Below the pieces are notes generated by a model. It was not told the DNA's origin. It saw only the letters and a program-made list of their open reading frames with translations, and searched no databases. The position numbers and the translations under genes are program-made. Of a stretch of DNA of 48,046 nucleotides, positions 1 through 48,046 are shown one piece after another. The stretch spans positions 1 to 48,046 of the forward strand of contig JACQWV010000078.1 of assembly GCA_016209085.1 (NCBI GenBank), written 5' to 3'. This DNA is from Elusimicrobiota bacterium. Its GTDB lineage: Bacteria > Elusimicrobiota > Elusimicrobia > Elusimicrobiales > UBA9959. Every line of letters starts with the position of its first letter. The stretch's first letter is position 1.

Positions 1-38
1 AGGGCAAATTGAGATTAAGATTGAGGTTGAGAACCAAA

Positions 39-125
39 TGTAGGGGTGCGATTCATCGCACCCGTTGAAAATGGGCTTGATAAATCAAACCCAGATGGAC
101 GGGTCGCATAAATGCGACCCCTACA
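39..125. repeat. Three-hairpin intergenic repeat with tgtagggg ends
   Basis: The ends tgtagggg (39-46) and cccctaca (118-125) are inverted copies. Between them lie three short palindromes, each built as ggg-N-ccc around 45-63, 73-92 and 101-120. A two-hairpin relative with the same ends lies at 12711-12768, and a lone tgtagggg end is at 18048-18055. This is a modular dispersed palindrome; no coding function is apparent. Confidence 0.75.
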
Positions 126-193
126 ACTTATTGTCAGGTAAATGATATATTACGCAATTATTTTAGAAAAGCTAAGCTATTACTTTTGCCCTT

Positions 194-232
194 GTAACTA
201 TTCACTGAACACGGTTTTCAGTGAATAGTTAC
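194..232. repeat. Long perfect hairpin upstream of first gene
   Basis: The arms gtaactattcactga (194-208) and tcagtgaatagttac (218-232) form a 15-bp perfect stem with a 9-nt loop. No T-run follows, so it is not a typical terminator for rightward transcription. A near-identical hairpin lies at 2057-2092, so the pair brackets the gene at 267-1886. Confidence 0.7.
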
Positions 233-266
233 TCTGAATCTCAATCTCAATCTGCGAGGTGGTTAT

Positions 267-1886
267 ATGGGGAGCAGATTTATTGAAAAACATAAAAGAA
301 AATCCATGCTCGGCCTGCTGTTCCTCTTGTTCGGGGGGAAAGCCAGATACATTGCCATTCTTCTGGTCGCGGCCGGCCTGTCAATGCCTTTTGTGGTTAC
401 CACCGAGACCTTGGGCAGAATCGTGGCTTTTCCTGCTGTGTCTTCTTTTCTGCAGACCATCGGATTGGGAGGACTTGCTTCTTCATTTCTGCACCCGATG
501 TCCTCGTATTCAGGCGAATCTCTCAAAGCCCTGTTTGACAAAGCGGTTCAAGAAGGAAAAGAGGATTCTTTCTGGAACAAGTTCCTGAGAGGCGTTGCCG
601 GCTCCTCTCTTCCTTCAGGAGAGGATTCCCTTGCGATGATAAGGGGGGGAAAGGAGCTTTTTAACGCTGAACTTAATGTTTCAGAAATTAAAAGCAAAAG
701 CAGGGATGTTAAAGGCGTTGTCAACGAAGATGAAAAATCGCGCGGGGATAACGGCGACGTGGTTGATCTTGAAGGAGGCCTTCTCGCTCAGGCAGGCAAA
801 GGATTGTACGGAGAAGACGGTTTATTAGGGGGAACGGACGGCAGTCTGGGTCAGAATTTGGCGGACAGATACGGAGGCGGCGGTTCGTTTTCCGGGCCTT
901 ACATGAACAGGTCAATGTTTTCAGGCTCAGCCAAATCAATGGGAGCACAGCACCCGAAAGACGGATTGCTCGGCAAGGCCATTTCATACGGGGATTCAAA
1001 AACTCCTCTTCCGGGCGGCGCCGGAAAAGTCAACGTGAAACAGATGGGAAAAGTTTCGGGATTTTCATGGAAAAATGTGGGCTACAAACTCAAGCAAGCC
1101 CAGATGGACGCAAGAATAAGCTCTGGGAAAAGGGGCATGTATCAGTTAGCTGAGACTTTCAGCACCACTGCTGCGGCTTACAAGGGAGCGGCTCCCGAAT
1201 ACCAGGCCGCTTACACAGGCGCCACTTACGACGGCACGGATGTTAACGCTCCTCTGATTGACACTGAAACAGGCGGGGCGGGAGTTCAGACTCCTGACAC
1301 TGCTTTCACCGAAGACATGCTCGGCGGCTCCGAGGAGCTTCAGGAGCTTGCGAACAAATGCGCGGAAGCAGAGGGAACTTACGGCGCTAATATGTCCTAT
1401 CACGCGGACCAGATGAGCTCGGTTGCAAGCACCCTGGGCAGTCCGCCCAAATGCTGCAAGTGCGGAGCTGTTCAGACATGGAACGGGAAAATAGACCAGA
1501 TTAAGAGCCACTGCGAGGCGTATAATACAAACGGCGCGCTTCTGGCCCAGGAATGTCAGACCAACCCTGACCCAATGGACTGCAACAGTTACAGTAAATA
1601 CAAAATAAGCTGCTGCAGCAAGTGGAAATGCTGGCTTTCAATAATTCTCGCCATTCTTCTTATTGTGGTTGGATTGCTTTTAGGCGGTTTCATCGGAATT
1701 GTTTTGATTGCAGTCGGAGTGTTAATGCTTGCTTCAGAGCTGGGTATAATCGGCGGCGCTTTGGGCGCTGTCGGAGCCGCGCTTACCGGTTTCTTTACCG
1801 GAACCGACAAATCCAAAGACGCTGCTAATGTAAGCGTACAGATTAATAAAAAAGAAGACATATCAGGCGACAATCAGCAGCAGTAA
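267..1886 (+). CDS. Unrecognised membrane protein with cysteine-rich domain
   Basis: This 539-aa protein matches no family I recognise. Residues about 12-45 are a basic stretch followed by a hydrophobic segment, either an uncleaved anchor or a signal sequence. The middle is Gly/Ser/Asp-rich and probably disordered. About residues 370-455 carry many cysteines, including a KCCKCG motif and a CCSKWKCW motif just before the C-terminal membrane region, suggesting disulfides or metal binding. Residues about 455-515 form two or three Gly/Ala/Leu-rich membrane segments. The ATG at 267 follows a GAGGTGG stretch, a fair ribosome binding site. The next large gene (2745) has a similar plan of short cytoplasmic start, one anchor and a long external part, so both may belong to one envelope structure; that link is inference from position and architecture. 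Confidence 0.7.
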   Translation: MGSRFIEKHKRKSMLGLLFLLFGGKARYIAILLVAAGLSMPFVVTTETLGRIVAFPAVSSFLQTIGLGGLASSFLHPMSSYSGESLKALFDKAVQEGKEDSFWNKFLRGVAGSSLPSGEDSLAMIRGGKELFNAELNVSEIKSKSRDVKGVVNEDEKSRGDNGDVVDLEGGLLAQAGKGLYGEDGLLGGTDGSLGQNLADRYGGGGSFSGPYMNRSMFSGSAKSMGAQHPKDGLLGKAISYGDSKTPLPGGAGKVNVKQMGKVSGFSWKNVGYKLKQAQMDARISSGKRGMYQLAETFSTTAAAYKGAAPEYQAAYTGATYDGTDVNAPLIDTETGGAGVQTPDTAFTEDMLGGSEELQELANKCAEAEGTYGANMSYHADQMSSVASTLGSPPKCCKCGAVQTWNGKIDQIKSHCEAYNTNGALLAQECQTNPDPMDCNSYSKYKISCCSKWKCWLSIILAILLIVVGLLLGGFIGIVLIAVGVLMLASELGIIGGALGAVGAALTGFFTGTDKSKDAANVSVQINKKEDISGDNQQQ

Positions 1887-1939
1887 AAAGCAGTTTAAGG
1901 CTAAGGTTTAGGTTAAGTAATTTAGTTCTCAACCTTAAC

Positions 1940-2092
1940 GTAAAACATCAGTAAACCACATGGTTTACTGATGTTTTACCCAGGCAAAATTTGGTTTTTT
2001 AGTTCTTTAAAAGAATTTTTTATAAAAGAACCTAAAACAGACCAAATTTTGCTTAGGTAAATATTCACTGACGGTGTTCAGTGAATATTTAC
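1940..2092. repeat. Cluster of nested palindromes
   Basis: Three palindromes lie in a row. The first has 19-nt arms, 1940-1958 and 1961-1979, with almost no loop. The second pairs gcaaaatttggt (1984-1995) with accaaattttgc (2041-2052) and holds an inner imperfect ttctttt/aaaagaa pair. The third is a 15-bp hairpin, 2057-2071 with 2078-2092. The block fills most of the 1887-2328 gap. It could end transcription of the upstream gene or be a non-coding mobile element. Confidence 0.75.
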
Positions 2093-2169
2093 GTTAGGCC
2101 CTTTATACTACGCTTATGTAGGCCCGATGACTCTTTTCATTGCAACGAATATTAGTTAAACTATACTTA

Positions 2170-2290
2170 GAGAATTTTGAATTATGAATTTTGAATTCTT
2201 AATTAGGACAGAACTTAAGAGAATTTTGAATTATGAATTTTGAATTCTTAATTAGGACAGAACTTAAGAGAATTTTGAATTATGAATTCT
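2170..2290. repeat. 49-bp tandem repeat, about 2.4 copies
   Basis: Copies start with gagaattttgaattatgaa at 2170, 2219 and 2268, a period of 49 bp. The first two copies are nearly identical and the third diverges after about 20 nt. Units consist of gaattatgaatt-type words also found inverted at 2694-2732 and around 10440-10515. There are no unique spacers, so this is not a CRISPR array. Confidence 0.8.
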
Positions 2291-2340
2291 AAATTTTTAA
2301 TTAATTAAGACTGAAATAAAAAAATTTTTTGAGAAAATTT

Positions 2341-2748
2341 ATGGAAGAAAAAAATATAGTTAGAGAGAAAACCTACGATTTTGCGTTGAAAATAATAAGA
2401 TTTTACAAAGATTTGCTTGAGAAAAATGAATTTGTTCTTTCTAAACAGCTGGTTCGTTGTGGAACAAGTATAGGCGCAAATGTTGAAGAAGCATTGGCTG
2501 GTCAAAGCAGGAAAGATTTTCTGTCTAAGATGTCAATTGCCTCAAAAGAAGCAAGGGAGTGCAACTACTGGTTAAGACTTATGCGTGATGGAAAATATAT
2601 AGAAGGAGAAAATTTACAAGATTTTATAGATAAGTCAGATGAATTAATAAAAATATTAACTTCTATTGTAAAAACCACCAGTCAAAGCAGATTGCAATTC
2701 AAAATTAAAAATTCACAATTCAAAATTAAAAATGTGGAGGAATTATGA
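2341..2748 (+). CDS. Four-helix-bundle protein (23S rRNA IVS/S23-like)
   Basis: A 135-aa protein of the four-helix-bundle family named after proteins in 23S rRNA intervening sequences, related to the Avd accessory proteins of diversity-generating retroelements. Family hallmarks visible are VREKTYDFALKIIRFYK at the start, then LVRCGTSIGANVEEAL, then KEARECNYWLRL. ATG 2341 fits the family start; an in-frame TTG at 2329 is possible. The last 15 or so residues (QFKIKNSQFKIKN) are encoded by the AT-rich repeat that follows, so the gene appears to have taken its tail from flanking repeat DNA. The stop overlaps the ATG of the next gene (ATGA). No reverse transcriptase is nearby. Molecular role is unknown. 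Confidence 0.85.
   Translation: MEEKNIVREKTYDFALKIIRFYKDLLEKNEFVLSKQLVRCGTSIGANVEEALAGQSRKDFLSKMSIASKEARECNYWLRLMRDGKYIEGENLQDFIDKSDELIKILTSIVKTTSQSRLQFKIKNSQFKIKNVEEL
2694..2732. repeat. AT-rich repeat copy in gene tail (caattcaaaattaaaaa)
   Basis: Two tandem caattcaaaattaaaaa units form the 3' end of the four-helix-bundle gene. They are roughly the inverse of the gaattttgaattatgaatt units at 2170-2290, so the gene is bracketed by inverted copies of one repeat type. Confidence 0.65.
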
Positions 2749-5700
2749 ATTACTTTAAAAATGACGATGAAGACAAAGGCGGAGCGCCTCTTGTCAGACC
2801 AGCATTCAAAAAGACAGGGCCTTTGAACCTGGGCAAGGCCGCCCTCAGCCTTAAAGAGAGAATAAAAAGCCTCTCCAAAAAAGACATTGCTTTTGTTCTT
2901 GTGGGTTTGAGCGTGCTTGTGATGGCTCCTGTGGTTGAATATTTTGTGAGCAAGCCTTCCAAAGACAACCTGCTTACTCCGGGATTCGGTTCAAGAGACG
3001 CGTCTGACGCGGCTGCTATTTACGAGCCCGGAATACACGGTCTTTCAGCAGGTTCGCCTGACGGCACGGGCGAAGTCATAACCCCGTTGAGCGCGAGGGA
3101 CCCGCTTTCTCTGATTCTGGGTCCGAAGACTCCGACTCCTGCTCCCGCTCCCACAGGAATGGATTTGAAGGATGCTGTTAAAGACATGGCAAAAAGCGCT
3201 TATACTGAAGCAAGCAAAGCAGCGCCCATGCCTACTCCGGTGCCGAAACTCCAGGCTTCATTAAGAGGCTTCGGTTCTTTCTTCGGAGGCGGAGACAGCA
3301 CGAGAACAGCGGGCTTGTCAGGCGGACAGATTATCGGAACCGCCAAAAAAGCTTCTTCAAAATCTACGGACAGAACCCTGCTCAGTCCCACTGCCATGCC
3401 CGGTTACAGGGGGGTTGCTTCAAACATTCCCAATGCAGCCAGCAAAGGCGCTTATGAAAAATTGAGGAACATGGCTGATAGAGCCGCCGGCCACATGCCG
3501 GGAGGCAGCGCAACCCTCTCTCTGGAAAAAGCAGCCGCGGATTCGGTCAAAGCCGATCCTGCGGCGGGCGGCGACGGATGGGGAGCAAAAGGCGATAAAA
3601 TTGACAGGCCTTCCGGCTCAAGCATCAGGGATTACAAATCCTCCAGCATTCCTGACGAATGCAGCAAGAGTCTTGCAGCCAAGCTGGCTTGCAAGGCTGC
3701 TGAAAGAGAGGCTGATTTTCAAGAATGGCTAGATCACGGAATTAAAAAGGATATTATACAAACCATGCTTGACAGCATAGTCAAAGACGGAATAATCAAG
3801 CCTATAGGAGAATTGGTAAAAGGCACGACTGAAGATTTATTGGGAATGGGGCCGCCTCCGCCGTCATTTTGCTGGCAGCCTGCAAATTACAATCCTTCTA
3901 CAGGAGCGTGGAACCCTCCTGCAATTCCGGATAAACCATGGTCCGAGAATTGTAAAGTTTATGGCGCAGTTCCGTATAAATATTTTCCAGGCGGTAAAGA
4001 TAAAGCAGGGGGAGATTTATTGAATTGTCTGTGCGGTTATGGTTCAAAACCTACTGTTGGCCAACCTGGTTCAGGCGGTTCGTCTCCTTCGCCGAATCCC
4101 AATCCAACGCCTACGCCCATAACGCAGAATTATTATGAGAAAGTTCAGAATGCTCTTAAAAGCGCTAAACTGTCTGCGGATGAGTCGCTTCAAATTCTTG
4201 CAAAACCGTCATGGAGCCAGGAAGATATAGGAAATTTGAATACAAAAATGGTAGAGGGAATGACGGCGTCTCTGAAAGAAGCAGCGGGGCACTGCAGTGA
4301 CTTTGCAGACTATATCAGCAAGGAACAGAAGAAGATAGAGGGAACGGTTGAGTTTCTGAAAATAGAGGCTACGCCGCTTTCAGGCCAGGTTGCATCTGCA
4401 TCTAACCTAACAAAGACTGCTGATGAAAAAGTTAAGAAAACTTTGAAAACACGGCTTGCCAATGAACAATCTATGCAAGACTATGTTAAACTTGCGTGCG
4501 GAGAAACTCAGAATATTGATGCTTGTAATTTTGCCACTCAGCCGGTAAATAGCGAAGAAATTGTGAAAAAATTCGGGAAGGATATGGGCTATCTTTCAGC
4601 TCTTGGCCATGACGCTGGCGAATTGAATAATAATATAGAAAATGCAAGCGTAGTTTCGGCCAGAATGCCAAAAGCTTATAATAACGTAATATCGCAGGCT
4701 GATAAGGTCAGCGGGAATCTGAACGGACATTCCACTTCCTTAAAAGGAATGTCCCAAGACATTGCCAAGAAGGATGTCGCGATTACGGACGCATTAAAAG
4801 CTGTTTCAGAAACGCCCACTCCGGAAGTAATAGAGCAGACAAGAAAAACCCTCAACGAGATTCTTGGATTTCTTGTCCTGGACGAATTGAATGAACAGCC
4901 GGCAATAGAAGCCGGAATAGTCTCAAAACCGCTCCTTTATGCGCGGGCAGGCTCTTCGGATATTTCTTACAGGGACGCTCCTGCTTCCGTAAAGACAGTG
5001 GATAAAAGCGTTTATCTGAGAATAATGCAGATTATAGGCAAACTTCCGGAAGACGATGTCCTTGAAAGCGTCTGGTGGAATACGAACAACCCGTTCCCGG
5101 GGACCGATGTCCAGCCTGACGACCCTGAAAGCAGGCCGCTTGTAAGGATGGACAAAAGAATAAAGAACACTGAAGTATCGGCAAAAGCAAAGAAAGATGA
5201 AATAGATAAATATAAAAACAGCATGATTGCGGCAAAAAAATCAGCGCAGGATATAATAGACGCGGTCAAAGGAATGACAAGCGGGGAGGTTGAAAATCCG
5301 CCGGGAACAGGCACCACAAATCCGCCCGGTCTTACTTCTGCAGGCGTTGTCAGAAAAGCCGACGATGTGCTTAAAGACACTTACGGTTATTATGCTCCGG
5401 ACAGAGGGAGATATGACGATGTCGTAGGCAGCAAAAACTGCAAATCAGTCACATGCAGAGGCAAGTTAACGGCTGCGAAGGGGCATCTTGATGACATGGA
5501 GCGTTTTAGAAACGAAGTCGGGGAACTTAAAAAACAGGCCCAGGAACCCAAAGCCGACCTTGCATACATAAATACCAGGCTGGACCAGCTGAAAACCAAA
5601 ATAGAAGATTCTCATGATAAAGGAAATTCTCAAGATGACTTCATAGGGAATATAACAGAAGCCGAGAGATTGGCCGGCATAAAACCGAAACCGTCCACAG

Positions 5701-6149
5701 GAACCACAAAACCGCCGGTTACGGTGATTGTCAACCAGAATACAACAGTCGGACAGAATGTCGGAGTGGGCGTGAATGCTAACGCAAATGCGAATGCGGA
5801 TGCAGACGCAAATGCTTCCAATGTCAACATCAACAAGCCCAAGCCCGCTGTCGGCACGACACAACCTCAACCGAAGCCAAAAGCGAAGAAGAGCTTTTCT
5901 TTGCCCATGGCTGGCGGGACATCTATGAATGTAGCAACTCCTGATAATTCCGGAGAGACTGTGACTTATACAGGCAGCCATAGAGAAGGAATGAAATGGC
6001 TGTATAAATACGAGGTGGTCTGTACCAGAAGAGCCGATAATCAATTCAAGATAGAAAGCGTGCAGAGAACAAAAGCGCTTTTTACTACGGGTATTACGAT
6101 AGGAGGGCCGGAGCCGGTATCCGGCTACAAAGATAGAGTTTGTAAGTAG
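2745..6149 (+). CDS. Very large unrecognised membrane-anchored protein
   Basis: A 1134-aa protein with no family I can name. Residues about 1-45 are a charged, probably cytoplasmic segment; about 48-66 are one membrane span (AFVLVGLSVLVMAPVVEYF); the rest should lie outside the cytoplasm. It has Pro/Thr linkers (PTPAPAPTG, PNPNPTPTP), long predicted-helical stretches about residues 450-900 rich in Lys, Asp and Ala, and a low-complexity NANANANADADANA tract near residue 1020. Scattered cysteines lie at residues about 300-430 and near the C-terminus. The start follows a GGAGG site at 2736-2740 and overlaps the preceding stop. It shares its layout with the 267-1886 product. A filamentous or surface-complex role is a guess. 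Confidence 0.75.
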   Translation: MNYFKNDDEDKGGAPLVRPAFKKTGPLNLGKAALSLKERIKSLSKKDIAFVLVGLSVLVMAPVVEYFVSKPSKDNLLTPGFGSRDASDAAAIYEPGIHGLSAGSPDGTGEVITPLSARDPLSLILGPKTPTPAPAPTGMDLKDAVKDMAKSAYTEASKAAPMPTPVPKLQASLRGFGSFFGGGDSTRTAGLSGGQIIGTAKKASSKSTDRTLLSPTAMPGYRGVASNIPNAASKGAYEKLRNMADRAAGHMPGGSATLSLEKAAADSVKADPAAGGDGWGAKGDKIDRPSGSSIRDYKSSSIPDECSKSLAAKLACKAAEREADFQEWLDHGIKKDIIQTMLDSIVKDGIIKPIGELVKGTTEDLLGMGPPPPSFCWQPANYNPSTGAWNPPAIPDKPWSENCKVYGAVPYKYFPGGKDKAGGDLLNCLCGYGSKPTVGQPGSGGSSPSPNPNPTPTPITQNYYEKVQNALKSAKLSADESLQILAKPSWSQEDIGNLNTKMVEGMTASLKEAAGHCSDFADYISKEQKKIEGTVEFLKIEATPLSGQVASASNLTKTADEKVKKTLKTRLANEQSMQDYVKLACGETQNIDACNFATQPVNSEEIVKKFGKDMGYLSALGHDAGELNNNIENASVVSARMPKAYNNVISQADKVSGNLNGHSTSLKGMSQDIAKKDVAITDALKAVSETPTPEVIEQTRKTLNEILGFLVLDELNEQPAIEAGIVSKPLLYARAGSSDISYRDAPASVKTVDKSVYLRIMQIIGKLPEDDVLESVWWNTNNPFPGTDVQPDDPESRPLVRMDKRIKNTEVSAKAKKDEIDKYKNSMIAAKKSAQDIIDAVKGMTSGEVENPPGTGTTNPPGLTSAGVVRKADDVLKDTYGYYAPDRGRYDDVVGSKNCKSVTCRGKLTAAKGHLDDMERFRNEVGELKKQAQEPKADLAYINTRLDQLKTKIEDSHDKGNSQDDFIGNITEAERLAGIKPKPSTGTTKPPVTVIVNQNTTVGQNVGVGVNANANANADADANASNVNINKPKPAVGTTQPQPKPKAKKSFSLPMAGGTSMNVATPDNSGETVTYTGSHREGMKWLYKYEVVCTRRADNQFKIESVQRTKALFTTGITIGGPEPVSGYKDRVCK

Positions 6150-6151
6150 CT

Positions 6152-6196
6152 GCAAAGCGAAGCTTTGCCCAAAAGAATGCAGAGCTAACGCTCTGC
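6152..6196. repeat. Two short hairpins right after the stop codon
   Basis: The first is gcaaagc-gaa-gctttgc (6152-6168), starting 3 nt after the stop. The second is gcagagc-taac-gctctgc (6179-6196). The core GCGAAGC is known to form an unusually stable mini-hairpin. A close relative, ggcagagc-gaa-gctctgcc, lies just after the stop of the gene ending at 35274. Confidence 0.7.
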
Positions 6197-6252
6197 CGCT
6201 ACAGTTCAAATGTAAAAGGACTGGTAACGTCAGTACCCTAAATTCTAACCCC

Positions 6253-6285
6253 GCCCTGCATTGTATTGGTGCAGGGCTTTTTTTT
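6253..6285 (+). terminator. Rho-independent terminator
   Basis: gccctgca (6253-6260) pairs with tgcagggc (6270-6277) over a 9-nt loop, followed directly by eight T residues (6278-6285). It should end the transcript of the 1134-aa protein gene. This is the clearest intrinsic terminator in the window. Confidence 0.9.
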
Positions 6286-6295
6286 ATATAATATT

Positions 6296-6353
6296 TACCC
6301 TGTGAAATAATTCGCCTATGGCGGATTGCCGCAAAGCGGCATTTCACAGGGTA
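6296..6353. repeat. Cloverleaf palindromic element
   Basis: Outer arms taccctgtgaaat (6296-6308) and atttcacagggta (6341-6353) are perfect inverted repeats. Inside are two smaller hairpins, cgcc/ggcg around 6313-6323 and gccgc-aaa-gcggc (6328-6340). The same plan, with related ends, is found inside comEC at 12336-12391. Confidence 0.8.
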
Positions 6354-6359
6354 AACTTA

Positions 6360-7178
6360 ATGAAATTATTCCTGATAATATCAGTTGGTGTTAATCTGTG
6401 TTTTGCAGTTGAAAATCAAAAAGTAGGCGTTTCCAAGCCTTCCCTGAATTCATGGTACAACGAGATAAGCAAACCCGACTGCCGGCTGGTTAACTTCTCT
6501 CCTGTCCCGGAAACAACCCAGTCAGAAACCATTCATCTTGAAAGCGCGGAAAGAATGGAATACTGCGTTGAAGGGCGGAACTGCAAGGCCGCAAAGCCCG
6601 GCGGAATTCACAAAAAGAATGTCAGAATTGAAATCCATCCCGCCACTACGGCGTTGGCGGGCGGGCCCGGTCAAATGTATCCGTGGGAATACAATCTTTT
6701 TAAAATCTGTCTGAAAGGATACAGGCTCTGGGTTGAACAGATTGAAACGGCTTATGATTACCGCATTCTTCAAAGGAATGAAGGACATTTAGCTATTTTT
6801 GCGGCTGAACCCGGGCCGAAACTTGCAATGGACCCTGACCCAGACGGCATTGGAATGGAGAGTTTCGGCTATAATGCCGGCATAAAAGCCTTTGAAATCG
6901 CTCTGAGGGATAAATGGAGCGGTTATTATCAGGAAAAGACGGAAATAAGAGTTGCTCTTTATAAAGACGGATTCTGGTCGGACAAAAAAATAGGAGAATG
7001 GATTTTTACAGAAAAGGTCTCTCCGCAATACAGAATAACTCTGGCCGCCTACATCACCGGCTCTTTGGGCTCCGGGAAATATTATGTCAGATGGAAATTC
7101 CGGCGGCTGGATGACAGAGTCTCAAATGCGGTCTCAGTTGATAAAGGCAAAACGCAGGCGATAAAGGTGATAAGATGA
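6360..7178 (+). CDS. Secreted protein of unknown function
   Basis: A 272-aa product if it starts at ATG 6360, which gives a good signal peptide (MKLFLIISVGVNLCFA). An upstream in-frame ATG at 6318 would translate part of the cloverleaf repeat and mask the signal, so I reject it. The mature part has a few cysteines and many aromatic and charged residues, and the second half looks beta-rich (RVALYKDGFWSDKKIGEW, then YYVRWKFRRL). I do not recognise a domain. The gene ends inside a 42-bp repeat shared with 35307-35348. It lies between a terminator and a probable outer-membrane protein gene, consistent with an envelope role. Confidence 0.7.
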   Translation: MKLFLIISVGVNLCFAVENQKVGVSKPSLNSWYNEISKPDCRLVNFSPVPETTQSETIHLESAERMEYCVEGRNCKAAKPGGIHKKNVRIEIHPATTALAGGPGQMYPWEYNLFKICLKGYRLWVEQIETAYDYRILQRNEGHLAIFAAEPGPKLAMDPDPDGIGMESFGYNAGIKAFEIALRDKWSGYYQEKTEIRVALYKDGFWSDKKIGEWIFTEKVSPQYRITLAAYITGSLGSGKYYVRWKFRRLDDRVSNAVSVDKGKTQAIKVIR

Positions 7179-7204
7179 TAAGGTGATAAGCAAGACAAAG
7201 GCAG
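7163..7204. repeat. 42-bp dispersed repeat, copy 1
   Basis: The sequence beginning aaaggtgataagatgataag differs at one position from 35307-35348. This copy covers the last codons and the stop of the upstream gene, so the repeat supplies its C-terminus. Confidence 0.8.
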
Positions 7205-7250
7205 GAAAATTCATATAATAGTATAAAGAAGTATTTCAACAAAATCAATT

Positions 7251-7297
7251 ACCCCCACTGTTTCTCCCCCTTATAAAGGGGGAGATGAAGAGGGGGT
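7251..7297. repeat. Nested hairpin (accccc...gggggt)
   Basis: Outer accccc (7251-7256) and gggggt (7292-7297) enclose tctccccctt (7263-7272) and aagggggaga (7276-7285). It lies 15 nt upstream of the next start codon and could fold in the leader of that mRNA, but it looks like a common intergenic repeat type rather than a specific regulator. Confidence 0.65.
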
Positions 7298-7311
7298 AAA
7301 AAGGAGCAAAA

Positions 7312-8160
7312 ATGAAAAAGATAATGTTTGCAGCGGTTTTGACAATGTTCGGCTCATTGGCTAACGCTTATTTTGACGGAGGCGCTTCCGTGACAACCGG
7401 CCCGGACGGCTACAGGGGGACTGATATATATTTGATAATAGGCGGGAATAATTTATGGATAAAACCCTCGCTTTCCTCCTATACTTCGGACATCCTGGAC
7501 GAGACATACAAAACCTACAAGGTCCGCGGCGGTTTTGAGGCCGACGTGTACACGCTGGCCGGAGAGGCCGGAACGACCCCGGAGATAAACGGATATTCAA
7601 ACAAATTTTTCGGCGGAGACATAACGTTATCTCTGACGCCGGGCGAGGGCGGGAAATCGCGTTTAGCCGGTCCTGGCGCGCGGGCTGGCTCCAGGGGCGG
7701 CCAGGGCGTTACCCGCATAGATGTGGGCGCGGGATTAAAACACAGCATTCATACCCTTGATACGGCCGGGATAGAGAAAGAAACAGGCCAGACTGAGTAT
7801 TCTTTATTTGCCGGGGCAAAGATACTTTCCTCCCATCTGGGGGCCTCTTTCACGGGCTATAGCTACGGGGACGAAAATGCTCTGCCGCTCATAGTCATTC
7901 CGGGCCATAATTTCATTCTCTATGGATACCCCAAGTCAAGCGTCAATGCCCGTTTGGACCTTACAGGATACCCCATGGTTACTCCTTTTGTCTCATATAC
8001 CACAACCAAATACAAGAACAACACGGCCGGCAGTTCGGCTTATCTTTTCGGAGCGTATATTGACCTCAATATGATAGAGGCCAATGTGGGATATCAGATA
8101 TTTGACGGCGGCTCCGGAAAGGATAACTTCATTTCAATAGGCGCCGGCGTAAAGTTTTAA
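7312..8160 (+). CDS. Probable outer-membrane beta-barrel protein
   Basis: A 282-aa protein with a clean signal peptide (MKKIMFAAVLTMFGSLANA, cleavage after ANA). The mature part alternates polar and hydrophobic residues with many Gly, Tyr and Ser, and ends FISIGAGVKF; a terminal Phe in a final beta strand is typical of BAM-assembled barrels. It is preceded by AAGGAG (about 7301). The stop codon directly abuts the ATG of dnaX, so dnaX may be co-translated with it. No specific transport substrate can be read from the sequence. A secreted beta protein that is not a barrel is the main alternative. Confidence 0.6.
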   Translation: MKKIMFAAVLTMFGSLANAYFDGGASVTTGPDGYRGTDIYLIIGGNNLWIKPSLSSYTSDILDETYKTYKVRGGFEADVYTLAGEAGTTPEINGYSNKFFGGDITLSLTPGEGGKSRLAGPGARAGSRGGQGVTRIDVGAGLKHSIHTLDTAGIEKETGQTEYSLFAGAKILSSHLGASFTGYSYGDENALPLIVIPGHNFILYGYPKSSVNARLDLTGYPMVTPFVSYTTTKYKNNTAGSSAYLFGAYIDLNMIEANVGYQIFDGGSGKDNFISIGAGVKF

Positions 8161-9846
8161 ATGTACGAAAATCTTGCCACAAAATACAGGCCTAAAACTT
8201 TTGACGAAGTAATCGGCCAGGATTCCATTATCCATACCCTTTCCAACGCGCTCAAACTGGGAAGAATCGCTCATGCTTATCTGTTCTACGGCCCCAGGGG
8301 CTGCGGAAAAACGACTGTCGCAAGAATTCTCGCCAAATCCCTGAACTGTCATCATCCGAAAGACGGGAAACCCTGCAATAAGTGCGTTTCATGCCTTGAA
8401 ATCTCGGAAAGCAAATCCATTGACGTTCTTGAGATAGACGCCGCGTCAAACACGCAGGTGGATAAAGTCAGGGAAATTATAATAGAGAACGTGAATTTTA
8501 TTCCGGCTAGGGATAAGCGTAAAATATACATACTTGACGAAGTTCATATGCTCAGCGCCAGTTCTTTCAACGCCCTCCTGAAAACCGTTGAAGAGCCCCC
8601 TCCGCACGTGGTTTTTATGATGGCCACGACCGAGCATTCAAAAGTCCCGGCCACGATAGTTTCAAGATGCCAGGGATTCAGGTTCCGTCTGATACCGGAA
8701 GATTTAATAGTCGGAAGACTCAAAGATGCGGCCGAGAAGGAAAAACTCAAAACAGAGCCGGAAGCATTGAAAATTATCGCAAGATTTTCAGGCGGGGCAA
8801 TGAGAGACGCTCTGACAGTGCTTGACAGGGCCGCTTCTTTTACCGGCGGCAGGATTGACGCCGAATCAGTCAAAGAACTGCTCGGACTCGCAAAAGACGA
8901 TTTGATAAAGGAAATAATTACAGTCGTTCTGGAAAGGGACTTCCGCCGACTTCATAACAGCTTTGCAAAAATTTCAGCCGAAGGCTATGATGTCGGTCTT
9001 GTTCTCAGGGATATGAGAAACGCTTTCGCGGAAGCTTTTTTGTCGGGCCAGGGATTTTCAAAAACAGAAAGGCCTCTGATTAAGGAAATATGCGGATTGA
9101 AAAGCCCGGGCGTTTTTGCAAGGCTTGTCAGAAAAATGAATAAGATCATAGAAGAAACTAGATTTTCGGATAGTCCTGAAATGGCCGCTGAAACCGCTCT
9201 TTTTACCATTATGGAAATTCCTCTGGATTTGGAATCTCTTATAAAAAGACTTGAAACACTTGAGGAAAAGATTGATAAGAGGACAGATACCTTTTCAACC
9301 CCGCGGGTTGGAACTTCAACCCGCGGGGTTGGGGCGGCGGACAGGCAAGAACTCGCCGAAGGCGGACAGCCGGTTCAGCCCTGCAATCCTGGAATCTGGA
9401 AAAGACTGCTTGAGGCTATATCTTCCCAGAAACCGATGCTTTACAATATAATGCTTTCTTCAAAGGTTGATTTTAAAGATGATAAAACCTGGAAGTTTAT
9501 TTTTAAGGATAAATTCGGCGTTCAGACGCTTGAAAAATATAAAAAAGAAATTGAAGACCTGATCCAGCAGATTTCAGGAATGCAGGTGCGGATTTCGGCC
9601 GAGGAGGAGTCTTCAACGGATTTAAAGACGCACTTTGAAGAAATAGAGAACCCGTCAACCTCTGCGGAAACAGTTCAACCTGCCCCAACCCCGCGGGTTG
9701 GAACTTCAACCCGCGGGGTTGAAGGGGTACCGGAGGGTAAATGGGAGGACCTGTCTTCTTCAAGTTCTCCGGAGGGAGAAGGTGAAATAAAAAAACTCGT
9801 TAAAATCTTTCACGGCAAAATAACGAAAGTGAATAAAATAAAATGA
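8161..9846 (+). CDS. dnaX: DNA polymerase III subunit gamma/tau
   Basis: Clamp-loader ATPase of the replicative polymerase. Visible features are Walker A GPRGCGKTT (44-52), a four-Cys zinc site (C63, C72, C75, C78), Walker B YILDEVHM (D126, E127), VEEPPPHVVFMMATTE and the SRC motif with the arginine finger (about 168-170), followed by lid and collar helices. At 561 aa it is a typical tau-length protein; I saw no clear slippery site for a gamma form. The C-terminal linker carries two identical 12-codon palindromic insertions (TPRVGTSTRGV, codons at 9296-9331 and 9686-9721). The ATG follows the previous stop without a gap, and the stop overlaps recR by 4 nt (ATGA). Confidence 0.97.
   Translation: MYENLATKYRPKTFDEVIGQDSIIHTLSNALKLGRIAHAYLFYGPRGCGKTTVARILAKSLNCHHPKDGKPCNKCVSCLEISESKSIDVLEIDAASNTQVDKVREIIIENVNFIPARDKRKIYILDEVHMLSASSFNALLKTVEEPPPHVVFMMATTEHSKVPATIVSRCQGFRFRLIPEDLIVGRLKDAAEKEKLKTEPEALKIIARFSGGAMRDALTVLDRAASFTGGRIDAESVKELLGLAKDDLIKEIITVVLERDFRRLHNSFAKISAEGYDVGLVLRDMRNAFAEAFLSGQGFSKTERPLIKEICGLKSPGVFARLVRKMNKIIEETRFSDSPEMAAETALFTIMEIPLDLESLIKRLETLEEKIDKRTDTFSTPRVGTSTRGVGAADRQELAEGGQPVQPCNPGIWKRLLEAISSQKPMLYNIMLSSKVDFKDDKTWKFIFKDKFGVQTLEKYKKEIEDLIQQISGMQVRISAEEESSTDLKTHFEEIENPSTSAETVQPAPTPRVGTSTRGVEGVPEGKWEDLSSSSSPEGEGEIKKLVKIFHGKITKVNKIK
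9296..9331. repeat. In-frame 36-bp palindrome in dnaX, copy 1
   Basis: Arms caaccccgcgggttg (9296-9310) and caacccgcggggttg (9317-9331) are perfect inverted repeats around the loop gaactt. The reading frame of dnaX runs through it and it codes for a TPRVGTSTRGV-type peptide. It is identical to the copy at 9686-9721. Confidence 0.95.
9686..9721. repeat. In-frame 36-bp palindrome in dnaX, copy 2
   Basis: All 36 bases are identical to 9296-9331, 390 bp (130 codons) downstream and in the same frame. Recombination between the copies would remove 130 codons without shifting the frame. Confidence 0.95.
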
Positions 9847-10439
9847 CCAAATCCCTTCAACGGCTGATAGCGGCTTTCAGAAAGTTTCCAGGAGTAGGGC
9901 CCAAGCAGGCTGAAAGATTTGCGATGCTGGTGATAATGTCCGATTCCAACGAAGTCCGTGAGTTTATCCAGGCCATAGAATCAGCCAGGAATTCCATAAA
10001 ATTATGCAGATTCTGCTGCGATTTATCCGAAGAAGAGATATGTTCGATATGTTCGGATACCGGCAGGAACCGCGCTATTATATGCGTCGTGGAACAGCCT
10101 CAGGATGCGGCCGCTGTTGAAAAAACCGGCGCTTATAACGGGCTCTATCATGTTCTGCACGGCGCAATTTCTCCGATAGAAGGCGTAAATTCCGGTTCAA
10201 TAAAACTGCAGAATCTGGCGGAAAGGATCCGGAAATCAAACGGCGCAATATCTGAAATCATCATTGCCACAAATCCCGATACCGAAGGCGAGATGACAGC
10301 CATGCACATCACAAGGCTTCTCAAAAACAAAGTTGCAAAAATAACCCGCATAGCCTACGGAGTGCCGTTGGGCGGCGACATAGACTACATAGATGAGATG
10401 ACATTGAGACACGCTCTCAACGGCCGCATTAGTATTTAA
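9843..10439 (+). CDS. recR: Recombination mediator RecR
   Basis: A 198-aa RecR of normal length, which acts with RecF/RecO in loading RecA at gaps. It has the helix-hairpin-helix FRKFPGVGPKQAERFAM (12-28), a C4 zinc finger (C55, C58, C67, C70) and a Toprim domain starting CVVEQPQDAAAVEKTG, then LYHVLHGAISPIEGV. It overlaps dnaX by 4 nt, the usual dnaX-recR pairing, here without the YbaB gene that often lies between them. Confidence 0.97.
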   Translation: MTKSLQRLIAAFRKFPGVGPKQAERFAMLVIMSDSNEVREFIQAIESARNSIKLCRFCCDLSEEEICSICSDTGRNRAIICVVEQPQDAAAVEKTGAYNGLYHVLHGAISPIEGVNSGSIKLQNLAERIRKSNGAISEIIIATNPDTEGEMTAMHITRLLKNKVAKITRIAYGVPLGGDIDYIDEMTLRHALNGRISI

Positions 10440-10518
10440 TTTTGAATTATGAATTTTAAATTTTTAATTAAAAATCCCTTTCCAATTCAAAATTAAAAAT
10501 TCAAAATCAAGAATTAAA
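10440..10518. repeat. AT-rich inverted intergenic repeat
   Basis: ttttgaattatgaattttaa (from 10440) faces aattcaaaattaaaaattca (from about 10485), forming a long imperfect palindrome between recR and comEC. It is the same word family as at 2170-2290 and 2694-2732. Confidence 0.65.
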
Positions 10519-10524
10519 TTTAAA

Positions 10525-12615
10525 GTGCATCTTTCCTATTACAGACGTCCTCTCTTTGTTTTTCTGATTTTTTACATATCATTTCTTGCTGTTTTCAAAA
10601 ACCGTTCAACGGGGCAGGTTGAATATCCGGCCTGCGGGGATGAAGAGGTTGAAATTGAGGGCAGAGTAGATACTTATCCCAGAAGAAGAGATAATGAATA
10701 TAGCTTTGTAATCTCAAGCCGCCGTGAAACGCATAAAAAGATTTTTGTCCATGCCGAAGCGCCTGTCCCGGCCGCTCGCGGAGCTCGCGGCACCGATTGC
10801 GGACAATGCCGCCCTGTCCCGCCGGGTTTTAAAGATAATGTAAAAATTTCTGGAACTTTAAGAAGGCCTTTCAGCTACGCTGTTCCGGGGAATCTGGACT
10901 GGAGAGAATATCTCAATAGAAGCGGAATAATGCGGGAGATGCGCGCTTCTTCCATAACGGTCGTTTCAGAGGCGAATTTTGTTTTTAAAACCGCAGGGTT
11001 TATCCGTTTCGCCGTTCTGGACTCTTTTGATTCAAGACTCAAGTCCCCTGAGCATTCGGCGATTTTGAGCGGGATAGTGCTGGGAGAAAAAAAACAGATC
11101 CCCAAAGAATTAAAGAAATCCTTTCAGGATTCCGGAGCCATGCACCTTCTGGTCGCTTCGGGCTCAAATGTCGGATTTATTACCTTTATCGTTTATTTTT
11201 TATGCGCCGCCATGGGGCTTAAAAAGAGAGTATCCGGAATTATCGGCTCAATTATAGCCGGACTTTATGTTCTTGCTGCCGGCCTTGACCCGCCTCTTGT
11301 AAGGGCATATCTGATGTTTATTTCGGCGCTGGCCGGTTTTATAATTGAAAGGGAATCAGGAGTGTTTCATGGACTCTTGATTTCGTGTTTTTTAATTACG
11401 GTTTATGCGCCTGATTCCGTGTCCGACGCCGGATTTCAAATGTCATTTCTGGCTACGCTCGGAATTGTAATAGGAATGGCAAATTACGGCAGATATGTTT
11501 CTTGCAATAAATTCAGCAGTTTTTGGGGAAAGATCCTCGGGATAATGATGATCAGTTTTTTTGCGCAGTCCGGCATATATCCTTTAATGGCTATTTATTT
11601 TCATAAGGTATCCGTAATTTCCATAGTCTCTAATCTGATTCTGGTGCCTCTGTCGGGGTTTTTGATGGCGCTCGGATTCTGTCTGGCCGTCTCTACGCAT
11701 ATTGCCGTTGTCGGAGATGTCTTTTCCGCCGCGACCGAATGGAGCGTATGGTTTTTTAAAATGATTGTGGAATTTTTCGGCAATTTAAAATTTTCTTCTA
11801 TTACAGCCGCTTCTCCTGGCTTTTTGGAGCTTTTTTCCTATTTTGGAATGATTTTTCTGATATGGAATCTGCCTTTATTCGGATTCAAAAATAAAAAAGT
11901 TTACTATTCGGGAGCGGCATTCGCCGTAATGTTCCTCATCGGAAGATTACTGCCTGAAAAGAGCGCAGTTTATCTGTTTTCCGACAAAGATTCCAATTGC
12001 GTCGTAATCAGGACTGATGAATGCGGTTTGTTCATGGTAAATCCCGGCGCCGCCGGAGAAAAACTGGCCAATGCCGTTCTGCATGCGGGCTTTAAAAAGG
12101 CGGACGCTGTTTTTCTCTCCTCTACGCATAAGAGTTCATGGAGCGGACTTGAAGAAATGTCGCAATTTATTGAAGTAAGGAAGATTTTTTTGCCGTTTGG
12201 TCCGGGAGGAGGGGAGTTGAAAAAATTTTTGGAACGTTTGCCCGGAACTGGAAAGACGATAGAACGGATGTGGCCGGGAGATAAAACTTTGGTGAATGAT
12301 TGCATCGTTCAGGCCAGATGGCCTTTGCAGATTTACCCCGTGGAATCCCGCTTTGCGGGAACCCCGCCGCAGGCGGGGTTATTTCACGGGGCGGGCAGAA
12401 GCATTGGATATGCGGGCCGCAATGAAACTATAGGATGGCTTTTTTCCTTTAAGGATTTTGAACTTGAAATTTCAAAAAAAGCGGATTTTGTAAGGATTCA
12501 TAAAACAAACAAAGCAGGAACTCCTGTATCCGGACGCGAAAAACGGGCAGAGTTTTATGACGTGTTTTCACAAAAAGGCGAAGTGAAGATATTTAATCCG
12601 CAGGGAGATTTATGA
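10525..12615 (+). CDS. comEC: ComEC/Rec2-family DNA uptake channel
   Basis: A 696-aa inner-membrane protein. It has an N-terminal membrane segment and soluble DUF4131-type domain, then the Competence domain recognised by GIVLGEKKQIPKEL followed by GAMHLLVASGSNVGFI and many membrane spans to about residue 480. The C-terminal part matches the position of the usual metallo-beta-lactamase-like domain, but the metal motif HxHxDH is replaced by STHKSSWSG, so it is probably not a metallo-enzyme. The start is a GTG at 10525 with a weak ribosome binding site. A palindromic element at 12336-12391 is inserted in frame (VESRFAGTPPQAGLFHGAG), and residues about 85-110 (Pro/Arg/Cys-rich) look like another insertion. 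ComM (37102-38637) is a second competence-linked gene in the window. Confidence 0.9.
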   Translation: MHLSYYRRPLFVFLIFYISFLAVFKNRSTGQVEYPACGDEEVEIEGRVDTYPRRRDNEYSFVISSRRETHKKIFVHAEAPVPAARGARGTDCGQCRPVPPGFKDNVKISGTLRRPFSYAVPGNLDWREYLNRSGIMREMRASSITVVSEANFVFKTAGFIRFAVLDSFDSRLKSPEHSAILSGIVLGEKKQIPKELKKSFQDSGAMHLLVASGSNVGFITFIVYFLCAAMGLKKRVSGIIGSIIAGLYVLAAGLDPPLVRAYLMFISALAGFIIERESGVFHGLLISCFLITVYAPDSVSDAGFQMSFLATLGIVIGMANYGRYVSCNKFSSFWGKILGIMMISFFAQSGIYPLMAIYFHKVSVISIVSNLILVPLSGFLMALGFCLAVSTHIAVVGDVFSAATEWSVWFFKMIVEFFGNLKFSSITAASPGFLELFSYFGMIFLIWNLPLFGFKNKKVYYSGAAFAVMFLIGRLLPEKSAVYLFSDKDSNCVVIRTDECGLFMVNPGAAGEKLANAVLHAGFKKADAVFLSSTHKSSWSGLEEMSQFIEVRKIFLPFGPGGGELKKFLERLPGTGKTIERMWPGDKTLVNDCIVQARWPLQIYPVESRFAGTPPQAGLFHGAGRSIGYAGRNETIGWLFSFKDFELEISKKADFVRIHKTNKAGTPVSGREKRAEFYDVFSQKGEVKIFNPQGDL
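12336..12391. repeat. Cloverleaf palindromic element inside comEC
   Basis: Outer arms ccccgtggaat (12336-12346) and atttcacgggg (12381-12391, one mismatch) enclose cccgc-ttt-gcggg (12347-12359) and aaccccgcc-gca-ggcggggtt (12360-12380). The plan matches the intergenic element at 6296-6353, and the comEC frame stays open across it. Confidence 0.9.
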
Positions 12616-12710
12616 ACTTAAGCGTTAAAATTTATATGATATATATAGCTTTGCCTTGAAAATGAGACATGAGGTGTGCAATTTAGCGACGACAACAGTA
12701 ATAAAACATG

Positions 12711-12768
12711 TGTAGGGGTTTGATTTATCAAACCCGTTTTTGCGGGCTCAATAAATTGAGCCCCTACA
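12711..12768. repeat. Two-hairpin intergenic repeat with tgtagggg ends
   Basis: tgtagggg (12711-12718) and cccctaca (12761-12768) enclose two ggg-N-ccc palindromes (gggtttgatttatcaaaccc and gggctcaataaattgagccc). It is a relative of 39-125 and fills most of the comEC-nadK gap. Confidence 0.8.
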
Positions 12769-12844
12769 TTTAATAATCCATATTTTAGGAAGACTAAACT
12801 GTTACAAAACATGTCGCCTTATTTATGCAAGGCTATATATTCTT

Positions 12845-13690
12845 ATGCACAGAATGAAAGACATTATTTTATTCTATAACTCAAAAAGAAAGAAAACTCT
12901 TGCTTTTGCGAAACGGGTTGAAAGGATTCTGAAAGCGAAGAAAATCCGCATTTTCAAGATATGCGTCAACGAATCGGGGGAGTCGCCGGTCAGCCGGGCG
13001 GATGCGGCCGTGAGCATAGGCGGAGACGGCACGGTGCTCTATGCGGCGAGAAAAATCATTGATAAAGACATACCTCTTTTGGGAATAAATGCAGGCGGGC
13101 TGGGATTTTTAAGCGGCATGGAATCCATAGAGCTGGATAAAAATATACGCAAATTTTTAGACAATAAATTCAGTATTGCGGAAAGGAAACTTTTTTCAAT
13201 TGAGGTTCTCAGAAAAACCAGGCGGATATTCGGACCTGCTCCGGCTTTAAACGACTGCGTGGTAAGAACGCTTGATGCGAGAGCTTTTATAATAAAGGCC
13301 GACTTCTCGGGAGAATTCCTGACCAAATATTTTGGAGACGGCGTTATAGTTTCAACTCCTACCGGTTCAACAGCATATAACCTTGCAGCGCTGGGCCCGA
13401 TAGTGTCGCCGGAGCTGGACGTCTTTTTGCTTTCGCCGATATGTCCGCATACGCTTACGCACAGGCCGGTCGTTCTTTCAGCTGACGGTTCCATAAAACT
13501 TACCGTTATGGAAAAAAGCGACGGGGACTACAGGGTTTCTCTGTGTCTGGACGGGCAGGAAAATTTCAGGCTGAAAAGCCTTGACGAAATCGTAATCACA
13601 AGGCATCCCAAGACTTTACGCATGCTGGTTCCGGAAAATTTTTCGTATTTTGATGTTTTAAGAAAAAAACTGATGTGGGGAGAAAGATAA
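12845..13690 (+). CDS. nadK: NAD kinase
   Basis: ATP-dependent NAD kinase making NADP. The 281-aa length is normal. The GGDGT nucleotide-binding motif is at 59-63 (VSIGGDGTVLYAAR), followed by LLGINAGGLGFLSG and the NAD-binding segment DGVIVSTPTGSTAYNLAALG near residues 167-186, then SPICPHTLTHRPVVL. The ATG at 12845 and a second at 12854 (MKDIILFYN) are both plausible; neither has a strong ribosome binding site. Confidence 0.95.
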   Translation: MHRMKDIILFYNSKRKKTLAFAKRVERILKAKKIRIFKICVNESGESPVSRADAAVSIGGDGTVLYAARKIIDKDIPLLGINAGGLGFLSGMESIELDKNIRKFLDNKFSIAERKLFSIEVLRKTRRIFGPAPALNDCVVRTLDARAFIIKADFSGEFLTKYFGDGVIVSTPTGSTAYNLAALGPIVSPELDVFLLSPICPHTLTHRPVVLSADGSIKLTVMEKSDGDYRVSLCLDGQENFRLKSLDEIVITRHPKTLRMLVPENFSYFDVLRKKLMWGER

Positions 13691-13810
13691 ACGGCAGTAA
13701 CCAGTGACCAGTAACCAAGTAACCAATAACAGCAACGGCTAAAACAGCAAAGAATAAAACAGTGATAAATGGTAAATAGTAATTGGTAAACGAACAACAA
13801 AAATTTATTT

Positions 13811-15283
13811 ATGAATATACGGGTAAGGTTTGCGCCGTCTCCGACAGGACATCTTCATATCGGCGGGGCCAGAACGGCTCTTTTCAATTATCTTTTCGCA
13901 AAAAAATCGGGCGGGACGTTTATCCTGAGAATAGAGGATACGGATGAGCTGCGTTCCACCGAAGAATCCATGAATTCAATTTTTGAGAGCATGAAGTGGC
14001 TGGGCCTTGACTGGGACGAGGGCGCCATGCCTGATTTGGCAGAAAAAGGGAATTCCGGCCCCTATGTCCAGAGCAAACGCCAGGACGCGGGAATTTACAA
14101 AAAACATGCCGAACGGCTTTTAAAAGAAGGGATGGCTTACCGCTGCTACTGTACGCCTGAGGAGCTTGAGGACATGAGGCGGAAAGCGCAGCTTGAAAAA
14201 AGACCGCTGAGATACGACGGCAGGTGCAGGAAGCTTTCAAACGCGCAAGCGGAAGATTTTGAAAGACAGGGAAGGCGGCCTGCTTTGCGGTTCAGCATGC
14301 CTCAGGAGGGAAAAACACAGTTCGTAGACCTTATTCACAAAGAAATGGAATTTGAAAACGCTATCCTGTACGATTTCATAATGATAAAAGCATCCGGTTA
14401 TCCGACATACAATTTCGCGTGCGCTATTGACGATCATTTGATGGAAATATCTAATGTGATACGGGGGGACGACCACATATCAAATACGCCTCTTCAGCTG
14501 AATCTCTATAACGCCTTAGGCTGGGCGCCTCCTGATTTCGCTCATCTTTCCATGATTCTCGGTTCTGACGGCGCGAGACTTTCAAAAAGACACGGCGCCA
14601 CAAGCGTTCAGGAATACAGAAAACAAGGAATTCTTGCGGAAACCCTGCGAAACTACCTGGCTTTGTTAGGCTGGTCTACTTCGGACAGCAAACAGATATT
14701 TGAAAAAGGCGAGCTTGAAGAAAAATTTGATTTAAAAGGATGTCAGAAAAATCCGGCCATTTTCGACCCGGTGAAGTTGAAATGGATGAACGGAGAATAT
14801 ATAAGGAAACTTTCCAAACAGGAGCTTTTTCTCCTGGCAAAGTCTTATATGGTGGAATCCGGAATAGACATTGAATGCCAATCCCCTGAAAAAGCGGCGG
14901 ACATAATATGTCTTGAACAGGAAAAATATAAACTTCTCTCAGAGATTCCTTCTATGATTGACTTTTTTTTCAAAGAAGTCATTTACAGCCGGGATGCCGT
15001 GGACAAGGTTTTCCGGGCGCATGGGGTTGAAGTCATTTTAAACGGAATAAAAGACAAATATTCGGGATTAGGCAATTTCAATGAAGCTGAAATAGAGGCA
15101 GAAACCAGAAATTTCGCAAAATCCAATGGTTTTAAAACAGGACAGGTTTTTCATCCGGTGAGGGTTGCGGTGTCCGGCCGCACCGAGGGGCCCACGCTTT
15201 TTAAAATGATTGAGCGCCTCGGCAAAGAGCAGACGCTCAAAAGAATAGACAAGGCGCTTGAATTATTAAAAACTTTGGTATAG
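13811..15283 (+). CDS. gltX: Glutamate--tRNA ligase
   Basis: Class I aminoacyl-tRNA synthetase of 490 aa. The start MNIRVRFAPSPTGHLHIGG carries the HIGH-type motif HIGG (16-19); the KMSKS equivalent is LSKRHGA near residue 258. The anticodon-binding part ends with the family motif RVAVSGRTEGPTLFKMIERL. It sits downstream of nadK, separated by about 120 nt of simple cagtaaccagtgacc-type repeat. It may be a non-discriminating enzyme; no Gln-tRNA genes are in view to decide. Confidence 0.96.
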   Translation: MNIRVRFAPSPTGHLHIGGARTALFNYLFAKKSGGTFILRIEDTDELRSTEESMNSIFESMKWLGLDWDEGAMPDLAEKGNSGPYVQSKRQDAGIYKKHAERLLKEGMAYRCYCTPEELEDMRRKAQLEKRPLRYDGRCRKLSNAQAEDFERQGRRPALRFSMPQEGKTQFVDLIHKEMEFENAILYDFIMIKASGYPTYNFACAIDDHLMEISNVIRGDDHISNTPLQLNLYNALGWAPPDFAHLSMILGSDGARLSKRHGATSVQEYRKQGILAETLRNYLALLGWSTSDSKQIFEKGELEEKFDLKGCQKNPAIFDPVKLKWMNGEYIRKLSKQELFLLAKSYMVESGIDIECQSPEKAADIICLEQEKYKLLSEIPSMIDFFFKEVIYSRDAVDKVFRAHGVEVILNGIKDKYSGLGNFNEAEIEAETRNFAKSNGFKTGQVFHPVRVAVSGRTEGPTLFKMIERLGKEQTLKRIDKALELLKTLV

Positions 15284-15619
15284 CCCGCTGTCTGTAACAT
15301 AAACAACAGGTTCAGATTGAGGTTCAGATTAAGCGGTTAAGTTCTCAACCTGTAGTTACCGCTACAGGGAAGGGTGCGAAAAGAAATACCTTATAAGAGG
15401 GGTTCAGTGAGCGTCTCGACGTAAAGTCGGGGAAGCGAACGACGACGAAATGGGGAGATTATCTCCCCTTGTAGAGCGCCCCGACGAGAGGGAAAACCTT
15501 CTGAGTCGGGGCGGCTAATCCGCCCGAGCCCCGCCATCGGCGGGGCGAGGGTGCGACGGAGAGGGGGGTAACAATTTTGTCACATCTTGGCATTAATTTC
15601 TTAATCGTCTGCGTTTAAA
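15284..15619. other. Gene-free stretch with GC-rich hairpin cluster
   Basis: The 336 nt between gltX and the next gene hold no convincing ORF. The first 70 nt contain simple caggttcagattgagg words. From about 15400 to 15570 there are several GC-rich stems: ggggagattatctcccc (from about 15455), ccccgac/gtcgggg spanning roughly 15479-15512, a gcgg/ccgc stem, and ccccgcc-atc-ggcgggg (from about 15529). This could be a structured RNA or a composite repeat. Confidence 0.5.
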
Positions 15620-17947
15620 ATGTATTTTATGCCGAAGTATTGGTTTTATTCTGAGGGAAACATTCTGGGCCCTTACGGTCTTGACGAGTTATTCGGTCTT
15701 CCGGCTTTTGGGCAGGGCAGCCTGGTCTGTCCTGAACATTGCACAGGTGAAAATCCCGGGGACTGGAAAACCGCTGACTCCGTTCCAGAAATAGCAGAGG
15801 CTGTTTCGGTGGGCGTAGGCGGCGTAATAACCTCCAGATATTCCGCAGTTTTCTCACCCCCCGTTACCTATTACGAATCACAATCCCAGCAGCCGGATTA
15901 TTCTTATGAAGAACTCTTGGATACCATAGACAAGATACTCGGAACACGGACAGAGGAATCATCCGGAAAACCGCATAAATCATCCGAGACTGATTATGAC
16001 GTAATTGATAAGTTTGAGATAAGACTCTCAAAAATACAGGAGGAACTGGAAGCCGCAAGATGGGAAAAAAATATCCTTGTTGAAAAAATCAGGCTTAAAG
16101 AAATGGAACAGGATAAAAAACAAAGGCAGATACTTGAGCTTGAGGACCAGTTAAAAACTGCTCTTGAGAAACTTCAAAAGTATGAAGGCGGGGGGCAGAC
16201 AGCTCCTTCTCCTGAGGCGGCAAAACCAAGGACTGAGTTCCAAAAGCCGGAGGAATTTGAAGCGTCTAAAACAGACATCAAAAGCGCCAAGGTTACGGAA
16301 AAACCTCTGCCTGAAAGAAAAGAAGAACAAGATTCGGAGACGGGAGCGATTTCAAGCGGAAAACTTAGAAGTCTCGGCTTTACAAAACCGAAAAAATTTT
16401 TTGAGGATGAAGAAGATATATCAAAAGCCGGAGAAGATGCCGTTCAGGAAAAAGTCCTGCAAAAAGATTTGCCGGGAAGCTTTGCCCCTGAAACTCCCGC
16501 GCCTGCGCAAACTGGCTTCGGCGGGCAGGCCGCTCCTGCGCCCGGATTGTCCGGCGCTCAAACCGAAAAGACGCCTGATACCGGGAAAGAGCCGCCGCAG
16601 GATATGCAGTCCACGGGCGTTATATATGATTTTACCGTTATAGCCGAGAGACCGACGATTTTTGACGAAAAACGGGAAAAAGTCAAGATGACGATTGAGA
16701 CGGAAAAACCTTCTCAGCCGGCGCCGGCCGCCCCGCCGCATGGCGGGGAGAAGGCTGTGCCCCCTGACACCAACCATGTTGGTGTGGGGGCTGTGTCTCC
16801 GCCTTTTTTAAAACCAAGCGAGGGAGGCCGGATACAGCCTGCCGTGTGGGGAGCCGCCCCGACGTCCGTCGGGGGGCAAGCTAAACCCGCAGAATTAAAA
16901 ACTCCGGCATTTACGCCCGCGCAGAGCATTGGCGGACAAGCCGTTTCTGAGCAGACATTGCCGACCATGGAGGCGACTGAAAAAACCAAAGAGGCTGATG
17001 CAAAACAGGCGCCTGTCGCGCCGCACACGGCTTCCATGCCGCCGGTAGCTGTTGCTGAAAAACAGGATAAGACCGAGCGAATCACCGTCAGCCCGCCCAA
17101 GAAAAAAGAAGAAAAAACCTCTCAGGCTAAATCCCCGGACAAAAAGAAAAAGATGAGAATGACTTTTATAGCGACGATTGTGGTATTCGGAGCGATAGCG
17201 GCCGGTTCCTTGTCTTACTTCTTTCTCGGAGAAGGCGTGAGTTTGTCCGAATTTTCTCTCATCAATTTTTCAAAGAAATCAAAAGAAAGCCCGGATGGAG
17301 TCAAAGAGAAATCTGTTGAAACAAAAGCGCCTGAAACAGCCGCTTCCGGCCAGGAAGTCTCAAATGTTCCTCCTTCCCCGTCGTCCCATGGAAGCCAGCA
17401 GACGCCGACTTCTTCGCCGGCCGCGTTTGAAACGGCTTCAAACGAGAACATCAAAAAAGTTCTTGATATAGTTAAAAATTATAAGCTTGGAGGAGGAAGA
17501 GGAACTGTTTCAAACTGGTTCGGCAATTCTTTCCTTTCCGGTTCCCAGTCGGGAATGAACGAAGAATGGACCGCCACGATACTGCACGGCAATGTGTTTG
17601 TGGTTCAATACAGGCTTTTAAGATCAAAACAGGACCCTCTCGTATATCAGTTTGAAGTGGATATAGACAAAAATACCATTGTCAGAGGCATAAACAACAA
17701 CGCCATAGAACTTTTGGATTTCCCCTCTACAGCTCCCGTTGTTAATAAAAAATCGCAGGAAAAGGCGGTAAAAAAGCCGAAACCCAAAAAGAACACCGGC
17801 CAGGTTCCGCTCCTTCCCCTTCCGGACGAGCCCAAGCAGGAAGAAACAACTTTAGGCGAACCGACCGGATTTGAAAATATCCCGGTGGACAGCGAAGAAA
17901 AAGTCAAGTATATAGTCGCCCAGGAAACCGACGAAGAATTGTTCTAA
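15620..17947 (+). CDS. GYF_2-domain transmembrane protein with coiled coil
   Basis: A 775-aa protein starting at ATG 15620 (a second ATG at 15629). Residues about 5-60 match the GYF_2 pattern (KYWFYSEGNILGPYGLDEL, then WKTADSVPE), a bacterial peptide-binding fold often coupled to a membrane span. Residues about 125-190 are a Lys/Glu-rich coiled coil. Residues about 190-510 are Pro/Ala/Glu-rich and disordered, with several hairpin-derived insertions (16731-16748, 16759-16791, 16857-16874). One membrane span lies at about 515-535 (TFIATIVVFGAIAAGSLSYFF). The C-terminal about 230 residues contain a short folded region (ILDIVKNYKLGGGRGT-like, then WTATILHGNVFVVQYRLL) and a Lys/Pro tail. The long linker would span from the cytoplasmic GYF domain to the membrane. 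Its partner is unknown. Confidence 0.75.
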   Translation: MYFMPKYWFYSEGNILGPYGLDELFGLPAFGQGSLVCPEHCTGENPGDWKTADSVPEIAEAVSVGVGGVITSRYSAVFSPPVTYYESQSQQPDYSYEELLDTIDKILGTRTEESSGKPHKSSETDYDVIDKFEIRLSKIQEELEAARWEKNILVEKIRLKEMEQDKKQRQILELEDQLKTALEKLQKYEGGGQTAPSPEAAKPRTEFQKPEEFEASKTDIKSAKVTEKPLPERKEEQDSETGAISSGKLRSLGFTKPKKFFEDEEDISKAGEDAVQEKVLQKDLPGSFAPETPAPAQTGFGGQAAPAPGLSGAQTEKTPDTGKEPPQDMQSTGVIYDFTVIAERPTIFDEKREKVKMTIETEKPSQPAPAAPPHGGEKAVPPDTNHVGVGAVSPPFLKPSEGGRIQPAVWGAAPTSVGGQAKPAELKTPAFTPAQSIGGQAVSEQTLPTMEATEKTKEADAKQAPVAPHTASMPPVAVAEKQDKTERITVSPPKKKEEKTSQAKSPDKKKKMRMTFIATIVVFGAIAAGSLSYFFLGEGVSLSEFSLINFSKKSKESPDGVKEKSVETKAPETAASGQEVSNVPPSPSSHGSQQTPTSSPAAFETASNENIKKVLDIVKNYKLGGGRGTVSNWFGNSFLSGSQSGMNEEWTATILHGNVFVVQYRLLRSKQDPLVYQFEVDIDKNTIVRGINNNAIELLDFPSTAPVVNKKSQEKAVKKPKPKKNTGQVPLLPLPDEPKQEETTLGEPTGFENIPVDSEEKVKYIVAQETDEELF
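16731..16874. repeat. Three hairpins inside the GYF-protein gene
   Basis: ccccgcc-gca-tggcgggg lies at 16731-16748. A stem with arms around acaccaac/gttggtgt and outer gccccc/gggggc lies at 16759-16791. ccccgac-gtcc-gtcgggg lies at 16857-16874. All are in frame in the disordered linker and resemble the palindromes in dnaX and comEC. Confidence 0.75.
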
Positions 17948-18010
17948 CATTTCACTCCACCAATTTCCCAACTTTCCAACGCTACAACTCTTAAACTCCA
18001 AAAGGCCATT

Positions 18011-18039
18011 CTGGAAACAGTTATAATATCTGCTATACT
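18011..18039 (+). promoter_or_regulatory. Candidate promoter for the transglutaminase-like gene
   Basis: ctggaa (18011-18016), a 17-nt spacer and tatact (18034-18039) with an upstream TG (extended -10). Two further tataat words are nearby (18022, 18040). The start codon is about 30 nt downstream. Confidence 0.4.
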
Positions 18040-18070
18040 TATAATAATGTAGGGGTGGTATAACTCTTGA

Positions 18071-18985
18071 ATGCTGCGTTCAATTTTAACCTGGTGGAGA
18101 ATTGGCTTGCCGACACGTCAAATTAATGTCTTCTGCATTGTCCTACTAAGGCGCTCCCATCCTTGTAAAGCTTTTTTATCCTTTCTCCTCTTGCTCTTCG
18201 CATCCTCCTCCGTTACGGCTCAACTCCTCCAACCCAAACAACAGAGCGAAAGGTATAAAGCCAACCTTGAACAAATTCTTGCCAATCAGAACTGGAAGTT
18301 ACGCCCTGAAAACGATTTTATAAAAAGGTTTCAAAGACGAGAACACTTCCTTGTAATTATCGACTATATTCTTTCGCTACCGGAAGATGAAATTGATATC
18401 TGGAAAGTTTCCCTCACGATGGCCGGGGATGCGTATCCCGACATTGACATGAAGTATTTTACCGAGGAATTTGAAGCCATCGTTAACAGGGCAAAAGATA
18501 TGACGCCGCCAGACGCTTCTCCGGACGTGCGTATCCGGACACTCAACACGCTTTTTTACAAAAGGATGGAAATCAACTACGACAAAACTGATTACATGGG
18601 CAAGAAAATTATCAACCGTTATATTTTTGGCGTCGTCGAAACGGGAGCCGGCACTTGCGCCAATCTCGCCGCATTCTATATTTCCGTCGCCAAACGGCTT
18701 GGCTACCCGGTTTATGCAGTAGCCGCGCCGCAACATCTCTTCGCGCGTTATATAGATCCCAGTCTGGATAGACAGAATATCGACCCGACAGGCAAGGGTG
18801 GATGGTCCTCAGACGAGGAATACATCCGAGATATGGAAATACCACAAAAAGCCATCGACAACGGCGTCTACCTGCGGACCATGACAAACAAAGAACTGGC
18901 CGCTGAACTGATTGCAGACCATAGCGCTTCGGGCCTAAAATCCCTAACTGGGGGGAGCCTGGCGCACAGTGGAATGGATGGATAG
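18071..18985 (+). CDS. Exported transglutaminase-like protein, 3' end probably replaced
   Basis: A 304-aa product. After an atypical 35-residue start comes a signal-like segment (AFLSFLLLLFASSSVTAQ). The core resembles SirB1-type transglutaminase-like proteins, with a candidate catalytic Cys in ETGAGTCANLAAFYISVAKR, His in AAPQHLFARY and Asp in the following IDP. The true start may lie nearer the signal peptide at a non-ATG codon. Homologues usually continue beyond ELIADHSASG, often into TPR repeats; here the frame runs into about 15 unrelated residues and stops, so the gene looks truncated or fused at about 18925. The flanks become AT-rich and unrecognised, suggesting an acquired or rearranged patch. 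Confidence 0.65.
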   Translation: MLRSILTWWRIGLPTRQINVFCIVLLRRSHPCKAFLSFLLLLFASSSVTAQLLQPKQQSERYKANLEQILANQNWKLRPENDFIKRFQRREHFLVIIDYILSLPEDEIDIWKVSLTMAGDAYPDIDMKYFTEEFEAIVNRAKDMTPPDASPDVRIRTLNTLFYKRMEINYDKTDYMGKKIINRYIFGVVETGAGTCANLAAFYISVAKRLGYPVYAVAAPQHLFARYIDPSLDRQNIDPTGKGGWSSDEEYIRDMEIPQKAIDNGVYLRTMTNKELAAELIADHSASGLKSLTGGSLAHSGMDG

Positions 18986-19017
18986 ATTGGATACGCAAGG
19001 GAGCGCTTTTCAAATAG
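18925..19017 (+). other. Short Trp-rich open frame at the truncation point
   Basis: In the frame beginning right after a stop at 18922-18924, a 30-codon stretch reads RFGPKIPNWGEPGAQWNGW and continues with five tryptophans in all. It overlaps the ends of the two neighbouring frames and has no start codon. It could be the remnant of another gene's C-terminus or chance. Confidence 0.2.
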
Positions 19018-19610
19018 CTATGACAAAACTAAAGGTATTACAGACACTGGTTCAAGAACGATACCAAATCGGAGGGGAGATAGGGAAATACTCGCTGTAT
19101 CACTACTTTCAAGGTTCGGATTGGTCTAACGAAGAACGTCTTTTGGGTTTACAGTGTTTATGCAATGCGTTGGCTTCATTATCACAAAAAGCTCGGATTA
19201 TTCATCTCTATTACCATCATCTAACGATATGGCGCATCAACAAAGTAAAGCAACAGGCGCCTTTTCTAAAGGGAGAGTTAAATATCACAAGCGGAAGTTT
19301 TTTACGAAAACACCTACATCTTACAACTTTATATGCCGTGGACGTTAAGCAAATTATTGAACGGTTTTTTATGAACGAAGATGATATTTATTTAAGGATT
19401 TATGAACCTAGTGTCACAATTAATGAATACAAGAAATCCACACCCTCCTATTATTTACAATCTTTTCCCTTGGCACAGATTGTCTGTTTTATGTCCATAA
19501 AACCTTTTGATATTGAACTTATTGGCAAGCCAGAAATAGTGAAGAATCTTGTTGACATAATGGATAAAGAAATTCATACAGCGAACTTTGGCGTTTTTAT
19601 AAATGAATAA
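18969..19610 (+). CDS. Unrecognised protein
   Basis: A 213-aa frame that overlaps the end of the transglutaminase-like gene by 17 nt. I recognise no domain. The N-terminal third is helical (IAMTKLKVLQTLVQERY); the C-terminal part has mixed beta and helix (LIGKPEIVKNLVDIMDKEI). Base use is more AT-rich than in the housekeeping genes on both sides. The ATG at 18969 has no good ribosome binding site. With the next small gene it may form a pair, for example an effector/immunity remnant, but nothing in the sequence proves that. Confidence 0.5.
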   Translation: MEWMDRLDTQGSAFQIAMTKLKVLQTLVQERYQIGGEIGKYSLYHYFQGSDWSNEERLLGLQCLCNALASLSQKARIIHLYYHHLTIWRINKVKQQAPFLKGELNITSGSFLRKHLHLTTLYAVDVKQIIERFFMNEDDIYLRIYEPSVTINEYKKSTPSYYLQSFPLAQIVCFMSIKPFDIELIGKPEIVKNLVDIMDKEIHTANFGVFINE

Positions 19611-19618
19611 CTCTAAAA

Positions 19619-20032
19619 ATGAAACGAAATATATCCGTAGAAATTCCAATTAATTCAAAAGATGCCTCTCGGCGAGGATTAGATCTTTCGCTTTGTAAAT
19701 TAGTGATCAGTTTTAGCGGAATAGAGAAACAAAACTTTTTAGAATTGGCACGATTGCTTAGCGAATTACTATCATTATGGCAAGCCGAAGCCTTGGTTAT
19801 TTTCTTTGCCAATGAAAAATTGGCTCATAAAATTATTTCCGATCTGCCATCATTGGAGCCTAGGTGGTGGACATTATCTAAAACAAATTATGAAATTCCA
19901 TTTCTAAAACAGCTCACACTATCTGACCCATTCTTGTTTTTCTCTCCAAGTCATATGTCTTTAGAAATTTTGGGCTCTCGAAATCAAATAACTCGTCTTA
20001 AAATATTGACAGACCAGGGTTCTTTAGATTAA
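19619..20032 (+). CDS. Unrecognised small protein
   Basis: A 137-aa protein starting 8 nt after the preceding stop, so probably co-transcribed. It has no recognisable motif. Residues about 30-75 alternate helix and beta (LELARLLSELLSLWQAEALV). It is AT-rich like its neighbour. From its stop at 20032 to about 20228 there are roughly 200 nt in which I see no gene. Confidence 0.5.
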   Translation: MKRNISVEIPINSKDASRRGLDLSLCKLVISFSGIEKQNFLELARLLSELLSLWQAEALVIFFANEKLAHKIISDLPSLEPRWWTLSKTNYEIPFLKQLTLSDPFLFFSPSHMSLEILGSRNQITRLKILTDQGSLD

Positions 20033-20228
20033 TCCATATGACGAGACTAAGAGTTTCTTGAACACCCTCGGCCACTGATCTCCCCGGTTTTACGCGCCAT
20101 ATGTAGGTTTAAGTCTCCAAAACACTCACCAATAATAGGGCACGATTTAAACGCTTTCCATGACCCTAAAAACACCCTTTGAAACTGGCAATTATCCTTT
20201 TTCAGCCGTATGGAGTGCAAAATATTGA

Positions 20229-20354
20229 CCCCGTTAGAGATACACCGATGAAAGCGTCAATTACAAATGCTGAAAACATTCAAATTATAGAAGGTCAAAC
20301 AAAAGACTCATTACAGAGCACGGTCGTGCAAGCACGACCTATCTCTAACGGGGT
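20229..20354. mobile_element. Small inverted-repeat element next to the hrcA promoter (MITE-like)
   Basis: accccgttagagat (20229-20242) and atctctaacggggt (20341-20354) are perfect 14-bp inverted ends of a 126-bp segment. Inside the right end lies a second hairpin, gtcgtg-caag-cacgac (about 20326-20341). The last base of the right end is the first T of the hrcA -35 box, so the element touches the promoter. No transposase is encoded; transposition is inferred only from the shape. Confidence 0.6.
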
Positions 20355-20382
20355 TGACACTCTTATTTCGATGAGATATAAT
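20354..20382 (+). promoter_or_regulatory. Consensus sigma-70 promoter of the hrcA operon
   Basis: ttgaca (20354-20359), 17-nt spacer, tataat (20377-20382): both hexamers match consensus exactly and the spacing is ideal. Transcription should begin near 20389, inside the CIRCE operator, giving a leader of about 30 nt before hrcA. Confidence 0.92.
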
Positions 20383-20386
20383 ATTA

Positions 20387-20413
20387 TTAGCAGTCTAAGC
20401 CATGGATTGCTAA
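20387..20413 (+). promoter_or_regulatory. CIRCE operator (HrcA binding site)
   Basis: TTAGCAGTC (20387-20395), 9-nt spacer, GATTGCTAA (20405-20413). The known CIRCE consensus is TTAGCACTC-N9-GAGTGCTAA; this site keeps the 9-nt spacing and the outer six bases of each arm, and differs from the consensus at one base per arm. Its place just after the -10 box and 7 nt before the hrcA ATG is what HrcA autoregulation requires. Confidence 0.9.
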
Positions 20414-20420
20414 TTATTTT

Positions 20421-21530
20421 ATGAGAGTCTTGAAACCGCAGGAAGCGCAAAAGAGAAAGGAAAAAGTTCTGAATTGGGCGATATATAATTATGTTGTTTC
20501 ATGCCGGCCAATAAGCTCGGAAATGGTTGCGGAAAGCGGAGATTTTGACATTTCAAGCGCTACGATAAGGAACATCCTCAAAGAGCTTGAAGAGAGCGGA
20601 TATCTGCATCAGATGCACACCTCGGGCGGCAGAGTTCCTACTGATAAAGGATACAGGTCGTATGTGAATTACATAATGGACATCCAGAAGGCCGTTTCAG
20701 TTGAAAAAGAAAAGGTTATGAACGAGTATGACAGGAAAATAGAACAGTTTGACATTCTCCTGAAGCAGACTTCCAGAATTCTCTCAAACCTGTCAAAATG
20801 CGCCGGATTTGTAATGTCGGCCGATATTGAGGACGATTCAATAAGGAAAATAGACCTTATCTGGCTTAAGCAGAGAAGTTTTCTGATGATAATACTCATG
20901 CATTCGGGCATCATCCGCCATGTTCCGTTTATTCTTGATTCAGTAATAGACAAAAAGGCGCTTGCTTTGTTTTCATCGGAGCTGAACAAACATGTAAAAG
21001 ACGTCCCTTTATCAGACGTCGCCGGAATAATATGGGATTTTTCTCTGAAGAATTCAGCCAAACAGCATTACGAAGCGATAGCGGAAAAGATATACGAATA
21101 TTTTTATAAATCGAGCGACCAGAGCGAATCCGTTTATCTGGAAGGCCTGGGCAAAATCACCGAATGCATGGAGGAAGACGGCATTCAGGATTTTAAAAAC
21201 ATAATTAAAATTCTGGAGGAAAAAGAAAGATTCCGGGCCATGCTTCAGGAAAGGCTTAAGGCCTGCAGCGAGAAAAAGAAAAAAATCACCGGCGATAAAA
21301 CAAGTCATGCCGTGGAGGTTACCATCGGTTCTGAAAACGACATGAGAGAATTCAAGAACTTCAGCGTTGTTTCCTCGTCTTACTGCATAAAGAACAGACC
21401 GGTCGGCCTTGTGGGCATACTGGGATACAAGAGAATGGAATATCCGAAAATGATTTCAATAGTGGATACGGTAAGCTGCATGATAGAGGATATATTGTCG
21501 GAATGGGAAGATTTTCACATAGAGGACTAA
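20421..21530 (+). CDS. hrcA: Heat-inducible transcription repressor HrcA
   Basis: Repressor of class I heat-shock genes, whose folding and DNA binding depend on chaperonin in studied bacteria. The 369-aa protein is slightly longer than the usual 340 or so. The N-terminal winged helix is clear (residues about 15-75: YNYVVSCRPISSEMVAE, SSATIRNILKELEESGYL, HTSGGRVPTDKGYRSYV). The GAF-like dimerisation part includes a Lys-rich KKKKITGDK insertion, and the C-terminus keeps the family GLVGILGYKRMEYPKMISIVD ending. It leads the hrcA-grpE-dnaK-dnaJ operon and is preceded by its own operator. The ribosome binding site is weak, in line with a repressor needed at low level. Confidence 0.95.
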   Translation: MRVLKPQEAQKRKEKVLNWAIYNYVVSCRPISSEMVAESGDFDISSATIRNILKELEESGYLHQMHTSGGRVPTDKGYRSYVNYIMDIQKAVSVEKEKVMNEYDRKIEQFDILLKQTSRILSNLSKCAGFVMSADIEDDSIRKIDLIWLKQRSFLMIILMHSGIIRHVPFILDSVIDKKALALFSSELNKHVKDVPLSDVAGIIWDFSLKNSAKQHYEAIAEKIYEYFYKSSDQSESVYLEGLGKITECMEEDGIQDFKNIIKILEEKERFRAMLQERLKACSEKKKKITGDKTSHAVEVTIGSENDMREFKNFSVVSSSYCIKNRPVGLVGILGYKRMEYPKMISIVDTVSCMIEDILSEWEDFHIED

Positions 21531-21616
21531 CCCGAAAATTGCAGTTAAAGTCATTTTTAATTGACAATTATTCGGATAAAAATATCCACGGCAATTTTCG
21601 GGTGTCGCAAGACACA
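21531..21616. repeat. Structured hrcA-grpE intergenic region
   Basis: cccgaaaattgc (21531-21542, right after the stop) pairs with gcaattttcggg (21591-21602). Inside is ggata-aaaa-tatcc (21574-21587). Next to it is gtgtc-gcaa-gacac (21603-21616), a stem closed by a GNRA-type tetraloop. No T-run follows, so read-through into grpE is expected; mRNA processing or stability control is possible. Confidence 0.6.
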
Positions 21617-21713
21617 AGTCACATGTCGCAAGCAACAACTGAAATTTTTGGGCTAATAAAGAAAGATGAGGGATGAGTCAGAGGGATGAAGAAAAAGATA
21701 GAGGAATAACAAA

Positions 21714-22361
21714 ATGAATTTGCATCATAAAGGCGAAGAAAAGGACGGCGCTGGAGAAACGTCACCGGGGCAGGGTTCTCCGGCGCAGGATGAAATGAAG
21801 ACCAAAGAAGCTGAAGGAGGCGTTGAAACCGGGGATAAATCTCAGCAATATTATGAACAGCTTCTGCGACTCAAGGCTGATTTTGAGAATTACAGAAAAC
21901 GCATTGAGAAGGAGAAACCGGAATTGATTAAATGGGGAAAGGCGGATATGCTTCTTAAACTGCTTTCCCTTTACGACATGATTCTGAGTGCGCATCTTCA
22001 CATAAATAAATTAGAACAGAACGGAAATCAAAATCGCGCTCTGGAGGCGGACGGGTCTGTGGAGGACGCCTCTAACGGCTACAAGAAGCAAGTAAAAGAA
22101 ATTATCAAAGGACTTGAGATGATTTTTAAGGAATTCTCAAAAGTTTTTGAGTCCGAGAATGTAAGAGAAATAAAAACATTGGGAAAGCCTTATGACCCGA
22201 TGTCAAGCGAAATCGTGAGCACGATAGCCGGAGATGATTCAAACGACGGTTCGGTGGTTGAGGAGTTGCAGAAAGGTTTTTATTTCGGCGATAAGATTCT
22301 AAGACCGGCAAGAGTCAGAATTGCCGTGAAAAAGACAGAAGAGAAGAATAACGGAGAGTAG
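21714..22361 (+). CDS. grpE: Nucleotide exchange factor GrpE
   Basis: Exchange factor that releases ADP from DnaK. The 215-aa protein starts with a charged, disordered region (about 1-50), then a long helix (YYEQLLRLKADFENYRKRIE) and the C-terminal beta domain with the family pattern PYDPMSSEIVSTI, then VVEELQKGFYFGDKILRPAR. The insert at about 105-125 is longer than in many relatives. It lies between hrcA and dnaK in the classical order. Confidence 0.95.
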   Translation: MNLHHKGEEKDGAGETSPGQGSPAQDEMKTKEAEGGVETGDKSQQYYEQLLRLKADFENYRKRIEKEKPELIKWGKADMLLKLLSLYDMILSAHLHINKLEQNGNQNRALEADGSVEDASNGYKKQVKEIIKGLEMIFKEFSKVFESENVREIKTLGKPYDPMSSEIVSTIAGDDSNDGSVVEELQKGFYFGDKILRPARVRIAVKKTEEKNNGE

Positions 22362-22439
22362 TAAGAATTAAGTGATAAGGATTAAGCAACTTAATTCTGA
22401 AAGCGAAGCGGCTTAATTCTTAATCCTGTTGGAGGAAAT

Positions 22440-24290
22440 ATGGCAAAAATAATAGGCATTGATTTGGGAACATCAAACACGGCTGCGGCAGTTATGGAGG
22501 GCGGAAAAGTAACCATAATACCGTCCGCAGAAGGCACGAGCATCGGCGGGAAAGCGTTCCCGTCTTACGTGGCTTTCAGCAAGGACAGCCAGCTTCTGGT
22601 CGGCGAGCCGGCAAGAAGACAGGCTGTCGCAAACCCGACAGGCACCGTATCCGCGTTTAAGAGAAAAATGGGCGTTGAGCACAAGTATAAAATAGGGGAC
22701 AAAGAATTCACTCCCCAGCAGTTGTCCGGGTTTCTTCTGCAGAAGGTAAAGAAAGACGCCGAAGCTTTTCTCGGCGACAAGGTTGAAAAAGCGGTTATAA
22801 CAGTGCCGGCTTATTTTAACGACAATCAAAGACAGGCCACAAAAGACGCCGGAACAATCGCGGGTCTTGAAGTGGTAAGACTTGTGAACGAGCCGACTGC
22901 GGCCGCTTTGGCATACGGCCTTGACAAGGAAGGAAGAGATCAGAAGATAATGGTTTTTGACCTTGGAGGCGGAACGCTTGACGTTACCATAATGGAGCTT
23001 GGGAAAGAAGGCACGTTTGACGTTATAGCGACTTCGGGCGATACGCAACTGGGCGGGACGGACATGGATAACGCTTTGGTGGATTATATTACTGATGAGT
23101 TCAGGAGAGACACCGGCATAGACCTTAAAAAAGATGCCACTGCCATGCAGAGAATCAGGGAGGCGGCAGAGAAAGCAAAAATAGAGCTCTCAACCATAAT
23201 GGAAACTGAAATCAATCTTCCTTTTATCTCAGCCGACAACGCGGGTCCCAAACACATGACGATGAAATTTTCCAGAGCCAAACTGGAATCTCTGGTGGAG
23301 CAGATAGTAAAGAAATGCAGGAAATCCATAGATACGGCGCTTTCCGACGCAAAATTAAAAGCCGGCGATATCCATAAAATAATACTTGTCGGCGGTCCTA
23401 CAAGAATGCCTATCGTGCAGAGATTCGTAGAGGAATTCGTGGGCAAAAAAATAGAAAGGGGAATAGATCCGATGGAATGCGTGGCCACAGGCGCCGCTAT
23501 TCAGGCGGCGGTGTTAACCGGGGATGTAAAAGACATTCTTCTGCTGGATGTCACTCCGCTTTCTCTCGGCATAGAAACTCTCGGCGGAGTCATGACGAAA
23601 CTTATAGACAAGAACACCACCATTCCGGTGAAAAAGACTCAAGTTTTCTCAACTGCCAGCGACAATCAGCCGGCTGTGACCGTGCACGTGCTTCAGGGAG
23701 AAAGAGCCATGGCAGGAGACAATGTTCCGCTCGGTAAATTTGACTTGGACGGGATACCGCCTGCCCCGCGCGGCGTTCCGCAGATAGAAGTCACTTTTGA
23801 CATTGACGCGAACGGCATTTTGCAGGTGTCCGCCAAGGACCTTGGCACCGGGAAGGCCCAGCATATAACCATAACCGCTCCGAACAAACTTGCCAAAGAG
23901 GAAATTGATAAATACGTCAAGCAGGCGGAGCAGTTTGCGGAACAGGATAAAAAATACAAAGAGAAAGTGGAAGCGAAAAACGAGGCTGATACTGTTTTGT
24001 ACGTAACGGAAAAGGCATTGAGAGAACACGGCGACAAAATTTCTCAGGACGAGAGACTCGCCGTGGAAAGATCCGTCAGCGAGCTTAAGGACGCTCTGAA
24101 GTCCGATGATGTTGAAAAAATCAAAAAAGCCAAAGACGAGCTTTTAAGAGCCTCCCAGAAATTAGGCGAAGCGGTTTACAAAGCCTCTTCCCAGAAAACT
24201 TCAGGAGACAACGGGAAAAAATCTCAGGAATCCCAAACCAAAAAAGACGATGTGGTAGACGCCGAAGTCGTTGATGATAATAAAAAATAA
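22440..24290 (+). CDS. dnaK: Chaperone protein DnaK (Hsp70)
   Basis: A 616-aa Hsp70. The ATPase domain runs from [19 protein letters not shown] through [46 protein letters not shown] and [13 protein letters not shown]. The linker is [19 protein letters not shown], followed by the substrate-binding domain ([25 protein letters not shown]) and a helical lid. It ends in an acidic tail [13 protein letters not shown] close to the EEVD-like ends of bacterial DnaK. GGAGG (about 22431-22435) gives strong translation. The 78-nt gap before it can fold: aggattaag (22378-22386) pairs with cttaatcct (22419-22427). Confidence 0.99.
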
Positions 24291-25430
24291 ATGGCTCACG
24301 AAGATTACTACAGGATTCTCGGAGTTCCGAGAAACGCCACCGAGGATGAGATAAAATCAGCGTTCAGAAAATCCGCTTTTAAATATCATCCGGACTGCAA
24401 TCCCGGTAATAAAGAGGCTGAAGCCAGATTCAAGGAAATCAATGAAGCTTACAGCGCGCTTTCGGATCCCGAAAAAAGAAGAATGTACGACCAATTCGGC
24501 TTAGAGGGACTCAAAGCAGGAGGCGGCTTTTCCGGGTTTCAGAACGTGGATGTGGGAGACATTTTCGGAGACGTTTTTGAAAGTTTTTTTTCAGAGTTAA
24601 GAGGAAGCCCATTCAGAACCGCAAGGTCGCGCCGCGGAGCTGACTTGAAATATGACGTGGAAGTAAGTCTTGAAGAAGCTTTTGCAGGGGCAAAACTGCC
24701 CGTGACTTTTGAAAGGGCTGAGCTGTGCGAGACATGTTCCGGGACAGGAGCCAAGTCCAAAGGCGGTTTTCAGAAATGCAGAACTTGCAGGGGCGCCGGC
24801 AGGGTCCAGTTCTCCCAGGGCTTTTTTTCATTCAGCCAGACATGCCCTGACTGCGGCGGGAGAGGGGAGGTCATAGTTTCGCCATGCGGCCAATGCCATG
24901 GTTCCGGCAGGGTAAAAAATAAAGTAACGCTGAATATAAAAATCCCGCAGGGGATTCATGACAGTTCCACTTTAAGAGTAGCAAAAGCCGGAGACGCAGG
25001 CTCCAGGACGGCCGACTCGGGGGATTTATACGTTCAGGTGCGGATAAAACACCATCCGCATTTTGAAAGAGTTGAAAACGACATAATATATCACTGCAAT
25101 TTGTCCGTGACGGAAGCTGTTCTGGGCGCCGTGAAAGAGGTTCCGTGCATAGAGGGGGAAAAAACCGTAATTCATATCCCCGGCGGAACCCAGCATGGAA
25201 AGATTTTCAGAATTGCGGGCAAAGGAATGCCTTTTCTCGGGGCCAGGAAAAGAGGGGATATGATGGTGAACGTTAAAATAGACATTCCTGCCGAACTGAC
25301 TCCCAGACAAAAAGAGTTGTTTGAGGAACTGGCAAAAACCATGGATTCCCCGGATAGTGTCCGTGATACGGATAAAAGCTCAAAGAGTTTTTTTAAAAAA
25401 ATTCTCGGCGTTTTCGGATTCGTATTATAA
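24291..25430 (+). CDS. dnaJ: Chaperone protein DnaJ
   Basis: Full-length 379-aa type I Hsp40. The J domain has HPD at 33-35, then a G/F-rich region (about 75-110), four CxxCxGxG zinc motifs (C146/C149, C163/C166, C185/C188, C199/C202) and the C-terminal substrate domains. The ATG follows the dnaK stop with no gap, so translation is likely coupled. It is the last gene of the CIRCE-controlled operon. Confidence 0.98.
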   Translation: MAHEDYYRILGVPRNATEDEIKSAFRKSAFKYHPDCNPGNKEAEARFKEINEAYSALSDPEKRRMYDQFGLEGLKAGGGFSGFQNVDVGDIFGDVFESFFSELRGSPFRTARSRRGADLKYDVEVSLEEAFAGAKLPVTFERAELCETCSGTGAKSKGGFQKCRTCRGAGRVQFSQGFFSFSQTCPDCGGRGEVIVSPCGQCHGSGRVKNKVTLNIKIPQGIHDSSTLRVAKAGDAGSRTADSGDLYVQVRIKHHPHFERVENDIIYHCNLSVTEAVLGAVKEVPCIEGEKTVIHIPGGTQHGKIFRIAGKGMPFLGARKRGDMMVNVKIDIPAELTPRQKELFEELAKTMDSPDSVRDTDKSSKSFFKKILGVFGFVL

Positions 25431-25496
25431 AAATAGTAAAGAATTACCGCTTCAGGGGTTCAAGAGCAAGCGAGCAAACAAAGTGAAGCAAGCGAA

Positions 25497-25540
25497 GCTC
25501 GACCGAAAGGGGGCAGAGCCCACTTTCGGGAGCACCGAGC
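25497..25540. repeat. Hairpin repeat after dnaJ
   Basis: gctcg (25497-25501) and cgagc (25536-25540) enclose ccgaaag (25503-25509) with ctttcgg (25523-25529) and an inner gggc-aga-gccc stem. The left flank contains GCGAAGC (25492-25498). No T-run follows. Confidence 0.6.
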
Positions 25541-25554
25541 AATAAAGAAGTGAA

Positions 25555-25608
25555 TAGTGGCGAGTGGTTAGTAAAAGACTAATCACTATCCACTAATCAC
25601 TAACCACT
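25555..25608. repeat. tagtgg/ccacta simple inverted repeat
   Basis: tagtggcgagtggttagt faces actaatcactatccactaat over a short loop. The same word family occurs at 30290-30386, and weaker forms flank nadK and the MtaB-like gene. Confidence 0.6.
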
Positions 25609-25628
25609 TTGGTTGGAAGGGTGCGACA

Positions 25629-26336
25629 GTGCCGCCTCAATATTTTATTCCTCCGGAAAACATAAAAAATGGATTTTTTCTGGCCGAACCTTCGGAATCT
25701 CATCATATTTCATCCGTCGCAAGGAATAAAAAGGGCAATGAAATAGAAATTTTTGACGGGGCGGGGAACAAGTATTCCGCAGTCATAGAAGATATAAAAC
25801 GCAATCGCGTTTCAGGCAGGATTGCGGGACGGATTCCTTTTGAAAAACCCGGAACACGCGTGATACTTTGTTTTGCGGTTGTTTCAAGAAAATCCATGGA
25901 GTTTATATTTGAACACTGCACCGAGCTCGGAGTAAGCGCTTTCCAGCCCGTGTTGACTGAAAGAACCCAGTTTAAAACAGATAACTGGAATGCCAGGGCA
26001 GAGCATCTCAATCGCATAATAATATCGGCATGCAAACAGTGCGGCAATCCCCTGCTTCCGGAATTATCCGCTCCGCGGGCATTCGCAGATTTGTTTGACG
26101 AGTTCATGCCTATTTTTGTGGCTCATTGCCGCGGCGCGGTTTTAAAGCCGGCAAGAAACCTGAAAAGCCTGAAAGTTTTTATAGGACCGGAGGGGGGATT
26201 CTCAGCCGACGAACTGAAGCTTGCTGAAGCAAAAGGCGCGGTGTTTTTCAGTCTGGGAAGGCATGTTTTACGAAGTGAAACCGCCTGTATAGCGGCGACT
26301 GCGCTGCTGACAAATTTATTGGAGGAGACGGGGTGA
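25629..26336 (+). CDS. rsmE: 16S rRNA (uracil(1498)-N(3))-methyltransferase
   Basis: SPOUT-family methyltransferase modifying U1498 of 16S rRNA. The 235-aa length is typical. Visible features are the N-terminal PUA-like part (HHISSVARNKKGNEIEIFDG), KSMEFIFEHCTELGV, ISACKQCGN and the SAM-binding knot IGPEGGFSADELKLA followed by LGRHVLRSETACIAA. It starts with GTG and overlaps the next gene by 4 nt (GTGA). A dnaJ-rsmE neighbourhood is common in bacteria. Confidence 0.95.
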   Translation: MPPQYFIPPENIKNGFFLAEPSESHHISSVARNKKGNEIEIFDGAGNKYSAVIEDIKRNRVSGRIAGRIPFEKPGTRVILCFAVVSRKSMEFIFEHCTELGVSAFQPVLTERTQFKTDNWNARAEHLNRIIISACKQCGNPLLPELSAPRAFADLFDEFMPIFVAHCRGAVLKPARNLKSLKVFIGPEGGFSADELKLAEAKGAVFFSLGRHVLRSETACIAATALLTNLLEETG

Positions 26337-27616
26337 AAATTTATTTTAAAACCATAGGCTGCAGGGTAAATCAGGTTGAAACCCAGAGCATTGCGGAAAA
26401 ATTTGCGTCATTGGGTCACGCCAAGACGCCAGATTTCAACGAAGCAGACGCTTTTTTTCTCAATACCTGCGCTGTTACTTCAAAAGCAGACAGGGATACT
26501 TTAAATTTTGCCGGAAAAGTTTCAAAGAGCAAACGAGGCGCAAAACTGATAGTGACGGGCTGTTACGCCGATTTGTTCCCGGGGAGAATCCTGCAAATTT
26601 ATCCCGAGGCGCTTATTTTCAAAAATGACGAAAAAGAAGCCATCCCGTTTAAACTTGAAAATAAAACGGCTGAAAAGGATTTTTTTTCAGTGAGCGGTTT
26701 TTCCGACAGATCGCGCGCTTTCGTAAAAATCCAGGAAGGATGCAGTCTGAAATGTTCGTATTGCATCGTGCCCGCTGCCAGGCCTCATGTCGGTTCAAAA
26801 CCCTCTAAAAATCTTCTGAAAGAGATCCGTTTGATTCTTGAAAAGGGTTATAAAGAGATTGTAATCTGCGGCACCAGACTCGGCATGTACAGGTGCCCCC
26901 TGACCGGGATGACTCTCGTAGAGATAATGGCTGAAATATTCAGGATTCCCTGCGATTTCAGAATAAGGTTTTCTTCCATAGGGGCGGCGGAACTTTCGGA
27001 GAACCTTGTAAAGGTTCTGAAGGATGGAAAGGCGAAATTTTGCGATTACTTTCATATTCCTCTGCAGTCGGGTTCCGACAAGGTGCTCGGGGACATGAAT
27101 AGAAATTATGATAAGCGGTATTATCTGGACAGGATAGAATTTGTCAGGAAAAATTTTCACGAGCCGGGATTGTTTACCGACGTCATTGTCGGTTACCCGA
27201 CCGAGACTGAGGAAGATTTTCATAAAACATCGGAATTTGTTGAAAACTGCGGATTTGCAGGATTGCATGTTTTCAGATACTCTATCAGGCCGGGAACCGG
27301 AGCCGCAGGTTGCAGGCAGCTGAACGGAGCAGTCGTAAAAAAAAGAGCCAAAACGCTTCTCCAATTAGACAAAACGATAAGAGAAAAGTTCGCCCGTTCG
27401 TTAATAGGAAGCGTTCAGAAACTCGTGATTCTTAAAAATCATAAAACCGGGCATATCGGTTTGACTTCTAAATTTCAGAATGTGTTTATTCCTGGAAGTT
27501 ACAAACCCGGCGCTTTTGTATACGCGGTTATTGAAGGGGTGGACGGCAACGTTTGTATCGGGAGACCGATAACAGCAGTAAACAGTGGCAAAGCAGGAAG
27601 CGAAAATACCCAGTAA
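26333..27616 (+). CDS. mtaB: tRNA methylthiotransferase, MtaB-like
   Basis: A 427-aa radical SAM methylthiotransferase. The N-terminal UPF0004 domain keeps its three cluster cysteines (IGCRVNQVE, LNTCAVT, VTGCYAD). The radical SAM motif is C137-x3-C141-x2-C144 (GCSLKCSYCIVPAARP), and a TRAM-like C-terminal domain follows. The CRVNQVE start and overall length fit MtaB, which makes ms2t6A from t6A, better than MiaB. The GTG start overlaps rsmE by 4 nt, suggesting an RNA-modification pair. Confidence 0.9.
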   Translation: MKIYFKTIGCRVNQVETQSIAEKFASLGHAKTPDFNEADAFFLNTCAVTSKADRDTLNFAGKVSKSKRGAKLIVTGCYADLFPGRILQIYPEALIFKNDEKEAIPFKLENKTAEKDFFSVSGFSDRSRAFVKIQEGCSLKCSYCIVPAARPHVGSKPSKNLLKEIRLILEKGYKEIVICGTRLGMYRCPLTGMTLVEIMAEIFRIPCDFRIRFSSIGAAELSENLVKVLKDGKAKFCDYFHIPLQSGSDKVLGDMNRNYDKRYYLDRIEFVRKNFHEPGLFTDVIVGYPTETEEDFHKTSEFVENCGFAGLHVFRYSIRPGTGAAGCRQLNGAVVKKRAKTLLQLDKTIREKFARSLIGSVQKLVILKNHKTGHIGLTSKFQNVFIPGSYKPGAFVYAVIEGVDGNVCIGRPITAVNSGKAGSENTQ

Positions 27617-27678
27617 TCAGTAACCAGCCACAGCATAAAAATCATACTACATAACCAGTTAGCGCTATAGCGCCATTT

Positions 27679-28224
27679 ATGACTAAAGAAACAAAAGGGC
27701 AAGCAGATTGTCCGTACTGCGGATATCCGAATCCCGAGGGTTCCCGGGTCTGCGGGGTCTGCCTTAAGCGCATCAGCGGCAGTCGTTTCCATGAAACAAA
27801 AATTGAGGGCTTAAAGGGAGAAAGAAAAATCTTATGGCCTGCGGGCGTGATTATTTTGAGTCTTTTAACAGGATATTTCATATATTATAAACATACTCTG
27901 TCCGACCGTATGCAGGATGATCCGGGCGGATTAGAGTCAATGGGCGGGTATGATGTCATTGACGAAGAATTGGCGGTAAATTCTCTTGAGAAAATGGGCG
28001 GATTAAAATTCCAGGGGAAAGAAGAGGAAGAAATTCTTTTTTCAGCTTTAAAAAACAAAAATCCTGAAATTCGGAAAACGTGTTTGAAGGTTTTGAGTTC
28101 GTGGCTCCGTTTTGAGCCTGATAACCGGGATTATCTTAATGCAGCGAATAGTCTTCTCAGCGATCCCGATCCTCAAGTAAGAGCGCAAGCTCAGGAAATT
28201 ACTGCTGAGCATTTCAAAAAATAG
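27679..28224 (+). CDS. Zinc-ribbon membrane protein with HEAT-like C-terminus
   Basis: A 181-aa protein. Residues 11-32 form a zinc ribbon (CPYCGYPNPEGSRVCGVC). About 54-72 is one membrane span (LWPAGVIILSLLTGYFIYY). The C-terminal half is helical, with two HEAT-like repeats (EEILFSALKNKNPEIRKTCL and a segment ending SDPDPQVRAQAQEI). A ribbon-anchor-repeat layout suggests a small cytoplasmic sensor or scaffold next to an extracytoplasmic binding part. No specific function is known to me. Confidence 0.7.
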   Translation: MTKETKGQADCPYCGYPNPEGSRVCGVCLKRISGSRFHETKIEGLKGERKILWPAGVIILSLLTGYFIYYKHTLSDRMQDDPGGLESMGGYDVIDEELAVNSLEKMGGLKFQGKEEEEILFSALKNKNPEIRKTCLKVLSSWLRFEPDNRDYLNAANSLLSDPDPQVRAQAQEITAEHFKK

Positions 28225-28282
28225 CGGCCGATAAGCCCAGCGCTGTGGTAAACCGTATCCTGTTTATAACGACACAACAACT

Positions 28283-28291
28283 TGCTATAAT
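28283..28291 (+). promoter_or_regulatory. Extended -10 promoter candidate
   Basis: TGcTATAAT at 28283-28291 is a perfect extended -10 element. The -35 position (about 28263-28268, tttata) is poor, which extended -10 promoters tolerate. It would give a leader of about 160 nt before the next gene. Confidence 0.5.
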
Positions 28292-28299
28292 CAATAATA

Positions 28300-28457
28300 A
28301 TAAAAGGGCATGCTTGAAATTTTAAACCTGTATGGATGGAGGTTTTACCCCCACCCCGAAATTATTGATGGTGATTAATTTTAAGGCTTATAAAGCCAAA
28401 TTTTATCTAATGGCAATTTTATGCTTTTAAAGCCATGATTTGGCGTGGGGGTTTATT
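28300..28457 (+). promoter_or_regulatory. Long structured leader that can mask the start site
   Basis: The leader contains aaacct/aggttt (about 28325-28345), ggcttataaagcc (28384-28396) and atggc/gccat (about 28410-28435) stems. acccccac (28347-28354) is perfectly complementary to gtgggggt (28445-28452), the purine-rich stretch just before ATG 28458. Pairing would hide the likely ribosome binding site. Function as a switch is inference. Confidence 0.4.
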
Positions 28458-30284
28458 ATGGCACAGGACGACACAGATAAAGAAAAAGAGTCTATTGAAG
28501 AAATACTCGGCGATTTAAACGCGCTTTTAAATAAAATGCCTGCCATTCTTTCAGACATAAAAATGCCTGAAATCAAGCCCGTTGAAATTCCGCCTTTGAG
28601 TGATGTGTCCCCCGCCGTATGGCAGGGTGACCTTGCTGAAGGCGGGTCCGAAGGCGGCGGGCAGGCGGAGGAGAAAACCGAATCGGAGCCGGTTGAAATA
28701 GAAAAAAGCAAATTAGAGATTGAAAGTCTCGCGGACTCTATTGTAGAAGAAATGCAGCGCCAGGACGAAGTTGCCGGAACAGAGCGGCATTGCCCGTCCC
28801 GCGATTCCGCGGGACGAGCGGCCGGAACGGAACAGGAAAACGAACCTCAACAGCCGCTTGACACGGGAAAACAGAACGGTTCAAAAGAATATCCGGAGTT
28901 TGAATTTGATTTATCTTCGGAAGCATCTGCCGGCGCCGGCGAAACTGATGTTAAAAAAGAGCCTGTAGAAACTGAGCAGGAAAAGCTGATTCCGCAAAGA
29001 CAGCCGGGCGCGGATTCTTTCTCCGGCCAGACTGCCGATGTCGCGGTACCTGATATAGACGATCTTTTGAACTTATCTTCAGAAAGTTCATCCGTAAGAG
29101 AGGATGAGCCCAAAGGAGTTATTGAATTTAAGAATGTTCAGATTGCGTTTTCAGAGCCGGATGTACAGGCCGGGCTTGAACCGACAAAGCTTGAAGAGCA
29201 AATCCAACAACAAGGGGGAGAAATGAGTTTAAATGAGAATAGTCAGGAAGATAAAGAAATCAAAAAAGAACCGGAACAACGAGCCTCCGGCTCATCAAGT
29301 GTCGGGGGCATTGTCCCCCGACCGGAACAAACTCCGCAGGAAAAAGAATACATGGAGACAATCAAGCTGGACCCTTCAGAATTGGAATTTAAAGCTATGG
29401 CGGACGAGCCTGTTGCGAAGACCGGGCAAGACTCCGAAGGGCAGGGAGAACTTCAGGATAAGATGGAAACCGGTCCCGGAGAATCCATGGAACAATCGCA
29501 GGCTTTGGGTGAACAAACGCCATCTGCCGACGGTCTTGGCGTCACGAAGGAAGATATCTCAGCGCAGCCTGCTGAAACAATGCCTGAAAGTCTTGAAGTA
29601 AAGGCTTCTCAGCAAGAGGTTGTCTCAGCATTAGAAATGCCTGCTGTGTCAGGCGGCATAGAAATCCAGAAAAAAATTGATTTGAATCCTGTTCAGACCG
29701 ATTTCGGCCAGACTTTGCCGGGCGTTCCTAACGGCCTGTCCTCCGAAGCCTTGGCGAAGGGGGAAGCTTTAGCGCAGGCGGACCAGGGAGGCGAGTCAGC
29801 TCCTCAAGAGGCTGCTGAAGAGAAAACTGTAATGTGGAGCGGTCAGGATCCTTCTTTGACTTCCCGTATTCAGCTTGAAGACATTAACCTTGATGACGTG
29901 TCATCCAAGACCCCTCCTGAAAGCATTCCTTCGGAGAGGGTTAAAACGCTTGCTTTTTTGTATTCCATGGGAGACGAAAAACTGTGCGCTTCCATGCTGG
30001 CAAAAATTGATTCAATCTGTCTTAAGTCCCGGACAAAACCGATGTTTGTCAAAAGATCTTTTGTCAGGGTGTTTGAACCCGACATGAAGGGCTCCTATCT
30101 GCTTGAACTTGCTTCCCAGTCTGCGTGTTCCGGAGTCGTATGCGTAGGCAACATTCCGCATGAAAACGTATACGACATAGAAAATTCCTTTAACTCTTCA
30201 AATTTGTTTTTCAGACACATAAGTTATGACAATTTCACTCATCCCGTTATGGTGGATATGATAGCTGATTTGATACTTCTTTGA
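28458..30284 (+). CDS. Long acidic, mostly disordered protein with folded C-terminus
   Basis: A 608-aa product from ATG 28458 (MAQDDTDKEKESIEEILG); an upstream in-frame ATG at 28440 would place the purine-rich stretch inside the gene. Residues 1 to about 490 are Glu/Gln/Pro-rich and probably disordered, with hairpin-derived insertions at 28795-28816 and 29301-29322. The last about 115 residues look folded (KTLAFLYSMGDEKLCASML, then YLLELASQSACSGVVCVGN). There is no signal or membrane segment, so it should be cytoplasmic. I do not recognise the fold. It is next to the DnaA-like ATPase and sensor kinase genes and may act with them. Confidence 0.7.
   Translation: MAQDDTDKEKESIEEILGDLNALLNKMPAILSDIKMPEIKPVEIPPLSDVSPAVWQGDLAEGGSEGGGQAEEKTESEPVEIEKSKLEIESLADSIVEEMQRQDEVAGTERHCPSRDSAGRAAGTEQENEPQQPLDTGKQNGSKEYPEFEFDLSSEASAGAGETDVKKEPVETEQEKLIPQRQPGADSFSGQTADVAVPDIDDLLNLSSESSSVREDEPKGVIEFKNVQIAFSEPDVQAGLEPTKLEEQIQQQGGEMSLNENSQEDKEIKKEPEQRASGSSSVGGIVPRPEQTPQEKEYMETIKLDPSELEFKAMADEPVAKTGQDSEGQGELQDKMETGPGESMEQSQALGEQTPSADGLGVTKEDISAQPAETMPESLEVKASQQEVVSALEMPAVSGGIEIQKKIDLNPVQTDFGQTLPGVPNGLSSEALAKGEALAQADQGGESAPQEAAEEKTVMWSGQDPSLTSRIQLEDINLDDVSSKTPPESIPSERVKTLAFLYSMGDEKLCASMLAKIDSICLKSRTKPMFVKRSFVRVFEPDMKGSYLLELASQSACSGVVCVGNIPHENVYDIENSFNSSNLFFRHISYDNFTHPVMVDMIADLILL
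28795..28816. repeat. In-frame palindrome cgtcccgcg-attc-cgcgggacg
   Basis: Perfect 9-bp arms with a 4-nt loop lie inside the acidic protein gene and code for part of CPSRDSAGRAAG. They sit within a wider gccggaac/gccggaac context. Confidence 0.8.
29301..29322. repeat. In-frame palindrome gtcggggg-cattgt-cccccgac
   Basis: Perfect 8-bp arms lie inside the acidic protein gene and code for part of SSVGGIVPRPEQ. A smaller stem, gagcc-tcc-ggctc, precedes it at 29281-29293. Confidence 0.75.
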
Positions 30285-30289
30285 AAACT

Positions 30290-30386
30290 GCAGTGGTTAG
30301 TGACGAGTGGCGAGAAAAAAAGCACATAAGCGTGGAAGTGTGTAAGGGAAAAAACCAACCACTAATCACTAACCACTCGCCACTGC
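30290..30386. repeat. gcagtgg/ccactgc imperfect inverted repeat
   Basis: gcagtggttagtgacgagtg (from 30290) faces ctaaccactcgccactgc (ending 30386). It fills the gap before the DnaA-like gene and belongs to the same simple-repeat family as 25555-25608. Confidence 0.65.
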
Positions 30387-30410
30387 TATTAATTATGCTC
30401 TTAGTCATTT

Positions 30411-32198
30411 ATGATTAAAAAATGGGATCTCGCGCCGTCCCCCACTCCCCAAAACAAATCAAGACATAAACTTCTTCTTAAGGCTGAAATGAAAGACATT
30501 TTTTTGATTGTCAAAAAAATGGGGGGGACATGTTCACGACCGGAGAAGACCGCCGGCGATTATGATTTCATGATTTATATTTTACAGCTTGACCCTGAAA
30601 TACTTGCCAAGCTTAAAAAAGTTGTTGAAGAACTGATGAAAATGGAGCAGGAGGAAAAGGCGGAAGAATTCAAACCCGTCAAATCTGCTGCCGCGTCCGC
30701 GCCGCGGCCAGCTGTGCCTGCTGATTCAGCCGGAGTAAAAAAAACAGAAAAGCCGTCGGTTCCTCCGGTTAAAGAAAGTCCTCCTAAAACCGTCGTTCCC
30801 CCGGTTAAGAGGGAAGCTCCTCCGGTTCAACCGCAGCCTGCGGTTGCGGCAGGATATATGCCTCCGAGTCAGAAAGATGTCACTTCCAGAATAAAAATCG
30901 CCCAAACGGATGCAGGGAAACCTCCTGAGGTGAAAAAAGAAGCGCCGGTTCCGGCCAGCGCCGTTCAAATCACCGCAAAACCTGCCGATATTCCGGCAAA
31001 AGCTAAATCCAAGTGGGCGATTGAAATACCGCTCATTCCGACCTATACGTTCGATACGCTTATAGCCGGCTCGCATAACCGTTTTGCGCACGCGGCGGGC
31101 ATGGCCGTGGTGGAAAATCCCGGGGTAATGTATAACCCCCTTTTGATATTCGGTCCTCCCGGCGCTGGCAAGACGCATTTCATTCATTCCATATTTTACG
31201 GAATATCTTCCAGCATGGGTCAAGGCAATATTTTTGTGACCGACGGCGTCAGGTTTTCCAAAGGCATTGATCTGGCTGTCAGAGACGGGAGCATCGCAAA
31301 ACTGGATGCCATGTTTTCAAAAATAAAAGTCCTGATTATAGACGACGTGCATCTGGCGATGATTTCGGAAAGCAACAAAAAATATATTTCAAAATGGCTT
31401 AATGATTTTATTTCAAGCAGCAGGCAGGTAGTCATATCTTCCGTGTTCCCGCCGAAAACGTTGTCTGGGCTCGAAGACAACCTTGGATTCCAGTTTACGC
31501 AGGGATGGATGGTTGACCTTAAATTATGCAATGCGCAGACTTATAAAATGATTTTAAATCAAATACTCGCGGGCATGGACGTAAAACTTTCAGATGAAGA
31601 AGTCAATCTGATTTTTTCCGGCAGTCCTCCTTTCAGCGAAGTAATCAAAATCCTGCGCGGGATGAAAAAACTTGAAAAATTCATAATTGCATCCAAGCCG
31701 GACATTACGCACAAGGATTTGCTTGACATGATTATGGGATTTTCCACCCCCCTTGAAGATACCGGCGTTATTGACGAAGAGGAGCTTTCAAAGGGAAATT
31801 CCTTTGACATGTCTGCCAAAAGCAGTTGGCTGAAATGGGGAATGTTCTTTCCCAAAGGTTCCCTGCCGCAGGCCAAATGGCTGCTTTATAAAATAGTAGA
31901 GAGGGGCAGGGAGATAGGAATTGACTTGGTCTGGGAACAGGTTTTTATGGAAGAATACAATCCGGACGAACTCTACGGCATTCCTTTTAAAATAGGCAAC
32001 TACTCGGACGACCGGCGCGTCAGCGGCGTGATAATAATGGGCCCGCAGCCTACTTCCGCCCTCGGCGCTCAGGAAAACGAGTTTGCTCAGATTACCGAAA
32101 GAATACTTGACAGTTTTCTTATCAGGAACACCTGGATTCCCAATTCCAGATTAAAATCGCACTCCGGATATGTAAAAGCATTAATGAATTTGTTATGA
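30411..32198 (+). CDS. DnaA-like AAA+ ATPase without DNA-binding domain
   Basis: A 595-aa protein. Residues 1-85 are a small charged helical domain; about 90-200 are a Pro/Lys/Val linker. Residues about 210-440 match the DnaA ATPase: FDTLIAGSHNRFAHAAGMAV, Walker A GPPGAGKT (248-255), Walker B LIIDDVH (308-314) and VVISSVFPPKTL. Where DnaA has its two Arg residues (D-R-L-K-S-R-F-x-W-G) this protein reads DNLGFQFTQGW, so both are lost, and the sensor-II Arg also seems replaced. There is no domain IV; instead about 150 residues of unknown fold follow (SSWLKWGMFFPKGSLPQAKW onward). It is therefore not the replication initiator but probably a signalling or localisation ATPase. It overlaps the kinase gene by 4 nt. 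Confidence 0.85.
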   Translation: MIKKWDLAPSPTPQNKSRHKLLLKAEMKDIFLIVKKMGGTCSRPEKTAGDYDFMIYILQLDPEILAKLKKVVEELMKMEQEEKAEEFKPVKSAAASAPRPAVPADSAGVKKTEKPSVPPVKESPPKTVVPPVKREAPPVQPQPAVAAGYMPPSQKDVTSRIKIAQTDAGKPPEVKKEAPVPASAVQITAKPADIPAKAKSKWAIEIPLIPTYTFDTLIAGSHNRFAHAAGMAVVENPGVMYNPLLIFGPPGAGKTHFIHSIFYGISSSMGQGNIFVTDGVRFSKGIDLAVRDGSIAKLDAMFSKIKVLIIDDVHLAMISESNKKYISKWLNDFISSSRQVVISSVFPPKTLSGLEDNLGFQFTQGWMVDLKLCNAQTYKMILNQILAGMDVKLSDEEVNLIFSGSPPFSEVIKILRGMKKLEKFIIASKPDITHKDLLDMIMGFSTPLEDTGVIDEEELSKGNSFDMSAKSSWLKWGMFFPKGSLPQAKWLLYKIVERGREIGIDLVWEQVFMEEYNPDELYGIPFKIGNYSDDRRVSGVIIMGPQPTSALGAQENEFAQITERILDSFLIRNTWIPNSRLKSHSGYVKALMNLL

Positions 32199-34153
32199 AC
32201 TTCATGATTTTATCGGTTACGGCCGTTCTGGTGGCGGTTTTTATTATTTACTGGCATTTCAAATTTAAATTTGTTTTCCCTCTTGAGAGCAGACTTTTTT
32301 TAATTGAAGGAAATCTTTCTAAATTTGACGGATTTGTAAAAGACATAATGGAACATTCTTACGTTCCGGATTCAATGGAGCATTACTCCGAACTTGTTGA
32401 AAACTGCCTTATCAGACTTCATAAGATATTTCCGGATGCCTGCATATTTACCTTTGAGGCTGTAAACGAGAACTGGAAGCTGATAAACTGTCTGAATGAT
32501 TTCGGCGACAGATTTGCGATAATGTCGGATTACAGGTGGGATGTTTTTGACAGGGCAGCCAAAACGTCGGAGACGGTGGTGGTTGAAAATTTTGAGTACG
32601 ATTCCGCCAATATCCTGGTAAAGTTTTTTAAGTCGCTGAATCTTAAATATGCGGCGGCGTGCCCATTCGGCGCGTTAGAGAAGAGCTCAAGATGGATATT
32701 CGTGTTCGCAAGCCCCAAAGCCCCGGATTACGACAGACTGCGCCCGTTTCTGGGCTTTTTGATTTCTCATTTCAACTCTCTTTACGCTTTTTCCTCCAGA
32801 GTGGTTCATATCGTCAAAGAAAATACGCAGATGAAAGACGAGCTGGGCGCTGTTTTGCATGAGCTGGACATGGCGGGGACTAAGCTCATTCAGAGGGCGA
32901 AAGAACGAAAAGCCCTGTACGAAGTCGTGACTGCGGTAACGGGCGAACATCGCGACCGTAAAATAGGATGCGCCGCAGTTTTGAATATAGTGGCAAAGAT
33001 AGCGGAAGCCGACGTGGTTGCATGCCTGCTCGTAGACGAAACAAAGGCCGAACTTGCGGTACAGCCGGGGGCATACGGCATACAGAAAGACGAATCCGCT
33101 TATTACAGAGTTCCCCTCTCTGATACGGCATCTTCCTCGGTCAGAACTTTTCTTACAGGCAAGCCTTTCATAAGCGGCAACGCCCAGGACGACCCTGATG
33201 TTATCCGGAAATATGCCTGCCTCTGGAACATCAATTCGCTTATGGTGGTGCCCATATCGCTTTATGATAAAACCATAGGAGTTTTGAGGGTTGGCAGCGC
33301 AAAACCTAATTTCTTCACCAACGAACAGCTTGAGTTTCTTAATATAATAGCGGATGAACTTGCAATTATCATAGAGATTTTCAGACTTTACGACAACCTG
33401 TCAAAAACAGCCGAGGAGCTTGCTCAGCTTAATAAAATCAAAGACGATTTCCTTTCCACTGTAAGCCACGAGCTTAAAACGCCGCTTACTACGATAAAAG
33501 GTTTCGTATCCGTGATACTCAGCGGCGAGGTGGGCCAGATTAACGAACAGCAGAGCAACTTTTTGAACATCGTGGACCAGGCAGTCAACAGGCTTAATAA
33601 TTTAATCTCCGATCTTCTTGATTTATCCAGGCTCAGCGGAAAGGTGGAGATGGAATTTAAAATGACGGATATGAAGGAAGTGATTAAGCATTCCCTGGAT
33701 AACATGTCTTTCAAAGCAAGAGAAAAGTCCATAAAAATATCCGCCAGTTTTGATGAAGACATTCTGCCTGTGCATGCAGACCCGAGATGGATAACCCAGG
33801 TCATAGACAATCTTCTGGTCAATGCCGTTAAATTTTCAAAAGCCGGGTCCAGCATTGATGTCACCGCGCATAACAAAGGAGACGTGGTAGTCGTCGGAGT
33901 GATAGACAACGGACCCGGCATCCCCCATAACGAGCAGAAATTCATATTTGAAAAATTCTATAGAGGAAAAAATAACGCCGGGCTTGTGCCCGGAACGGGA
34001 CTCGGTCTGGCCATATCAAAATCGGTAATTGAGAAACATAACGGAAAGATATGGGTTGAATCCAAAATGGGAGAAGGTTCCAGATTTTATTTTGCGATTC
34101 CCGCCGCAAAGACCCGTAAAAATGAGTCCAGAGTCACGAGTCAGGAGTCGTGA
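32195..34153 (+). CDS. GAF-containing sensor histidine kinase
   Basis: A 652-aa kinase with one N-terminal membrane span (about 3-22), a first GAF-like region (about 40-200), a short coiled coil, a second GAF domain (about 235-390) and HisKA with the phospho-acceptor H425 (FLSTVSHELKTPLTTIKGF). The HATPase_c domain shows N box NLLVNAVKFS, G1 DNGPGIP, F box FEKFYRG and G2 GTGLGLAISKS. It is cytoplasmic apart from the anchor. No receiver protein is next to it, so its partner is elsewhere. Overlap with the DnaA-like ATPase gene (ATGA) suggests tight co-expression. Confidence 0.92.
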   Translation: MNFMILSVTAVLVAVFIIYWHFKFKFVFPLESRLFLIEGNLSKFDGFVKDIMEHSYVPDSMEHYSELVENCLIRLHKIFPDACIFTFEAVNENWKLINCLNDFGDRFAIMSDYRWDVFDRAAKTSETVVVENFEYDSANILVKFFKSLNLKYAAACPFGALEKSSRWIFVFASPKAPDYDRLRPFLGFLISHFNSLYAFSSRVVHIVKENTQMKDELGAVLHELDMAGTKLIQRAKERKALYEVVTAVTGEHRDRKIGCAAVLNIVAKIAEADVVACLLVDETKAELAVQPGAYGIQKDESAYYRVPLSDTASSSVRTFLTGKPFISGNAQDDPDVIRKYACLWNINSLMVVPISLYDKTIGVLRVGSAKPNFFTNEQLEFLNIIADELAIIIEIFRLYDNLSKTAEELAQLNKIKDDFLSTVSHELKTPLTTIKGFVSVILSGEVGQINEQQSNFLNIVDQAVNRLNNLISDLLDLSRLSGKVEMEFKMTDMKEVIKHSLDNMSFKAREKSIKISASFDEDILPVHADPRWITQVIDNLLVNAVKFSKAGSSIDVTAHNKGDVVVVGVIDNGPGIPHNEQKFIFEKFYRGKNNAGLVPGTGLGLAISKSVIEKHNGKIWVESKMGEGSRFYFAIPAAKTRKNESRVTSQES

Positions 34154-34164
34154 GAGGATAATTT

Positions 34165-35274
34165 ATGAATCTGAAAAAAATGATTTTATGTTCCTTATCA
34201 TCTTTCCTCATTTGCGGATGCGCGGGAAACTTGAAGATAGGCCCCAAGGAGAATCTTGAGATTGTAGAGGCTGAAGGCGTTTTTGCCGGGACGCCTTACA
34301 ATCCTGTTGAGGCTAAGTCAGCCGCGTTGTTTAATGCCCGCAGGAATTCGGTGGAACGGGTTATGGATTTGTTTCTTAGCGATGAATTAAAGGTCAGGCG
34401 CCAGAGCCTGCTGGAATCAAAAATACTGAATGCGCCGCATGCATACATTAAGAAATATAAGATAGTCTCTGAGTCGGAAGGAGCGGGAGAATATAAAACA
34501 AAAATAAAAGCCTATATTTTTGTAGACAAAATCATGAATTCGCTTAGAAGCAGTAAATTAATACAGGGGCCTGCGCTCTCTTTTAAGAATTGTCTGGCCG
34601 TGAAAGAGACTATTGACGGGACAGCTTCAAAATCAGGAAAAACCTTACAGGGATTTGAAAGCGTTTTTAACGGGGAGAAGTCTTTTGAATGGACCAGATT
34701 ATCCGGCGAGGATATGCCCGAGGGCGATTTAATCCGGGCGGCTGCCGTTTCCGGCTGCCGGATAGCGCTTATCGGCGTTTCATCAGCTGAAAAGATTGCC
34801 GTCTCAGGCCAAATTCAGACCGGTTTCGTGCAGTATCGTTCAAAATTTACCGTGAAAGTATTTGACATTCCGACGGGAAAGGTTTCAGATGAAATTTTTT
34901 TAGAGGCAAACTCAATGGACGCCTCAGCCGAAAATTCCGCTCAAAAAGCCCTTTATTCGGCAGGAGAGGCTGTCGCGAGGGAAATAAGTCCTCGCATGAG
35001 CAAATTAATAAATGTTGAAACTCCGATGAAATTGGTCGTAAAATCCATTAAGGGCGCGGAGAAAATCAGAAACTTTAAAAATTTTCTTGAGTCTCTTCCT
35101 GTTGTGCAGGCTGTCAGTCTTGAAAATCTTGAATTCGGAGAGGCGGTATTCCACGTTTATGCCGGCCGCATACAGCCCGAAGAATTCGTAAGCCATATTT
35201 TAAGAAAAGAAATTCTCCCTCTTGAACTGGAAGGCACCGGCAAAAACGAGATTGTTTTGAAAGTAGTGCAGTAG
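34165..35274 (+). CDS. Lipoprotein, FlgT/LPP20-like
   Basis: A 369-aa protein with a lipoprotein signal (SFLICGC, lipidated C19). Residues about 30-130 resemble the N-terminal domain of FlgT-like proteins (SAALFNARRNSVERVMDLFL, then KYKIVSESEGAGEYKTKIKA). The rest has a CsgG/TolB-like look (GCRIALIGVSSAEKIAV, KVFDIPTGKVSDEIFLEA). The start is 11 nt after the kinase stop, with GAGAGG upstream. It heads a run of three lipoproteins. The family assignment is tentative. Confidence 0.65.
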   Translation: MNLKKMILCSLSSFLICGCAGNLKIGPKENLEIVEAEGVFAGTPYNPVEAKSAALFNARRNSVERVMDLFLSDELKVRRQSLLESKILNAPHAYIKKYKIVSESEGAGEYKTKIKAYIFVDKIMNSLRSSKLIQGPALSFKNCLAVKETIDGTASKSGKTLQGFESVFNGEKSFEWTRLSGEDMPEGDLIRAAAVSGCRIALIGVSSAEKIAVSGQIQTGFVQYRSKFTVKVFDIPTGKVSDEIFLEANSMDASAENSAQKALYSAGEAVAREISPRMSKLINVETPMKLVVKSIKGAEKIRNFKNFLESLPVVQAVSLENLEFGEAVFHVYAGRIQPEEFVSHILRKEILPLELEGTGKNEIVLKVVQ

Positions 35275-35275
35275 C

Positions 35276-35294
35276 GGCAGAGCGAAGCTCTGCC
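35276..35294. repeat. Hairpin ggcagagc-gaa-gctctgcc after the stop codon
   Basis: An 8-bp perfect stem with GAA loop starts 2 nt after the stop. It contains GCGAAGC, as does 6152-6168, which also directly follows a stop codon. Confidence 0.75.
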
Positions 35295-35306
35295 TTAAAG
35301 ATAATA

Positions 35307-35348
35307 AAAGGTGATAAGATGATAAGGTGGTAAGCAAGACAAAGGCAG
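35307..35348. repeat. 42-bp dispersed repeat, copy 2
   Basis: 41 of 42 bases match 7163-7204. Here the copy is wholly intergenic. Confidence 0.8.
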
Positions 35349-35419
35349 TAGCCAGGAAACAGGATACAACTATAAGCAGATTTTTTAAATTTCAATCCTT
35401 ATCAACAACTTGATTTTTT

Positions 35420-36016
35420 ATGAAAAAACTCATTTTCTCGGCATTGTGTCTGATTTTTTTGGGATGCGTCTCCCAGCAGAAATATACGATTTCGCCTCAA
35501 TTTTCCGCCTTCCGTTCCGAGAAACTGGTTCTTCTGCCTTTTGAAAACCGCACCGTTGATTTGTCAGCCCAGGAAATTCTGAGAAAAATGGTTCATAGGA
35601 GATTCACCGAAAAGGGATATTCCCTGCTTTCTATTGAGGAAACGGATGAGAAACTGCGCAGTATCGGGATAACGGACGGCGGACAGCTTAATTCGGCGCA
35701 AACGGATAAACTTGAAAAACTTTTCGGAAAGGGCATGTTCTGCTACGGGATAGTGGAAGATTTCATGCTTCAGAATGTGGGATTTGTGGTAAGAAAAAAA
35801 GTGGCGCTTAGTCTTAAAATCAGTTCCTCGTCCGGGGAAATTCTTTTTGAAGCTTCCGGCGAGGGCAGGGATTTAAAGATATTCACGGACAGAGAAAAGG
35901 CGAAAAAAGCGTTTGTCACCCAAACCGCCGTAAAACTTGTTCAGAACATTTTAAAAACGCCGCTTCTGCGCGAGTCGGAGATAGCCGTTGAAAAAATTTT
36001 TAGTAAAATACCTTAA
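35420..36016 (+). CDS. Lipoprotein, GNA1162/DUF799-like
   Basis: A 198-aa lipoprotein (signal MKKLIFSALCLIFLGC, lipidated C16). The core follows the GNA1162 pattern: FSAFRSEKLVLLPFENRTVD, a helix ending in the small IGITDGGQL loop, then LFGKGMFCYGIVEDFMLQNV and repeated beta strands (KVALSLKISSSSGEILFEA). In several Gram-negative bacteria such genes sit next to a csgG-like gene, as here. It is probably periplasmic-side outer-membrane associated. Confidence 0.7.
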   Translation: MKKLIFSALCLIFLGCVSQQKYTISPQFSAFRSEKLVLLPFENRTVDLSAQEILRKMVHRRFTEKGYSLLSIEETDEKLRSIGITDGGQLNSAQTDKLEKLFGKGMFCYGIVEDFMLQNVGFVVRKKVALSLKISSSSGEILFEASGEGRDLKIFTDREKAKKAFVTQTAVKLVQNILKTPLLRESEIAVEKIFSKIP

Positions 36017-36020
36017 ATCA

Positions 36021-36155
36021 CAGTAAATAGAGATTGAGTGATTGAGTAAATAGTGATTAAGTAAACAGTTATTAAGTAATTAAGTTTTCCTTAAAAAATT
36101 TCTAAAAACTTAATTGCTTAATCTCTCAATCACTTAATCACTCTGTTACTTGGAG
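36021..36155. repeat. Long imperfect palindrome of gattgag/ctcaatc words
   Basis: gattgagtgattgagtaaat (about 36032 on) faces ctcaatcacttaatcact (about 36126-36143), with an inner aattaagtttt/aaaacttaatt pair. It occupies the whole gap upstream of the csgG-like gene apart from the ribosome binding site GGAGG (about 36152-36156). Confidence 0.65.
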
Positions 36156-36160
36156 GAGAT

Positions 36161-37102
36161 ATGAAAAAACTGATTCTTGCAGCAGTCATCGCGGCGCCGG
36201 TGATATTTTCATCGTGCGCGCCGAGGAAATCCGTAAGACGGGAGCAGGCCATGTCTGTCAAGGAGACCGAGAAAGTTGAATCAAAATATACCGCGCCCAA
36301 GAGGAGAATAGGCGTGGTTGAATTTGAAAACAAGACAGCCTACGGCCAGGGGAGATTAGGCAGTTCGGCTTCCGACGTGTTGATAACCGAGCTTGTCAAA
36401 TCGGAAAAATTTATCGTGGTTGAAAGGGATAAACTAAACAAAATAATGGAAGAGCAGAAGTTCCAGGGACAGGGAATAGTTGACGCCGAAACTGCCGTCA
36501 AAGTGGGAAAGGTTTTGGGGCTTGAAGCCATAGTGGTCGGCGCAGTTTCCCAATTCGGCGTTAAAACCGAAGGCCATGATTATCTGCTCAAACAGGGAAA
36601 ACAGCAGGTTGCCGAGGTGGCGGTTGATATAAGGTTGGTTGATGTGGAAACCGGACAAATTCTTCTCGCCGACTCCGGCAAAGGCGTTACCAAACGCAAA
36701 TGGGGAAGTTTTCTGGGAATGGGCACAAAAGGCGGATATGACGAAACCATAGAAGGAGACGCTCTGCGGGCAGCTATAGTCCAGTTCGTGGATAATATCA
36801 TCAGCCAGATGAACAAGAAACAATGGTCCTGCGTGATAGCCGATGCTTATGACCAGGAATTGTACATCAGCGCGGGACAGGAATCAGGGCTTGAAATTGA
36901 AACAAAGCTTGACTGTTATCATCAGGGAACCGCTATAAGAGACCCCAGATCAAAGCTGGTGATAGGCCACAGGGAAGAATATATAGGCAGCGTTGAAATC
37001 ACAAGATATTGCGGGGAAGGGGGAGACTGCTCTATTGCAAAGCTTGTTAAAAGCGGTTCTGCTTCGGCAAAAGCAGGAGACATCTGCAGATTGGCAAAAT
37101 AA
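36161..37102 (+). CDS. CsgG-family lipoprotein
   Basis: A 313-aa protein with a lipobox (VIFSSC, C19). The CsgG-like domain covers about residues 48-215: RRIGVVEFENKTAYGQGRLG, VLITELVKSEKFIVVERDKL, AVKVGKVLGLEAIVVGAVSQ, VAVDIRLVDVETGQILLADS. A C-terminal part of about 90 residues with several cysteines is extra. CsgG in E. coli is a secretion pore for curli; without csgA/B/E/F nearby, a curli role is not supported, and many CsgG-domain lipoproteins have unknown roles. The start has a strong GGAGG. The stop overlaps the ATG of the next gene (TAATG). Confidence 0.85.
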   Translation: MKKLILAAVIAAPVIFSSCAPRKSVRREQAMSVKETEKVESKYTAPKRRIGVVEFENKTAYGQGRLGSSASDVLITELVKSEKFIVVERDKLNKIMEEQKFQGQGIVDAETAVKVGKVLGLEAIVVGAVSQFGVKTEGHDYLLKQGKQQVAEVAVDIRLVDVETGQILLADSGKGVTKRKWGSFLGMGTKGGYDETIEGDALRAAIVQFVDNIISQMNKKQWSCVIADAYDQELYISAGQESGLEIETKLDCYHQGTAIRDPRSKLVIGHREEYIGSVEITRYCGEGGDCSIAKLVKSGSASAKAGDICRLAK

Positions 37103-38637
37103 TGCTTTCAAAAGTCTGGAGTCTCAGCCTTAAAGGTATAGAGGGCTTTCTTGTAGGCGTTGAGGTTGACATATCTTCGGGGCTTCCTTCTTTTTCCATC
37201 GTGGGCCTTCCGGATGCGGGGATAAAAGAATCCAGGGACCGAATAATAGCCGCATTAAAAAATTCAGGTTTTGATTTTCCGACCAAAAGAATCACCGTAA
37301 ACCTCTCTCCTGCCGAAGTAAAAAAAGCCGGCACGCATTTTGACCTTCCCATCGCTTTGGGAATTATTTTTGCTTCGGGACAGATTCCTGCCCAGTCAAG
37401 GCACAAACTTGAAAAAACCGCATTTATCGGCGAACTTGCCCTGAACGGAGACATCAGGCATGCAGTGGGCGTTCTTCCGATGGTGATTTCCCTTAAAGGC
37501 TCTACCCTGGTAGAGGGCGTGGTGGTTCCTGAGGAAAATGAAGCGGAGGCATGCATTTCAGGCGTAAAATCTTTTCACGCAAAGAGCATAAGAGATATCG
37601 CCGGTTTTTTTGCCGGCAGCGCCGAACTTAAGCCGTGCCGTAAAACCGAGAAATACTCCGTACAGGAATCAATGCCTGATTTTTCAGAAGTTAAAAATCA
37701 GATGCTTGCAAAAAGGGCTCTTGAAATAGCCGCCGCAGGCTTTCATAACGTGATTATGGTAGGCCCTCCGGGTTCAGGAAAAAGCATGCTTGCCAAACGT
37801 TTTTCCTCAATCCTGCCTCCGCTTTCTATTGATGAAATGCTTGAAATAAGCAAAATTTATTCGGTGAGCGGCATTGCCGAATTAAATCAGGCGCCTTCAA
37901 GGCCTTTCAGGGAGCCGCATCACAGCATTTCCGACGCTGCGCTTATAGGAGGCGGGCAGAATCCGAGACCCGGCGAGATTTCCCTTGCTCATAACGGGGT
38001 TCTGTTTTTGGACGAGTTCCCGGAGTTTTCCAGGCCTGCCATTGAATCTTTGAGAGAGCCGATGGAGTCGTGGAAAGTTACAATTTCAAGAGTCAGGGAA
38101 GCCGTAAGCTATCCTGCCAGGTTTATTCTTATAGCAGCCATGAACCCGTGCCCCTGCGGTTACTCCGGACACCCTTTGAGGGAATGCGATTGCACGCCTC
38201 TGCAGATACACAAATACCGTTCCAAAATATCAGGCCCGATTCTGGACAGGATAGACATACACGTGAGCCTTTCCCCCATAAAATACGCGGAATGGGCTGA
38301 TTTAAAATCCTCTGAACCTTCCAAAAACATAAGGGAAAGGGTCATGAACGCTCTTGAAAGGCAGGGAAAAAGATTTAAAAACTCAGCGATGCGCGCAAAT
38401 TCCTTCATGGACAGCTCCTGCATAAAGAAATTTTGTCCGATTCCGAACGAGGCCGGAAGAATCCTTGAGTCAGCCATGAATAGATTCGGATTTTCAGCCA
38501 GAAGTCTTGACAAAATACTGAAAGTCTCAAGAACAATAGCGGATCTTGACAGTTCGGACGAAATAAAAAAGGAGCATGTAATAGAAGCGGTGCAGTACCG
38601 CCTGCTGGATAAGGCCATGGAATTATCCGTGTGCTGA
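37102..38637 (+). CDS. comM: ComM/YifB-family AAA+ ATPase
   Basis: A 511-aa Mg-chelatase-like AAA+ protein; in Vibrio ComM is a helicase that promotes branch migration during natural transformation. Features are the N-terminal Lon-substrate-like fold (LKGIEGFLVGVEVDISSGLP, FPTKRITVNLSPAEVKKAG), Walker A GPPGSGKSM (about 220), FREPHHSISDAALIGGG, Walker B GVLFLDEFPEF, the Cys motif AMNPCPCGYSGHP and the C-terminal RSLDKILKVSRTIADL. With comEC in the same window this suggests a possible DNA uptake capability. It overlaps the csgG-like gene by 1 nt. Confidence 0.95.
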   Translation: MLSKVWSLSLKGIEGFLVGVEVDISSGLPSFSIVGLPDAGIKESRDRIIAALKNSGFDFPTKRITVNLSPAEVKKAGTHFDLPIALGIIFASGQIPAQSRHKLEKTAFIGELALNGDIRHAVGVLPMVISLKGSTLVEGVVVPEENEAEACISGVKSFHAKSIRDIAGFFAGSAELKPCRKTEKYSVQESMPDFSEVKNQMLAKRALEIAAAGFHNVIMVGPPGSGKSMLAKRFSSILPPLSIDEMLEISKIYSVSGIAELNQAPSRPFREPHHSISDAALIGGGQNPRPGEISLAHNGVLFLDEFPEFSRPAIESLREPMESWKVTISRVREAVSYPARFILIAAMNPCPCGYSGHPLRECDCTPLQIHKYRSKISGPILDRIDIHVSLSPIKYAEWADLKSSEPSKNIRERVMNALERQGKRFKNSAMRANSFMDSSCIKKFCPIPNEAGRILESAMNRFGFSARSLDKILKVSRTIADLDSSDEIKKEHVIEAVQYRLLDKAMELSVC

Positions 38638-38682
38638 CCTTGATTCTGTTGTCCAGGAAATAAAAAGTTTAGAAAATTAAAT

Positions 38683-38704
38683 ATCCTTGAAATAGGGATT
38701 TTTT
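38683..38704 (+). terminator. Weak intrinsic terminator after comM
   Basis: atcct (38683-38687) pairs with gggat (38695-38699) over a 7-nt loop, followed by a run of T (38699-38704). The stem is short. It would separate the lipoprotein/comM transcript from the AT-rich cluster. Confidence 0.4.
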
Positions 38705-38712
38705 AAGGCTAT

Positions 38713-38742
38713 TTGACAATACTTTGAAGAGAAAACTACAAT
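38713..38742 (+). promoter_or_regulatory. Promoter at the left edge of the AT-rich cluster
   Basis: ttgaca (38713-38718), 18-nt spacer, tacaat (38737-38742). The -35 box is perfect and the -10 box has one mismatch. The start of transcription would be about 25 nt before the small ORF at 38777. Confidence 0.7.
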
Positions 38743-38776
38743 ATACTTTATAAAATAGAAGTTTGGAGGGGAAATT

Positions 38777-38860
38777 ATGGAATATATTAAAAATGTAGTA
38801 AAAGACATTAAAGAACAGTTGGGTAAGCTGGTATCAATTTGCACACATAGATGGCCATAA
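38777..38860 (+). CDS. 27-aa peptide, candidate precursor peptide 1
   Basis: ATG at 38777 follows GGAGGGG (38765-38771) at ideal spacing, itself behind a good promoter. The peptide starts MEYIKNVVKDIKEQLGKL and ends with SICTHRWP. The first 20 residues suit an amphipathic helix; the last six (CTHRWP) include Cys, Thr, Arg and Trp. It aligns without gaps to the 51-aa ORF at 46524 (identical M1, I4, K5, Q14, L15, C22, T23, plus several conservative matches). It lies 122 nt before the operon-like enzyme genes. A modified-peptide precursor is my preferred reading; a small leader or toxin peptide is possible. Confidence 0.6.
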   Translation: MEYIKNVVKDIKEQLGKLVSICTHRWP

Positions 38861-38982
38861 GCCAGCAATGCTTAACCTATCATTAGTCCTCTGTTATTGA
38901 TAAATTGAAAGATTCGTTTTTTCTAACACTCTTCTTAACTATTGTATAGTATATGAGGAGTATTTTTGATTGGTAAATTATT

Positions 38983-40305
38983 ATGACCGTTGAAACAGAA
39001 CTTGTTTCTCTTTTATCGGTACTTAGGCCGGATGTCTTGCGTTTAGACAGAATTTCTTCTCTTATACAAGATACAAGAGTTAATATAGATCTTTTTATTT
39101 CTCAAGTGATTTGGCACAAAGTTAAGCCTCAAGTACTTTTCAATTTGGCGCACATCTATAAAAATATTAGGGACAAGAGTCGCTTTTTTCAAAAAGTCGA
39201 GGATTATTTTTTAGAATATTCTCCCAATGCCTATGATAAAAACCAAATTGCAAAATTGTTTATGGAAAATATAAATAATATTCAGCGTTATCAGAAGGAT
39301 ATGATTTTTTTAAAAGGAAGCATATTGCAGGCTTTGTATTGTCAAAATACACACGCTTATCGGCAAATGAATGACATAGATGTCTTATTCCCGGATTTTC
39401 CAGCATTTTGTACCTTCTTAAATTCCTTACCTTTCATAGGATATGAATATCCGGATAAAATGCAGTTAAATTGTAGACACGTCCAGCCGGTTAAGGGAAA
39501 ATCTCAAATACCACTTTCAAAAGTTCGTCTTATATCGGCACACTGTGTCCCCATAGGATATCCAAAAAATAAAAGTTTTAGGAAGATCGATTTTAACTTT
39601 GGAGATTATCTTTATATACCCACAGCGAATATCTTACAAGATAAAAGATTGCTATCATTCAATCGAGTAAATTTTTATGCAACATCAGTTATAGATGAAA
39701 TCGTGATATTAATTGCTCACGCCGTAGACCATGTCCAGACGCGATGGCTATGGATAAATGACCTTTATATTTTATGTAAATATGAAGATATTAACTGGAA
39801 TAATTTATTTGACAAACTTCGGCAAAGGGGCTTATTGACGATCTTCGGCGCGTGGATTGATATTTTATCTGAGCTCTATAATGAATCAAAATTAATTCCT
39901 CCCGTATATGCAGAACAACTTGTATCTGCTTTTGATCCCTCTCGGAATTTACAAAAGTGGGTAAAAAAATCTATTATAGATAAACCATCTGCCTATGTGA
40001 ATTATAAAATTAAATCTGCGGTTATTACTAACAGTTCCAAATATTTTTTATCAGCAAAAATTGTGATTTTTGTGCTGTTCGTAAGTATGTTGAAAGAATA
40101 TATCCCTTACTCAATTATTAATTTTTTTAAAAAAATCACTGACCCCATAAAAATATTTTTTCATATACCTGTCGCCCTTCCGAGACTGTATGGATTTGAA
40201 CAATGCTTAGCAGAGCATTATGAAGGTAATTCGTTGTTTTTGGAATGGGATGTCTTTCGTGGTTTTAAAGTATCTTTTCAAAAATTTCTATTAAGAGAAG
40301 AATAG
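38983..40305 (+). CDS. Nucleotidyltransferase-family protein (NTP_transf_5-like)
   Basis: A 440-aa protein. Around residues 108-137 it shows the signature of the PF14907 group: LKGSILQALY, then RQMNDIDVLFPD with the paired Asp residues expected to bind metal. Later it has DHVQTRWLWINDLYILCK, also typical. Members often sit in peptide-natural-product clusters (for example lasso peptides) or capsule loci, frequently beside HprK-like kinases, as here. The substrate is not known. AT-rich coding and the lack of a clear ribosome binding site set it apart from the genes to the left. Confidence 0.75.
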   Translation: MTVETELVSLLSVLRPDVLRLDRISSLIQDTRVNIDLFISQVIWHKVKPQVLFNLAHIYKNIRDKSRFFQKVEDYFLEYSPNAYDKNQIAKLFMENINNIQRYQKDMIFLKGSILQALYCQNTHAYRQMNDIDVLFPDFPAFCTFLNSLPFIGYEYPDKMQLNCRHVQPVKGKSQIPLSKVRLISAHCVPIGYPKNKSFRKIDFNFGDYLYIPTANILQDKRLLSFNRVNFYATSVIDEIVILIAHAVDHVQTRWLWINDLYILCKYEDINWNNLFDKLRQRGLLTIFGAWIDILSELYNESKLIPPVYAEQLVSAFDPSRNLQKWVKKSIIDKPSAYVNYKIKSAVITNSSKYFLSAKIVIFVLFVSMLKEYIPYSIINFFKKITDPIKIFFHIPVALPRLYGFEQCLAEHYEGNSLFLEWDVFRGFKVSFQKFLLREE

Positions 40306-40340
40306 AATGCATTGTTCGCTGTTGGTTGGCATGAGATAGC

Positions 40341-41594
40341 GTGCGAGACTGTATGACCAATGAATTGAATCCGCTCCTGAAACATGTGCGGCTTAACATT
40401 CCCGAGTGTTTTAATGAAGCAAAAATTATAAAGAAGCAATACTCGCGTATTGTTAATTGCTTGCAGGAGGCAATTCTTCCTCCCTATGAAATAATTATCC
40501 ACCCCTCAAGCATTTGTAATTTAAAATGTTTTTGGTGTATCGGTAAAAATATCGGTCATACGTCAAATCGATTGTATCCATTAAACAGCCTGTCGGATCC
40601 TAAAAATATGCAAAAAATTGTAAAAGGAATTTTAGATTACCGAATAAAAAGTAAGGGATGGAGAGAAGATACCTCTGAGCATTTCCAAGTGGAAAACGTG
40701 TCTTTCTCCGGACTTATGGGAGAGCCATTAGTGGCTAAAGAATCTACTTTACTAGGCATGCGACTACTCATAGAAAATGATATTCGCGTTGGATTGTTTA
40801 CCAACGGAATATTAATGGATGAGGCAGCCATAGAGACAATCCTGCTGTCTGCGTGGGTACACTTTAGCATTGATGCGGGAAGTAAAAAAACTTACTCTTG
40901 GCTGAAATACCAAGGCACCGGCGAAACTTTGTTCGTAAAGGTTTTGCAAAATTTAAATAAATTAGCGATTAAAAAAGCGAATAGCAAAGAGGCAAAAGTA
41001 GAGATTAATGCTGGTTTTGTATTGAATAGATTTAACTATGCAGAAGTTTATGATGCCGCGCGAATTCTGAAAAATCTCGGAGTCAGATTTCTTCGCATTA
41101 AAACTGATATCGCCCAAAAGTTCCTATTAAATTCCGAAGAACGGAAGGAGGCAAAATTATTACTGGATAAAATAAAACTAAAACTAGTGGATAGAAATTT
41201 TGAATTAGTGGAGATTCATACGGTCGATAAAATAGACAATCGAAAAAGAAGTTTTCATGAATGTTTCGCGCATAAAATAGTCGGGGCTATAGGATCTGAT
41301 GGGGGCGTCTATCCGTGCAATTACCACCCTCATGTAACAGGAATTTGTTATGGGAATGCGATGGAAAGGCCTTTCCGAGAAATATGGGAAGGCGGGCAAA
41401 GAAAAAGATTGTTCCACTATATCCCCCAAAAATGTCCTCCTGTCTGTGATCCATTTAAGAATCGCGTAAATAAATTGTTCGGTGTCGTTAAGAGAATATA
41501 TTGCGGAGGAAAAGGCTTGGGTAAATTGGGAGTCTATAAAAATGACCTTTTAACAAAACTTCGTAGAAATACAGCGCGCTTAGAGAATAATTAA
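40341..41594 (+). CDS. Radical SAM protein with SPASM-like C-terminus
   Basis: A 417-aa protein. CxxxCxxC is C59-x3-C63-x2-C66 (CNLKCFWC), binding the 4Fe-4S cluster used with SAM; FSGLMGEPLVA and LFTNGILMD follow the usual barrel order. The C-terminal about 110 residues have the SPASM arrangement (ECFAHKIVGAIGSDGGVYPC, ICYGNAMERPFREIW, QKCPPVCDPF), which binds auxiliary clusters. SPASM enzymes include peptide maturases and the aminocyclitol dehydrogenase BtrN. GTG 40341 is the longest start; ATG 40353 is an alternative. Confidence 0.85.
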   Translation: MRDCMTNELNPLLKHVRLNIPECFNEAKIIKKQYSRIVNCLQEAILPPYEIIIHPSSICNLKCFWCIGKNIGHTSNRLYPLNSLSDPKNMQKIVKGILDYRIKSKGWREDTSEHFQVENVSFSGLMGEPLVAKESTLLGMRLLIENDIRVGLFTNGILMDEAAIETILLSAWVHFSIDAGSKKTYSWLKYQGTGETLFVKVLQNLNKLAIKKANSKEAKVEINAGFVLNRFNYAEVYDAARILKNLGVRFLRIKTDIAQKFLLNSEERKEAKLLLDKIKLKLVDRNFELVEIHTVDKIDNRKRSFHECFAHKIVGAIGSDGGVYPCNYHPHVTGICYGNAMERPFREIWEGGQRKRLFHYIPQKCPPVCDPFKNRVNKLFGVVKRIYCGGKGLGKLGVYKNDLLTKLRRNTARLENN

Positions 41595-41605
41595 TCATTA
41601 TTGTT

Positions 41606-42604
41606 ATGATACAAAAGTACTTAGATGTGTTAAAAAAATTTCTAGGTGCGAAACCCGTCTCTAACATAAAGCGCATAACAAATGGATTTACTAATATGAA
41701 TTGGTATGTTGGGGCGAGGGGAAAAATATTTGTCTTGAAAAAATTCAACGATACTTTTAGCGAAGAACGGATAAAATTTATCACTACTTGTCAAAATTAT
41801 CTTGCCAAAACAAAAAAATTCGCTCCTCAAATTTACCCATCAATCGATGGCAAATTATATCTCCGTTCACATGGCAGTTATTATATGCTTTCAGAATATA
41901 TCCAAGGATATTCCCTTTTGCCATCTCAGTTGCCACCGTATTCTTATGCTTATCTTGGCGCTTTTCTCGGAGGCATACACAAAGAATTAGAGTGTTTTAA
42001 AGAATATCCTGGTGAGCGGTATTTTTTGAAATATCCAAAGAATGCTTTAGAAAGAATCGAGTCTTTGCTTAAATATCACAAAAAAAATATTAGAAGTCCG
42101 TTTTATTACGATTCGTTAAAACTGAAGTATAAATTGCTTAGCTTGTTTGATGAGAACCTGATTAAGCGATTTTCTAATTTGCCAAAACAAATCATACATG
42201 GTGATTTTTATTTGGGCAATTTGATATTTAGTGAGTACCGAGAAACTCCTGTTCTTATAGATTTTGACCAGGCATCACTATTCCCCAGAATATATGAATT
42301 CATGCGCGCGGCGATTTTTTTAATGGATTGGCAGCAAAATTGGATAAATTTCAAAGAAAAAACGAAAAAGTTCTTACGTGCTTATCTCTCAAAAAACAAA
42401 TTAGGTCTCGAAGAGACCATTCTTGGCGTGGATTTCTATTATTGGATTCTTTTGTCCGATATTTTTTGCTTTAGCGTTAATAGTACTACAGGACAAGGAG
42501 ATTTAATGCCTTTCGCCAGATATCGAATAAAAATAATAAAGTCATTAAGTAAAAAAAGAGATTCCTTGAAAGAAGTATTGGCGCAGGCTTTTGCGGAGCA
42601 GTAA
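41606..42604 (+). CDS. APH-family phosphotransferase
   Basis: A 332-aa small-molecule kinase of the aminoglycoside phosphotransferase/CotS fold. The catalytic loop IIHGDFYLGNLIF (near residue 197) and metal motif VLIDFDQAS (near 217) are intact, and the N-terminal lobe has FVLKKFND and YYMLSEYIQG. The substrate is unknown; an amino sugar, alcohol or peptide hydroxyl would suit the neighbours. It starts 11 nt after the radical SAM gene, without an obvious ribosome binding site. Confidence 0.85.
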   Translation: MIQKYLDVLKKFLGAKPVSNIKRITNGFTNMNWYVGARGKIFVLKKFNDTFSEERIKFITTCQNYLAKTKKFAPQIYPSIDGKLYLRSHGSYYMLSEYIQGYSLLPSQLPPYSYAYLGAFLGGIHKELECFKEYPGERYFLKYPKNALERIESLLKYHKKNIRSPFYYDSLKLKYKLLSLFDENLIKRFSNLPKQIIHGDFYLGNLIFSEYRETPVLIDFDQASLFPRIYEFMRAAIFLMDWQQNWINFKEKTKKFLRAYLSKNKLGLEETILGVDFYYWILLSDIFCFSVNSTTGQGDLMPFARYRIKIIKSLSKKRDSLKEVLAQAFAEQ

Positions 42605-42630
42605 ACATTTCGGAGAATAAGGCAGAAAAC

Positions 42631-43785
42631 GTGCGATTATTTTTTGAAAGAACTCTTAGAATATTAGATAAATCCGAGGATATCACTTTTATTTGTGCTG
42701 GGGTTGGGGTAACTTTTAAAACTGATGAAAAATTGTTTGCCGGATGGACAAAATATTATTTTGCGGAATATTTTGAACAGTCTGATAAAATCGTGCTGAA
42801 TAATAAAGTGTACGCCACAGGAAACGGGAAAATTTTTCAGACAGCAAAAAAAATTACATCTATATTTAAGTGCGATGCCAATATTAATACTTTCAAAATC
42901 GATGCTAATCTTGATTTTATATGTTGCAAAAATGAACTGCCGTCTAAAGATGAATTCACTTATTATTTTTTGGATAAACAGAAAAAGTGCGTTCTGATTA
43001 TTGTTTCGCTGAATTATATTGAAGCCAAATATATTCCAATGAGAGTCATACGAGCACTTATCTCATTGTTGCTGGCCAACAAAGGCTGGTTTTATTTTCA
43101 TTCAGCATGTTTAGTTTATAAAGGTTTTGGAATTGGGATAATAGGCAATAAATTAGCCGGAAAAACTACTTGTATTATGAATTTGATGTATAAAAATGGT
43201 TACAACTTGCTTTCCAATGATAAAATCGCACTAGAGAAAAAGGATGGAGTCGTTAACGCTCAAGGTTTCCCTATTGCAATAGGAGTTAGAATAGGCACAA
43301 TTCGTTTGTTTTCAATCTTAAGGCAAACGACTCAAAATACTGAATATTTCAACCCGGATACTACAATAAAAAAATACCGCCATCTAACTCACTTCCAACT
43401 CAAGGATATTGATAAAAAAATATTCTTTCTTCCCAAAGAGATAGTTTCAGTATTCAATGTCTCTATTGTGCCGACTGCCCCGATTAGATTACTCCTGATT
43501 CCACAATATGACAATACCCTTCATAAACCGAAATTGATTAAACTTTCTCAACAAAAGACAAAGGCCATTTTGCAGAACCAATACCTTCCGAATATTTGTC
43601 CAGAACAAAATTTTATAGAAAAATTTATCGGATTAGATAAAAGAAAATTAAAAGTGAAATACAACACATTTATTGAAAATGCCCAGCATACAATTCCTTG
43701 TTACAAACTGATTCATAATGAATCAACTAATAAAGAATCCGCTTGTTTGGTTCAAAATTTGATAGATAAATTATTCGCAGCATAA
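42631..43785 (+). CDS. HPr kinase-like P-loop protein
   Basis: A 384-aa protein with GTG start. The C-terminal half has the HprK-type P loop GIIGNKLAGKTTCIMNLM (about 168-185) preceded by WFYFHSACLVYKG and followed by YNLLSNDKIAL, matching the HPr kinase order. The N-terminal about 150 residues are unlike true HprK. HprK-related kinases occur in lasso-peptide and other peptide clusters, where some phosphorylate the product. No HPr or PTS genes are present, so a tailoring role is more likely than carbon control. Confidence 0.8.
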   Translation: MRLFFERTLRILDKSEDITFICAGVGVTFKTDEKLFAGWTKYYFAEYFEQSDKIVLNNKVYATGNGKIFQTAKKITSIFKCDANINTFKIDANLDFICCKNELPSKDEFTYYFLDKQKKCVLIIVSLNYIEAKYIPMRVIRALISLLLANKGWFYFHSACLVYKGFGIGIIGNKLAGKTTCIMNLMYKNGYNLLSNDKIALEKKDGVVNAQGFPIAIGVRIGTIRLFSILRQTTQNTEYFNPDTTIKKYRHLTHFQLKDIDKKIFFLPKEIVSVFNVSIVPTAPIRLLLIPQYDNTLHKPKLIKLSQQKTKAILQNQYLPNICPEQNFIEKFIGLDKRKLKVKYNTFIENAQHTIPCYKLIHNESTNKESACLVQNLIDKLFAA

Positions 43786-43802
43786 CTTAAAAAGAAGCGA
43801 AT

Positions 43803-44999
43803 ATGGACAATTCAAAACAACAAAAAATCTTATCAGAAGTATTGCCCAAAGCAATTTGGGAAGGTGAACCTTTTTGGGGCGCATGGTACACTGAAGAAGA
43901 AATCGAGGCCGTTGTAAGGGTGATGCGCAATTCTGTCCATTGGAATGCTTCTCCGAGCAAAGAAATAGTGCGATTTGAGGAGGCATTCGCTGAATATGTC
44001 GGAGTAAATTATGCCTTAGCTATAAACGGCGCGGGCACAGGATTGGATATGGCTGTTAGGTGTCTATCTCCTGAACCAGGTGATGAAATAATATCTTGTG
44101 CGATCAACTTTCCAGGCACGCATCTGGCAATTATTGGTCAGGGATCTAAATTAGTGATAGCTGAACCTGATCCTAAAACTTTTAATATCGATCCAGAAGA
44201 TGTTAAAAAGCGGATTACCCCCAAAACCCGGGCTATAGTCGCCACGCATATGAACGGTCTATCAGTAGACATGGAGGCTTTGCTGAGATTAGCAGAGGAG
44301 TATCCGAATCCTAAATATGGCCCATTAAAGATTATAGGAGATTGCAGCCGTGCTTGCGGAGGACTTTATAATGGAGAACGGGTTGGGAAAAGAGGCTGGA
44401 TTAATGTGTTTAGTTTCCAAAGAAAAAAACCGATATCTACACTTGGCGAAGGAGGAATGATAACTACAGATGATGTGGAAGTCTATAAAAAAATTTTTAG
44501 ATGGAGATCTTTTGGAGACGGCGTCATATGGGGTACGAATTACAAAATGACTCATGCCCAAGCGGCTGTCGGCCTAATTCAATTAAGAAGATTGGACGAA
44601 ATAAATAAGTTAAGGATTAAACTAGCTAATCAACGGACAGATCTGTTAAGAGGAATTCCTGAGTTAAGACCTCCACATGAGCCTAAAGGCTATAAACATG
44701 TTTATTCCTATTACACACTTTTAACGTTTCCAGAATGGGCTGGAAGAAGAAGGGATTTACTGATACAAATAATGCGAGACAAATATCAAGTGGGATCTAT
44801 AATCGCAAACCCACCAACTTATTTGTCAAATAAACTAATATGGGAACATCTTAAGACCCAACGAACTCCATTAGCAGAGGAATTGGGGGCAAGATTGTTC
44901 TGCCCTTGTTTGCATTCTTTAATGACTAACAAAGAAAATGAGTATGTAGTTGCGGCGCTTGCAGCAACTGTCGATGAAATAAAAAAGCAGGACAATTGA
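43803..44999 (+). CDS. DegT/DnrJ/EryC1-type PLP aminotransferase
   Basis: A 398-aa PLP enzyme of the family that aminates keto sugars and ketocyclitols. Landmarks are YALAINGAGTGLDMAVRCL (cofactor phosphate binding), ISCAINFPGTHLAI, AIVATHMNGLSVDMEAL, IGDCSRACGGLYNG (Asp for the pyridine ring) and VFSFQRKKPISTLGEGGMI, with the internal-aldimine Lys in QRKK near residue 206. The nearest functional analogues by motif are sugar or scyllo-inosose aminotransferases; the exact substrate is unknown. It lies 17 nt after the HprK-like gene. Confidence 0.9.
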   Translation: MDNSKQQKILSEVLPKAIWEGEPFWGAWYTEEEIEAVVRVMRNSVHWNASPSKEIVRFEEAFAEYVGVNYALAINGAGTGLDMAVRCLSPEPGDEIISCAINFPGTHLAIIGQGSKLVIAEPDPKTFNIDPEDVKKRITPKTRAIVATHMNGLSVDMEALLRLAEEYPNPKYGPLKIIGDCSRACGGLYNGERVGKRGWINVFSFQRKKPISTLGEGGMITTDDVEVYKKIFRWRSFGDGVIWGTNYKMTHAQAAVGLIQLRRLDEINKLRIKLANQRTDLLRGIPELRPPHEPKGYKHVYSYYTLLTFPEWAGRRRDLLIQIMRDKYQVGSIIANPPTYLSNKLIWEHLKTQRTPLAEELGARLFCPCLHSLMTNKENEYVVAALAATVDEIKKQDN

Positions 45000-45029
45000 T
45001 ATTAGACATGATTTTATTTTTGAAATAAA

Positions 45030-45992
45030 ATGGACATGCATTTTAAGGCTTTTGAGGAAGCACTTCTGAATAATGATTATTCATCATTGCTTAAAATTGA
45101 CAAAGCAGATTTGCATGCGCATGCTTACCTGTCTGCTGGCTGGAATATATATAAAGAGTTAAATCCTAATATTACTACCCCTCCTAAATTTTTTAATGGC
45201 TTCTCACATTTTCTTTCCTGGTTAGAGGATAATAGGGTGGCACCGAATAAAACAAATTACGCAAAAATAATTTTTTCTGCCTTTAACCGTATGATTAATG
45301 AAGGCGTTATATATACCGAAATGTCATTTGATCTTCACGATTGTATGTTCATGAAAATGACAATAGCCGAGTGGGGAAAGATGATTCAAGATTTATACAA
45401 ACCATTTAGCAAGCGGTTGCAACTATGTTTGGAATTGGGGATTAATAGAAAAGACGAGCCCGAAACCTCAATTAAATATGTTGAGAAGGCAATAAAATCC
45501 GCAGCATTTCAATCAATTGATTTGTATGGAGACGAATTATGCCGTCCGATTTCCAATTTTAATAATATTTATAAATTGGCAAAGTCAGCTAAAATGAAAC
45601 TAAAAGCCCATGTCGGAGAATTCGGGTCAGCGTATGAGGTCTTATCAGCCATTGAATGCTTAAACCTACATTCCGTACAGCATGGGAACAATGCGGTTAA
45701 TGATGAAAAGGTTATGTCTTGTATTCGTGAACGAGGAGTCACTTTGAATATCTGCCCCTCCAGTAATATTGCACTTGGACTATATAAGTCAATATATGAA
45801 CATCCTATCAGAAAACTTTTTGACAAAGGCATACGAATAACTATAAACAGCGACGATTATATGCTGTTTAATTCTGGAATTAGTAATGAAATATTGCTGT
45901 TATATAAGAGTAAAATTTTTAATACCCCCGAATTATGGGAAATAATTACTAATGGATTGCAGGAAGCCTCGAGAAAGTGCTATATAGTATAG
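45030..45992 (+). CDS. Adenosine deaminase-like amidohydrolase
   Basis: A 320-aa TIM-barrel hydrolase of the adenosine/adenine deaminase type. The metal and catalytic residues appear in the usual order: DLHAH (H29, H31), KAHVGEFGS (near 194, family HAGE), VQHGNNAVND (near 217), LNICPSSNIALG and NSDDYMLF (near 273). HAGE to HVGE and NTDDP to NSDDY are deviations in the active-site loops, so the substrate may not be adenosine. A deaminase beside an aminotransferase, a kinase and a Nudix enzyme would fit nucleoside or aminocyclitol chemistry. Confidence 0.85.
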   Translation: MDMHFKAFEEALLNNDYSSLLKIDKADLHAHAYLSAGWNIYKELNPNITTPPKFFNGFSHFLSWLEDNRVAPNKTNYAKIIFSAFNRMINEGVIYTEMSFDLHDCMFMKMTIAEWGKMIQDLYKPFSKRLQLCLELGINRKDEPETSIKYVEKAIKSAAFQSIDLYGDELCRPISNFNNIYKLAKSAKMKLKAHVGEFGSAYEVLSAIECLNLHSVQHGNNAVNDEKVMSCIRERGVTLNICPSSNIALGLYKSIYEHPIRKLFDKGIRITINSDDYMLFNSGISNEILLLYKSKIFNTPELWEIITNGLQEASRKCYIV

Positions 45993-46469
45993 ATGGTTAA
46001 TGGGAACGATATGAGTCGCGCGCCTTTTCAAATATTGGTATTTCCGTATAAAATTACCGTAAAAAAACGCATTTATTACGCGGTATTTGGGCGAAGCGAT
46101 TCAAAAAACTGTTGGCAAGGTATAGCCGGCGGCGGTAAGGACAATGAAACACCGCTATCATCTGCCAAACGGGAAGCCTTTGAAGAAGCAGGGATTGGTA
46201 AAAACAACAAGTACCTTAAACTTGATTCTTATTCCATGCTTCCCGTAGTCAACGTGTGCGGATTTAAATGGGGTCCAAAAGTTTTGGTCATACCGGAGTA
46301 CTGTTTTGGCGTAGAAATCAGAAAAGGGAGAATAAGGCTATCTCGGGAGCATTCAGGTTTCAAGTGGGTTCAATATAGCAGCGCAATGCAGATGCTAAAA
46401 TGGGACAGCAACCGAAACGCCTTGTGGGAGTTAAATCATAGACTTAAATCAAAAGTAGGCGCAGTCTAA
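45993..46469 (+). CDS. Nudix hydrolase
   Basis: A 158-aa protein with a perfect Nudix box at residues 46-68 (GGGKDNETPLSS then AKREAFEEAGI), the diphosphate-cleaving Mg site. The layout resembles dihydroneopterin triphosphate pyrophosphatase (NudB-type) enzymes. The ATG directly follows the stop of the deaminase-like gene, so translation is coupled; a second ATG at 46011 is also possible. It is the last enzyme gene of the cluster. Confidence 0.9.
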   Translation: MVNGNDMSRAPFQILVFPYKITVKKRIYYAVFGRSDSKNCWQGIAGGGKDNETPLSSAKREAFEEAGIGKNNKYLKLDSYSMLPVVNVCGFKWGPKVLVIPEYCFGVEIRKGRIRLSREHSGFKWVQYSSAMQMLKWDSNRNALWELNHRLKSKVGAV

Positions 46470-46523
46470 ACATTTCTCAGATTTGTAATAGTAAAATATA
46501 AACCGATACGAGGAGGAGTGCTT

Positions 46524-46679
46524 ATGAGACATATCAAAAAGTTATTCACTGAAGTATACAGGCAATTAGAGCACATACAGAAAATGTGCACTGTAGTAAA
46601 AATGAATGTTTTTAAGCTTGATAACCAGTTTAGAGCTATGGAATCAAAATGTGTGATCACCCAAAATAAAAAGAAATAA
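46524..46679 (+). CDS. 51-aa peptide, candidate precursor peptide 2
   Basis: ATG 46524 sits behind AGGAGGAG (46511-46518), one of the strongest ribosome binding sites in the window. The peptide starts MRHIKKLFTEVYRQLEH and has Cys-Thr at 22-23, as in the 27-aa peptide at 38777, then continues for 28 residues with a second Cys and a Lys-rich end. It lies 54 nt after the Nudix gene, at the right edge of the cluster. No signal peptide is seen. It could be a second precursor or a relative of a longer ancestral peptide. Confidence 0.55.
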   Translation: MRHIKKLFTEVYRQLEHIQKMCTVVKMNVFKLDNQFRAMESKCVITQNKKK

Positions 46680-46737
46680 ATTCTTTCATTGAATATCTTG
46701 GTTACTCCTAAAATAAGTCCTAGTCGGAATCAAAGAC

Positions 46738-46938
46738 TTAATCGGATAGTTTGATTTCGTAGTTAAAACAATCAGTAAAATAACTTTCAAGAACCTTTTT
46801 TGATTGCATTACAGGCCTCCGGTCGCCTCTTTCCCAGGCGGCTATGGAACTTTCATCAAGACCTGCTGCTTTTGCCAGTTGTTCCTGGGAAATACGAATG
46901 CTATTTTTGTAAGGAAGAATATGAGCCAGGAACGTGCG
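46738..46938 (-). pseudogene. XRE-type HTH fragment
   Basis: Reading leftward, an open frame of 66 codons encodes an HTH domain (RISQEQLAKAAGLDESSIAA, WERGDRRP, VMQSKKVLESYF) and ends at TAA 46738-46740. It begins after an in-frame stop (46939-46941) with no ATG, so its start seems to have been lost or to be non-standard. Its 5' end overlaps a zinc-ribbon frame on the other strand. Confidence 0.6.
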
Positions 46939-47021
46939 CTATCTGTGGGGAAATTCTTTTAGTTGATTCCATTTCTGCGGAGGACATTCTTTGCGAGAAC
47001 TGTTCTTCTGAGTGGTTGTGA
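46800..47021 (+). CDS. Zinc-ribbon fragment or small protein
   Basis: The rightward frame from 46893 encodes three Cys pairs (YECYFC, TCAICG, LCENC) and ends SSEWL, which looks like a genuine zinc ribbon. The frame upstream of 46893 is antisense to the HTH fragment and has only a TTG start, so the true start is unclear and the gene may be a 5'-truncated remnant. Confidence 0.3.
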   Translation: MIALQASGRLFPRRLWNFHQDLLLLPVVPGKYECYFCKEEYEPGTCAICGEILLVDSISAEDILCENCSSEWL

Positions 47022-47089
47022 TTTTTTTGAGATATAACGAATTTAAAAAAGAAATTTCCCTAACTTATATTTAAAGGTTTTTTCAAGTA

Positions 47090-47593
47090 TCAAGGTTGGA
47101 AGCCAATAACCTTGCGTGACTTTTCAGGCGGAGACATCAACTCGCGGATGGCATCGAACACGACCTTGAACTGGCTATCATACTTCTTTTCCAGTTCATC
47201 GAGCCTGCGGGCCAAATTTCTGTGGGAGGACAGTATCTGCCTAAGGCGCACAAATGCCCGCATGATTTCAATATTTACTTGGATGGCCCGCCTGCTACGC
47301 AGAACGCTGGAGAGCATGGCGACTCCTTCCTGGGTAAAAGCGTATGGAAGGAATCCGCCCAGACTGCGTCTGGAAGGTATCACTTTTTGTGATACCAAGA
47401 GACATGCCTCTTCCTCAGAGAGTTGGAACATGAAGTAATCAGGGAAGCGATCACGGTTCCGTTTGACCTGCTGTCTTAAGGCAATAGATTTGACGTCGTA
47501 TAACTCGGCCAAGTCCCGGTCCAACATGACTTTATGCCCTCGGAGCATATAGATGCGCTGTTCAATGCGTTCGACTGGAATCAGAGATCTCAT
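47090..47593 (-). CDS. ORF6N domain protein
   Basis: A 167-aa protein transcribed leftward. Residues about 7-90 match the ORF6N/KilA-type domain: VERIEQRIYMLRGHKVMLDR, DLAELYDVKSIALRQQVKRN, RFPDYFMFQLSEEE, LPYAFTQEGVAMLSSVL. A coiled coil follows (about 120-150, LARRLDELEKKYDSQFKVVF). Such proteins are phage- or mobile-element-linked DNA-binding or antirepressor-like factors, often found alone on chromosomes. It is a marker for an accessory region. Confidence 0.9.
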   Translation of the reverse strand: MRSLIPVERIEQRIYMLRGHKVMLDRDLAELYDVKSIALRQQVKRNRDRFPDYFMFQLSEEEACLLVSQKVIPSRRSLGGFLPYAFTQEGVAMLSSVLRSRRAIQVNIEIMRAFVRLRQILSSHRNLARRLDELEKKYDSQFKVVFDAIRELMSPPEKSRKVIGFQP

Positions 47594-47632
47594 ATTTCAG
47601 GAAATTCAATTATATAAAAAGGAACTGCTGCC

Positions 47633-47875
47633 ATGCAAAAAATTAAGGGAAATCCAATTAAAAACAAACCAGCTGATTCCAGAAATCACTTTGGAACCTA
47701 TCCGGTAAAATTATCAGTTGAAACCACTTTCAAAGGTTACAAAATCGAGACTACTTACCGGGTTTTGAGCGAAAAAGAAACAGAAATCAGGAGGCAAGAT
47801 ATTATTCGGACGGTTGTTAAATCATTCAAAAGAGAGAAAAAAGATGAACCTCCAGTTGATGAACCAAAGACATAG
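47633..47875 (+). CDS. Small unrecognised protein
   Basis: An 80-aa basic protein starting at ATG 47633 with AGGAA about 12 nt upstream. The middle (YPVKLSVETTFKGYKIETTY) looks like a short beta hairpin; the C-terminus is charged and ends in a Pro/Asp/Glu tail. I recognise no family. It lies between the divergent ORF6N gene and a transposase start. Confidence 0.5.
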   Translation: MQKIKGNPIKNKPADSRNHFGTYPVKLSVETTFKGYKIETTYRVLSEKETEIRRQDIIRTVVKSFKREKKDEPPVDEPKT

Positions 47876-47953
47876 TGGACAATAAAATAGAGGTGTGATA
47901 TTATGTTCTATTGAATGTTGCATAAGTAATGTAAGTAAGATATTATATGATAC

Positions 47954-48046
47954 ATGAGACCTTATGGAAGTCAAAAACAACTGGAGCAACGCCGCCGGCG
48001 CGCTCTCCAGCTCTTGAAAGCCGGCAAACGGATGGCAGATGTCGCC
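47954..48046 (+). CDS. Transposase N-terminus, cut by window end
   Basis: The last 31 codons from ATG 47954 read MRPYGSQKQLEQRRRRALQL and then LKAGKRMADVA. This is the usual opening of the helix-turn-helix part of IS630-type transposases. The gene continues beyond the window, so completeness and inverted repeats cannot be judged. Confidence 0.7.
   Translation, partial: MRPYGSQKQLEQRRRRALQLLKAGKRMADVA

What the first reader, a model, noticed from the sequence alone, without database searches (positions are those of the whole stretch)
20229..20413. MITE-like element abutting a perfect promoter and CIRCE site
A 126-bp segment with perfect 14-bp inverted ends stops exactly where the hrcA -35 box begins; its terminal T is the first base of ttgaca. 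The promoter is a full consensus and the CIRCE variant follows at once. The insertion may have created or strengthened the chaperone promoter.
Basis: partly seen in the sequence, partly recalled or inferred. Interest (0 to 1): 0.55.

Follow-up and report, generated by a model that had tools for sequence, protein, structure and literature searches.

The report
Mini-transposon inside hrcA promoter box
A 125-bp mobile DNA element jumped into the existing "on-switch" of a heat-shock gene without breaking it, and it belongs to a widespread family of tiny bacterial elements whose only gene, when they carry one, is a small GIY-YIG DNA-cutting enzyme rather than any known transposase.

Summary
A 125-bp palindromic element (20229-20353) abuts a consensus promoter and CIRCE-like operator before hrcA.

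It is a MITE: 52 paired copies were extracted from this genome, 29 with an exact 4-bp target duplication (shuffled mean 5.9, maximum 14 in 10,000). Here the duplication is TTGA, so the empty site already read TTGACA. In 46 of 49 relatives the same promoter and operator occur, none of those 46 with the element within 200 bp. The insertion split an existing -35 box and its duplication healed it; it did not create the promoter. Five of 52 copies sit this way in -35 boxes, against 0 of 1921 random positions.

More interesting is what moves it. The same termini flank a single-domain GIY-YIG nuclease gene in 14 of 21 elements of 245-305 bp, in 11 genomes of several phyla. Variant termini are shared between nuclease elements and MITEs within one genome. 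I saw no opposed termini 0.6-3.5 kb apart among the listed places.

I infer a GIY-YIG-driven mini-transposon class. Many copies also lie in frame inside genes, as Rickettsia palindromic elements do. Catalysis by the nuclease is inferred, not shown.

The parts
20225..20228 (.). left copy of 4-bp target duplication (TTGA)
20229..20353 (+). 125-bp MITE core CCCCGTTAGAGA...TCTCTAACGGGG
20229..20242 (+). left terminal inverted repeat CCCCGTTAGAGATA
20322..20339 (+). subterminal stem-loop GGTCGTGC-AA-GCACGACC with compensatory changes among copies
20340..20353 (-). right terminal inverted repeat TATCTCTAACGGGG
20354..20357 (.). right copy of target duplication (TTGA), which is also the first four bases of the -35 box
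20354..20359 (+). -35 box TTGACA of the hrcA promoter, ancestral
20377..20382 (+). -10 box TATAAT
20386..20414 (+). CIRCE-like operator ATTAGCAGTC-N9-GATTGCTAAT
20421..21530 (+). hrcA
12335..12391 (+). second, related palindromic element (GTGAAAT-type ends), in frame inside a long ComEC-like ORF 10525-12615

Best explanation
The segment is a non-autonomous mini-transposon (MITE) that inserted into the -35 hexamer of an already existing hrcA promoter. Insertion duplicated 4 bp (TTGA), so the copy next to the downstream CA restored TTGACA and the promoter survived; only the DNA upstream of -35 changed. It belongs to a cross-phylum family of palindromic elements with ends CCCCGTTAGARAT and 4-bp target duplications. 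The coding members are about 280 bp long and carry one gene, a single-domain GIY-YIG nuclease, between the same ends. Inferred step: this nuclease recognises the ends (perhaps as folded hairpins), cuts the ends and the target with a 4-nt stagger, and moves both its own element and the MITEs in trans. Shown from sequence: the ends, target duplications, family, GIY-YIG gene between the ends, matching of variant ends, purifying selection on the nuclease. Not shown: catalysis, the strand chemistry, and current activity.
For: Target duplication: 29 of 52 copies exact at 4 bp, 0 at 5 bp, shuffled mean 5.9, maximum 14. Ancestral promoter: 46 of 49 relatives have it, none of these 46 with the element's end within 200 bp. 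Recurrent -35 insertion: 5 of 52 copies, each upstream of an ORF, against 0 of 1921 random positions and 22 of 2001 TTGA / 3 of 1111 CTTG positions. GIY-YIG between identical ends: 14 of 21 elements of 245-305 bp in 11 of 49 MITE-bearing genomes; exact 4-bp duplication in 6 of 14. End co-variation: own genome CCCCGTGAAAT on a 280-bp GIY-YIG element and on 55- and 58-bp MITEs; genome G119 CCCCGTAGAGAAATTTCGAA..TTCGAAATTCTTCTACGGGG on a GIY-YIG element and on MITEs of 66-145 bp. Nuclease residues Y3, Y5, Y16, G18, R26, H30, E62 invariant in 11 of 11 aligned proteins; differences per codon position 0.319, 0.208, 0.554 over 36 pairs; confident GIY-YIG fold, pLDDT 90.6, best PDB match UPF0213 1zg2, then Slx1.
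Against: No GIY-YIG element with exactly the TTAGARAT ends was found in the window's own genome (PF01541 search); its GIY-YIG genes have variant or other flanks, so the partner there may be lost, diverged or in an assembly gap. About half the copies (23 of 52; 8 of 14 GIY-YIG elements) lack an exact 4-bp duplication. Single-domain GIY-YIG proteins of this size have no proven transposase role, and no 4-nt staggered cut is known to me for GIY-YIG enzymes (recalled). No genome of the same genus was available, so no empty site at this locus from a near relative was seen. In one search only 12 of 28 analysable GIY-YIG genes had inverted-repeat flanks beyond the random maximum, so the link holds for some clades, not for all GIY-YIG genes.
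Confidence: 0.75

Rival explanations
1. The GIY-YIG gene is a passenger: an unknown conventional transposase, not coded by any element seen here, moves both the MITEs and the GIY-YIG elements by their shared ends.
For: Exact short target duplications and terminal inverted repeats are typical of DDE transposons (established knowledge). The own genome has TTAGARAT MITEs but no GIY-YIG element with those ends was found.
Against: End types co-vary between GIY-YIG elements and MITEs in the same genome in two variant systems besides the main one. In the own genome with up to one mismatch and in listed places of G101, G108 and part of G104 I saw no opposed ends 0.6-3.5 kb apart that were not parts of shorter pairs. 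GIY-YIG sequence is conserved by selection across phyla.
Confidence: 0.2
2. One reading: the insertion created the hrcA promoter by bringing or completing the -35 box.
For: The element end and -35 box abut exactly, with no base between.
Against: TTGA is target duplication, so the empty site has TTGACA; 46 of 49 relatives have the promoter, none of the 46 with the element.
Confidence: 0.03
3. The insertion changed hrcA regulation by displacing an upstream HrcA half-site (TTAGCAGTC about 11 nt before -35), loosening autoregulation.
For: The half-site is present in 41 of 46 relatives with the promoter and not recognisable in the window.
Against: Five element-free relatives also lack it, among them G008, which shares the MITE family; so it may have been lost first. 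No expression data.
Confidence: 0.2
4. The repeat is a REP-type sequence moved by a RAYT (HUH tyrosine) transposase.
For: A conserved short motif followed by a variable stem-loop resembles REP layout.
Against: Exact 4-bp target duplications and two-ended inverted repeats; the gene found between the ends is GIY-YIG.
Confidence: 0.03

Closest known systems
Rickettsia palindromic elements (RPE)
   Same: Palindromic repeats of about 70-150 bp with ends of about 12 bp that lie in frame inside conserved protein genes (RPE features from passages of PMC2229807 and PMC10969869; here)
   Different: Different ends and hosts; 4-bp target duplication is clear here, whereas PMC2229807 marks it '?' for RPE; no mobilising enzyme is named for RPE in the passages read, here a GIY-YIG partner is proposed
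IS-derived MITEs such as RUP and Correia
   Same: Terminal inverted repeats, target duplication, many non-coding copies, effects at promoters
   Different: 4-bp rather than TA duplication; partner gene is a nuclease of another fold; this element leaves a promoter intact rather than bringing one
Free-standing GIY-YIG homing endonucleases (I-TevI type)
   Same: GIY-YIG nuclease as selfish gene
   Different: Here inside a unit with terminal inverted repeats, scattered targets, target duplications and non-coding derivatives; the protein is 86 aa, little more than the nuclease domain
UPF0213 / Slx1 GIY-YIG proteins
   Same: Fold and active-site pattern
   Different: No mobility known to me (recalled); Slx1 is a structure-specific nuclease with partner Slx4
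Penelope-like retroelements
   Same: Use a GIY-YIG domain in mobility
   Different: Joined to a reverse transcriptase, eukaryotic, far longer (recalled; listing)

Membership tests
MITE | many short non-coding copies with terminal inverted repeats | tested here: met
   52 paired copies in the own genome
MITE | target site duplication | tested here: met
   29 of 52 exact 4 bp, shuffled mean 5.9
MITE | autonomous relative with the same ends | tested here: inconclusive
   GIY-YIG-coding elements with the same ends in other genomes, 14 of 21; that they are autonomous was not tested
Rickettsia palindromic element (works like) | in-frame insertion in conserved protein genes | tested here: met
   18 of 52 copies inside long open frames; AnmK of 24 matched relatives lacks the 43-aa insert, both parts listed for 23
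Rickettsia palindromic element (member) | RPE sequence family of Rickettsiales | not tested
   no RPE sequence was fetched or aligned; host is Elusimicrobiota by kin
DDE insertion-sequence derivative | IS with the same ends in the genome | tested here: inconclusive
   none seen among listed ends in the own genome, G101, G108 and part of G104
REP/RAYT | HUH transposase gene flanked by the repeats, no target duplication | tested here: inconclusive
   two-ended repeats with 4-bp duplication argue against it; RAYT genes were not searched for
GIY-YIG nuclease | Y..Y / YxG / R / H / E active-site pattern and fold | tested here: met
   invariant in 11 of 11 aligned, PF01541, fold
Homing endonuclease element | insertion at one cognate allele | tested here: not met
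   scattered, varied targets
CIRCE / HrcA operator | 9-bp inverted repeat with 9-bp spacer near the hrcA promoter | tested here: met
   variant of the recalled consensus TTAGCACTC-N9-GAGTGCTAA

The most novel reading that the evidence does not exclude
A new class of DNA transposon: units of about 280 bp with terminal inverted repeats and 4-bp target duplications, whose sole enzyme is an 86-aa single-domain GIY-YIG nuclease, spread over Elusimicrobiota, Omnitrophota, Ratteibacteria and several Patescibacteria. It drives large MITE populations that settle harmlessly in frame inside genes and inside -35 boxes that the duplication restores.
Probability: 0.68. Interest if true: 0.9.

Novelty: categorically new. 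Interest (0 to 1): 0.8.

Why it matters
The enzymes known to me that move DNA transposons are of a few folds (DDE, HUH, serine and tyrosine recombinases, Cas1; recalled). A GIY-YIG nuclease of 86 residues doing this would add a fold and would be among the smallest self-moving units. [quoted passage not shown] The -35 result shows a way for insertions into promoters to be neutral.

Tried and rejected
A long autonomous IS was sought: a 2.56-kb pair of ends on C108 turned out to be two separate short elements around an unrelated ORF, and ORFs between distant ends in L195, L196 and L209 were not transposases; L196 instead revealed the GIY-YIG element. An Rfam scan gave only Twister-sister at 17.4 bits against a gathering score of 34, rejected. 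A viral-contig scan for the GIY-YIG-length element found 0. attC sites were considered and dropped because the repeats point the wrong way and a 4-bp duplication is present (recalled definition, no call). The idea that the flanking TAA/TGA of the target always gives the nuclease its stop codon was dropped: 4 of 10 ORFs end at +3, 2 end inside the element, 4 run on. Co-variation for the C140 GIY-YIG gene (CCCCGTTTCCAAAC beside CCCCGTTCCAAAT elements) was not counted, since only one end was found. Rows left out of counts: 7 of 35 loci gave no analysable ORF; the element of L196/L283 appears twice and is counted once. Papers: ten searches. In their listings (titles, start of abstracts) I saw no paper describing a prokaryotic GIY-YIG element with terminal repeats; most listed papers were not opened, and the library lacks most subscription papers and bioRxiv. 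Opened for passages only: PMC10969869, PMC3733652, PMC2229807, PMC1564403.

Full report
Observation. The described features are all present at the stated place. Arms of 15 nt are perfect, the promoter is a 12 of 12 match, the operator and hrcA follow. The arms' outermost A and T turn out to be target DNA: TTGA|CCCC...GGGG|TTGA.

Family in the own genome. A nucleotide search found many copies of the 125-bp type and a second set of 71-74 bp. From the loci fetched I extracted 52 paired copies. Exact 4-bp direct repeats flank 29 of 52; none extends to 5 bp; shuffling the right flanks gave a mean of 5.9 and a maximum of 14 in 10,000. Targets are mostly TTTA/TAAA, with TTGA, CTTG, TTCA, CACG, CGGA and others. 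Eighteen 125-type copies aligned show a subterminal stem-loop in which 6 of 8 pairs change on both sides, so the hairpin form is kept.

The promoter question. No same-genus genome was held. Of 49 relatives whose hrcA upstream region was examined (34 same family, 15 same order), 46 have TTGACA (at most one mismatch) - 16-18 nt - TATAAT (at most one mismatch) plus operator, and none of the 46 has the element's end within 200 nt upstream. Of the three misses, one is a contig end (G032), one (G021) has TTGACA and TAAAAT with a weaker operator, and one (G015) lacks TTGACA. Thus the box is ancestral. The duplication explains why it survived: the right TTGA plus the original CA is TTGACA again. The same happened elsewhere: with -35 starting within 3 nt of an element end and at least 10 of 12 promoter matches there are 5 cases among 104 flanks (5 of 52 copies), 0 among 1921 random positions, and 22 of 2001 and 3 of 1111 at positions with the same 4-mer TTGA or CTTG. 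All five have an ORF downstream, among them hrcA and a dapB-like ORF (my reading of the translation). Whether this is target choice or survival of harmless insertions is open; an intergenic-only control was not run.

In-frame copies. Core plus 4 bp is a multiple of three in 38 of 52 copies (copies of one subfamily are not independent). By a mechanical test 18 of 52 copies lie inside open frames with at least 30 codons on each side; some of these frames may be spurious (the C108:4755 and L008 cases). Families matched in the 11 different proteins scanned include AnmK, ObgE, RimO (two copies in one gene), Mfd, an ABC-2 permease and PheT. For AnmK, 24 of 25 relatives searched had a match, and for 23 of these both parts around the 43-aa insert are listed as neighbouring pieces without it. 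A second element in this window (12335-12391) lies in frame in a ComEC-like ORF (name from my reading of the translation).

Beyond this genome. A pattern for the 125-type was found in 4 of 59 genomes of the same family, the own one included. Coordinates of L185, L188 and L241 equal those of G008, G013 and G015, which places the window's family in Elusimicrobiota.

The partner gene. In L196 a 280-bp unit with these ends and duplication TAAA carries a GIY-YIG gene. In 49 MITE-bearing genomes, units of 245-305 bp with exact ends occur 21 times in 17 genomes; 14 of 21, in 11 genomes (G101 Ratteibacteria, G108 Elusimicrobia, G104 unnamed, G111 and G114 Omnitrophota, G110 Terry-, G090 Jorgensen-, G089 Buchanan-, G084 Uhr-, G119 Nealson-, G091 Portnoybacteria), hold GIY-YIG sequence, at least three of them decayed (L290, L293, L295). 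In the other 7 I saw no GIY-YIG sequence; at least some look like nested or adjacent short elements. Exact 4-bp duplications flank 6 of the 14.

Co-variation of ends. In the own genome, ends CCCCGTGAAAT occur 12 times: among them on a 280-bp GIY-YIG unit (flanks TTTA/TGAA, no exact duplication) and on paired MITEs of 55 and 58 bp. In G119 a GIY-YIG gene has the asymmetric ends CCCCGTAGAGAAATTTCGAA / TTCGAAATTCTTCTACGGGG and the search for that end gave 18 places; of the 16 loci examined (two of them the same element from both sides, one the GIY-YIG unit itself) most are MITEs of 61-145 bp with these or close ends, many with exact duplications such as TATG. So each end type tested has both a nuclease unit and MITEs, except that the own genome lacks a nuclease unit with exact TTAGARAT ends.

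The protein. Eleven proteins aligned over 86 columns share invariant Y3, Y5, Y16, G18, R26, H30 and E62. Over 36 pairs, differences per codon position are 0.319, 0.208 and 0.554, as under purifying selection. The model is confident and the nearest solved structures are UPF0213 1zg2 and Slx1, then, weakly, I-TevI. In 8 of 10 units the ORF has no stop of its own and runs out through the terminal repeat.

Mechanism. Shown: an inserted, repeated element with 4-bp duplications, a pre-existing promoter kept intact, and a conserved GIY-YIG gene framed by the same, co-varying ends. Inferred: that the nuclease is the mobilising enzyme. Slx1-like action on branched or hairpin DNA is a natural guess, since the ends can fold; the 4-nt stagger is unexplained. 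The main rival is a passenger gene with an unseen transposase (0.2).

Generality. A second GIY-YIG clade in the own genome and in G114 is flanked by quite different palindromes (TTGCGAG..., GAAGCAATC..., GTCACTCCTGCC...). This hints that several prokaryotic palindromic repeats may have GIY-YIG partners; it was not followed up.

Noticed in passing
window 12335-12391: A second palindromic element, ends CCCCGTGGAATCC / GGTTATTTCACGGGG, lies in frame inside a 696-aa ComEC-like ORF; same end type as a GIY-YIG element elsewhere in this genome.
   Followed up: partly
window 9299-9328 and 9689-9718: Two near-identical 30-bp palindromes CCCCGCGGGTTGGAAC...ACTTCAACCCGCGGGG about 390 bp apart.
   Followed up: no
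L062-L090 and L143-L162, hrcA upstream: A half-site TTAGCA[CG]TC lies about 11 nt before -35 in 41 of 46 relatives, suggesting a second, degenerate HrcA operator over the -35 box.
   Followed up: partly
L081 (G015), hrcA upstream: A relative has another short inverted-repeat unit (CCCCGTTAAAT... / ...ATTTAACTGGG, flanks TTCA/TAAA) upstream of hrcA, and no TTGACA there.
   Followed up: no
L278, L279, L322: A second clade of single-domain GIY-YIG genes is flanked by other palindromes (GTCACTCCTGCCCC, GAAGCAATCC, CCGTCATTGCGAG).
   Followed up: no
L196:2084-2821: The GIY-YIG frame runs through the element end into a pilin-like gene, and nearby pilin-like ORFs have the element-end peptide SLTGF next to their GFT.LE motif.
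   Followed up: no
window 18071-20032: Three ORFs between the gltX side and hrcA (304 aa transglutaminase-like, 213 aa, 137 aa), the last two without Pfam match.
   Followed up: no

What the first reader, a model, noticed from the sequence alone, without database searches (positions are those of the whole stretch)
30411..32198. DnaA-like ATPase that lost domain IV and both arginine fingers
The AAA+ part is clearly DnaA-type with intact Walker A and B, but the segment holding the two DnaA arginines reads DNLGFQFTQGW, the sensor-II Arg appears lost, and the DNA-binding domain is replaced by about 150 residues of unknown fold behind a long Pro-rich linker. It should bind ATP yet not form the DnaA filament in the normal way. 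Overlap with a GAF histidine kinase gene suggests a signalling role rather than replication.
Basis: partly seen in the sequence, partly recalled or inferred. Interest (0 to 1): 0.7.

Follow-up and report, generated by a model that had tools for sequence, protein, structure and literature searches.

The report
Replication ATPase domain captured by scaffold protein
In a little-studied bacterial phylum (Elusimicrobiota), the ATP-binding part of the DNA-replication initiator DnaA was built into an unrelated scaffold protein that often sits beside a dedicated pilus-motor gene and a sensor kinase, and in the lineage of this window that part later lost the residues DnaA needs to assemble.

Summary
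ORF 30411-32198 (595 aa) has a clear DnaA-type AAA+ domain (Pfam Bac_DnaA 7e-32; best fold match DnaA domain III), no domain IV, invariant Walker A and B, and N/Q at the two DnaA arginines. Sensor II is not clearly lost (K413), and the Pro-rich linker lies before the AAA+ domain, not behind it. The genome has a canonical dnaA plus dciA. Orthologues occur in nearly all Elusimicrobiota outside Endomicrobiaceae, as N-domain / AAA+ / C-domain. The upstream acidic protein carries the same C-domain, and in sister families also the same N-domain: a paralogous scaffold without the ATPase. Other classes and three families of the same class keep both DnaA arginines, so the loss is derived, within the class. 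In 20 deep-lineage loci a PilT-family gene lies just upstream; 19 of these copies, placed in a tree, form one clade (100/100) apart from all other sampled PilTs. An acidic gene precedes the ORF in 40/40 close relatives and a GAF kinase follows in 39/39. Best reading: a non-replicative, ATP-binding regulatory scaffold, ancestrally tied to a PilT-type motor and a GAF kinase. Anatomy is shown; function is inferred.

The parts
30411..32198 (+). DnaA-type AAA+ scaffold protein (595 aa, P0001)
   Evidence: orthologues
30411..30650 (+). N-terminal domain, residues 1-80 (b-b-a-b-a, pLDDT about 93), not DnaA domain I by Pfam; same domain in acidic paralogues of sister families
   Evidence: (hhalign prob 99.4%)
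30666..31025 (+). Pro/Ala/Lys-rich disordered linker, about residues 86-205
31038..31514 (+). DnaA domain III core (Bac_DnaA match)
31152..31178 (+). Walker A (GPPGAGKTH, residues 248-256)
   Evidence: K254 invariant
31329..31346 (+). Walker B (VLIIDD, residues 307-312)
   Evidence: D311 and D312 invariant in 41 close relatives
31473..31508 (+). box VII / arginine-finger segment (EDNLGFQFTQGW, residues 355-366): R281->N357, R285->Q361, L290->W366
31647..31649 (+). K413, possible sensor II residue
   Evidence: register disputed
31803..32195 (+). C-terminal domain (b-a-b-a-b-a-b-a, Rossmann/flavodoxin-like; pLDDT 89, pTM 0.83), no specific known relative
28458..30284 (+). acidic partner (608 aa), mostly low-complexity, ending in a paralogue of the C-terminal domain
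   Evidence: adjacent in 40/40 close relatives
29901..30281 (+). C-terminal domain of the acidic partner
32195..34153 (+). histidine kinase (one apparent TM segment by eye, GAF, HisKA, HATPase), overlapping by 4 nt
   Evidence: follows in 39/39 close relatives

Best explanation
The gene encodes the ATPase-bearing member of a pair of paralogous scaffold proteins specific, as far as tested, to Elusimicrobiota. The scaffold is a small N-domain, a disordered linker and a Rossmann-like C-domain; in this member a DnaA domain III sits between them. Ancestrally it was encoded directly after a dedicated PilT-family ATPase and an acidic scaffold and before a GAF histidine kinase, with DnaA arginines intact. 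It most likely worked as an ATP-dependent assembly switch connecting kinase and PilT-type motor. In the lineage of the window the finger, box VII, ssDNA-binding and sensor I residues were lost while ATP-binding motifs stayed invariant, so the window protein most likely binds ATP as a conformational or tethering signal without in-trans hydrolysis or DnaA filaments, pairing with the acidic partner through the related C-domains under kinase control. Shown: domains, paralogy, conserved gene order, the PilT clade, residue loss. Inferred: ATP binding, partner binding, kinase input, link to pilus activity.
For: DnaA domain III by sequence and fold. Canonical dnaA and dciA elsewhere. Ortholog clade separate from canonical DnaA, which is one clade at 100/100. 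R285 is R in 19/19 and R281 in 17/19 deep orthologues, against 4/42 and 3/42 in the window's clade. N- and C-domain paralogy with the acidic gene (prob 99.4% E 4e-21; prob 98.1% E 1e-13). Acidic gene upstream in 40/40 and kinase downstream in 39/39 close relatives, gaps often -4 to +10 nt. PilT-family gene just upstream in 12 of 16 deep loci and in 8 Arg-less loci, often overlapping the acidic gene; 19 of those PilT copies form one clade (100/100) apart from 40 other sampled PilTs. Every one of 25 tested genomes with the protein has PilT-family genes; 15 of 23 without it do (presence of the protein).
Against: The window's own genome and the sampled close relatives lack the dedicated PilT, so a pilus link is ancestral and may not apply here. 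The family with the smallest genomes (f2) keeps the protein while the acidic gene is not found and no kinase lies beside it, so neither partner is indispensable. Gene adjacency does not prove physical interaction. Several genomes have PilT without this protein. The C-domain has no specific structural relative.
Confidence: 0.5

Rival explanations
1. A kinase-linked signalling ATPase with no connection to pilus motors: a nucleotide-sensing adaptor for the GAF kinase.
For: Kinase directly downstream in 39/39 close relatives; the window genome lacks the dedicated PilT.
Against: PilT-family adjacency in 20 loci spanning many families, with the 19 sampled copies forming one dedicated clade. The kinase is absent beside the gene in f2 and genus g6 while the ATPase persists.
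Confidence: 0.25
2. A regulator of canonical DnaA (Hda-like, or a titrating dead paralogue) that couples signalling to replication.
For: The AAA+ domain derives from DnaA.
Against: The R285 position is Q and R281 is N; no motif like Hda's QLSLPL; weak match to Hda (31 bits against a 195-bit cutoff; BLASTP 23.5 bits); interface residues R227, K243 and R281 replaced; gene context is not replication.
Confidence: 0.12
3. A competence factor: comM lies downstream and pilus-motor genes upstream in deep lineages, so the module could serve DNA uptake.
For: comM downstream in most loci with enough flank; dedicated PilT clade upstream.
Against: comM lies several genes away in the window; a dprA-topA-xerC-like order seen after comM in some loci (by eye) is a common bacterial arrangement; no competence-specific partner tested.
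Confidence: 0.1
4. A helicase loader of the DnaC/DnaI/IstB kind.
For: AAA+ of the initiator/loader group; weak IstB match.
Against: dciA is present beside canonical dnaA, and a published survey places dciA-type genes in the replication operon of Elusimicrobia (PMC5109545). The arginine finger is lost.
Confidence: 0.02

Closest known systems
DnaA (chromosomal replication initiator), domain III
   Same: AAA+ fold and sequence, Walker A and B
   Different: no domain I or IV; R227, K243, R245, D269, R281, R285 replaced; different N- and C-domains; separate clade; canonical DnaA also present
Hda / HdaA
   Same: DnaA-type AAA+ without domain IV
   Different: 23.5 bits only; no clamp-motif-like peptide found; Arg finger absent; extra N- and C-domains and linker
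PilT/PilU type IV pilus ATPases (genomic partner, not a homologue)
   Same: a dedicated PilT clade is encoded just upstream in 20 deep-lineage loci
   Different: this protein is not a PilT; the window's own genome lacks that PilT clade
DnaC / DnaI / IstB ATPases
   Same: initiator/loader-type AAA+
   Different: no loader context; dciA present

Membership tests
DnaA | AAA+ domain III with Walker A and B | tested here: met
DnaA | domain IV DNA-binding helix-turn-helix (PF08299) | tested here: not met
   no match in P0001; canonical DnaA of the same genome matches
DnaA | arginine finger R285 and box VII R281 | tested here: not met
   Q361 and N357; Q361 in 41/41 relatives
DnaA | sensor II R334 | tested here: inconclusive
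   K413 by one alignment, S409 by another
DnaA | score over the family's curated cutoff (TIGR00362, 343.9 bits) | tested here: not met
   135.4 bits
Hda | score over curated cutoff (TIGR03420, 194.8 bits) | tested here: not met
   31.5 bits
Hda | N-terminal clamp-binding motif | tested here: not met
   two pattern searches, no hit in P0001; E. coli Hda QLSLPL is found by one of them
Hda | stimulates DnaA-ATP hydrolysis with the clamp | not testable with these tools
   biochemical
helicase loader (DnaC/DnaI) | genome lacks dciA | tested here: not met
   dciA found over cutoff beside dnaA
type IV pilus-associated regulatory module | encoded with a PilT-family ATPase | tested here: inconclusive
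   met for orthologues in 20 deep loci, but not for the window genome itself
type IV pilus-associated regulatory module | affects pilus activity | not testable with these tools
   genetic

The most novel reading that the evidence does not exclude
Elusimicrobiota possess an undescribed control module for a dedicated PilT-type motor in which the ATP switch of the replication initiator was grafted into a scaffold protein. The window shows a late stage in which the switch has lost its arginine fingers and its motor partner but is still conserved.
Probability: 0.35. Interest if true: 0.8.

Novelty: new variant of a known kind. Interest (0 to 1): 0.62.

Why it matters
DnaA's AAA+ domain is normally read as a replication part. 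Here it appears captured into another protein, spread through most of a phylum, with sequenced stages both before and after the loss of its assembly residues. Tied to a dedicated PilT clade, it would be a new way to control a pilus-type motor and a natural experiment in turning an oligomerising ATPase into a nucleotide-binding scaffold. It also warns against annotating such genes as DnaA in Elusimicrobiota genomes.

Tried and rejected
Hda or DnaA-inactivator reading: rejected on Arg finger, clamp motif and scores. Helicase loader: rejected, dciA present. Known family for the C-, N- or acidic domains: no Pfam hit even at E 5; PDB profile search best E 1.2; Foldseek gives only generic Rossmann-like matches (lumazine synthase, PIWI, B12-binding; TM 0.5-0.6). 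First hhalign of the two C-domains with close relatives only was not significant; deeper profiles made it so. Mobile or phage origin: no relative in viral contigs, plasmids or phages. A second Bac_DnaA protein in genome G066 (f15) matches neither the N- nor the C-domain profile and ends like canonical DnaA, so it is not an orthologue. One PilT row in the tree was translated in the wrong frame (G022b); the right frame is 79% identical to the window genome's C37 copy, so the conclusion stands. Literature searches found no description of such a protein; only open-licence PMC papers were searched. Occurrence outside the phylum could not be tested: the single genome-contig scan, with query peptides from this protein, returned only loci titled Elusimicrobia/Elusimicrobiota or 'bacterium'.

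Full report
OBSERVATION. The ORF at 30411-32198 (595 aa) is real and conserved: 60 of 61 related genomes have a match and 42 loci were fetched from one public collection, the named ones titled Elusimicrobia or Elusimicrobiota. Residues 210-368 match Pfam Bac_DnaA at 7e-32. The closest solved chains are DnaA, and the AlphaFold model (mean pLDDT 78.8; the low part is the linker) matches B. subtilis DnaA domain III with TM 0.79. TIGR00362 scores 135 bits against a cutoff of 344. Walker A K254 and Walker B D311/D312 are invariant in 41 relatives. Position R285 is Q in 41/41, and R281 is A, S, N or other, never R. In the window protein R227, K243, R245, D269, R281, R285 and L290 of E. coli DnaA are all replaced; L290 becomes W366, W in 46 of 46 f1 rows. 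The roles of R281, R285, R227, K243 and R334 in E. coli are taken from PMC5742627. Sensor II stays open: one alignment places K413 there, another does not. There is no DnaA domain I or IV match, in contrast to the canonical DnaA of the same genome. The Pro-rich stretch (86-205) comes before the AAA+ domain.

ANATOMY. The model shows an N-domain (1-80), a disordered linker, the AAA+ domain with lid, and a C-domain (465-595) of alternating strands and helices. Neither end domain has a Pfam match, and Foldseek finds only generic Rossmann-like folds for the C-domain. The upstream acidic protein (28458-30284; 20% D+E) ends in a domain homologous to this C-domain: hhalign prob 98.1%, E 1e-13 with phylum-wide profiles, 98.7% and 2e-16 among deep lineages. 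In some sister lineages the acidic paralogues (L185, L186, L189, L193) also begin with the same N-domain (prob 99.4%, E 4e-21). So the protein looks like an acidic-type scaffold carrying a DnaA domain III; the direction of that change is inferred.

CONTEXT. In close relatives (family f1, genome-contig loci) the acidic gene is directly upstream in 40/40 and the kinase directly downstream in 39/39, with overlaps or gaps mostly under 10 nt. In the window the overlap is 4 nt. Further downstream come two lipoprotein-like genes (one GNA1162-like), csgG and comM. In f2 the acidic domain is not found in the genomes tested and no kinase lies beside the gene, while the ATPase is kept, with total lengths of 933-1624 aa in the loci fetched.

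EVOLUTION. A tree of 81 AAA+ domains puts all canonical DnaAs in one clade (100/100) and the window's protein in another with f1, f2 and other families (100/100 branch); the Arg-intact orthologues lie between. The latter come from other classes and from families f3, f4 and f9 of the same class. They have R285 in 19/19, R281 in 17/19, D269 in 19/19 and R334 in 18/19, against R285 in 4/42 and R281 in 3/42 of the window's clade. The loss is therefore derived and happened inside the class. Long branches limit finer claims, and some f2 members show R or K at the R285 column.

PILT LINK. In 12 of 16 Arg-intact deep loci, and in 8 loci of the Arg-less clade, a PilT-family gene lies on the same strand just upstream; two tested copies score 406 and 432 bits on TIGR01420 against a cutoff of 319. 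Gaps to the acidic gene are -11 to +18 nt in the seven measured. In a tree with 40 other PilT copies from the same phylum, the 19 adjacent copies sampled form one clade (100/100); the three PilTs of the window's genome all fall outside it. All 25 tested genomes with the protein have PilT-family genes, against 15 of 23 without it (with presence). This ties the ancestral module to a dedicated PilT-type motor; by contrast, the window lineage has lost that partner.

MECHANISM. Shown: domain composition, paralogy, gene order, invariant ATP motifs, loss of assembly and ssDNA residues. Inferred: the ancestral protein bound ATP, used its arginine finger in trans, and acted as an assembly switch between the GAF kinase and the PilT-type motor; the window protein binds ATP but neither hydrolyses in trans nor forms DnaA filaments, and acts through C-domain pairing with the acidic scaffold. 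Replication roles are unlikely because canonical dnaA and dciA are present and no Hda-type clamp motif was found.

LIMITS. Functional claims rest on gene adjacency. No paper found describes this protein, within an open-licence library only.

Noticed in passing
window 38983-46469: Directly after comM lies a run of genes on one strand: NTP_transf_5 nucleotidyltransferase, radical SAM/SPASM, APH-type phosphotransferase, an unmatched P-loop protein (HprK-like by eye), DegT aminotransferase, adenosine-deaminase-like, NUDIX. It resembles a small biosynthetic or modified-peptide cluster.
   Followed up: partly
window 30292-30377 and 34125-34153: Imperfect inverted repeat of GAGTGG/CACTAACCACT-like units between the acidic and DnaA-like genes; similar GAGT-rich sequence forms the last codons of the kinase gene. 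Probably a dispersed repeat.
   Followed up: no
window 34165-37102: Two lipoprotein-like genes (one GNA1162-like) and a CsgG-family gene follow the kinase and are conserved in order across relatives.
   Followed up: partly
L189 4572-6346: Two consecutive acidic-type paralogues, both with the N- and C-domain and no ATPase, lie between pilT and the DnaA-like gene.
   Followed up: partly
L080, L081, L082 (family f2, genus g14): Orthologues of 1518-1624 aa whose disordered linker makes up most of the protein, with the ends conserved.
   Followed up: no
L035 3968-4417 and L051 3220-3657, minus strand: A CheY-like receiver protein encoded on the opposite strand upstream of mtaB; a possible response regulator for the kinase.
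   Followed up: no
G066, locus L224: This Endomicrobiaceae-family (f15) genome carries a second Bac_DnaA protein that ends like canonical DnaA, on another contig; duplicate or contaminant.
   Followed up: no
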